Source: Paludibacteraceae bacterium (GTDB taxonomy: Bacteria > Bacteroidota > Bacteroidia > Bacteroidales > Paludibacteraceae). Taken from it: a stretch of 37,435 bases of DNA. Position numbers and translations under genes: made by a program. Where the stretch lies: NCBI GenBank assembly GCA_024399575.1, contig JAKSNT010000013.1:1-37435 (forward strand). Direction: 5' to 3'. The first letter of the stretch is position 1. Each line of letters opens with the position of its first letter. Shown here one piece after another: positions 1-37,435 of the stretch. Below the pieces are notes generated by a model that made no database searches, was not told the origin of the DNA, and worked only from the letters and a program-made list of their open reading frames with translations.

Positions 1-31
1 GATTTTTTCGCATTCCGTAAGTGCTTTCTCA

Positions 32-1447
32 TTACAAAAATGCTGTTGCCTGCACCTCGTTGACCACCATGTAACTATGAGCATTGTGCTTCAATCCGTT
101 GTTGGTTATCATCGTAAGCCTTACCGTCTTGCGTTTGCCAAGCGTTGATTGCAGGGCCTGCACCTTTCTTGCAAGTTCATGCTCATATTCTGCCGTGATG
201 GCGTATTCTGCCACATTATATTTCATTTCGCATAAATTGACGGTGTTGTCGGCACGCTCAATGACAAGGTCAACCTGCGCTCCAGGTTCTTCTCCGGCAG
301 GCGTACGCCATGAGTATGCACCACAAGCCATGCCGTTTATGCCTAAGACCTGTTTGATTTCGTCCAGATGGTTTACACACAGAATCTCGAATGCAAGCCC
401 CGACCAGTTGTAATAGAGAGGAGACATCAGCGTATGTGTCCAAAATGAGTCGTCGTTGTTTTTTTTCTTCGCGACTATGCTGAAGTTGAAATATACGAAC
501 GGATCTATAAGCTGATATGTCTCAAGTCGCGATTTGCGGTTCAGGTTGGTATATGAGCGGATGAAACTGCATTCTTCGAGTTCTCGCAACATCTTTGTCA
601 GTCGCGCATTGTTGTTCAACTTTGTGATTTCAATCAATTCAGAGCGTGTGAGACCCCTCTTTTTTGTCGATAATGCAACGATTATAGACTCGTAATCATC
701 ACTGTGACGGAAAAGCGAACGGAAAAGATTAAACATCTCGTTACGCAACTCGCCGGAAGACGAAAATATCAATCGGTCTATATTCTGCGCCACACTCATT
801 TGCTTGTCCATCAACGACAAATAGTAAGGAATGCCACCAAAAACCATATAGCATTCCATTATTTCACGTTCACCGTATGGAAAGCCGTATGTGCGGAAAT
901 ACTCCTTGCATTCGCTGAGTTTGAAAGGCTTGATTACCACCTGGTGTGTCACTCGGTTATGAAGTCCTCCATGACTGTTTATCACATTGTCAAGCATCCA
1001 ACTGGTTGCACTGCCGCAGACTATCAGTTTTATATCGTCACGCCATGCCGCCCAGCCGTTCCAGAAATGTTCAAGTGCAGAGATGAATCTTGAATTTGGG
1101 GTATCCATCCACGGCATCTCGTCAATGAAAATGATTTTCGTCTTCACTTTGAGCTTTGAAAGATAGTTTGCCAGGTTTTCGAAAGCCGAAAGCCAGTCAG
1201 TGCTGTCTGGTGATTCTGGTGAATAATGACGCAACGCAGAATCAAAATTCAAAAGTTGCGTCTCGTTTGATACATTATTCATTCCTGACACAATAAAAGA
1301 TGCTCTTTCTTTGATTATCTGACGTATCAGAAACGTTTTGCCTACACGTCTGCGACCATAAACAGCAATGAATTCTGATTTCTCTGATGAAAGATATGAA
1401 TCTATCATTTTAGTTTCTTCCTGTCTTCCAATAAGTTGTTCTTTCAT
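32..1447 (-). CDS. AAA-family ATPase with C-terminal DUF234/PD-(D/E)XK-like domain
   Basis: The 471-residue protein opens with a P-loop ATPase domain. Walker A GRRRVGKT is at residues 31-38, Walker B IIFIDE at about 105-110, and a sensor-like LIVCGSATS follows near 141-149. A winged-helix-like middle comes next. The C-terminus has D393, E407 and K409 (QVDLVIE...CEMK), the pattern of the DUF234/PD-(D/E)XK fold of this 'ATP-binding protein' family. The family is widespread in gut Bacteroidetes and archaea and its role is unknown. The ATG at 1447 was preferred to the longer frame opening at 1510, because a promoter motif at 1471-1478 lies inside that extension and the protein then starts at the family-typical 'IGRQ'. 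It is separated from the next upstream gene by tandem inverted repeats. Assignment to the ATPase family is firm; cellular role is unknown. Confidence 0.88.
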   Translation of the reverse strand: MKEQLIGRQEETKMIDSYLSSEKSEFIAVYGRRRVGKTFLIRQIIKERASFIVSGMNNVSNETQLLNFDSALRHYSPESPDSTDWLSAFENLANYLSKLKVKTKIIFIDEMPWMDTPNSRFISALEHFWNGWAAWRDDIKLIVCGSATSWMLDNVINSHGGLHNRVTHQVVIKPFKLSECKEYFRTYGFPYGEREIMECYMVFGGIPYYLSLMDKQMSVAQNIDRLIFSSSGELRNEMFNLFRSLFRHSDDYESIIVALSTKKRGLTRSELIEITKLNNNARLTKMLRELEECSFIRSYTNLNRKSRLETYQLIDPFVYFNFSIVAKKKNNDDSFWTHTLMSPLYYNWSGLAFEILCVNHLDEIKQVLGINGMACGAYSWRTPAGEEPGAQVDLVIERADNTVNLCEMKYNVAEYAITAEYEHELARKVQALQSTLGKRKTVRLTMITNNGLKHNAHSYMVVNEVQATAFL

Positions 1448-1470
1448 ACCAGTAACATTTTTTATTGCTG

Positions 1471-1501
1471 CAAAGGTAATAACTTTCTCTGAACTGAGCA
1501 A
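1471..1501 (-). promoter_or_regulatory. Bacteroidetes-type promoter of the AAA ATPase gene
   Basis: On the minus strand TACCTTTG (1471-1478) lies 20 bases downstream of a TTG (1499-1501). This matches the Bacteroidetes sigma-70 pattern TTTG-N19/20-TAnnTTTG. It sits about 25 bases before the ATG at 1447 and so supports that start. Confidence 0.75.
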
Positions 1502-1513
1502 GGAAAACATAAG

Positions 1514-1606
1514 AAAAGTGCTGAAACGGTAATAATTTTGTTAATTTCAGCACTTTTGACATATAGAAAAGTGCTGAAACGATGATTATTTTATCGGTTT
1601 CAGCAC
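1514..1606. repeat. Two tandem inverted repeats sharing the core GTGCTGAAAC
   Basis: The first is a perfect 13-base inverted repeat: AAAAGTGCTGAAA at 1514-1526 against TTTCAGCACTTTT at 1545-1557, with an 18-base gap. The second has GTGCTGAAAC at 1571-1580 against GTTTCAGCAC at 1597-1606. In minus-strand RNA each stem is followed by a U-rich stretch (UUUUCU), so they could act as terminators for the upstream 143-residue gene. They also sit immediately upstream of the ATPase promoter, so an operator role is equally possible. The shared core in four half-sites is the notable point. Confidence 0.8.
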
Positions 1607-1643
1607 AAATGAACTCGAATCGTGTTCTCCTTACGAAACGCCT

Positions 1644-2075
1644 TCACTCAATATCCTCCATGAAGTCAATCTCCATCCACTTCAGGAGTTCCTCGGTGTA
1701 TTCCTTGAGGAGACATTTGTAATAGGTCACATCCTCATGGTTGGATTTCGTAAGTTTCTCCCAGACAGTGATAATCTTGGCATCTTTGTAAGCCTTTTCG
1801 AGTTGCTGACGGTCATCCTCGGTAAACGTCACAGACCAATAGCGTTTATCCAAAATTGTATCGATGTTCTTATCTGGATCCACCTCGGCAAGGAGATCTT
1901 TCAGGAACGAACGATATTCAGCCTCCACATAGGCTGGAAGTTCCATCGAGTAACGACTCTCATCCACAGTCTCAGGCATATCGCGAGCTGCCTCGTGAAC
2001 TATATTGCCAAAATACCTGTCGAGCAGTTCTGCCCTCTTCTCGTCACATCTTAATTGTATTGTATCTTTCTTCAT
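1644..2075 (-). CDS. Hypothetical protein, 143 residues
   Basis: I do not recognise this family. The product is small, highly charged and acidic, with many Glu/Asp/Lys and aromatic residues (ELLKWMEIDFMEDIE at the C-terminus). It has no signal peptide, membrane segment or obvious catalytic motif, so it is probably cytosolic and mostly helical. The ATG at 2075 lies 31 bases after the stop of sdaA on the same strand. No separate promoter was found between them, so it may be the last gene of the long minus-strand run. The paired hairpins at 1514-1606 follow its stop at 1644. It is probably a real gene: no longer frame competes with it, and its start fits the operon spacing. Confidence 0.65.
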   Translation of the reverse strand: MKKDTIQLRCDEKRAELLDRYFGNIVHEAARDMPETVDESRYSMELPAYVEAEYRSFLKDLLAEVDPDKNIDTILDKRYWSVTFTEDDRQQLEKAYKDAKIITVWEKLTKSNHEDVTYYKCLLKEYTEELLKWMEIDFMEDIE

Positions 2076-2106
2076 ATTTTACTTTTTTTTAGTAATTATA
2101 CTCATA

Positions 2107-3309
2107 TCACCTCAGTTTCGCAAGGCCTCCTTCTGCCGTTTCGCGGTATAGAGACGGGATGTCGTGACCAGTCTCCTTCATGACCCTGACTACCCTATCG
2201 AACGACACACGGTGCATACCATCGGAAAGCATAGAATAGAAATTGACATCGAAAGCACGTGCTGCCGCGATGGCGTTACGCTCAATGCATGGTATCTGGA
2301 CAAGTCCGCACATAGGGTCGCAGGTGAGTCCGAGGTGATGCTCAAGTCCCATCTCGGCGGCATACTCTATCTGGCGAAGAGTTCCGCCAAAGAGTTGGTT
2401 TGCAGCGGCAGCAGCCATGGCGCAGGCAACACCCACCTCGCCCTGGCAACCTACTTCAGCCCCTGAAATAGAAGCATTGGTCCGCACGACGTTGGCAAAG
2501 AGTCCAGCAGTGGCGAGCGCCCTGAGTATCCGCTCCTGCGAGAATTTGCGCGATAGATACAAATGGTAGAGCACGGCAGGCAGCACAGCCGACGAACCGC
2601 ATGTTGGAGCCGTTGCTACTATTCCTCCGGCTGCATTCTCCTCGGCAGTGGCAAGTGCGTATGCGTAAATCCTGGCACGAGAGGCGAGATTGCCAACGTG
2701 CGAATCAGCCTTCACATAGTATTTCGTAGCCTTACGCGCCACCTTCAGTTCGCCGGGCAGCACGCCTTCTGTCTCAAGCCCACGCTGTATGGCGGCACAC
2801 ATTGTGTCCCAGACCTTCGAGAGGTGGTCCCAGATGCCAGGACCCTCACACAACTCGACATATTCCCAGAAGGTACGCCCCTCGCGATACCCCCAATCGA
2901 CAATGTCGGAAATATACCTCATATCGTAGAGACGGTTTTTCTCGCTCTCGTCCATGCCATTCCAATAGAGTGCACCGCCACCTACGCTATAGACCTCCCA
3001 ATCGCTCAGTCTCGAGCCATCACGACCGAAAGCCTCAAAACGCATTCCGTTGGGATGGCAAGGCAAAGTCTGCTCGGGGCACCAGATTATCCGACTCTCG
3101 CAACGAGGTGTGAGAACTTCGAGAACCGCCTGATCGGTGAGGTGACCCTTACCAGTAGAAGCAAGTGAACCATAGAGGGTTGCATCGATACGCGAGAGTT
3201 CCATACCCTCTACACGTTCGAGGAACCGCTGGGCAGCAAAACGAGGCCCCATGGTGTGGGAAGAGGATGGTCCCTTCCCTATCTTGAATATTGTCTTGAT
3301 TGTTTCCAT
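2107..3309 (-). CDS. sdaA: L-serine ammonia-lyase (iron-sulfur L-serine dehydratase)
   Basis: It converts L-serine to pyruvate and ammonia with a [4Fe-4S] cluster. The single chain of 400 residues carries the beta domain first (KIGKGPSSSHTMGP near 10-22) and then the alpha domain (TAPTCGSSAVLP near 233-244). The three cluster cysteines are C288 (GCQGEVG), C330 (TCDPMCG) and C341 (PCIERN). Their spacing of 42 and 11 residues is the same as in characterised bacterial enzymes. The chain is shorter than the 450-residue E. coli enzyme. Its ATG overlaps the umuC stop by one base (TAATG), suggesting translational coupling. Oxygen-labile Fe-S serine dehydratase fits an anaerobe. Identification is secure. 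Confidence 0.96.
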   Translation of the reverse strand: METIKTIFKIGKGPSSSHTMGPRFAAQRFLERVEGMELSRIDATLYGSLASTGKGHLTDQAVLEVLTPRCESRIIWCPEQTLPCHPNGMRFEAFGRDGSRLSDWEVYSVGGGALYWNGMDESEKNRLYDMRYISDIVDWGYREGRTFWEYVELCEGPGIWDHLSKVWDTMCAAIQRGLETEGVLPGELKVARKATKYYVKADSHVGNLASRARIYAYALATAEENAAGGIVATAPTCGSSAVLPAVLYHLYLSRKFSQERILRALATAGLFANVVRTNASISGAEVGCQGEVGVACAMAAAAANQLFGGTLRQIEYAAEMGLEHHLGLTCDPMCGLVQIPCIERNAIAAARAFDVNFYSMLSDGMHRVSFDRVVRVMKETGHDIPSLYRETAEGGLAKLR

Positions 3310-4574
3310 TATACTTTTACAGTCATTATTTCATTGATAGATGTGGTATATCGAGGACTAAGATGGTCGAGACGGAAATTGTCGTTGCGCACCTCGGCTG
3401 ACGACTGGACGGCATAGCGTAGATGATTTCTTCCGAATTTATGGTTCACTGCATCGAAAGCCACCTGTATGCGGCCATCGCGTTCACGGTCACGTTCGTC
3501 GAAGAAGGAACGCTGGACGGCATTACCGCCAGTTATCTGCGAAAGGATTATTCCTGCCCGCTTGTAGGGAACGCCAAAACGATACTCCCTGCGAAAGGCG
3601 GCAAGCATATATCCAAGCATCTCCTGCACATTAGCGGTAGGCTCGGGCATACAGACGAGCGAGGAGAGATAGTGACTGGGAGTGTCGGTTCTGAAGCGAG
3701 AAGACATAGCAAAGACTGTCAACTGCTGACAAACAGAGCGTTGACGACGGAGTTTATCGCAACACGAGACAAGAAAATCAGCCAGCAAGCTCTCTATGGT
3801 CCTGCGGTCGTCAATACCGGCAGCAAAAGTTCGCGAGACAGTAATCGACTTTTTCTCAGGCAGGTCAGAGAGCTCGATGCAGTCAACTCCACGGAGTTCC
3901 TGCCATGTGGCAATGCCAGGACGCGAAAACATGTTGGCAGCCCACTGCTCGTCGTGACGGGCAAGGTCGAGGGCAGTACGCACTCCAGCCATGCGCATCT
4001 TTTCGAAATTCTTTCTGCCTATGCCCCAGACATCCTCGATGGGAAAAAGCGAAAGAGCCTTCTCCCTCTGTTCGTCAGTCAGGATAGAGCATACACCATT
4101 ATATCCAGAATATTTCTTAGCAAACTTCGAAGCCACCTTGGCGAGCGTCTTTGTGCCGGCAATGCCTATCGAGACAGGAACGCCAACGCCTGAGCGTATC
4201 TCGCGGACAATTGACTCGCAATAAGGCTTGCATTCGTCGGGCGAGATATGGTCGAGACGCATAAACGCTTCGTCGATAGAATATTGCTGCAGCGATTCAG
4301 TATGCCGTGCAAGCAACGACATGATACGCGACGAGATGTCGCCATAAAGCGAGAAATTGGTCGAAAAGCAGGTGATATGCTCACGCTCGATGATGTCGCG
4401 AACCTTAAACAGAGGAGTACCCATGCCAATGCCAAGAGCTTTCACCTCGTTGGAACGGGCAATCACACAGCCGTCGTTGCCAGACATCACGAGCACAGGC
4501 TTACCCTCCAGGTCAGGACGGAAAACACGCTCGCACGAAACGAAAAAGTTATTGCAATCAACTAATGCATACAT
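3309..4574 (-). CDS. umuC: DNA polymerase V catalytic subunit UmuC (Y-family)
   Basis: This is a translesion polymerase that copies damaged templates with UmuD'. The 421 residues are close to the E. coli length. Catalytic acidic residues are D6 in YALVDCNNFFVSCE and D101/E102 in YSIDEAF. The GNDGCVIARSNEVKALGI stretch is characteristic of UmuC rather than DinB. A helix-hairpin-helix region (VWGIGRKNFEKM) and the UmuC C-terminal region follow. The gene overlaps umuD by 13 bases and touches sdaA by one base, so it is part of the same transcript. No umuC-specific promoter is possible inside these overlaps except within umuD. Confidence 0.95.
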   Translation of the reverse strand: MYALVDCNNFFVSCERVFRPDLEGKPVLVMSGNDGCVIARSNEVKALGIGMGTPLFKVRDIIEREHITCFSTNFSLYGDISSRIMSLLARHTESLQQYSIDEAFMRLDHISPDECKPYCESIVREIRSGVGVPVSIGIAGTKTLAKVASKFAKKYSGYNGVCSILTDEQREKALSLFPIEDVWGIGRKNFEKMRMAGVRTALDLARHDEQWAANMFSRPGIATWQELRGVDCIELSDLPEKKSITVSRTFAAGIDDRRTIESLLADFLVSCCDKLRRQRSVCQQLTVFAMSSRFRTDTPSHYLSSLVCMPEPTANVQEMLGYMLAAFRREYRFGVPYKRAGIILSQITGGNAVQRSFFDERDRERDGRIQVAFDAVNHKFGRNHLRYAVQSSAEVRNDNFRLDHLSPRYTTSINEIMTVKV

Positions 4575-4996
4575 ACACGGTGGACATTATAAGTCACTAC
4601 ACCCCAAATGACGAAAGCATTCTCTCTTGAGACATGAAAAGGCTTGAACATATCGTTGTGAGGAACAAGCCACGCACCATCGCCCGAAGGGTCAAGACGG
4701 TACTCCTTCAACGTGAATTCACCATCAATCGAGGCAACCACGAAATCGCCATTGCGAGGCTCGATGCTGCGGTCAATGACAAGGATGTCGTGGTCGAAAA
4801 TCCCTGCATCGACCATCGAGTCGCCCGAGACACGGGCATAGAAAGTGGTTTCGGGATGAGCATTCATCTCGCGCACAAGGTCGATACGCTCGCCAGCATA
4901 GTCGGCAGCGGGAGAAGGAAACCCAGCATGCAAGCCATCGGCAAGACCGAGTTCGAGTCCTTCAGGCTCGGCATTTGTGATGTCAGAAATTTTCAA
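4562..4996 (-). CDS. umuD: UmuD, S24-family self-cleaving mutagenesis protein
   Basis: UmuD is cleaved with RecA help to UmuD', the partner of UmuC in DNA polymerase V. The 144-residue protein has the cleavage dipeptide A24-G25, the nucleophile S60 in VSGDSM, and K97 in FTLKEY. These are the same positions as in E. coli UmuD. The start codon is TTG. An in-frame stop lies only two codons upstream, and the TTG gives the family-standard spacing, so no ATG start is available. The TTG overlaps the trmB stop by two bases. Coupling to trmB is unusual for an SOS gene. I did not find a convincing SOS operator, but the LexA box of this lineage is not known to me. Confidence 0.94.
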   Translation of the reverse strand: MKISDITNAEPEGLELGLADGLHAGFPSPAADYAGERIDLVREMNAHPETTFYARVSGDSMVDAGIFDHDILVIDRSIEPRNGDFVVASIDGEFTLKEYRLDPSGDGAWLVPHNDMFKPFHVSRENAFVIWGVVTYNVHRVCMH

Positions 4997-5739
4997 GCCT
5001 TAGTCTTTATCGTATAATCATCCTTTTCGATTTCAACCTCAGGCTCGACCAGTTGCGAAGAGTGAGGAAGACAGAAACGGATGAATTTTATTGTCTTGCC
5101 CATCGAACGCCAATGCTGCTCGTAGAAGGTTTGTATCTCGGTCAGCGAGCGTTCGGAATCGTCAAGTTCCATGGAATAGAGGTCGGGGGTAGCCATATCG
5201 ACAGGCAATCCGCTCGCCTCAGCCATCAGGCAGGTATAAGTATATAGGAAGTTGCTGTCGGTCTTCAGACTGATGCGTCCATTGTCGCGAAGAATCTTCT
5301 TGTAGAGATTCATGAAAAGAGTCGAGGTGAGACGCTTGTTCACCTTTTTCATCTGAGGGTCGGCAAAGGTAATCCATATCTCGTCAACCTCGTCTTCGCC
5401 AAAGAAATAAGGTATTGCCTCGATGGCGGTACGAAGAAAGGCACAATTGCCGAGACAGGCTTTGTGTGCCTCGGTAGCACCTGTCCACATACGGGCACCC
5501 TTGATATCGACACCTATGAAATTGCGGTCAGGGAACCTGCGTGCAAGTCCAACCGCATATTCTCCCTTGCCACAGCCAAGTTCGAGAACAATAGGGTTTT
5601 CGTTCCTGAAACAGGATTCACGCCAATGCCCACGCATTTCGAAATGCGCACCATGGTTCAGGATATCGTTGTAGGAGAGCTGGAACACATTAGGCAACTC
5701 CTCCATCTCGGCAAACTTGCGCAACTTATTTTTCCCCAT
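4993..5739 (-). CDS. trmB: tRNA (guanine-N7)-methyltransferase
   Basis: It methylates G46 in the variable loop of tRNAs using S-adenosylmethionine. The 248 residues contain the SAM motif VLELGCGKGEYAVGLA at about 51-66 and the family motif ITFADPQMKKVNKRLTS. The second motif is the Bacteroidetes version of the FPDPWPKKRH region. The opening MGKNKLRKFAEMEELPNV is typical of Bacteroidetes TrmB and supports the ATG at 5739. The gene overlaps gldH by 14 bases upstream and umuD by two to three bases downstream. Confidence 0.96.
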   Translation of the reverse strand: MGKNKLRKFAEMEELPNVFQLSYNDILNHGAHFEMRGHWRESCFRNENPIVLELGCGKGEYAVGLARRFPDRNFIGVDIKGARMWTGATEAHKACLGNCAFLRTAIEAIPYFFGEDEVDEIWITFADPQMKKVNKRLTSTLFMNLYKKILRDNGRISLKTDSNFLYTYTCLMAEASGLPVDMATPDLYSMELDDSERSLTEIQTFYEQHWRSMGKTIKFIRFCLPHSSQLVEPEVEIEKDDYTIKTKA

Positions 5740-6187
5740 TCTCGACGATTTTCAATCCTACACTATAAATACCAGGCAACGAGTCGGTACGCATGCCATG
5801 CTGAATGTACCAGATATATTTCCCTGGCTGACGGAAATGCACAGAACCCTCGTAAGGGTAAGTGGCAGAATAGATTGAACCTATGCCTGAACCTATCCAG
5901 TTGCCATATTCATCGGCAAGCATAAGTTGGACAGTGTCGTTGCGGAAAGACATGTCAGGATAGACCTTCTTCACGAAAAGCCAAAGGTTCTGGAACTGAT
6001 AGTCAGGCGCATTGCGAACCTGAATACCAATGCTGTAAGTAGGGACGGTATCAGTGATTTCAAATTCAAAACGTGCTATCGAATCAGAAGTCCAGCCATC
6101 CTTGTCAACACTGACCACATCCTCGTAGAAAGCATTACACGAAACCAAAAGAAATGCGGCAAAAATAGGAAAAATCAGACGTTTCAT
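5726..6187 (-). CDS. gldH: GldH-family lipoprotein
   Basis: The 153-residue protein has a signal peptide ending in the lipobox LVSC, so it should be lipid-anchored at Cys16. The remainder is a beta-rich domain (FEFEITDTVPTYSIGIQVRNA, LWLFVKKVYPDMSF, GKYIWYIQHGMR) matching GldH. GldH was first defined in Flavobacterium gliding, but it is kept in non-motile Bacteroidales, where its role is not clear. Its start overlaps the ricT stop (ATGA) and its end overlaps trmB by 14 bases, so it is firmly in the operon. Confidence 0.9.
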   Translation of the reverse strand: MKRLIFPIFAAFLLVSCNAFYEDVVSVDKDGWTSDSIARFEFEITDTVPTYSIGIQVRNAPDYQFQNLWLFVKKVYPDMSFRNDTVQLMLADEYGNWIGSGIGSIYSATYPYEGSVHFRQPGKYIWYIQHGMRTDSLPGIYSVGLKIVENGEK

Positions 6188-7326
6188 TGCTGCGGTTTTG
6201 GATTGTTGTTGTTCTGCTTGCGTTTGCGGTTATTACGCTTGCGACCGTTGCTGCCCATCTTATGGTCAAAACGCGTGAGGCTATCCTGCCCGACCACATT
6301 GTGATAGTCGATTGTCTTCTCGGGAGATACGCTCTTCTCGACAAGCGAGACAGGTTTCTCGCCACGACGGTTCATTTCGATCACCTCAAGGGCACGTTCG
6401 ACCGAAATCACCTGGAGATTAGCCATCACGTCAGGCGACGAGGAATAGGTCAACTGACGTTTGAAAGTGTCGGACTTGCAGAGATAGAAAGTGCCGTCGG
6501 CAGTTTCGAGATGGATATCCTTGCGAGGGAAATCACGCTGGGCATCAACATACATTGCAGCCTCGAAATTGACGCAGCATTTGATTTTAGCACACTGCCC
6601 AGCCAGTTTCAAAGGGTTTGTGCTCAAGTCCTGACAACGTGCAGAGTTGGTCGATACACTGTTGAAATTGCTCATCCAGGTAGTGCAACAGAGCTCACGA
6701 CCGCACGGGCCAATGCCGCCTATACGGCCAGCCTCCTGACGTGCACCAATCTGACGCATCTCGACACGTACGGAAAACTCCTGCGCAAAAACCTTGATAA
6801 GCTGACGAAAATCGACACGTTCGTCGGCAATGTAATAGAATATCGCCTTGCTGCCATCACCCTGATATTCAACATCACCAATCTTCATGGAGAGTTCCAT
6901 ATCCTTGGCAATCTGGCGGGCACGAATCATCGTCGCCTGCTCCTTTGCCTTCGACTCCTCATATTTCTCCATGTCAGTCTGGCGAGCCTTGCGATAGACA
7001 CGACGAACCTCGTAACGGTCCATATTGATTTTCGATTTCTTGATCTGGTCAAGCACGAGACGACCCATCAGAGTCACGACACCCACATCATGACCAGGGT
7101 TAGACTCGACGACTACGACATCGCCCTTTTCAATCTGAATGTGATTGCTGTTGATGAAATATCCCTTGCGGGTATTCTTGAATTGCACTTCAACCAGATC
7201 GGTATCAAGCTTGGTCTCAGGTATATCAGCAAGCCAGTCAACCACAGGCAACTGCTGCTTGGTATTCCCATTGAAGCCCTTCGCACCAGGATTGGAAGCA
7301 TGGTTGTTCAAAGTAAATTCGTCCAT
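6184..7326 (-). CDS. ricT: PSP1-domain protein, RicT/YaaT family
   Basis: The 380-residue protein contains the PSP1 domain. Conserved cysteines are C208, C213 and C214 (GPCGRELCC), C231, C245, and C250/C251 (QCAKIKCC). In Bacillus RicT forms an Fe-S complex with RicA and RicF that influences RNA processing. The role in Bacteroidetes is not established. The last 25 residues are a low-complexity basic and Asn/Gln tail (GRKRNNRKRKQ...), suggestive of nucleic acid binding. It follows holB after five bases, the same adjacency as the yaaT-holB pairing in Firmicutes. Confidence 0.92.
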   Translation of the reverse strand: MDEFTLNNHASNPGAKGFNGNTKQQLPVVDWLADIPETKLDTDLVEVQFKNTRKGYFINSNHIQIEKGDVVVVESNPGHDVGVVTLMGRLVLDQIKKSKINMDRYEVRRVYRKARQTDMEKYEESKAKEQATMIRARQIAKDMELSMKIGDVEYQGDGSKAIFYYIADERVDFRQLIKVFAQEFSVRVEMRQIGARQEAGRIGGIGPCGRELCCTTWMSNFNSVSTNSARCQDLSTNPLKLAGQCAKIKCCVNFEAAMYVDAQRDFPRKDIHLETADGTFYLCKSDTFKRQLTYSSSPDVMANLQVISVERALEVIEMNRRGEKPVSLVEKSVSPEKTIDYHNVVGQDSLTRFDHKMGSNGRKRNNRKRKQNNNNPKPQQ

Positions 7327-7331
7327 TTGAT

Positions 7332-8459
7332 TCAGTGTTTTTTTAAGTGTATATAAAGTTTGATGAGAGTATGAAAAATGACTATTTCGGAATTTGTGTT
7401 CTGCGCTATCTGACTCTCAGCCAGCGACAGTTCCGAAGATATCTTCAAGACATTCCTTTCAGTGATGAAAGCCGAGAAACGGGACGAGAACTGAATCTCG
7501 TCAGCATTCATGTACGAAAGGTCGGACATACCGACATGACAGATGAAATTCTCGCGGATAAGCCTTTGCGAATAGCGAAGGAAAGCGAGCTGTGCATTAC
7601 GTCCGAGACGTGCAAACTCCTCACTGAAGGTGCGGATTTCGATTGTGTTGAACTTAAACGAGGTACGCATCATCCGTTTGAAAAGCTCGAAGTTCAGGCT
7701 ATCCTCATCGGTCGTCTCTATCAGACGGAGCAACTCGCCCCAGCATCCACGAGACGAGCGGACAAGATAATTCATCTGGTCATCACTTATGTCGGTATAT
7801 CTGGCACGGATTCCGGCTCGCATCTCGTCCATTCCGAGAGGTGGAAGCTCGAAATTCCGACAGCGACTGCGAATGGTCAGCAGAACCTGCTCAGGGTGGT
7901 CGCTGACAAGTATGAAGACTGTATCCAAGGGAGGCTCCTCAAGAATCTTGAGCAGACGATTGGCACACGCCACATGCATCAGTTCCGGCTGCCAGATAAT
8001 CATAACCTTATGGTCGCCCTGATAAGGTTTGAGAGATATCTTACGTATGATTTCGTCACCCTCTTCGGTATAAATCTGACCAATTTTGGATTCACCTGTG
8101 CGGGCAAACCATTGTTCAATCGTGAGGAAAGGATTCTGGAGTACGGATTTGCGGAAATCTGCCAGCACGTCGTCGCATATCTGGATTTTCGAAGTCTTGT
8201 TCTGTACTATCGGAAAGACAAAATGCAAATCAGGATGGGTGAGATTCTGCAACTGGATACACGACCGGCACTTGCCACACGAGTCCTCTTCCCCACGGTC
8301 AGAACACATGATATACCGAGCTATGGCAATAGCCATCGGAAGTTTACCAACACCCTGATTTCCAGATAAAAGAATAGCATGCGGAATACGATTCTGCATT
8401 ACCAGCTGCTTCAAGATACCCTTCAGGTCGCCATAGCCGATTACATCACGGAAAAACAT
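7332..8459 (-). CDS. holB: DNA polymerase III delta' subunit (clamp-loader AAA+)
   Basis: The 375-residue protein is a clamp-loader subunit. It has the P-loop GNQGVGKL at 33-40, the zinc module C52-x8-C61-x2-C64-x2-C67, and the SRC-like motif TIRSRCRNFELPPL. In the P-loop, residue 40 is Leu where Thr/Ser normally follows the Lys. This suggests weak or no ATP hydrolysis, as is known for delta' proteins. It is the first gene of the minus-strand run, and its ATG at 8459 lies about 27 bases from a consensus promoter element. Confidence 0.93.
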   Translation of the reverse strand: MFFRDVIGYGDLKGILKQLVMQNRIPHAILLSGNQGVGKLPMAIAIARYIMCSDRGEEDSCGKCRSCIQLQNLTHPDLHFVFPIVQNKTSKIQICDDVLADFRKSVLQNPFLTIEQWFARTGESKIGQIYTEEGDEIIRKISLKPYQGDHKVMIIWQPELMHVACANRLLKILEEPPLDTVFILVSDHPEQVLLTIRSRCRNFELPPLGMDEMRAGIRARYTDISDDQMNYLVRSSRGCWGELLRLIETTDEDSLNFELFKRMMRTSFKFNTIEIRTFSEEFARLGRNAQLAFLRYSQRLIRENFICHVGMSDLSYMNADEIQFSSRFSAFITERNVLKISSELSLAESQIAQNTNSEIVIFHTLIKLYIHLKKH

Positions 8460-8485
8460 CTGACCTACGCATTAGTTTCGGGCTG

Positions 8486-8493
8486 CAAAGGTA
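8486..8493 (-). promoter_or_regulatory. Promoter -7 element for the holB-ricT-gldH-trmB-umuDC-sdaA run
   Basis: TACCTTTG on the minus strand, followed by GCAGCCC, lies about 27 bases before the holB start. The upstream -33 position is only a T-rich stretch, so the -33 match is weak. Confidence 0.65.
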
Positions 8494-8518
8494 CAAAAAA
8501 ATTTATTAATTAAAAATA

Positions 8519-8550
8519 TTTGGAGATTAAATTTTTTATGTGTAACTTTG
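8519..8550 (+). promoter_or_regulatory. Promoter for the plus-strand envelope/efflux run
   Basis: TTTG at 8519-8522 and TAACTTTG at 8543-8550 are separated by 20 bases, a full match to the Bacteroidetes promoter pattern. It is divergent from the holB promoter and lies about 90 bases before the first ATG at 8641, so the transcript would have an 80-90 base leader. Confidence 0.75.
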
Positions 8551-8640
8551 TCGCATTATACAGGCAACGTGCAGTCACGCTGATTATGTATGAATATTAT
8601 TTTGATTTTCAATACACTAAGTCTAAAAACAAGAAACGAT

Positions 8641-8979
8641 ATGAAAAGATTCGTGCTAATATTTGCAGCATTGGCGGTCGCAACGTTGTTGTCCGCCTCG
8701 CCAATCGAAGACGAATGCACACCCGACTCAGTTCAAACCAACACATTTGTGAACAATCCGCAACAAAAATCAACTGTACTTTCAGTCCAAATTGAAGGCA
8801 ATGTAATAAGGACACGGGACATCCCAGATGGGTCAATATTGTCGATATATGCAATCACCGGCGTAAAGATAGGATCGTACAAGGTTCAAGACAACGAAGT
8901 GATGCTGAACGACACGCCAGTCAAAGGGATTTACATCATACGAATCAACAACAAAGCAACCAAAATCACCGTAAAATGA
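8641..8979 (+). CDS. Small exported protein with T9SS type A-like C-terminal domain
   Basis: The 112-residue product has a signal peptide (MKRFVLIFAALAVATLLSAS). A short polar linker with two or three acidic patches follows. The last 65 or so residues resemble the Por-secretion-system sorting tail (LSIYAITGVKIGSYK..., GIYIIRINNKATKITVK). That tail normally directs a large cargo through type IX secretion, but here there is almost no cargo in front of it. The ATG at 8641 was chosen over a longer frame opening at 8590 because the signal peptide starts there. The stop overlaps the next start (ATGA). Confidence 0.8.
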   Translation: MKRFVLIFAALAVATLLSASPIEDECTPDSVQTNTFVNNPQQKSTVLSVQIEGNVIRTRDIPDGSILSIYAITGVKIGSYKVQDNEVMLNDTPVKGIYIIRINNKATKITVK

Positions 8980-9332
8980 AACGAATCACTATACTTCTGC
9001 TGACTATTGCTGCAATCGTACTGACCGGGTGCGACAAGACACAGAAAAACTTTGACAAGAACCTGCTGTTAGGCAAATGGCAATCGGGTACAGAATACTG
9101 GGTATATCAGACAGGCGGAATAGGCCACACATGGGACACAAGCGATGACATAACAGAAGAAGAGGCACAGGGTTTCAATTGGGAAGTAAATGGCAGCCAA
9201 TTCATTATCACCCATAGAGGCGAAATGGGAGAATTCATCCCCAAATCCTACACCCTCGTACTGCTAACATCCGACAAGCTCCAATACAAAGACAATTACA
9301 ACAAAACCTACTCATTCACCAAAGTACAATGA
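8976..9332 (+). CDS. Lipocalin-like lipoprotein
   Basis: The 118-residue protein has a lipoprotein signal peptide with lipobox VLTGC (Cys19). The mature part opens NLLLGKWQSG, the typical first strand of Bacteroidetes lipocalin-like domains, and shows alternating beta strands to the end (SYTLVLLTSDKLQYKD). Ligand and role are unknown. It overlaps both neighbours by four bases (ATGA), so it should be co-translated with the AsmA-like gene. Confidence 0.82.
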   Translation: MKRITILLLTIAAIVLTGCDKTQKNFDKNLLLGKWQSGTEYWVYQTGGIGHTWDTSDDITEEEAQGFNWEVNGSQFIITHRGEMGEFIPKSYTLVLLTSDKLQYKDNYNKTYSFTKVQ

Positions 9333-12300
9333 AAAAATTCTGGAAAATATTCGGCATATCAGTCGGGTCGCTGCTGGGAGTACTGATAATAGCTATCATA
9401 ATAGTCTGCAACGTCATAGTAACGCCTAAGCGACTCACTCCACTGCTCAACAAATACGCACGTGAGTTCATCACATGCCAATATTCGTTTGACGAAGTCG
9501 AATTGACCTTCTTCTCGTCCTTCCCTGAATTTGCACTCAGAGCCAACAACGTCACCCTGGTCAATCCGACAGAAGGAGCACAGAGCGACACTCTGCTACA
9601 TGTCGAGTCGCTGTCGGGAGTGATCAACGCAGGCGACTTCCTACATGCCTTCATTGACGAAGACAGGATAGTCCTGAACATACACGGCATCGCAATATCT
9701 AACGGTACTGCCAACATATTCCAGGGTAAAGACGGAATATGCAATTACGACATCATCGTTCCATCGGACGACGAAGAGGAAGATACCACGATAATATTCC
9801 AATATTGCGGATTCGACGAGATATACCTGAACGGAATAAACGCTTCAATCAGAATGCCAGGAACTGAAGCCGCTGTGAAAAACATAAAACTCAATGCCGC
9901 AGGACGATTCTTCGCAGAAGAGACATCGGCTGACGGGAAAGTAATATTATCAGCTGACGACATATACGGTAAAGTCAAAGACATTGATGCAGGTTGCAAG
10001 CATCTGGAACTCGAAGCAGAGGGTATTTTCTCGAACATGCATTTCAGCGGAGACGGCAAACTGAAGACTGAGAATGTGATTTTGGCAGTCAACAACGAAA
10101 AGATGATTGACAACCGCAACATCGAAGTCAACATGCCTTGCGACTTCAACGTGGAATACATGTATGCCAACCTCTACGACGGATTCAAGGTCATGATAGA
10201 CGACAACGAGATAAAAATTGAAGGAAAAGCCGAGTTGTGCGACAACGGTGACATCTATCTCGGCATGAACTTCGAGACAAACGAATGGGATATCAACAAG
10301 ACCTTAGAACTTGTCCCTGCACAATACCTCAGAGACGTTGACTTCATGAAGAAAATGAAGGCAGACGGGACATTCAGAATAGACGGAAAGATAAACGGCA
10401 CTCTGGCTGAGAAAAACTACCCACTGATATTTGCCAACCTTGAACTCAACGACTGCAATGCCGACATAGAAGGAATACCATATCACCTCGCCATAGGAAA
10501 AGCAAGATTGTATGCCGATGTCAACCTGAACGAGAAATCGAACGTCACGATACACGAGTTGAATGCAGCAGCTGATGACATGAAGTTCGACATCACGGGA
10601 AATGTGAATGACCTGCTCGGACGTCTGGTTTGCAACGTACACGTCAAGGGAAATGCCGACTTAGAAAAACTCAAGGAAGTCATTCCTGAGAAACTGAAAC
10701 TCAGACTCGGAGGAAAGACAGACATCGACCTCAATGCAAATTTTGCACTGGACGATGCAATAAACACAAGACTTGACAAGATAAAAGCTAACGGCACAAT
10801 CGCATACAAGTCGCTCAACGTGCGCTACAACGACAGCATCTTCGTGAACGACAGCAAGGGCATAATCTCCATTGAAATGCCAAACAGACATACCAACAAG
10901 CATTTCAAAGAGTACGGCAATGTAGGCATCAAAGGAGAGAAGATAAGCTGCACGATGACAGGATCGATGAATGCCACTGTCAACGGAGCAGACATAACCG
11001 TCCATTTCGGAGATGTGCTGAACGACAAGAAATTCATCGAGACTGTATGCGAAGTGAAATGCGAATCGCTCATGGGCAACTACGACACAATACATTTCAA
11101 CCTCAACAGCCCTGACGTCAACGTAACCACCTTCCCAATGCACAAGGACCCTAAGCAACCAGGAGTGACTGCTACATACAAAAGCAAGACTTCACGAATC
11201 ACAATGGGCAAAGCATTGAATTTCGATGCCACAGCACTGTCGTTCAGCGGATTCACGACATACGACAAGACAAAAGAGAACATATTGCTGAAACTCAACC
11301 CAACACTCAACGCTGTGGTGACTGACGGCATCCTGAGAATGACAGAGATAAAACCCGAAATAAAGATTCCTTCAATAGACTTCAAGTTCACACCGAAAGA
11401 GTGCCATATCAACAAATCGAGAATACAGATTGAACATTCTGATTTCAACCTTTCGGGAGACGTCACAAACATCAAGAACCACATAGAGAAAAACGGACTG
11501 CTGAAAGGTAATCTAAAATTCGAATCTGACCAGACGAATGTCGATGAGATAATGAATCTCGTGAACGGAATTGGAAATGAAAAAGAAGCAACCCAGGAGG
11601 AAAAGTCATCAGCCGAGGACGACCCATTCATGGTGCCAAAAGGGGTGGATATAGCACTGACCACCATAATCAGGAAAGCAATATTCAACGACAACGAACT
11701 GAAGAACGTCACTGGAAAACTCACTGTCAAGGACGGAGTAGTTATAGCCGAACAAATGGGCTTCACGTCAGAGGCAGCCGAGATGCAACTCACTGGCATC
11801 TACAGGTCCGAAAGGAAGAACCACCTGTTCTGCGGAATGGATTTCCACCTGCTGAATATAGACATACACAAGCTGATAAAACTCATTCCTTCAATTGACA
11901 CGATAGTACCAATGTTGAAATCGTTCGAAGGAAATGCCGAGTTCCACCTTGCGGCAGAGACCTACCTCAAATCGAACTACGATATAAAATTCTCGACACT
12001 CCGTGGAGCAGCAGCCATTGAGGGAAAGAACCTTGTCCTATTAGACAACGAGACCTTCAGCACAATAGCGAAATACATGATGTTCAACAAAAAAACAAAG
12101 AACATAGTCGATTCGCTGTCGGTCGAGGCTACACTGTTCAGAAACGAAGTGGACATATACCCATTCCTCGTTTCAATGGACAAATGGCAAGCAGTACTGG
12201 CTGGAAGACATAACCTCGACATGAGTTTCAACTATCACATCTCACTGACGGATTGTCCATTGCCTGCAAGGTTGGGACTTGACATCACAGGAACATTCGA

Positions 12301-12433
12301 CAAACCGAAATTCAAGTTGGTGCCATGCCAGTACAAGGCACTATACAAACCAGACAAACGAGGTGCAGTCGAGGAACAGATTCTCACACTCAAGAAACAG
12401 ATATCAGACGCACTGAAAGCAAACGTAAAATAA
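9329..12433 (+). CDS. AsmA-family envelope protein
   Basis: The 1034-residue protein has one N-terminal membrane segment (about residues 8-28) and a very long periplasmic beta-rich part. The motif after the membrane segment (LTPLLNKYAREFITCQYSFDEVELTFFSSFPEFALRANNV) is the AsmA N-terminal domain; the C-terminal portion (LRGAAAIEGKNLVLLDNETF, DITGTFDKPKFKLVP) is the AsmA C-terminal domain. Relatives in Gram-negatives are bridge-like proteins implicated in moving phospholipid to the outer membrane. It is placed between a lipoprotein gene and the efflux genes. Confidence 0.88.
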   Translation: MKKFWKIFGISVGSLLGVLIIAIIIVCNVIVTPKRLTPLLNKYAREFITCQYSFDEVELTFFSSFPEFALRANNVTLVNPTEGAQSDTLLHVESLSGVINAGDFLHAFIDEDRIVLNIHGIAISNGTANIFQGKDGICNYDIIVPSDDEEEDTTIIFQYCGFDEIYLNGINASIRMPGTEAAVKNIKLNAAGRFFAEETSADGKVILSADDIYGKVKDIDAGCKHLELEAEGIFSNMHFSGDGKLKTENVILAVNNEKMIDNRNIEVNMPCDFNVEYMYANLYDGFKVMIDDNEIKIEGKAELCDNGDIYLGMNFETNEWDINKTLELVPAQYLRDVDFMKKMKADGTFRIDGKINGTLAEKNYPLIFANLELNDCNADIEGIPYHLAIGKARLYADVNLNEKSNVTIHELNAAADDMKFDITGNVNDLLGRLVCNVHVKGNADLEKLKEVIPEKLKLRLGGKTDIDLNANFALDDAINTRLDKIKANGTIAYKSLNVRYNDSIFVNDSKGIISIEMPNRHTNKHFKEYGNVGIKGEKISCTMTGSMNATVNGADITVHFGDVLNDKKFIETVCEVKCESLMGNYDTIHFNLNSPDVNVTTFPMHKDPKQPGVTATYKSKTSRITMGKALNFDATALSFSGFTTYDKTKENILLKLNPTLNAVVTDGILRMTEIKPEIKIPSIDFKFTPKECHINKSRIQIEHSDFNLSGDVTNIKNHIEKNGLLKGNLKFESDQTNVDEIMNLVNGIGNEKEATQEEKSSAEDDPFMVPKGVDIALTTIIRKAIFNDNELKNVTGKLTVKDGVVIAEQMGFTSEAAEMQLTGIYRSERKNHLFCGMDFHLLNIDIHKLIKLIPSIDTIVPMLKSFEGNAEFHLAAETYLKSNYDIKFSTLRGAAAIEGKNLVLLDNETFSTIAKYMMFNKKTKNIVDSLSVEATLFRNEVDIYPFLVSMDKWQAVLAGRHNLDMSFNYHISLTDCPLPARLGLDITGTFDKPKFKLVPCQYKALYKPDKRGAVEEQILTLKKQISDALKANVK

Positions 12434-12441
12434 AAACTGCT

Positions 12442-13719
12442 ATGAAACGATACACCATACTGACTATATTAACGTTTGCCGTCCTGACTATGCAAGGACA
12501 GACAGACACTATAAGATTCACCCTCAGCGAATGCATCGACTATGCCTTTGCCAACAGCTACGAACGGCAATCGATGGAGATGAATGTCCGACAGCAGGAA
12601 GAGTCGCTGAAAGGAGCGAAATTGGCGTATGCTCCATCAATCTCGGCATCATTGGGCGAAAACCTGAACCACCAGGGAACATCAGACGATGTACATTTCG
12701 GAGGAAACGCAAGCTTAGGTGCCAACCTGAGTCTGTACAACTACAACACATTGCGAAACATCGAACAGCAGAAAATCATACTCCGGCAGACACAATACCA
12801 GAACGAACAGTACGACCAGAACATGGTCATCAACATACTCAGGGAATATGTGACAGTGATAGGCGAGATGGAGTTAATCCGATACCAGGAAAAAATAGTC
12901 TCTACATCTGCACAACAGGTGACCGAAGGCGAAAAGAAATACAGGCTGGGAGCGATCCTCGAAAGCGACTACTTGCTGCTCGAAGCACAACATGCAACGA
13001 ACGAGACTAACCTGCTCGATTCCAGAAACTCGTTAGAGAACTCGCTTCTGGAACTTAAGATACTGATGTCGATGGATCCTACAAAACCTCTCACATTGGA
13101 GCTGCCAACGGACGAGACAATAGAGGGACTGAAGACATTACCTTCGCGTGACTACGCAATTGAGCAGGGACTGAAAAACATGCCTACAATGCATCTTACA
13201 GAGACAACGCTCGAACTGGCAAAACAGGGGTTGAAAGTGGCGAAAGGAGGTTACGTGCCAACCATAGGAGCCAACGCACAAATAGGAACATCGCACAGCA
13301 ATTTCGAGAATTTCGGAGAACAATTGAAAAACTCGTTTTCGCAATCGGTAGGCATTTCGGTGTCAATTCCAATATACGACCGGTCGCAGACAGCGACTCA
13401 GGTGCGAAAAGCGAAACTCTCAATCCAACAGGCAGAACTCGACAGACAACAAACCGAACTCGACGTCCGAAACACCATGACACAAGCATATACCAACGTC
13501 GAAACATCGTTGGCAAAATACGATTCGACGACAAAGAAATATCAGGCATGGCAGAAGACACTTGACGCATACAACGTCAAATTCCGTTTAGGTGCAATCA
13601 CGACAGTCGATCTGCTGCAGCAGGAGAATAATTTCATCTCGGCACTGAACGAGTACATTCAGGCAAAGTATAAATTCATGATGGACCGTGAAGTCCTGAA
13701 TATCTATATGGGAGAATAA
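12442..13719 (+). CDS. TolC-family outer-membrane efflux protein
   Basis: The 425-residue protein has a signal peptide (MKRYTILTILTFAVLTMQG) followed by two outer-membrane efflux (OEP) repeats. The first begins LSECIDYAFANSYERQSM and the second near LELAKQGLKVAKGGYVPTIG. Long amphipathic helices rich in Gln, Glu and Lys would form the periplasmic tunnel. It should be the exit duct for the MacAB-type pump encoded next. The ATG at 12442 was chosen because the longer frame from 12325 only reads the 3' end of the AsmA gene out of frame and would hide the signal peptide. Confidence 0.93.
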   Translation: MKRYTILTILTFAVLTMQGQTDTIRFTLSECIDYAFANSYERQSMEMNVRQQEESLKGAKLAYAPSISASLGENLNHQGTSDDVHFGGNASLGANLSLYNYNTLRNIEQQKIILRQTQYQNEQYDQNMVINILREYVTVIGEMELIRYQEKIVSTSAQQVTEGEKKYRLGAILESDYLLLEAQHATNETNLLDSRNSLENSLLELKILMSMDPTKPLTLELPTDETIEGLKTLPSRDYAIEQGLKNMPTMHLTETTLELAKQGLKVAKGGYVPTIGANAQIGTSHSNFENFGEQLKNSFSQSVGISVSIPIYDRSQTATQVRKAKLSIQQAELDRQQTELDVRNTMTQAYTNVETSLAKYDSTTKKYQAWQKTLDAYNVKFRLGAITTVDLLQQENNFISALNEYIQAKYKFMMDREVLNIYMGE

Positions 13720-13748
13720 TCAAAGAAGAAAAAAATTCAGATACGATA

Positions 13749-14918
13749 ATGGAAAAAAGAAAAAGGAAAAAGGTAATTGTCTGGAGTGTGGTGGGTATTG
13801 TTGTCTTGGGAATAATAGTCAGCATTGCCTTACCAAAAAAGAAAATCCTGAAATGGAACACACAGGAAGTGAAGCAGGAATGCATAGAACTGACCATCAC
13901 CGCCACAGGCTACGTACAGCCAGTCGAAAAGGTAGAGATTGGCACTCAGGTGTCTGGTAAAATTGAAGCAATATATGTTGATTTCAATTCGCAAGTCAAG
14001 AAAGGACAATTGCTGGCAGAACTCGACAAATCGACACTCAACGAACGACTGTCGCAGACTATGGCAAGCGAACGCAGCGCACAAGCCTCACTGACCCTCG
14101 CCCAGCAAAACTACAACCGAATAAAAGAACTTTACGAGAACAACGCAGCCACAAAAGCAGATTTCGAGCAGGTCACATCGCAACTGACACAGGCGAAATC
14201 ACAATACGAAAACACCAAGGCGAGCGTCCGGCAGGCAAAAGTGGATTTAGGCTATGCCGAAATCTATTCAACAGTAGATGGTGTAGTGCTTGACCGCAAG
14301 GTCGAAATAGGACAGACAGTTGCCTCATCGTTCTCGACACCTACAATGTTCGTCATCGCAAAAGACCTGAAGAACATGCAGATTGAGGCAAACATAGACG
14401 AGGCAGACATAGGGCAGGTACGAGTAGGTCAGAATGTGAACTTCACCGTTGACGCATATCCTAAAGAGATGTTCAACGGAACAGTGAGTCAGGTCCGTCT
14501 GCAGCCTACAGTCACCAACAACGTGGTGACATATACAGTAGTGATAAACACAGCCAATCCAGAAGAGAAACTATATCCTGGCATGACTGCATCTGTGACA
14601 ATAATCACACAACGTGATACAGCACTGACAGTGCCACTTGAGGCGATGAATTTCGAGCCAACACCAGAACTAATGAAAAAACTCAACATTCCAAACGAGG
14701 AACTGGGCATACGCGGGAAACACGTCTGGATAAAGAAGGGTGAGACAATGCACCCAGTCGCTATAGAGACAGGCATAAACGATGGTGTGAACACGACAGT
14801 GACAAGCGGATTGAAAGGCGGCGAAACCATAGTCGTGTCGGCAACATACGAAGAGTTGAACAAGAAACCAAAAGAGGAAGGAGCCAGCCTGTTCGGACCT
14901 CCACAACGCAAAAAATAA
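13749..14918 (+). CDS. MacA-like periplasmic adaptor of an ABC efflux pump
   Basis: The 389-residue protein is a membrane-fusion adaptor. A basic start is followed by a membrane anchor (about residues 11-28). A split biotinyl-lipoyl domain follows (TATGYVQPVEKVEIGTQVSG and later EIYSTVDGVVLDRKVEIGQTVASS) flanking an alpha-helical hairpin. Beta-barrel and membrane-proximal domains come next (NVNFTVDAYPKEMFNGTV; LYPGMTASVTI). It should join the TolC-like duct to the MacB-type transporter encoded immediately downstream. Confidence 0.93.
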   Translation: MEKRKRKKVIVWSVVGIVVLGIIVSIALPKKKILKWNTQEVKQECIELTITATGYVQPVEKVEIGTQVSGKIEAIYVDFNSQVKKGQLLAELDKSTLNERLSQTMASERSAQASLTLAQQNYNRIKELYENNAATKADFEQVTSQLTQAKSQYENTKASVRQAKVDLGYAEIYSTVDGVVLDRKVEIGQTVASSFSTPTMFVIAKDLKNMQIEANIDEADIGQVRVGQNVNFTVDAYPKEMFNGTVSQVRLQPTVTNNVVTYTVVINTANPEEKLYPGMTASVTIITQRDTALTVPLEAMNFEPTPELMKKLNIPNEELGIRGKHVWIKKGETMHPVAIETGINDGVNTTVTSGLKGGETIVVSATYEELNKKPKEEGASLFGPPQRKK

Positions 14919-14923
14919 TATCA

Positions 14924-15667
14924 ATGTCAATAATAAAGGTTGAGAACCTGAGACGCAACTTCCAGGTAGGTTCAGAGACAGTCAGGGCACTGCGTGGCAT
15001 ATCGTTTGAGATAAACGAAGGGGAGTTTGTATCAATAATGGGTACTTCAGGCAGCGGAAAATCGACACTGCTGAACATTCTCGGCTGTTTGGACAGCCCT
15101 ACTGCAGGTGAATACTACATAGATGACATACCTGTCTCGCACAGAACAAAAGACGAGCTGTCGCACATCAGAAACAGGAAAATAGGCTTCGTATTCCAAA
15201 GCTACAACCTGTTGGCGAGGACATCAGCCATCGAGAATGTGGAATTGCCGTTGCTCTACAACAACGAAGTGTCAAGAAAGGAACGCAGGGAAAGAGCAAT
15301 CGAGGCACTGAAAATGGTAGGACTGGAGGAGAGAATGGAACATGTGCCAAACCAGTTGTCCGGAGGTCAGCAGCAACGAGTTGCAATAGCGAGGGCAATA
15401 GTCAGCGACCCTGTGATAATACTTGCCGACGAGGCAACGGGAAATCTCGACACGCGCACTTCGTACGAGATTATGACCCTCTTCCAGGAACTGAATGCCA
15501 AAGGCAAAACCATAGGTTTCGTCACTCACGAACCAGACATAGCCCGTTTTACCAGCAGAACTGTCATGCTGCGGGACGGACAGATAATCAAAGACGAAAA
15601 GGTGGCAACCATCTCGGCAAGAGAAATGCTCGATACGCTGCCTAAAACACAAGACTACCAGTTATGA
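14924..15667 (+). CDS. MacB/LolD-type ABC transporter ATP-binding protein
   Basis: The 247-residue protein has a complete nucleotide-binding domain: Walker A GTSGSGKST at 40-48, Q-loop Q92, signature LSGGQ at 145-149, Walker B IILADE ending at E170, and switch H202. The sequence is of the MacB/LolCDE branch. In E. coli MacB the ATPase and permease are one chain; here they are separate genes overlapping by four bases (ATGA). It powers the efflux system with the adjacent permease. Confidence 0.94.
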   Translation: MSIIKVENLRRNFQVGSETVRALRGISFEINEGEFVSIMGTSGSGKSTLLNILGCLDSPTAGEYYIDDIPVSHRTKDELSHIRNRKIGFVFQSYNLLARTSAIENVELPLLYNNEVSRKERRERAIEALKMVGLEERMEHVPNQLSGGQQQRVAIARAIVSDPVIILADEATGNLDTRTSYEIMTLFQELNAKGKTIGFVTHEPDIARFTSRTVMLRDGQIIKDEKVATISAREMLDTLPKTQDYQL

Positions 15668-16878
15668 GCATATTGAATCTACTGAACATAGCAATAGTAG
15701 CATTGCTGAGAAACAAGACAAGAGCACTGCTCACCATGCTCGGCGTAGTGATAGGCATAGCGTCAGTCATCGCAATGCTGTCGCTCGGACAGAGTTCGAC
15801 CAACAACATAAGCAACGAGATTTCGGGAATGGGAACTAACCTGATAATGGTTACCCCCGAATTCAACAGAAGAGGTGTAAACACAGGAAATTCGAATGTC
15901 GAGTCATTGAAGCTGGCAGACTGCGAGGCTATACGCAACCAGGCAAAATACATCGGAGACGTGTCGCCAATGGCACAATCGGCAGGTCAGTTCGTGAGAG
16001 GCTCAAACAACTGGCCATCGCAGATATACGGCGTATATCCAAGTTATCTTGACATACGCAAATACAAAGTTTCATCAGGAACCGTATTCACACAAGAACA
16101 AGTCGATTCGTACGCCAAAGTATGCATCATAGGTCAGACACTGGTCGAGAACCTCTTCCCTGACGGCACCAACCCTATTGGCAAAGAGATAAGATTCAAC
16201 AAGATACCGCTAAAGGTAATAGGCATACTCGAAGAAAAAGGCGACAATATGGGTCAGGATCAGGACGACCTCGTAATTGCCCCATTCACTACTGTACAGA
16301 AACGCATTCTTGCAATCGACTACATACAAATGATAGTTGCCTCGGCAAAAAGCGGAGACGTTGCAGAAAAAGCCACAACCGAGATAGAGACGATACTCAG
16401 GGCAAGACACCATATCGAAGAAGGCAAGGACAACGATTTCGAAGTGAGATCGCAACAGGAGATGCTTTCGATGATGTCGTCAGTGACAGGATTCGTCACT
16501 GCACTGCTTGCCGCCATAGCATCTATATCGCTCATCGTCGGTGGCATAGGTATTATGAATATTATGTACGTCACAGTGACCGAACGAACAAAAGAGATAG
16601 GCCTCAGAATGTCGATAGGAGCCAGAGGGAAAGACATCATGATGCAATTCCTCGCCGAAAGCACAATACTGTCACTGATTGGAGGAATAATAGGCGTGCT
16701 GTTCGGCATACTGATATCATACGGAGTGACATCAATACTGAAATGGCCATTTGTCGTGAGCGGTTCATCGGTTATGTTATCGTTCCTCGTATGTACAGCG
16801 ACAGGCATATTCTTCGGCTGGTATCCTGCAAAGAAGGCAGCCAACCTTGACCCGATAAATGCACTACGTTACGAATGA
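15664..16878 (+). CDS. MacB-type ABC transporter permease (FtsX fold)
   Basis: The 404-residue protein has the MacB layout: a first membrane helix (about 20-40, LLTMLGVVIGIASVIAMLSL), a large periplasmic MacB_PCD domain, then three helices near the C-terminus. The FtsX signature GGIGIMNIMYVTVTERTKEIG follows the second helix. It works with the separate ATPase and the MacA-like adaptor. Substrate cannot be read from sequence; peptides, antibiotics or lipoproteins are all possible for this family. Its stop overlaps the kinase start (ATGA). Confidence 0.94.
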   Translation: MSILNLLNIAIVALLRNKTRALLTMLGVVIGIASVIAMLSLGQSSTNNISNEISGMGTNLIMVTPEFNRRGVNTGNSNVESLKLADCEAIRNQAKYIGDVSPMAQSAGQFVRGSNNWPSQIYGVYPSYLDIRKYKVSSGTVFTQEQVDSYAKVCIIGQTLVENLFPDGTNPIGKEIRFNKIPLKVIGILEEKGDNMGQDQDDLVIAPFTTVQKRILAIDYIQMIVASAKSGDVAEKATTEIETILRARHHIEEGKDNDFEVRSQQEMLSMMSSVTGFVTALLAAIASISLIVGGIGIMNIMYVTVTERTKEIGLRMSIGARGKDIMMQFLAESTILSLIGGIIGVLFGILISYGVTSILKWPFVVSGSSVMLSFLVCTATGIFFGWYPAKKAANLDPINALRYE

Positions 16879-17972
16879 CCTATTCACAGAAGCATACAGT
16901 AATCTATTCGGCAATTGCAGCATTTATAATTGCAATCGTCGCAAACCTGTTATTCCTGATATATACAGAATACAGCATATACTTAGGAGGTATTGACCTA
17001 TACTACGTTGACGTTAATTTACTTGATGATTCCAACGCCAACAACTTGCCGGCAATCACCTCCCATCTGTTCTGGAAAAGAGCAGCACTGCATACGACAG
17101 CAAATTTCATACTGCTTTTCATCCTGTTTTATATCGGTTTGAATATTCTCTATTCAAAAAAAATAGAACAAAAATACAAACTGACGTCAGCAGTTGTCAT
17201 AAATACTGTCATATCTTGTGCTTTCATATATCTTGATACATTGACAATGCTTCATTTCAACACCCACAACAATGCCGAAGTGTATAATACATTGGGGTTG
17301 GTAGTCGCAATAGGGAGCCGAGATTTCAGTCTGACAGCAATTGTCTGCCTGAGCTTGATAATAAAATACTATGTTGACAGGCAGGAGGAAATGAAATCAG
17401 AGAACGAGGCACTGAAGACTGCCAATTTCATGTTCAAATATGAAGTGCTGAAGACAAAATTAAACCCCCATTTCCTATTCAACTCGCTGAATACACTCGA
17501 TTCACTTATAGCAATCAACAGTAACCGAAGCAGCGAGTTTGTACATAAACTGTCGGCAATCTATAGGTATGTACTAAACCAGACCGACATCACAACAGTC
17601 CGCGACGAATTAAACTTCGCTAAGTTCTATGGCGACCTGCTCATAATACGTTACGAAAAATGTCTCACCATAAGTTACGACGTTAGTGATGATATTCTGG
17701 ACTGCCACCTGCTCCCATTCTCCATACAGTTGCTCATAGAGAACGTCGTCAAACACAACACCATATCCAACAACCACCCAATGACAATAAACGTGGTTGC
17801 ACGTGATGGCAAGATAGAGGTAACAAACAGCATCAATCCAAGACGAGAAGCAATAAGCAGTAGCGGGCTGGGATTGAAAATGCTCAACGAGCGAATAAAA
17901 CTTCTGAACAATCACGAGATTGAAATATCACAAATTAACAATACATTTAGAGTAATCATACCTGTAATATGA
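16875..17972 (+). CDS. LytS/YehU-type sensor histidine kinase
   Basis: The 365-residue protein has four predicted membrane helices (about 8-30, 75-95, 105-123, 142-165) and then the His_kinase domain. The phosphoacceptor is H199 in LNPHFLFNSLNTLDSLI. The ATPase part has LIENVVKHN and GLGLKMLNERI. There is no recognisable extracellular ligand domain, so the signal may be read within the membrane. It overlaps the upstream permease and the downstream regulator genes by four bases each, implying it senses something related to the pump. Confidence 0.93.
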   Translation: MTYSQKHTVIYSAIAAFIIAIVANLLFLIYTEYSIYLGGIDLYYVDVNLLDDSNANNLPAITSHLFWKRAALHTTANFILLFILFYIGLNILYSKKIEQKYKLTSAVVINTVISCAFIYLDTLTMLHFNTHNNAEVYNTLGLVVAIGSRDFSLTAIVCLSLIIKYYVDRQEEMKSENEALKTANFMFKYEVLKTKLNPHFLFNSLNTLDSLIAINSNRSSEFVHKLSAIYRYVLNQTDITTVRDELNFAKFYGDLLIIRYEKCLTISYDVSDDILDCHLLPFSIQLLIENVVKHNTISNNHPMTINVVARDGKIEVTNSINPRREAISSSGLGLKMLNERIKLLNNHEIEISQINNTFRVIIPVI

Positions 17973-18712
17973 ACAAATATCTGATTATTGAGGACGAGAT
18001 AGCAGCTTTCACGTTGCTGAAAAGAAACATAACGGAACTCGAACCAAGTTGCATGATTGAAGGACCACTGCAAACTATCGAAGAGAGCGTTGATTATCTG
18101 AAAAACAACCCCGCACCCGACGTAATATTCATGGACATTACACTGGCTGATGGTTCATCATTTGCAATATTCGACGAAGTGGATGTAGTGTCGCCAATCG
18201 TATTCACAACGGCATACGAGGAGTATGCGATAAAAGCATTCAACGTGAACGCAGTCGATTATCTGCTCAAGCCGATAGATATAGACAAACTGAAACACGC
18301 AATGCACAAACATGCCGTATGGTCAAAAAACCAGATAAAAGCACTTCGCGAAAACAAGAACCGAAAATTCAAGAACTGCATTCTCATACAGAAATTAGAC
18401 AGGCTCATTCCACTGGATACAAAGGAGATAGCAATGATATACCTCAATTCGCAAATTGTCCAGATAGCTACATTCGAAGGCAGCATACACATGATAAATT
18501 CTTCACTGGAAGAACTCTACAGCCAGCTCAACCCGCACCTCTTCTACAGGGCAGACCGCCAGCATATCGTCAACCGCAATGCAATCCGCGAGATTGCAAA
18601 CGAACTGAACAACAAACTATCGGTAATACTAAACATCCAAACCGACGAAAGCATATTCATCAGCAAAACAAAAGCCACTGAATTCAAACAGTGGCTCACC
18701 GAAACTGAATAA
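17969..18712 (+). CDS. LytTR-family response regulator
   Basis: The 247-residue protein has a receiver domain with the phosphoacceptor D56 (VIFMDITLADGSS) and the lysine of LLKPIDIDKL. After a linker comes the LytTR DNA-binding domain (IQKLDRLIPLDTKEIAMI ... FYRADRQHIVNRNAIREI). It is the partner of the kinase gene that overlaps it. LytTR proteins bind direct repeats upstream of their targets; the likely target is the promoter at 8519-8550, but no repeat was verified. The stop is six bases from the stop of the convergent aldehyde dehydrogenase gene. Confidence 0.94.
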   Translation: MNKYLIIEDEIAAFTLLKRNITELEPSCMIEGPLQTIEESVDYLKNNPAPDVIFMDITLADGSSFAIFDEVDVVSPIVFTTAYEEYAIKAFNVNAVDYLLKPIDIDKLKHAMHKHAVWSKNQIKALRENKNRKFKNCILIQKLDRLIPLDTKEIAMIYLNSQIVQIATFEGSIHMINSSLEELYSQLNPHLFYRADRQHIVNRNAIREIANELNNKLSVILNIQTDESIFISKTKATEFKQWLTETE

Positions 18713-18718
18713 CAATCA

Positions 18719-20050
18719 TCAGATAAACCGTTTAAGATATTTCAAACCACGGAATGGGACAAATTTCACCTTGAGGTCGAACCAAGTCACGGAACTAACA
18801 ACTGCACGACGATTGGAGAAAGCAAGAAATGATTCATAACGATGATATTTACCCATTCCGCTGTTGCCAACACCTCCAAAAGGGAGGTTGACATTTGTAA
18901 TATGCATCAGAGTATCATTGATGCAAGCACCACCTGACGAAGTTCGCGAAATCACACGCCTGCCTTCTGCAGGTGAACCGAAATAATAGAAGGCAAGGGG
19001 TTTCGGACGGTCATTCACAAAACGTACAACCTCGTCCATGTCGTCAAATTCAAGTATTGGAAATATCGGTCCGAAAATCTCCTCCTGCATGACTGGGTCG
19101 TCAGGATGCACATCTTCAAGTATCACAGGTTCGACACACCGGTTATCGCCAACCTTCAGTTCAAATGGTACTAGCCTCCGCAAACGTTCGACCGCCTCGT
19201 CACGAATGATATGAGGATAGAAAGGCGAAGCAAATACATCCTCGCCATAGAACTCGGCAATCCAGTGACGTAGTTCTGCAACAAAATCTGACTTCAGCGA
19301 ACGATGGACAAAAATATAGTCGGGAGCAATGCAGGTCTGACCAGCATTGATAAGTTTTCCCCACACTATGCGACGAGCCGCAAGACGCACGTCTGCCTTG
19401 CAATCAACAATACATGGCGACTTGCCTCCAAGTTCGAGTACGCAGGGAGTAAGATGCTTTGCAGCCGCCTCAGCCACAACATGCGCCACACGTGGAGAGC
19501 CTGTATAGAAGATTAAATCCCAACGAAGTGCAAGCAGTCCAGCGTTCACATCACGTCCGCCACTGAAATAACCTACATACCGCTCGTCGAAAGCTTCACG
19601 GATCACTAAGCGAAGAACCTTGTCAACATTTGGAGCGTATGGCGAAGACTTCAATACGGCAGTACATCCAGCAGCAATAGCACCCACAAGCGGACAGAGG
19701 AGCAGATTCACTGGATAATTCCACGGTGCAATAATAAGTGCAGTGCCAAGAGGTTCGTAATGAATCCAGCTACGAGATGGCAAAACTGCAAGGTTCGGAC
19801 GCACACGACGGTCGCGCATCCAGGAACGAAGATGACGCAATGCATAATCAATCTCGCCAAGAACAATACTTATCTCAGTCAGGAACGACTCCTGTTCCGA
19901 CTTGTGAAGGTCGATGGACAAAGCGTCATAAATAGCCTGTTCATTGCGTTTCACCGACTCACGAAGACGCAGAAGCTGCTCACGACGAAAAGAAAAAGCG
20001 CGAGTCTCCCCCGACTGGAAAAACTCGCGCTGAATTTCATTTGTAACCAT
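18719..20050 (-). CDS. Aldehyde dehydrogenase (class 3 type)
   Basis: The 443-residue protein is an NAD(P)-dependent aldehyde dehydrogenase. The catalytic base is E206 in LELGGKSP and the nucleophile is C240 in GQTCIAPDY. The cofactor region has APWNYP, and FYTGSP is the usual FTGS motif. The sequence around KSSPYAP replaces the more common KPSE. The short length and lack of an N-terminal extension fit the class 3 / fatty or aromatic aldehyde branch. Its ATG at 20050 is three bases after the pgk stop, so it is co-transcribed with pgk. The link to glycolysis may be only positional. Confidence 0.93.
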   Translation of the reverse strand: MVTNEIQREFFQSGETRAFSFRREQLLRLRESVKRNEQAIYDALSIDLHKSEQESFLTEISIVLGEIDYALRHLRSWMRDRRVRPNLAVLPSRSWIHYEPLGTALIIAPWNYPVNLLLCPLVGAIAAGCTAVLKSSPYAPNVDKVLRLVIREAFDERYVGYFSGGRDVNAGLLALRWDLIFYTGSPRVAHVVAEAAAKHLTPCVLELGGKSPCIVDCKADVRLAARRIVWGKLINAGQTCIAPDYIFVHRSLKSDFVAELRHWIAEFYGEDVFASPFYPHIIRDEAVERLRRLVPFELKVGDNRCVEPVILEDVHPDDPVMQEEIFGPIFPILEFDDMDEVVRFVNDRPKPLAFYYFGSPAEGRRVISRTSSGGACINDTLMHITNVNLPFGGVGNSGMGKYHRYESFLAFSNRRAVVSSVTWFDLKVKFVPFRGLKYLKRFI

Positions 20051-20053
20051 ACA

Positions 20054-21307
20054 TCAATCGTTGATTGCTGCAATACCAGGCAACACCTTACCCTCAATTG
20101 CTTCGAGAAGAGCACCTCCACCAGTAGAAACGTAGCTCACCTTGTCAGCAAGCCCGAACTTGTTGATACAAGCAACCGAGTCGCCACCACCAACGAGCGA
20201 GTAGGCACCGAGCTGAGTTGCGTCAGCCACAGCCTGAGCAAGAGCCTTGGAACCATGTGCAAAATTCTCCATCTCGAATACACCTGCAGGACCATTCCAA
20301 AGGACTGTCTTTGAACTCTTGATGACATCAGCAAAGAGACGCTCGCTCATGTCAGCAATATCCATACCAATCCATCCATTAGGTACATTATGTATTTCTG
20401 TAGTCTGTCGGTGTGCGTTGTTGTCGAACTTGTCGGCAATTACATTGTCAACAGGAAGATACATCTTCACACCATTCTTCTTAGCCTTCTCAAGGAGTTC
20501 GAGTGAGAGATCCATCTTGTCATCCTCGTGAAGCGAGTCTCCAATCATACCACCCTGAGCCTTGATGAATGTATAGGTCATTGCACCTACGATTATGAGA
20601 TTGTCAACCTTGGTCAGAAGGTTCTCTATGATTTCAATCTTGGTAGATACCTTCGAACCACCCATGATGGCAGTAAAAGGACGTGCAGGATTAGCCATTA
20701 CAGTCTCGACAGCCTTAACCTCCTTCTCCATGAGATAGCCAAACATCTTGTTGTCCTTGTCGAACGAAGATGCCATGACAGCAGTAGAGGCATGAGCACG
20801 GTGTGCAGTACCGAAAGCATCGTTCACATAGCAGTCAGCATACGAAGCGAGGTGTTTTGCAAACTCCTTCTGAGCAGCCTTGACAACCTTCTTGGCAGCA
20901 GCCTTCTCCTCGTCGGAAGCATCGTCAGCCAAACCACGTGGCTTGCCCTCTTCCTCAGCATAAAAACGGAGATTCTCAAGCAACACTGCCTCACCATCCT
21001 TGAGCGAAGCACAAATATCGTCAGCCTTGTTACAATCCTCAGCAAACTTCACCTCAACGCCAAGCAATTCAGACACTCGGGGAAGAATGCACTTAAGCGA
21101 ATATTTAGGATCAGGGTTTTTCTTAGGACGACCCATGTGCGAAGCCATAATCAGACGACCACCATTCTCGATGATATGCTTCAACGTAGGCATGGCAGCA
21201 CGGATACGTGTGTCGTCAGTAATAACGAAATTTTCGTCAACAGGGACATTGAAGTCAACGCGGACGAAGGCTTTCTTACCTTTGAAATTGTAATTGTCAA
21301 TAGTCAT
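20054..21307 (-). CDS. pgk: Phosphoglycerate kinase
   Basis: The enzyme transfers phosphate between 1,3-bisphosphoglycerate and ADP in glycolysis. The 417-residue chain has RVDFNVP near the start, the substrate motif HMGRP, the conserved [11 protein letters not shown], the hinge/nucleotide motif ...NGPAGVFE and the terminal [16 protein letters not shown]. It begins 27 bases downstream of the HisG-like gene and is followed after three bases by the aldehyde dehydrogenase. No strong promoter was seen in the 27-base gap, so it probably uses the promoter of the HisG-like gene or one within that gene. Confidence 0.98.
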
Positions 21308-21334
21308 AACTGTATAATATTAAATTTACGATAT

Positions 21335-22147
21335 TCAAGGAATGTACGAGGAGATACTGGATATATATATATCAGATGCGCCAAGCGATTTGAAATGGTC
21401 AATTACATCCCAGAACCAACTTTCGTCTGCAACAAATTCAAATTTCGCTTGTCCTGAAAAATCCGAGCGAGAAATAAAGGGATACGCAGAACGTATTTCC
21501 TTTTCCACAATATCGGCTGACCCAACAGGAACAAACATATTCACCAGTTTCTTGTCACGGGCAGAAAGAGCAGCATCAAGACGGAAGAGAAAATCATCAG
21601 CAATTACCTGATCAGAAGCAGAGAAATTGCCATACGCTGCAATGACACAATCAGAATGGGAAACAGTTTCAACCGTCTTCATGTTCAGAATTGAGCCATC
21701 GAATGGAGTCCTCATACAATAAGCATCAGCAAGAGGATATTCGTTTGAAACACCCGAGAAAAAGAATGGCATTACCTTTGCACGGACTGAGTGTTCGCAA
21801 AAAAATGCAGATAACAAGTCTGGATAAGGAGTAGCCACCACTTTGTCCTTAAACCATTCCATGCCCCTGTATTTTGCCTCAGAAGGAACCATAAGGACAA
21901 TATCGCCACTATCTATATTCAGATGACGCACCACATGCAAATCAGGAATGGCAAAACGAGACATCCAATCGTATATTGCAAAAGCAGGAATTTTAGGCAA
22001 TAAAGAAGAGGAAATCAATTCCATTGGAAAATTCAACGAGCAGACAAGAGATGAAGAGTCGAAAGAATCGAACCTAATGCCTGCGCCTTCAAATAGTCTC
22101 AGAACCTGAAAACGGGAAATACCTGGATCAATGATGACCTTCAACAT
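21335..22147 (-). CDS. Divergent HisG-fold protein (ATP phosphoribosyltransferase-like), probably not a HisG enzyme
   Basis: The 270-residue protein aligns by eye with long-form HisG along its second two thirds. KVVATPYPDLLSAFF matches the RIATxYPxLxxxYF strand, PLADAYC matches the GLADAIC region, LSARDKKLVNMFVP matches the helix-strand before the third domain, and WFWDVIDHFKSLGASDIYI matches the ACT-like C-terminal domain. The catalytic part is altered: the GSVExAP motif reads SGVSNEYP, and the PRPP-binding D-x(3)-TG-x-T loop reads RTPFDGSI. It therefore probably lacks transferase activity. It is the first gene before pgk. Family relationship is inferred from memory of HisG sequences. Confidence 0.6.
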   Translation of the reverse strand: MLKVIIDPGISRFQVLRLFEGAGIRFDSFDSSSLVCSLNFPMELISSSLLPKIPAFAIYDWMSRFAIPDLHVVRHLNIDSGDIVLMVPSEAKYRGMEWFKDKVVATPYPDLLSAFFCEHSVRAKVMPFFFSGVSNEYPLADAYCMRTPFDGSILNMKTVETVSHSDCVIAAYGNFSASDQVIADDFLFRLDAALSARDKKLVNMFVPVGSADIVEKEIRSAYPFISRSDFSGQAKFEFVADESWFWDVIDHFKSLGASDIYISSISSYIP

Positions 22148-22165
22148 AATAATCTAAATGCGCTG

Positions 22166-22195
22166 CAAAGTTACTAAAAATATTTGTATTGCAAA
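22166..22195 (-). promoter_or_regulatory. Promoter for the HisG-like/pgk/aldehyde dehydrogenase run
   Basis: On the minus strand TAACTTTG at 22166-22173 follows TTTG at 22192-22195 with an 18-base spacer, slightly short for the pattern. It lies 19 bases before the ATG at 22147. Confidence 0.6.
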
Positions 22196-22211
22196 AGAAA
22201 AAGCACAGAAT

Positions 22212-22245
22212 AAAAAAAGCGTGATTTCCATTATGGAAATCACGC
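22212..22245 (-). terminator. Rho-independent terminator of the small acidic lipoprotein gene
   Basis: A perfect 12-base stem (GCGTGATTTCCA at 22219-22230, TGGAAATCACGC at 22234-22245) with a three-base loop is followed on the minus strand by a run of seven T. It lies 30 bases after the stop of the gene at 22275-22466 and separates it from the HisG-like run. Confidence 0.88.
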
Positions 22246-22274
22246 AGTAAATTTAAGTTGTTTACAGCTTAAAA

Positions 22275-22466
22275 TTACTCAGCTACTGGAGCTTCCTCAG
22301 CTGGAACTTCCTCAGCAACCTCTTCTACAACTGGCTCTTCTACAACTGGCTCTTCAACTACCTCGATAGCCTCATCAGTTGCCTCTTCAGTTGTCTCCTC
22401 GTTGTTACCACAAGATGCGAATGCTACAGCAGTAGCAACAGCCATAAACAAAACTAACTTTTTCAT
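22275..22466 (-). CDS. Small acidic repeat lipoprotein, 63 residues
   Basis: The signal peptide (MKKLVLFMAVATAVAFASC) ends in lipobox FASC, so the mature protein starts at Cys19. The remaining 44 residues are low complexity: almost only Glu, Val, Ala, Pro and Thr, with the repeat EEPVVEEPVVEE. Two adjacent 15-base copies in the DNA (about 22322-22352) encode the repeat. The gene has its own promoter-like element and a strong terminator, so it is probably monocistronic and well expressed. Function is unknown. Similar acidic mini-lipoproteins occur in Bacteroidales, but I know of no assigned role. Confidence 0.85.
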   Translation of the reverse strand: MKKLVLFMAVATAVAFASCGNNEETTEEATDEAIEVVEEPVVEEPVVEEVAEEVPAEEAPVAE

Positions 22467-22516
22467 TGTTTTTTGATTTTTAATTGTTGAACAAATATTT
22501 GTACATAAAAACGATG

Positions 22517-22524
22517 CAAATTTA
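22517..22524 (-). promoter_or_regulatory. Candidate promoter -7 element of the small lipoprotein gene
   Basis: TAAATTTG followed by GC on the minus strand matches TAnnTTTG, about 50 bases before the ATG at 22466. No clear -33 element was found. The rest of the 22525-22744 gap is very AT-rich and holds nothing else I can identify. Confidence 0.5.
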
Positions 22525-22744
22525 GGAATTATTTCGTTATGCTACATTAGAAAGGAATTTTTTTTGTGAAATATTTATTTTTTATCATAAACATCAGCAT
22601 TTCAAAGGAATGAATAGATAAAAAAATCAAAAAAAAGCCTATTGCCGACTAGAAAAGAACAAAAATATAGAAATATGGTAAAGAAATGAGTCAATCGGAT
22701 GACGTTTTTTCATGGGAAATCTGTGCAAAACGATAAAAAATTAA

Positions 22745-23332
22745 TCATTTCAACCTGAATGAGAGACGATGGTAAGGAGTGATTCCGAATTGACGGATAG
22801 CTTCGCGATGACTCTTCGTAGGATACCCCTTGTTGATTTCCCATGCGTATTCTGGGAACTGAGCAGAAAGAACTGTCATAGCCCTGTCTCGTTCAGTCTT
22901 TGCAATGATTGACGCAGCAGCAATTGATAGATATGTGGCATCGCCATGGACAACGCATTTGTGTTCAGAATAACCCACACCAGGAAAGCGATTGCCATCA
23001 ACGAGGATAAAATCGACTGGCGATTTACTGCGAACCACATCGAGTGCCCGCTGCATAGCGAGCATCGATGCATTCAATATATTAATATTGTCTATTTCAG
23101 CGACAGTAGCAACTCCCACCCCAACTGCAACAGCATCACGACGTATGACCTCAGCCAGCATTTCGCGTTTCGAAGGTGAAAGTTTTTTGCTGTCATTGAT
23201 ATCATCGTTGGTGTAGCCAGACGGCAATATCACAGCTGCTGCATAAACATCACCAGCCAGACAGCCACGACCTGCCTCATCAACACCAGCCTCGTATTCG
23301 TTGCTGAAATCATAATGCGAGAGTAGAGACAT
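22745..23332 (-). CDS. rnhB: Ribonuclease HII
   Basis: It cuts RNA in RNA/DNA hybrids and removes misincorporated ribonucleotides. From the ATG at 23332 the protein has 195 residues. Active-site residues D18/E19 are in GVDEAGRG, with further acidic residues in FILVDGNRF and VHGDATY. The C-terminal GYPTKSHREAIRQFGITPYHR is the diagnostic RNase HII end. A TTG six bases upstream (23338) gives two more residues (MN); the ATG is preferred. It follows the M28 gene after six bases. Confidence 0.96.
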   Translation of the reverse strand: MSLLSHYDFSNEYEAGVDEAGRGCLAGDVYAAAVILPSGYTNDDINDSKKLSPSKREMLAEVIRRDAVAVGVGVATVAEIDNINILNASMLAMQRALDVVRSKSPVDFILVDGNRFPGVGYSEHKCVVHGDATYLSIAAASIIAKTERDRAMTVLSAQFPEYAWEINKGYPTKSHREAIRQFGITPYHRLSFRLK

Positions 23333-23338
23333 ATTCAA

Positions 23339-24328
23339 TCAATATATGAGCGAAACAATGAGAGTGCCAACATCTGAAAGCGTAGATTTCGAGATATTGG
23401 ACATGTCGTCGCCCAGTGTATGCCAATATTCTGGAAAACCATTGTCTCTATTCTGACTAAAAGCAACAATATCTATAGAAGGGATAGAAGCAATGTCGTA
23501 AAGCGGAAGATGATCGTCTGTAATCGCCCCACCCAGTTCATTCACGAAGCGAGATGAGAAGCCGAGATCAGAAGCCTGTCCCCAAACCAGGTCATTAAGC
23601 CATTTTGCATTCCGTTCTGAAAAATATTCACGATAGAACCGCTCGTCATTACCACCAACCATATCAAGAAGGACAGCATATTCAGGGCGATAGCCTGGAA
23701 CATGACGATGCAAAGCCCAATAACGAGACCCAAGACACCAGTCTTCGCCATTTGGGAGGACAGAATGCTCCCATTCCGGTGCACCCCAGTCTTCGAGATC
23801 GAAAAATATGATATCAACCCCTACCGAAGGAGGATTAGAGCCAAGAATCCTGGCAAGCTCCATAAGGACACCCACTCCGCTGGCACCATCATCAGCACCA
23901 AGGATAGCACGTTTGCGATTCTCAGCCAGGAGTTCGTTGTCAGCAAAAGGACGACTATCCCAATGAGCACAGAAAAGCAAGCGACGGTCAGAAGCCAAGT
24001 TGAATGACACTATGACATTGCGTACAGGCTTTGTAACACCATTATAGATTTTAGCCGAACCTTCCTGCACCAAAACAGTGTCTGCACCAAAACGACGAAA
24101 CTCTGAAACCATCCACGCGAGACACTCAGCATGAGCATCAGTGCCAGGGACACGAGGTCCGAAAGCACACTGACGTTCAACGAACGAATATGCCGAATCT
24201 GCATTAAATTCCGGCATTGCTGGAACAGAATCAGCGCCAGAAACGGAAGACTCAGACGATGTCGTATTGCCACACCCCATAAAGAGCAAAAAGACAATGC
24301 AGGACAGTATGAAAAATTTATTACTCAT
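23339..24328 (-). CDS. M28-family zinc peptidase / glutaminyl cyclase-like lipoprotein
   Basis: From the ATG at 24328 the protein has 329 residues. The lipobox is LFMGC, so it is probably an envelope lipoprotein. Metal ligands expected for M28 are visible: H122 in FCAHWDSRP, D146 in GADDGASG, E179 in FFDLEDWGAPE, D223 in LLDMVGG, and H273 in ITDDHLPLYD. The DSRPFAD and DLEDWG motifs resemble glutaminyl-peptide cyclotransferases of Bacteroidetes as well as aminopeptidases, so the reaction is uncertain. The start overlaps the end of the carbonic-anhydrase-like gene by eight bases. An ATG four codons upstream is possible but less likely. Confidence 0.88.
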   Translation of the reverse strand: MSNKFFILSCIVFLLFMGCGNTTSSESSVSGADSVPAMPEFNADSAYSFVERQCAFGPRVPGTDAHAECLAWMVSEFRRFGADTVLVQEGSAKIYNGVTKPVRNVIVSFNLASDRRLLFCAHWDSRPFADNELLAENRKRAILGADDGASGVGVLMELARILGSNPPSVGVDIIFFDLEDWGAPEWEHSVLPNGEDWCLGSRYWALHRHVPGYRPEYAVLLDMVGGNDERFYREYFSERNAKWLNDLVWGQASDLGFSSRFVNELGGAITDDHLPLYDIASIPSIDIVAFSQNRDNGFPEYWHTLGDDMSNISKSTLSDVGTLIVSLIY

Positions 24329-24833
24329 ACCACGATGCATACATTGCGTAATTATGCGCTATTTTCTGGTTAATCTCACGAGCCTGCTCTGGCGATACCT
24401 CCTTGACCTGCTTTGCAGGTACACCAGCCCAGATAGTATTTGGAGGGACAACAGTATTTGAAAGGACCAAAGCATTCGCAGCAATTATTGCTCCAGAACC
24501 TACAACAGCACCATCAAGCACAGTTGCACCCATGCCGACAAGTGCATAGTCGCATATCTTTGCGCCATGTATGGTCACGTTATGACCTACGCTGACATAG
24601 TCACCAATCTCGATTACAGATTTCTGGTAAAGTGTATGGAGTACTGCCCCATCCTGTATGTTGACGTGGTTGCCTATACGGATGGTATTGACATCACCAC
24701 GAAGAACAGCATTGAACCAGATGCTGCAACCTTTGCCTATATGTGTATCACCGATAATCGTTGCATTGTCAGCAAGAAACGTATCTTCACCTATTTCAGG
24801 AGTGAACCCACGGACAGATTTTATTAAAGCCAT
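24321..24833 (-). CDS. Gamma-carbonic anhydrase-like hexapeptide-repeat protein
   Basis: The 170-residue protein folds as a left-handed beta-helix of hexapeptide repeats ([LIV]-G-x4 rungs from about residue 20 to 135) with a C-terminal helix. Three histidines, H66, H84 and H89, match the zinc ligands of gamma-class enzymes. IWAGVPAKQVKEV closes the helix as in YrdA/PaaY relatives. Activity is not assured, because many relatives are inactive or act on other substrates. It starts two bases after fabF and overlaps the M28 gene. Confidence 0.9.
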   Translation of the reverse strand: MALIKSVRGFTPEIGEDTFLADNATIIGDTHIGKGCSIWFNAVLRGDVNTIRIGNHVNIQDGAVLHTLYQKSVIEIGDYVSVGHNVTIHGAKICDYALVGMGATVLDGAVVGSGAIIAANALVLSNTVVPPNTIWAGVPAKQVKEVSPEQAREINQKIAHNYAMYASWYE

Positions 24834-24835
24834 AA

Positions 24836-26092
24836 TTATATTTTTTTCAAGATTACAGAGGCGTTGTGTCCACCAAAGCCAAATGTATTCGATATTGCAA
24901 CACGGATATCACGACGCTGTGCAACATTGAAAGTGAAATTCAGTTTGTTATCAAAATTCTCATCAATATCATCATCAGCATGATTGATTGTAGGAGGCAC
25001 TATCCCGTGTTCAATTGCAAGAGCAGAGATTGCTGCTTCGAGAGCACCTGCTCCACCAAGCAAATGACCAGTCATGGATTTTGTTGACGAAATACTGAGA
25101 TCGTATGCATGATCACCAAAAAGTGTCTGTATTGCACGAACTTCAGCCACATCGCCAAGAGGAGTGGAAGTACCATGAACATTGATGTAATCTACATCTG
25201 ATGGAGAAATGCCAGCATCCTCAATGGCAAGTTGCATGACGCGCAGAGCGCCAGCACCATCGGGATCTGGAGCAGTTATGTGATAGGCATCAGCCGAAAG
25301 TCCACCGCCAGCCAGTTCAGCATATATATGAGCGCCACGACGAACAGCATGTTCATATTCCTCAAGGATAAGCGTTGCACTTCCCTCGCCAAGCACGAAA
25401 CCGTCACGGCTCTTCGAGAAAGGACGAGAAGCATGTTCTGGGTCCTCATTGCGAGTTGAGATAGCCTTCATGGCGCCAAAACCACCTATGCCAGAAATAT
25501 TTACAGCAGCCTCGGAACCTCCGGCAACTATTACATCAGCCTTGCCGAGACGTATGAGATTCATTGAATCGATAAGTGCAACCGATGATGATGCACAAGC
25601 AGCAGCTGTCACATAGTTAGGACCGCGAAGTCCATACATTATAGAAATATGTCCTACACAAATGTCAGGAATCATACGAGGGATAAAGAAAGGCGAGAAA
25701 CGAGGACCCTCATCTATGCTCTTCGCATAATCAATCAATTCATCCTCATAGCCCTTCAGACCGCCAACGCCCACACCATAAATGCAACCAATGCGGTCAC
25801 GATTCTCCGATTCAAGGTCAAGCTTACTGTCCCTTAAAGCCTCACCAGCCGAACATACTGCAAGTTGCGAGAAACGCCCCATCTTGCGAGCTGACTTGGC
25901 ATCAATAAATTCATTGGGATTGAAATTCTTGACCTCGCAGGCAAATTGTGTTTTGAATTTTGAAGCGTCAAACAAGGTGATAGGTGCTGCACCACTACAA
26001 CCATTTACAACACTGTCCCACATTAGCGGGACAGTATTTCCAACGGGAGTAACAGCACCGAGACCGGTGATTACAACACGTCTTATTTCCAT
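24836..26092 (-). CDS. fabF: 3-oxoacyl-ACP synthase II
   Basis: The enzyme elongates fatty acyl chains on ACP with malonyl-ACP. The 418 residues hold the Cys-His-His triad of the KASII type: C166 in AAACASSS, H306 in VHGTSTPLGD, and H343 in MTGHLLGGAGA, with K338 just before. The start MEIRRVVITGLGAVTPVGN is typical. It lies six bases after acpP, the usual fatty-acid operon order. Confidence 0.98.
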   Translation of the reverse strand: MEIRRVVITGLGAVTPVGNTVPLMWDSVVNGCSGAAPITLFDASKFKTQFACEVKNFNPNEFIDAKSARKMGRFSQLAVCSAGEALRDSKLDLESENRDRIGCIYGVGVGGLKGYEDELIDYAKSIDEGPRFSPFFIPRMIPDICVGHISIMYGLRGPNYVTAAACASSSVALIDSMNLIRLGKADVIVAGGSEAAVNISGIGGFGAMKAISTRNEDPEHASRPFSKSRDGFVLGEGSATLILEEYEHAVRRGAHIYAELAGGGLSADAYHITAPDPDGAGALRVMQLAIEDAGISPSDVDYINVHGTSTPLGDVAEVRAIQTLFGDHAYDLSISSTKSMTGHLLGGAGALEAAISALAIEHGIVPPTINHADDDIDENFDNKLNFTFNVAQRRDIRVAISNTFGFGGHNASVILKKI

Positions 26093-26098
26093 TACGAA

Positions 26099-26332
26099 TT
26101 ATTTCTTAGCGTTTTTGATAAAGTTGATTACATCACCAACTGTAGCGATTTTCTCAGCTTCTTCTTCAGGAATTTTCACATCAAAAGCTTTCTCGAAATC
26201 CATAAGAAGCTCAACTGTATCAAGTGAATCAGCACTGAGGTCGTTAGTGAAACTTGCATTATCAGTAACTTGAGATAATTGAACATCCAGCTTCTCAGCT
26301 ATCATTTTCCTGATTTGTTCTTCCATTTCCAT
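26099..26332 (-). CDS. acpP: Acyl carrier protein
   Basis: The 77-residue acidic protein carries the 4'-phosphopantetheine site S36 in SADSLDTVELLMDFEK. Four helices and the usual length identify the fatty-acid ACP. It is the first gene of the acpP-fabF run. Confidence 0.98.
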   Translation of the reverse strand: MEMEEQIRKMIAEKLDVQLSQVTDNASFTNDLSADSLDTVELLMDFEKAFDVKIPEEEAEKIATVGDVINFIKNAKK

Positions 26333-26716
26333 AATTAATGATTTTTTAATAAGGATGCTATGCTATATTTTAAGACATCCTGTTTGTTAGTAATAAAAAT
26401 TCAAATGTTTTTCAAAAAACGTTTGCAAAGTAAATACATTTTTTTGGAATAAAAAGCAAAATTTCGGAATATTTATTCATAAATTTCACACATTAGTGTA
26501 TTTTTGCAAAAGAACAACATACACAGTTGATTTTCAGAGTCAGATTAACCACCAATTATCATAAATCTCATAACGTAAAGTAGCGAATAGAAACGAAAAC
26601 AAAATCAAAGAAAGTAGAGAAAAGGGATTTTTTTTATGAAAAACATTAGCAGTAGGAAAAATTTTTGTATCTTTGCAGTCAATTTGAGACCAAGAGTTAA
26701 ATGAAAATATATATTT
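26333..26716. promoter_or_regulatory. Divergent acpP/rsmG intergenic region with candidate promoters
   Basis: This 384-base gap holds no convincing gene. Minus strand: TTACTTTG (26426-26433) is a one-mismatch -7 element about 95 bases before acpP. Plus strand: TATCTTTG (26668-26675) lies 41 bases before rsmG and is its best promoter. A second plus-strand TATTTTTG (26499-26506) lies about 210 bases before rsmG. The stretch between the two plus-strand elements is AT-rich and shows no clear hairpin. An ATG at 26701 opens only an eight-codon frame that overlaps the rsmG start. Confidence 0.5.
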
Positions 26717-27343
26717 ATGGGACTTGATTTGATAACGAAATATTTCAATGGCCTGACCGACGTACAAATCTCCCAATACGAGGCTCTGTACGATTTGTAT
26801 TCAGACTGGAACAGCAAAATAAACGTCATCTCGCGACGTGACATCGAGAACCTTTACGAACATCATGTGCTCCATTCGCTTGCCATTGCCAATGTGCTGA
26901 AGTTCAGGGAAGGAACGTCAATCATCGATGTCGGCACAGGAGGTGGATTCCCAGCCATACCGTTAGCAATAATGTTCCCTGAATGCCAGTTCACACTGAT
27001 AGATTCGACAGGAAAGAAACTGAAAGTCGCAGACGCAGTTGCTGAAGCCATAGGTCTCAGCAACACTGAAACACATCATGCGAGGATAGAAGAAATAAAG
27101 ACAAAACACGATTTTGTCATCTCGCGCGCTGCCATGGACATGCAGACTCTCGTGAGTCTGACAAGAAAAAACGTTGCCCGAAAGGGAAAGAACGCCTTAC
27201 CTAACGGGTTGATATGTCTGAAAGGCGGCGAAATTGGAAACGAGATTGCCCCATTCCGCAAATCAATCACAGTACACAATCTGAGCGACTGGTTTGAAGA
27301 GGAATTCTTCAAGACAAAGAAAGCAATATACATGCCATTATGA
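26717..27343 (+). CDS. rsmG: 16S rRNA (guanine527-N7)-methyltransferase
   Basis: The 208-residue protein methylates G527 of 16S rRNA. The SAM motif is IIDVGTGGGFPAIPLAI at about 69-85, preceded by NVISRRDIENLYEHHVLHSL, which is diagnostic of RsmG. The ISRAAMDMQTL segment is the family's conserved late motif. The stop overlaps the next start by four bases (ATGA). Confidence 0.97.
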   Translation: MGLDLITKYFNGLTDVQISQYEALYDLYSDWNSKINVISRRDIENLYEHHVLHSLAIANVLKFREGTSIIDVGTGGGFPAIPLAIMFPECQFTLIDSTGKKLKVADAVAEAIGLSNTETHHARIEEIKTKHDFVISRAAMDMQTLVSLTRKNVARKGKNALPNGLICLKGGEIGNEIAPFRKSITVHNLSDWFEEEFFKTKKAIYMPL

Positions 27344-27876
27344 AAATAAAACAATTTACATTCAACCCATACATGGAAAACACCTACATCGTATGGTGCG
27401 AAGAAAGTATGGAAGGGGCAATAATCGATTGTGGAGCCTCGAACGAAAACGAAACTGCCGAACTTGAATATTTCGTAGAAGGGAAAGGCATAAAGATTAA
27501 GCACCTGCTGAATACGCACATGCACCCAGACCATTGTGCAGGCAACTCCTGGGCAAGCGAAAAATATGGTATTCGCGCTAAAAAGGCAGAAGGAGTCATC
27601 CAGATCGGCAAGATAAAATTTGACATTATACCTACACCTGGGCACACAACAGACGGCGTCTGTTTTCACAACAAAAGCGAAAAGATACTTTTTGCAGGAG
27701 ACACATTATTTAATGGTTCCATTGGCCGGACTGACCTGCCGGGAGGAAGCTACGGCACTCTGATTGCTTCAATCCAAGAAAGGCTCCTCATTTTGCCAGA
27801 AGAGACTATAGTATATTGCGGACATGGACCAAGCACAACCATTGGTGATGAAAAGAAATATAATCCATTTTTATAA
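27340..27876 (+). CDS. Compact MBL-fold metallo-hydrolase (glyoxalase II-like)
   Basis: The 178-residue protein has a complete metallo-beta-lactamase metal site: H60, H62, D64 and H65 in THMHPDH, then H102 in TPGHTTDG, D121 in FAGDTLF and H162 in CGHG. The SIGRTDLPGG motif is typical of the Bacteroidetes hydrolases often labelled glyoxalase II-like. It is 30-35 residues shorter than most relatives; the missing part lies between the zinc motif and the TPGH strand. It overlaps rsmG by four bases and is followed by lgt after three. Confidence 0.9.
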   Translation: MKIKQFTFNPYMENTYIVWCEESMEGAIIDCGASNENETAELEYFVEGKGIKIKHLLNTHMHPDHCAGNSWASEKYGIRAKKAEGVIQIGKIKFDIIPTPGHTTDGVCFHNKSEKILFAGDTLFNGSIGRTDLPGGSYGTLIASIQERLLILPEETIVYCGHGPSTTIGDEKKYNPFL

Positions 27877-27879
27877 GAT

Positions 27880-28737
27880 ATGAGCGATTTATTGTTATCG
27901 ATTGTCTGGGATGTTGACCCAGTAATCTTTAGGTTAGGACAGATGGAAGTCAGATGGTACGGACTCCTATATGCCATAGGCTTTCTCGGAGCAATATGGG
28001 TCATCGACAAGTCTTTCAAACATGATGATGCTCCAGAATCATGGACCGACAACACGTTTTTCTGGATGGTCGTTGCGACTATAGTCGGGGCAAGGTTAGG
28101 CCATGTGTTTTTCTATGACTGGGAGTATTATTCGCAAAATCTGTCGGAGATTCCAAAGGTATGGCACGGAGGACTGGCATCCCACGGAGGTGCGATAGCG
28201 GTAGTGCTCTGCTGCTGGCTTCTGTCAAAATACATGACGAAACAAAATATGTGGTGGCTTGGCGACAGACTGTTTCTCGGAGCACCATTCCTCGCTGCAT
28301 GTATCAGGATAGGCAACCTGATGAACAGCGAGATATATGGACATCCGACAGATATGCCTTGGGGATTCATATTCGTTCGCGGTGAGGAACAGTTTTTCGA
28401 TGATGCGGGAAACCTGATGGCTTGCCACCCTACTCAACTTTACGAGGCGTTGGCTTATCTCATCACGTTGGCATTGACTAACTTTTTCTTCTGGAAACGC
28501 GATGGTGGAAAATATTTAGGTCTCTGTTCAGGAATAGGATTCACCGGAGTATTCCTCACACGTCCTATTATTGAGATACTGAAGAACGACCAATCTGCTT
28601 TCGAGGCTGACATGATGTTCAATATGGGACAACTGCTCTCAGTACCTTTCATTGTTCTCGGAATCTATCTGATTGTACACTCCGTTAAAAAGGGCAAACA
28701 GACTATTGTATTGCCGCAGCAAAACAAGAAAGCATGA
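27880..28737 (+). CDS. lgt: Prolipoprotein diacylglyceryl transferase
   Basis: The membrane enzyme attaches diacylglycerol to the lipobox cysteine of prolipoproteins, including the several predicted in this window. The 285 residues contain HGGLASHGGAIAV (96-108) and the signature RIGNLMNSEIYG with R143, N146 and E151, matching the numbering of key E. coli residues. About seven membrane helices are visible. It overlaps rimM by four bases (ATGA). Confidence 0.97.
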   Translation: MSDLLLSIVWDVDPVIFRLGQMEVRWYGLLYAIGFLGAIWVIDKSFKHDDAPESWTDNTFFWMVVATIVGARLGHVFFYDWEYYSQNLSEIPKVWHGGLASHGGAIAVVLCCWLLSKYMTKQNMWWLGDRLFLGAPFLAACIRIGNLMNSEIYGHPTDMPWGFIFVRGEEQFFDDAGNLMACHPTQLYEALAYLITLALTNFFFWKRDGGKYLGLCSGIGFTGVFLTRPIIEILKNDQSAFEADMMFNMGQLLSVPFIVLGIYLIVHSVKKGKQTIVLPQQNKKA

Positions 28738-29213
28738 CGAGAATCGGTAAATTCAACAAGACTCACGGTGTAAACGGTGAGATAAACCTGATGGTCGAAG
28801 TGCCATTCGACTACGAGTCATGCAAATTCATATTGGCTGAGATAGATGGGCTGATGGTGCCATTCGAGATAGCAAGTGTCAGGACAAGAGGCGAAAACAG
28901 ACTGTTAGTCTCGTTCGAAAGAATGACTCAGGAGATACTTGCACGTTTAGTGAACAAAAATGCCCATGTGGATGACGAATACGTCGAAGAAGAGGAAACA
29001 GACGAATTTAACCCTGCATACTACGTAGGATACAGTATGATTGACGAAAAGGATGGACATGAGATAGGGACAATTCGTGATTATGATGACTCGACAGAAA
29101 ACATCCTGTTCGATGTTGATGGGAATCTCGTTCCAGCAGGAGCAATCGAGGTGGAAGAATTTAACACAAAGGAGAAAAAAATAATTGTCAGATTGCCCGA
29201 AGGATTATTATAG
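28734..29213 (+). CDS. rimM: Ribosome maturation factor RimM
   Basis: RimM assists 30S subunit head assembly with protein S19. The 159-residue protein opens with RIGKFNKTHGVNGEI, the family's N-terminal barrel motif. Its PRC-barrel domain follows near residues 95-155 (YYVGYSMIDEKDGHEIGTI ... LVPAGAIEVEEFN). An acidic linker (DDEYVEEEETDE) joins the two. It is slightly shorter than usual. Confidence 0.93.
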   Translation: MTRIGKFNKTHGVNGEINLMVEVPFDYESCKFILAEIDGLMVPFEIASVRTRGENRLLVSFERMTQEILARLVNKNAHVDDEYVEEEETDEFNPAYYVGYSMIDEKDGHEIGTIRDYDDSTENILFDVDGNLVPAGAIEVEEFNTKEKKIIVRLPEGLL

Positions 29214-29218
29214 AAACT

Positions 29219-30349
29219 ATGCTGAACAGAACTACAATAGGAGTGTTTGGTCCGACCAATGCCGGAAAATCGACTTTGGTAAACATGCTGACAGGACAGA
29301 ATACAAGCATCACATCTCCAATGGCAGGCACGACGACCGACCCTGTCAAGAAGAGTATGGAAATAAACGGAATAGGTCCCTGCGTATTCATCGACACACC
29401 AGGGTTTGATGACGATACTGCATTGGGTACACAACGTGTGACAAGAGCCAAAGAGATACTCAGAGGGACTGACATAGCCATCATAGTGTTGCCATCTGAC
29501 GAGGAAGTCTCGCCGAGGACAAAACAATGGATTGAACTTGTAAAGAGCCATGCAGCACGCACAATCATGGTTACAAACGATTTCGGCAATCACAAGGCGC
29601 ACGATGAAAGCATCATGATCAACGCCCTGACGGGCGAGAACAGAGAAGAATTGCTCTTGGCATTAGGTCACATCAAGGAACGCATTGCCGAGGAGAGAAC
29701 GATAGTAACCCATCTGACGAAACCTGGAAACAAGGTGCTGCTCGTCATGCCTCAGGACAAACAGGCTCCTCAGGGACGACTCATTCTGCCACAGGTTCAG
29801 ACTATCCGCGAACTTTTGGACCATGGGTGCACGGCTGTGTGCTGTACGCCTGAAAACTATGTTGAAAATCTCAACATCAAGCCAGATCTGATAATCACCG
29901 ACTCGCAGGCTTTCGATTTTGTATATAAGAATAAACCTGAAGGGGTGAAGCTGACATCGTTCTCCGTGCTCATGGCACAATGGAAAGGAGATATTGAGGC
30001 ATTTGCCGAAGGTGCAAAGGCCTTTGCAAAGTTAAACGGCAAGAGCAGGATACTCATTGCCGAGGCTTGCACTCATGCCCCTCTTTCTGAAGACATAGGA
30101 CGAGAAAAGATTCCTGCACTCATCCGCAAGACCATCGACCCTGCTATACAGTTCGACATTGTGGCAGGCAACGACTGGACAAAGAATATTGAAAAGTACG
30201 ACCTCGTGATACATTGCGGAGCCTGCATGATAAACAGGCGCGAGATGCTGTCGAGAATAGAGGCTGCAAGAAAGGCAGGCGTGCCTATCACGAATTATGG
30301 GATAACGATAGCCTATTTCACAAGGATTTTGGACAAGATAGTATATTGA
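29219..30349 (+). CDS. hydF: [FeFe]-hydrogenase H-cluster maturation GTPase HydF
   Basis: HydF is the scaffold that receives the 2Fe subcluster from HydE and HydG and passes it to the hydrogenase. The 376 residues begin with a GTPase domain (P-loop GPTNAGKST at 11-19, G3 DTPG at 59-62). They end in the cluster domain with C284 and H286 (ACTHAP) and H332, C333 and C336 (HCGAC), matching CxH-x(~46)-HCxxC. The G4 position reads VTNDFG instead of NKxD. The gene is separated from hydE, hydG and any hydrogenase gene, none of which is in the window, and it sits between rimM and an outer-membrane protein gene. Confidence 0.94.
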   Translation: MLNRTTIGVFGPTNAGKSTLVNMLTGQNTSITSPMAGTTTDPVKKSMEINGIGPCVFIDTPGFDDDTALGTQRVTRAKEILRGTDIAIIVLPSDEEVSPRTKQWIELVKSHAARTIMVTNDFGNHKAHDESIMINALTGENREELLLALGHIKERIAEERTIVTHLTKPGNKVLLVMPQDKQAPQGRLILPQVQTIRELLDHGCTAVCCTPENYVENLNIKPDLIITDSQAFDFVYKNKPEGVKLTSFSVLMAQWKGDIEAFAEGAKAFAKLNGKSRILIAEACTHAPLSEDIGREKIPALIRKTIDPAIQFDIVAGNDWTKNIEKYDLVIHCGACMINRREMLSRIEAARKAGVPITNYGITIAYFTRILDKIVY

Positions 30350-32614
30350 ATGTGCAGACAACGTAAGGTCATATTGGCATTGCTCATAATAATGTGTGGC
30401 CTGACGTATGGACAGGACATTGTGGTTATCGGTCAGGTGATAACCTGTGACTCCACTCCCCTGCCGCAGGCAAACGTATGGTTTGCAGGCACAAAAATCG
30501 GAACAACCACCAACGACGAAGGTTTCTTCCTTCTGCGCAGCCAGAAACCGCAGCACTATCTCAATGTGTCGGTAGTTGGATTCAAGTCCAAGCACCTGAA
30601 ACTGGATTACGGACATGACCAGATGATACACATCATGATGGAGGAGGATGTTTCATTACTCAATGAAATCACCGTTACCCCGGACAACGACCGTGCCATT
30701 GAAATCGTCAACAATATTTACCGGTACAGGAAGGAAAACAGCACAACGGCTAAAGACACCACCTGGACAGAGAACCAGATAAACCTCACCGACCTGCCAA
30801 ACAGCCTGATGCAGAAACGTCTGTTCAAAAACATACAGAAAGGTGTCATCGACCGTAACGATAGTACATTCTCCCTGCCGGCATACCATTCAACGGCAAG
30901 ATGCGGAGGAGAGAGTGAGGAAAATTCACTTCCAATGTTCACTGCCGAACAATGGCATCAGTTATTATCAGCATACACACCGAAAGTGAATATCTACAAT
31001 CCTTATATCACCATAATTAATTCAAATTTCGTGTCGCCTATCACAAGGTCACCGAAACTATATTACAACTATTACCTCATTGACTCGACAGAATCGCCCA
31101 AAAGATATACAATCAGGTTCAAGCCTAAATCCACCAACGGACTATATCTGCAAGGCACCATGACAGCCGATTCACTGACTTGGCGAATCACCGATGCCTC
31201 GTTCGAGACATCACCATACACTAACATAAACATACTGAACTCTTTCCGTTGGAGCGACAACGACAGCATCGGGTCACAGGCATTGTCGTTAGGCATAAAC
31301 CCAATCAAGATTAAGGATTTCAACCTCATGGGACTTCTGTTGTTCAATGAACGCAGATATGGAGTCAGACGTGACGGACACAGCATGACACAACATCATA
31401 CTACCGACGACAAGATTGACTCTATAATCAACACCCCATTCGTAAGGTTCGTGAAGGGGACGTTCGACCTTCTTCTCACGCAATATGTACATGCAGGACC
31501 GATAGACATAGGTCCGATATTCAACATGCTGCATTTCAACCAGCACGACGGCATAACGCCTACCATATCCTTAAGGACCAACGGCAGAATGCTTGAACGT
31601 TTCACCGTTGGAGGCTATTTCGGATATGCACATAAAGCTGAAGAAATGCTCTACGGAGGCAACATGCAATACATGACCCCCGACCGACATAGCATAATAG
31701 GGTTATTCTATGACCACAAATCGTACAAATACGGGTTTGACGAGACTTTCATATTCGACGAGAACAACATAAACGATGCGGACAACCTCTTCAACTCGCT
31801 GTTCCAGATAAAGCGGAGAGCCACAAACTCTTTCAGGTCGATTGCCACAGTCAGATACACCTTCAACGACAAAGTGGGCAAGACGGACATTTCCTTCAAA
31901 GGCGAATTCTACGGACAGAGAATCCACAATACCGGCATTGACAATTTAGGATTGAGATGCGACATCAGATTGGGGTGGGAACAGAAATACTTGAATACCT
32001 ATTTCGGGAGGTACTGGCTGAGAGGTAAATATCCAATATTGCACATGTTCGGAGAAGCAGGATATTACAACGACGACGGCATAAGGAGCCATTATGGAAA
32101 GGCGGGAGTTTATGTTGCACAGAGCGTACCTGTAGGTTTTGGGCATCTAAGTTGGACTGCGCAGGCATCAGCAGTAATAGGCGCAGTGCCCTTTTCGATG
32201 TTCATTTTCCCAAGGTCTGCACGAGGGACACTGTACATGAACAGCGACTTTACACTGATGAACCAGATGGAGTTTGCTGCCGACATGATGACAGCCGCCA
32301 CATTGCGGTACCAGACTCATGGATATCTTTTCGGCTACATCCCTGTAGTGCAGAAACTTGGAATAAGGGAGGACCTCTATTTCAACATCTGCTACGGCAC
32401 TCTGTCAGCGAAACAGGTTGAACTCTACAACCGACAGAACGCAGGGCAGTCGCCTGTCGCAATCAACGGATTTGCAAAACTGCCTTACATAGAATGTGGC
32501 TTCGGACTTTCGAACATACTGTCGTATTTCAGAATACAGTTCATGTTCCGTGTGACCTACCGCAACAACAGGGACGCACAGCTGTTCGGAGTGAAATGGT
32601 CAGCAGAGATATGA
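30350..32614 (+). CDS. DUF5686 / carboxypeptidase-regulatory-like outer-membrane protein
   Basis: The 754-residue protein has a signal peptide (about 1-22). A CarboxypepD_reg-like beta sandwich follows (VVIGQVITCDSTPLPQANVWFAGTKIG, near 25-105), then the DUF5686 region. The long C-terminal half is rich in alternating strands with aromatic residues and ends as an outer-membrane barrel (FMFRVTYRNNRDAQLFGVKWSAEI). The start codon directly abuts the hydF stop. DUF5686 proteins are common in Bacteroidetes, but no role is established. Its stop overlaps the ispH start. Confidence 0.88.
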   Translation: MCRQRKVILALLIIMCGLTYGQDIVVIGQVITCDSTPLPQANVWFAGTKIGTTTNDEGFFLLRSQKPQHYLNVSVVGFKSKHLKLDYGHDQMIHIMMEEDVSLLNEITVTPDNDRAIEIVNNIYRYRKENSTTAKDTTWTENQINLTDLPNSLMQKRLFKNIQKGVIDRNDSTFSLPAYHSTARCGGESEENSLPMFTAEQWHQLLSAYTPKVNIYNPYITIINSNFVSPITRSPKLYYNYYLIDSTESPKRYTIRFKPKSTNGLYLQGTMTADSLTWRITDASFETSPYTNINILNSFRWSDNDSIGSQALSLGINPIKIKDFNLMGLLLFNERRYGVRRDGHSMTQHHTTDDKIDSIINTPFVRFVKGTFDLLLTQYVHAGPIDIGPIFNMLHFNQHDGITPTISLRTNGRMLERFTVGGYFGYAHKAEEMLYGGNMQYMTPDRHSIIGLFYDHKSYKYGFDETFIFDENNINDADNLFNSLFQIKRRATNSFRSIATVRYTFNDKVGKTDISFKGEFYGQRIHNTGIDNLGLRCDIRLGWEQKYLNTYFGRYWLRGKYPILHMFGEAGYYNDDGIRSHYGKAGVYVAQSVPVGFGHLSWTAQASAVIGAVPFSMFIFPRSARGTLYMNSDFTLMNQMEFAADMMTAATLRYQTHGYLFGYIPVVQKLGIREDLYFNICYGTLSAKQVELYNRQNAGQSPVAINGFAKLPYIECGFGLSNILSYFRIQFMFRVTYRNNRDAQLFGVKWSAEI

Positions 32615-33486
32615 TTATGGATAAGAAAAGTAAAATATCGATTACCATTGACCCGCAGTCGGGTTTCTGTCCTGGAGTAGTCAGGGCAATATCAACAGCC
32701 GAGAAACAGTTGCAGACACATGAAACACTCTATTGCTTAGGCGACATAGTGCACAACGGGCAGGAAGTTGAACGTCTGGCAAAGGCAGGATTGGTATGCA
32801 TAGGTCAGGATGAATTTGGAGAACTGCATGACACCACCGTGCTTCTGAGAGCGCACGGCGAACCGCCTTCGACATATAGGACTGCCGAAAAAAACAATAT
32901 TACCATAATCGATGCAACGTGCAGCGTAGTACTGCAGCTACAGAAGAAAATCAAGAACGCATACGCCGCCAACCCTGATGCTCAGATTGTGATATACGGC
33001 AAGATAGGACATGCCGAAGTCGTAGGTCTCGACGGACAGTGCGACAACAAGGCAATAATCATAGAGAGCGAGGAAGACCTCGACAAGGTTGATTTCAACA
33101 GAGCGATAATCCTGTTCTCGCAGACAACTAAATCAATCGAGACATTCAACAGGATAGTGACGAGAATCAAGCAATCAATACCCGACACAACATCTTTCAC
33201 CTATCACGACACCATCTGCCGTCAGGTGGCAAACAGGATACCCAACATACGGCAATTCGCAGCACACTACGACTTGATTCTGTTCATAGCAGGCGAGAAA
33301 AGCTCGAACGGAAGAATCCTATTTGACGAATGCAGGAAAATAAACATGAACTCCCACCACATATCAGATGTAAAAGAGATACGCAGGGAATGGTTCAAAA
33401 ATGTCAAGACAGTAGGAATATGCGGAGCGACATCCACACCTAAATGGCTGATGGATAATGCAGCAGATGTTATTAAGAATTTTTAA
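32611..33486 (+). CDS. ispH: 4-hydroxy-3-methylbut-2-enyl diphosphate reductase
   Basis: IspH is the last enzyme of the MEP isoprenoid pathway and contains a [4Fe-4S] cluster. With the ATG at 32611 (ATGA overlap with the previous stop) it has 291 residues. An ATG two codons later is equally possible. Cluster cysteines are C20 (GFCPGV), C104 (ATCSVV) and C203 (HDTICRQV). Other signatures are LGDIVHNGQEVERL, RAHGEPP and GATSTPKWL. The usual GFCFGV reads GFCPGV. The longer frame to 32494 only overlaps the DUF5686 gene and was not used. Confidence 0.96.
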   Translation: MIMDKKSKISITIDPQSGFCPGVVRAISTAEKQLQTHETLYCLGDIVHNGQEVERLAKAGLVCIGQDEFGELHDTTVLLRAHGEPPSTYRTAEKNNITIIDATCSVVLQLQKKIKNAYAANPDAQIVIYGKIGHAEVVGLDGQCDNKAIIIESEEDLDKVDFNRAIILFSQTTKSIETFNRIVTRIKQSIPDTTSFTYHDTICRQVANRIPNIRQFAAHYDLILFIAGEKSSNGRILFDECRKINMNSHHISDVKEIRREWFKNVKTVGICGATSTPKWLMDNAADVIKNF

Positions 33487-33496
33487 CATCAAAACT

Positions 33497-33527
33497 TTTG
33501 CCGTATCACCAAAAAAGCGTACCTTTG
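33497..33527 (+). promoter_or_regulatory. Promoter of the initiator tRNA gene
   Basis: TTTG at 33497-33500, a 19-base spacer and TACCTTTG at 33520-33527 form a full consensus Bacteroidetes promoter, 27 bases before the tRNA 5' end. It may also serve efp. Confidence 0.85.
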
Positions 33528-33554
33528 CAGTCGATTTCCAAGAGGGAATAATAT

Positions 33555-33629
<75 letters not shown>

Positions 33630-33638
33630 AGTTAATAG

Positions 33639-33683
33639 AAATCCAATTGCCACATTGTCGATTATTGGCAGTTGGATTTTTTT
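33639..33683 (+). terminator. Terminator-like hairpin between tRNA-fMet and efp
   Basis: A 14-base stem with one G-U pair (33639-33652 with 33666-33679) and a 13-base loop is followed by a T tract (33677-33683). It looks like an intrinsic terminator for the tRNA, yet no promoter is visible between it and the efp start 21 bases further on. Confidence 0.75.
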
Positions 33684-33704
33684 GAAAAAACAAATAAAAA
33701 AGAT

Positions 33705-34268
33705 ATGATAAACTCTCAGGACGTTAAAAACGGAATGTGTATCCGTATGGAGGGACACCTCTACTTCGTAATCTGGTTCGAGCATCGCAAACCAGGTAAA
33801 GGCAATACAATCATGAATGTGAAATTCAAGGATGTCGTTGATGGACGTGTTCTTGAACGTCGTTTCAACATTGGCGAGAAATTGGAAGACGTACGCGTTG
33901 AACGCCGTCCTTTCCAGTTCCTTTACAAGGAAGGTGAGGACTACATATTCATGAATCAGGAGAACTACGAGCAGGTGCCTATCTCGCACGACCTCATCAC
34001 CGGTGTTGACTTCCTGAAGGACGGTATGATTTGCGAAGTTGTCATCGATGCATCGACAGATACCATCCTCTTCGCAGAGTTGCCTACAAAGGTTGAGCTT
34101 CAGGTTTCATACACCGAGCCAGGTCTGAAAGGTGATACTGCAACCAACGCAACAAAACCTGCAAAACTGGAGACAGGCGTCGAAATCCGTGTGCCTCTCT
34201 TCATCAACGAAGGCGAGATCATCCGTGTTGACACTCGAGACGGAAGCTACTGCGAACGCGTTAAGTGA
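33705..34268 (+). CDS. efp: Elongation factor P
   Basis: EF-P relieves ribosome stalling at polyproline. The 187-residue protein has the KOW-like first domain, with the tip lysine K32 in KPGKGN where modification occurs in other bacteria. The OB domains follow, ending VDTRDGSYCERVK. The ATG at 33705 gives the standard start MINSQDVKNGM; the longer frame from 33672 begins within the terminator stem. Expression may depend on the tRNA promoter. Confidence 0.97.
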   Translation: MINSQDVKNGMCIRMEGHLYFVIWFEHRKPGKGNTIMNVKFKDVVDGRVLERRFNIGEKLEDVRVERRPFQFLYKEGEDYIFMNQENYEQVPISHDLITGVDFLKDGMICEVVIDASTDTILFAELPTKVELQVSYTEPGLKGDTATNATKPAKLETGVEIRVPLFINEGEIIRVDTRDGSYCERVK

Positions 34269-34285
34269 TCGACAAATGATATGAG

Positions 34286-34329
34286 AAAAAGGGCACTCAT
34301 GCCGCAGCAAAGGCGAGAGTGCCCTTTTT
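34286..34329 (+). terminator. Strong terminator after efp (possibly bidirectional)
   Basis: A 13-base perfect stem (AAAAAGGGCACTC at 34286-34298, GAGTGCCCTTTTT at 34317-34329) with an 18-base loop has A and T tracts on its flanks, so it could work in both directions. It ends only 12 bases before the trmH start. Confidence 0.88.
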
Positions 34330-34341
34330 GGGCTTTATACT

Positions 34342-34872
34342 ATGAAAAAATTAGAGACTGAAGAGATAATAAGGATTTCTACCGAAGAGTTCAAGAAAGC
34401 CTCGAAGACACCACTTGTCGTTGTGCTCGACCATATACGCTCGCTGAACAACGTAGGGTCGATATTTAGGACTTGCGATGCTTATAGAACTAAACGCATG
34501 GTACTTTGCGGCATTACCGCCACTCCACCGAATGCCGAAATTCACAAAAGTGCACTTGGCGCAGAGTTCTCGGTTGACTGGGTGCATTACGAAGACACCC
34601 TTGAAGCCATCAACGACCTGAAACGTGAAGGTTACACGATCATTGCCATTGAGCAGGCTACTGACTCGACAATGCTCGACGACTTCGTCCCTGCGAAAGA
34701 TGCCAGATATGCCATCATCATGGGCAATGAGGTGAATGGAGTTCAACAGGAGGCAATCGACATGGCAGACCTCTGCATCGAGTTGCCGCAATATGGGACT
34801 AAACATTCGCTCAATGTTGCCGTGACGGCAGGCATTGTAATCTACAACCTGACAATGAAGATGATACGATGA
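34342..34872 (+). CDS. TrmH/SpoU-family RNA methyltransferase
   Basis: The 176-residue SPOUT methyltransferase forms the trefoil-knot SAM site. Its motifs are LDHIRSLNNVGSIFRTCDAY (motif 1), IIMGNEVNGVQQE (motif 2) and LPQYGTKHSLNVAVTAGIVIY (motif 3). The lack of an N-terminal RNA-binding extension fits the small TrmH/TrmL-like type. The exact RNA target cannot be assigned; 2'-O-ribose methylation of tRNA or rRNA is expected. It overlaps mnmA by four bases, so it leads the trmH-mnmA-xseA run. Confidence 0.94.
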   Translation: MKKLETEEIIRISTEEFKKASKTPLVVVLDHIRSLNNVGSIFRTCDAYRTKRMVLCGITATPPNAEIHKSALGAEFSVDWVHYEDTLEAINDLKREGYTIIAIEQATDSTMLDDFVPAKDARYAIIMGNEVNGVQQEAIDMADLCIELPQYGTKHSLNVAVTAGIVIYNLTMKMIR

Positions 34873-35903
34873 AGGTTCTTGCAGCACTATCCGGAGGAAT
34901 TGATTCGTCAGTGGCACTCATGCTGCTGAAACGTATGGGTTACGACCTCGAAGCAGCCACCTACCAGACTACGGCTGACACGACAGCTGTTCGCGAGGCA
35001 TGCGCCATGGCGGCAGCTGAAGGAATAGCGCACCACGCATTGGACATCCGTCGGGAGTTCCATGAAAGCATCATTCGGTATTTCATCGACGAATACCTTT
35101 CCGGACGCACTCCTAACCCATGCATCGTATGCAATCCCACGATAAAATGGGGGAAGCTTCTTGAGATGGCTGACAGTCTCGGCTGCTGCAAGATTGCCAC
35201 TGGACACTATGCCAGGATAGGAGAAAACGGAGGAAGGTATTTCGTCAGCATGGGGTGCGACACACGCAAGGACCAATCATATTTTCTCTACCGCCTGACA
35301 CAGGAGCAACTCGCACGGACAATCTTCCCGTTAGGCGAACTTACCAAGACTGATGTCAGAGAGATAGCCCGTGCCGGAGGATATTACGATTTGGCTGAAA
35401 AAACCGAAAGTCAGGAGATTTGTTTCATTCCGAACGACGACTACCGCTCGTTCCTTCGCGACAACCTGCCTGAAGGGACAATAAGACCGGGAAACTATAT
35501 TGACAGCGACGGAACGATTCTCGGTCGTCACGAAGGATACATGAACTACACCATCGGACAGAGAAAAGGGCTGAAGATAGCCTTCGGTGAACCGAGATAC
35601 GTCACGAGGCTGAACGCAACTACTAATGAAGTCACCTTGGGAATCAAGAGCGAACTCACATCGCACGAATGCACCATCAGCGACATCATATACCAGAAAT
35701 GGGGAGGATTCGACGACGGGGCAACGGTCATGGCAAAATACCGGTATAAGACACAGGCTGTACCTGCACGTATCTACCACAATGGCGAAGAGGTCATCGT
35801 AAGGTTCATCGGCGAGGCAGATGCCATTACGCCCGGACAATCTGTAGTCTGCTACGATGGCGAGGACATTGCCCTCGGAGGAGTTATAAAGAAATCATTA
35901 TGA
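34869..35903 (+). CDS. mnmA: tRNA-specific 2-thiouridylase MnmA
   Basis: It thiolates U34 of Lys, Glu and Gln tRNAs. The 344 residues have the PP-loop SGGIDSS at 8-14, the catalytic C85 in TPNPCIVCN and the partner C185 in SQEICFIPND. GHYARI and DTRKDQSYFLYRL are diagnostic. The central and C-terminal beta domains follow. It overlaps trmH and xseA by four bases on each side. Confidence 0.97.
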   Translation: MKVLAALSGGIDSSVALMLLKRMGYDLEAATYQTTADTTAVREACAMAAAEGIAHHALDIRREFHESIIRYFIDEYLSGRTPNPCIVCNPTIKWGKLLEMADSLGCCKIATGHYARIGENGGRYFVSMGCDTRKDQSYFLYRLTQEQLARTIFPLGELTKTDVREIARAGGYYDLAEKTESQEICFIPNDDYRSFLRDNLPEGTIRPGNYIDSDGTILGRHEGYMNYTIGQRKGLKIAFGEPRYVTRLNATTNEVTLGIKSELTSHECTISDIIYQKWGGFDDGATVMAKYRYKTQAVPARIYHNGEEVIVRFIGEADAITPGQSVVCYDGEDIALGGVIKKSL

Positions 35904-37171
35904 AAAAGATATCATTATTCGAGGCTACGAGCAGGCTGAAGGACCATATCGAGCTGTGGGACGAAAACAGATTCTGGGTCACGGCAGAAATCAAGAGTAT
36001 CAACTTCCATCCATCAGGGCATATCTATCTTGAACTCATCGAGAAAGCCCCAGGGTCAGACAATACTATAGCCGAGGCAAGGGCAACCATCTGGCGGAAT
36101 GTTGCAGGCAAGATAATCAGCAAACTGATGCTCAAGGCAGGGATAAAGGTGCTGCTGCAGGCTTCGTTCAATTATAATCAGCGTTACGGACTGTCAATCA
36201 ACGTTACCGACATAGACCCCACATACACGATGGGCGACCTCGAACGACGCAAGAGAGAGATAATCGAGCGACTCACCGCCAGCGGGTTGATTGAACGCAA
36301 CAGATCTCTGGAACTGCCTATCCCCACGAAGAGGATAGCCGTCATATCGTCAGTCACGGCAGCAGGATATACCGATTTCATCAATACGCTGAACTGCAAC
36401 AGATACGGGTTCAGTTTCCATACCGAATTGTTCAATGCCACGATGCAGGGCGACGAGGCTGAAGAATCAATCATCAATGCACTGTCGCTGATTCCTGTTG
36501 AGCGATTTGATGCCGTAGCCATCATCAGGGGAGGCGGAGCATCCACCGACCTTCTGGCGTTTGACTCCGAGGCATTGGCGACGGCATGTGCCCGTTTCAG
36601 CCTGCCTATAATCACCGGTATAGGCCATCAGCGCGACACATCGATAGTCGATATGGTGGCATATCACAATGCCATCACGCCTACGGCAGTAGCCGAATAT
36701 TTCATATCAAACATGCTCGAACTGCAGAACAGGCTGAACGAGATCAGTGCAGAGCTATCGACAGCTGCCACTATATATGTCCGGCAGGCAATGATGCACC
36801 TTGGTAATCTAAGGAACGGCATGGCGAGAGCGACAGAGATGGCAATGAGATTATATTTCCGCCAGACAGAATCGTTGAAGAGAGAAGTCGAGTCAGCGGC
36901 AGCGCTGACATTAAGGAGGTGCAGGGAACAGATGGCGACACTGGACCAAAGGCTGAGTGTGTCAGCCGTGATGCAATGCCAGTCATACAGACGTGAACTT
37001 GCATCGCTTGAAAGGCAGCTTGAACTGGTTGACCCGAAAAACATACTCCGTAAAGGCTATTCGCTGACCCTGCTCAATGGTAAACCCATCAACGACCCTT
37101 CAGTGTTACGATCAGGCGACGAGATTCAGACCGTATTCCACAACGGCGAAGTCGTGTCGGTAGTTAAATGA
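35900..37171 (+). CDS. xseA: Exodeoxyribonuclease VII large subunit
   Basis: This is the catalytic subunit of the nuclease that degrades single-stranded DNA from either end. The 423 residues have an N-terminal OB fold (about 5-100), the catalytic core with IAVISSVTAAGYTDF and IIRGGGASTDLLAFD, GIGHQRDTSIVD, then a long coiled-coil region (about 265-385) and the closing FHNGEVVSVVK. No small-subunit gene (xseB) follows in the remaining 264 bases. Confidence 0.95.
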   Translation: MKKISLFEATSRLKDHIELWDENRFWVTAEIKSINFHPSGHIYLELIEKAPGSDNTIAEARATIWRNVAGKIISKLMLKAGIKVLLQASFNYNQRYGLSINVTDIDPTYTMGDLERRKREIIERLTASGLIERNRSLELPIPTKRIAVISSVTAAGYTDFINTLNCNRYGFSFHTELFNATMQGDEAEESIINALSLIPVERFDAVAIIRGGGASTDLLAFDSEALATACARFSLPIITGIGHQRDTSIVDMVAYHNAITPTAVAEYFISNMLELQNRLNEISAELSTAATIYVRQAMMHLGNLRNGMARATEMAMRLYFRQTESLKREVESAAALTLRRCREQMATLDQRLSVSAVMQCQSYRRELASLERQLELVDPKNILRKGYSLTLLNGKPINDPSVLRSGDEIQTVFHNGEVVSVVK

Positions 37172-37358
37172 TTTCCCGCTGATACTCTGCAAACCTCATA
37201 ATCTCAAAATCTCTGTAAAAATCCTGAAGGTCATTTTGCAGTCTGATTGATAAATCTGCCAAAGCTCTTCATCCGAAGGCAATCGCTCTCTACGAAACTG
37301 ACATCCGCTTCTGTATCACCTGCCCTTCAATTGCCAGACGCATAACTTCGTTTTCCAT
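37164..37358 (-). pseudogene. Possible decayed small ORF at the window edge
   Basis: On the minus strand an ATG at 37358 opens MENEVMRLAIEGQVIQKRM... and stops at 37290. The same frame then has a second stop and continues as LSIRLQNDLQDFYRDFEIMRFAEYQREII to a TAA at 37164, overlapping the xseA end by eight bases. The protein-like look after the stops suggests a broken gene of about 64 codons. I do not recognise the family. An alternative is that only the 22-codon piece, or nothing, is real. Confidence 0.35.
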
Positions 37359-37435
37359 AACTAACTTCGTGTTAAGCTTCAATGGTTTTTTCGAACATAC
37401 GCAAATATTTTGAACGAAAATTTGTAGCAAAATGA

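Follow-up and report, generated by a model that had tools for sequence, protein, structure and literature searches.

The window, that is the whole 37,435-nucleotide stretch of DNA from a gut bacterium of the Paludibacteraceae analysed in this work, encodes a protein which, judged by sequence and profile comparisons, is a full-length homologue of HisG (ATP phosphoribosyltransferase), related to it beyond chance. The protein (called HisG' below, for a HisG-derived protein with a degenerate active site; Table 1) is under purifying selection, and we consider it quite probable that, taken as a whole, it is a HisG-derived pseudoenzyme, most likely with a non-catalytic binding role. Its lineage has most likely lost histidine biosynthesis, as indicated by searches that covered HisG, HisD and HisA/HisF.

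Table 1. Position and strand of HisG', its neighbours and other features of the window.
Feature	Position	Strand	Basis
HisG' (HisG-derived protein, degenerate active site), 270 aa	21335..22147	(-)	ORF with ATG start, sequence searches
pgk, phosphoglycerate kinase, 27 bases downstream of HisG'	20054..21307	(-)	Pfam PGK, 497 bits
Small acidic lipoprotein-like ORF, 63 aa (MKKLVLFMAVATAVAFASCG...)	22275..22466	(-)	'lipoprotein' by eye (signal + Cys)
Hairpin and T-run, terminator-like, after the lipoprotein ORF	22212..22245	(-)	predicted by reading the sequence
Promoter-like TTTG-18-TAACTTTG before HisG'	22166..22195	(-)	predicted by reading the sequence
holB-PSP1 gene-gldH-trmB-like cluster, about 13 kb from HisG'	4993..8459	(-)	PSP1 gene by eye
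UmuC/UmuD-like pair	3309..4996	(-)	by eye
HydF-like, [FeFe]-hydrogenase maturation GTPase	29219..30349	(+)	by eye
tRNA gene	33555..33626	(+)	Rfam

Homology to HisG

HisG was the sole significant relative of the window protein in sequence searches. In a phmmer search it matched the PDB chains 7dah (1e-12), 4yb5 (2e-12) and 1h3d (2e-11), and a profile built from the window protein and a relative in genome G116 with 75% identity to it was aligned by hhalign to 20 canonical HisG sequences with a probability of 99.8 and an E-value of 5e-28, residues 1-267 facing residues 1-280. Among the PDB entries for HisG, 1h3d and 1q1k are the E. coli, 4yb5 the C. jejuni, and 1nh7 and 5lht the M. tuberculosis enzyme. 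Scores against the family models were low. Pfam HisG (PF01634; 3e-5) reached 24.4 bits against a gathering score of 25.5 and Pfam HisG_C (PF08029; 4e-4) 20.8 bits against 23.5 with hmmscan, TIGR00070 gave 23.7 bits, under the curated 75.75, and TIGR03455, the model of the C-terminal part of HisG, gave 35 bits (1.2e-8), under the curated 40.05. PF01634 is a borderline case, the genome profile search placing the window protein just over the cut-off (25.5 with neighbours); the C-terminal regulatory domain was aligned in full by hhalign. The original prediction, made from the DNA sequence, of a HisG-fold protein with a degenerate PRPP- and ATP-binding site is thus borne out at the level of sequence, the homology being significant in profile searches and extending over the full length, and the motifs being replaced as described below.

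Orphan HisG copies and the missing histidine pathway

The assembly to which the window belongs is 1.66 Mb long and 86% complete. A genome profile search found no second HisG in it, its one match being the window protein, and a profile search for HisD gave no match; the HisA/HisF family was represented by a single match of 24 bits. The earlier remark that no other his gene is nearby can therefore be extended to the whole assembly, at its 86% completeness, for HisG, HisD and a strong HisA/HisF, and no separate, intact hisG turned up in it.

Pfam HisG matched in 143 of the 200 genomes of the family. The scores separated 127 canonical copies (156-180 bits) from sixteen low ones (24-109 bits). One of the latter, in G026, scores low because it is truncated (a 138-residue frame), and its genome has HisD. 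The other low copies are divergent and belong to 15 genomes of the genera designated g1, g17, g20 and g30, none of which gave a HisD match in the profile search; we refer to them as orphan copies. In g1, which includes the window's genome, HisG' is present in 7 of 9 genomes. HisA/HisF was searched in 22 genomes: the four histidine-making controls had two matches each, at 238-281 bits, and nothing above 38.5 bits was found in the other 18, which include all 15 orphan genomes. As an absence test PF00977 is noisy, 17 of the 18 genomes without his genes matching it weakly, so we relied solely on the interval that separates 38.5 from 238 bits.

The genomes are drafts, and metagenome-assembled genomes (MAGs) may miss genes. 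We read four genomes with canonical HisG and no HisD match (G039, G075, G112 and G175; 55, 89, 80 and 87% complete) as incomplete assemblies. HisD with no HisG match occurred in G010, G059, G077 and G132 of the family sample. Two of these, from genus g32, contain divergent HisD-like proteins (G059 C10:34418-35509 and G077 C13:59100-60191) scoring about 251 bits, compared with about 547-589 for nearly all full-length matches; genus g32 had no HisG match in its three genomes among those listed.

In an order-wide draw of 393 genomes, in which few members of the family were listed, HisG and HisD were each matched in 189. Comparing the two lists by eye left five genomes with HisG and no HisD, namely the window's own, G212, G254, G407 and G475. 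G212 and G254 were rejected as orphans, since their HisG scores like a canonical copy (182 and 189 bits) and lies near the contig end on the hisD side, as were G407 and G475, where the gene is cut by the contig end. The low matches in G216, G573 and G326 are partial copies in genomes with HisD. Outside the family nothing resembling HisG' was found in this draw. The six kin loci with names, from which the window's own record was perhaps left out, come from Paludibacteraceae MAGs (water buffalo cecum, roe deer cecum and horse feces), an uncultured Bacteroidales MAG and Candidatus Aphodosoma intestinipullorum. In the titles and the beginnings of abstracts of the open-access literature we found no description of a hisG retained in Bacteroidales lacking the his genes, and the main text of a paper on his genes in Bacteroidota (PMC8305728) contains none of the words 'auxotroph', 'pgk' and 'Paludibacter'.

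Active-site and histidine-site residues

Ninety-nine near-invariant columns were defined on 34 canonical HisG sequences. The window protein keeps 33 of them and the G116 protein 34, the five other g1 copies 58-66, g17 50, g30 43 and g20 30-43, counts that vary with the alignment. None of the 15 orphan copies keeps any of the ten columns E22, R49, D50, N70, R91, S116, G139, S158, Y213 and G232 (G139 belongs to the GSVE motif, S158 to the PRPP loop), which suggests that catalysis was probably lost once. Seven are kept in all 15 (F41, P42, Y102, K111, T115, E172 and W259).

The original prediction held that the GSVExAP and TGxT motifs are replaced in the window protein. The replacements are real, although their precise register varies with the alignment, and the changed positions are more numerous than first noted. 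GSVE lies opposite FS-G in the hhalign alignment or FFSG in the other one, and SSGSTL opposite FDGSIL. Of the PRPP loop (DxxSSGxTL) and GSVE, D155, S158, T162, G139, V141 and E142 are replaced or gapped in both alignments; the state of S140 and G160 is alignment-dependent, and in the hhalign register Gly160 is possibly kept in the window protein, not in that of G116. Further losses are Arg11, Arg49, Asn70, Cys90, Arg91 and Ser116, and about 11 residues are missing from the GIVGEN region. R11 is replaced by Ser and R49 by Leu; R11 is lost in the window/G116 pair, g17, g20 and g30, whereas the remaining five g1 copies have it. Judged by motif and chain offset, R11 is probably the equivalent of Arg32 in P. 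arcticus, whose change to Ala is reported to impair catalysis 25-fold (PMC9734150), and R49 of the RDDDIP motif is, by the same reasoning, likely to correspond to Arg73, the arginine of short-form HisG described as forming a salt bridge with the gamma-phosphate of ATP (PMC10795190).

One alternative is that the active site was rebuilt and that HisG', as a phosphoribosyl or nucleotide transferase, now acts on a different substrate. In g17 the PRPP loop is largely kept (DLVITGSTL), the five other g1 copies keep Asp155 and Gly160 in addition to Arg11, and Y102, K111 and T115 are among the residues common to all orphan copies. The window pair, however, has none of Arg11, Asp155 and Ser158, the universal losses include R49, R91, G139 and S158, and the only replacement seen that comes near to being common is S116 to P (14 of 15), thus we regard a new enzymatic activity as unlikely.

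A histidine-like ligand had also been proposed. In the M. tuberculosis enzyme histidine is described as being held by Asp218, Thr238 and the backbone of Ala273 (PMC5415358), which, with the chain number taken as the native number plus two, align with the canonical columns N217, T237 and G272. Both the N217 and the T237 column contain Phe in the window protein and in G116; of the 15 orphan copies, 3 retain N217 and 1 retains T237. Because the positions of both histidine-holding side chains, Asp218 and Thr238, are Phe in the window protein, the comparison does not support reading it as a histidine sensor, and the proposed ligand is not upheld. Another change, of D216, is reported to abolish inhibition by histidine (PMC5545217); its column (215) contains no acidic residue in the 34 canonical copies, being mostly Leu, Ile or Met.

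Phylogeny

In a maximum-likelihood tree of the 15 orphan and 34 canonical HisG sequences the orphans formed one clade (support 99/93), which was sister to the canonical HisG of genera g12 and g25 (100/95). The joint tree carries some warnings: long branches join, the window pair and G086 have odd composition, and three outgroup rows fall on the wrong side. When each group was placed separately, g17, g20 and the five other g1 copies all went to g12/g25, the window pair fell beside g31 with no support and g30 did not settle. Since their lone placement is unsupported, the single origin of the window pair and g30 leans on synteny and the joint tree. Most simply, catalysis would have been lost once, in the common ancestor of the g1, g17, g20 and g30 orphan copies.

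Selection

All 15 orphan copies are open frames. Five pairs of HisG' gave a dN/dS ratio by the Nei-Gojobori method, and two further pairs were saturated at silent sites. The ratio was 0.02 for G044/G124, 0.045 for G044/G083, 0.04 for G108/G066, 0.06 for G057/G030 and 0.18 (bootstrap range 0.12-0.26) for the window and G116. Open frames together with ratios of 0.02-0.18 mean that HisG' is a selected protein. In the same five pairs pgk gave 0.007-0.04. Between the window and G116 the other window genes gave 0.01-0.13 by Nei-Gojobori, two more being saturated, and one other window gene reaches 0.18 by YN00. In this pair the ratio was 0.11 over canonical residues 174-283 versus 0.24 over the rest, and was lower there in 98% of 300 bootstraps; this shift of constraint was unseen in three other pairs, in two of which the C-terminal domain was the less constrained part.

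These data bear on the question whether HisG' is a slowly decaying relic, a hisG that merely happened to survive its pathway and is now disappearing. HisG' is absent from at least three genomes of the orphan-bearing genera (G014, 99% complete, where pgk directly follows the lipoprotein gene; G097, 90%; G020, 94%), and in the window/G116 pair its ratio is higher than that of pgk (0.014) and of the other window genes mentioned above. But the frames of all 15 copies have stayed open over long branches, and the low ratios of the four other pairs (G044 is a member of two of them) speak against decay, which we therefore consider unlikely.

Gene order

In both genomes of the histidine-making genus g12 that we saw, the order is holB-PSP1 gene-gldH-trmB-small acidic lipoprotein-hisG-hisD-pgk (Pfam names were assigned for one of the two loci). 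Both g30 genomes have the same run with HisG' in the place of hisG and with hisD missing. The core lipoprotein-HisG'-pgk is found in the window and in 5 of the 6 other orphan-bearing g1 genomes; no lipoprotein ORF was found upstream of HisG' in G083. HisG' and pgk are adjacent in all seven orphan-bearing g1 genomes and both g30 genomes seen, that is, on the same strand in 9 of the 15 orphan genomes, with gaps of about 25-90 bases. In g17 the lipoprotein gene precedes HisG' and pgk is on another contig, and in g20 neither lipoprotein nor pgk was found beside HisG', pgk again being on another contig. No new neighbour is common to all four orphan genera.

The promoter-like element before HisG' resembles the Bacteroidetes promoter consensus. 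At the gathering threshold Rfam found one tRNA in the window and nothing near HisG', and PADLOC gave no match. The window also contains a cluster like the holB-PSP1 gene-gldH-trmB run which precedes hisG in g12 (Table 1). In g17 and in two g1 genomes queuosine genes lie beside the lipoprotein and HisG' (L036 9807-12153, L037 11236-12776, L039 7869-9085 and L038 7746-9104), queC and queF being assigned by Pfam for L036, queD and queE by eye.

HisG' does stand before pgk, as had been noted, and a survey of this adjacency holds for g1 and g30, not for g17 and g20. The position is best read as a fossil of the ancestral lipoprotein-hisG-hisD-pgk order, from which hisD has been deleted. Read in this way the adjacency is no sign of joint function, and the functional tie with pgk that had been suggested is not supported. 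HisG' as a partner or regulator of phosphoglycerate kinase, a reading taken from the gene order in the 9 genomes, is very unlikely: both g12 genomes have the same order with hisD in between, pgk lies elsewhere in 2 g17 and 4 g20 orphan genomes, and G014 and G097 have pgk and no HisG'. The HisG of Salmonella has been reported to bind histidyl-tRNA. Of the 9 orphan genomes with a queF match, 5 (G108, G066, G046, G017 and G049) carry this gene no more than 5 kb from HisG', which suggests a role of HisG' in queuosine or tRNA-His metabolism. We consider such a role very unlikely as well, since queF had no match in 6 of the 15 orphan genomes, the window's included, is 48-60 kb away in two g30 genomes and is on another contig in G100 and G086.

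Discussion

A pseudoenzyme keeps the homology to its parent, has lost the active site and is under purifying selection. HisG' is like pseudoenzymes in general in these respects, and differs in that other steps of the parent pathway are missing and no live parental copy was found. With long-form HisG (PF01634 plus PF08029) it shares homology over the full length, and it is the positional orthologue of the true hisG of g12. It differs from long-form HisG in that the window protein has lost residues at both the ATP/PRPP and the histidine site and has a stretch near the GIVGEN loop deleted, and in that its assembly has neither HisD nor a strong HisA/HisF match. Another comparison is offered by HisZ, a catalytically inactive HisRS paralogue which, according to PMC10795190, regulates short-form HisG. 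In both cases a catalytically inactive relative of an enzyme would have been put to non-catalytic use in the same metabolic field; HisZ, however, has another ancestor and acts on a live HisG, whereas the window's assembly has no second HisG.

The pseudoenzyme reading can be put as a series of steps. HisG' would descend directly, and in the same place, from a long-form hisG that was part of a lipoprotein-hisG-hisD-pgk order. Histidine biosynthesis would have been lost from the lineage, and HisG would have lost residues for the binding of ATP and PRPP, in the simplest case a single time, in the ancestor shared by the orphans. The protein would then have been kept as a pseudoenzyme, HisG-like in build and making no PR-ATP. 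Either the former interdomain cleft or the C-terminal regulatory domain may bind a partner or a small molecule, and the protein may relay this binding by changing its shape, in the way HisG responds to histidine. Stronger constraint on the C-terminal part in the window/G116 pair makes this part the better guess for the working surface in that pair.

Of the regulatory or sensing role on a retained fold that was originally predicted, the part that stands is a selected protein, kept by one HisD-less clade, and probably non-enzymatic because the PRPP/ATP site is degenerate and yet the gene has been retained; the histidine-like ligand is not supported, and a nucleotide or another ligand may be bound. 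Any particular ligand is clearly less probable than the pseudoenzyme reading as a whole. Tentatively, and with somewhat less than even confidence, we propose from these sequences a new pseudoenzyme family, HisG without catalysis after loss of its pathway, present in at least four genera and having a new ligand or partner, possibly specific to the genus.

The results also contain a warning for annotation. All 143 HisG matches in the 200 family genomes, the 15 divergent ones included, were counted as being over the Pfam cut-off, so HisG' could be scored as the first step of histidine synthesis in genomes which seem to be without the rest of it. For the biology of the family, HisG' is probably a clear case of an enzyme that outlived its pathway. 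The original order of the genes, the absence of hisD, the shared loss of active-site residues and, later, the disappearance of the gene itself can all be read in living genomes, and the case lets one ask what a metabolic enzyme did besides its reaction.
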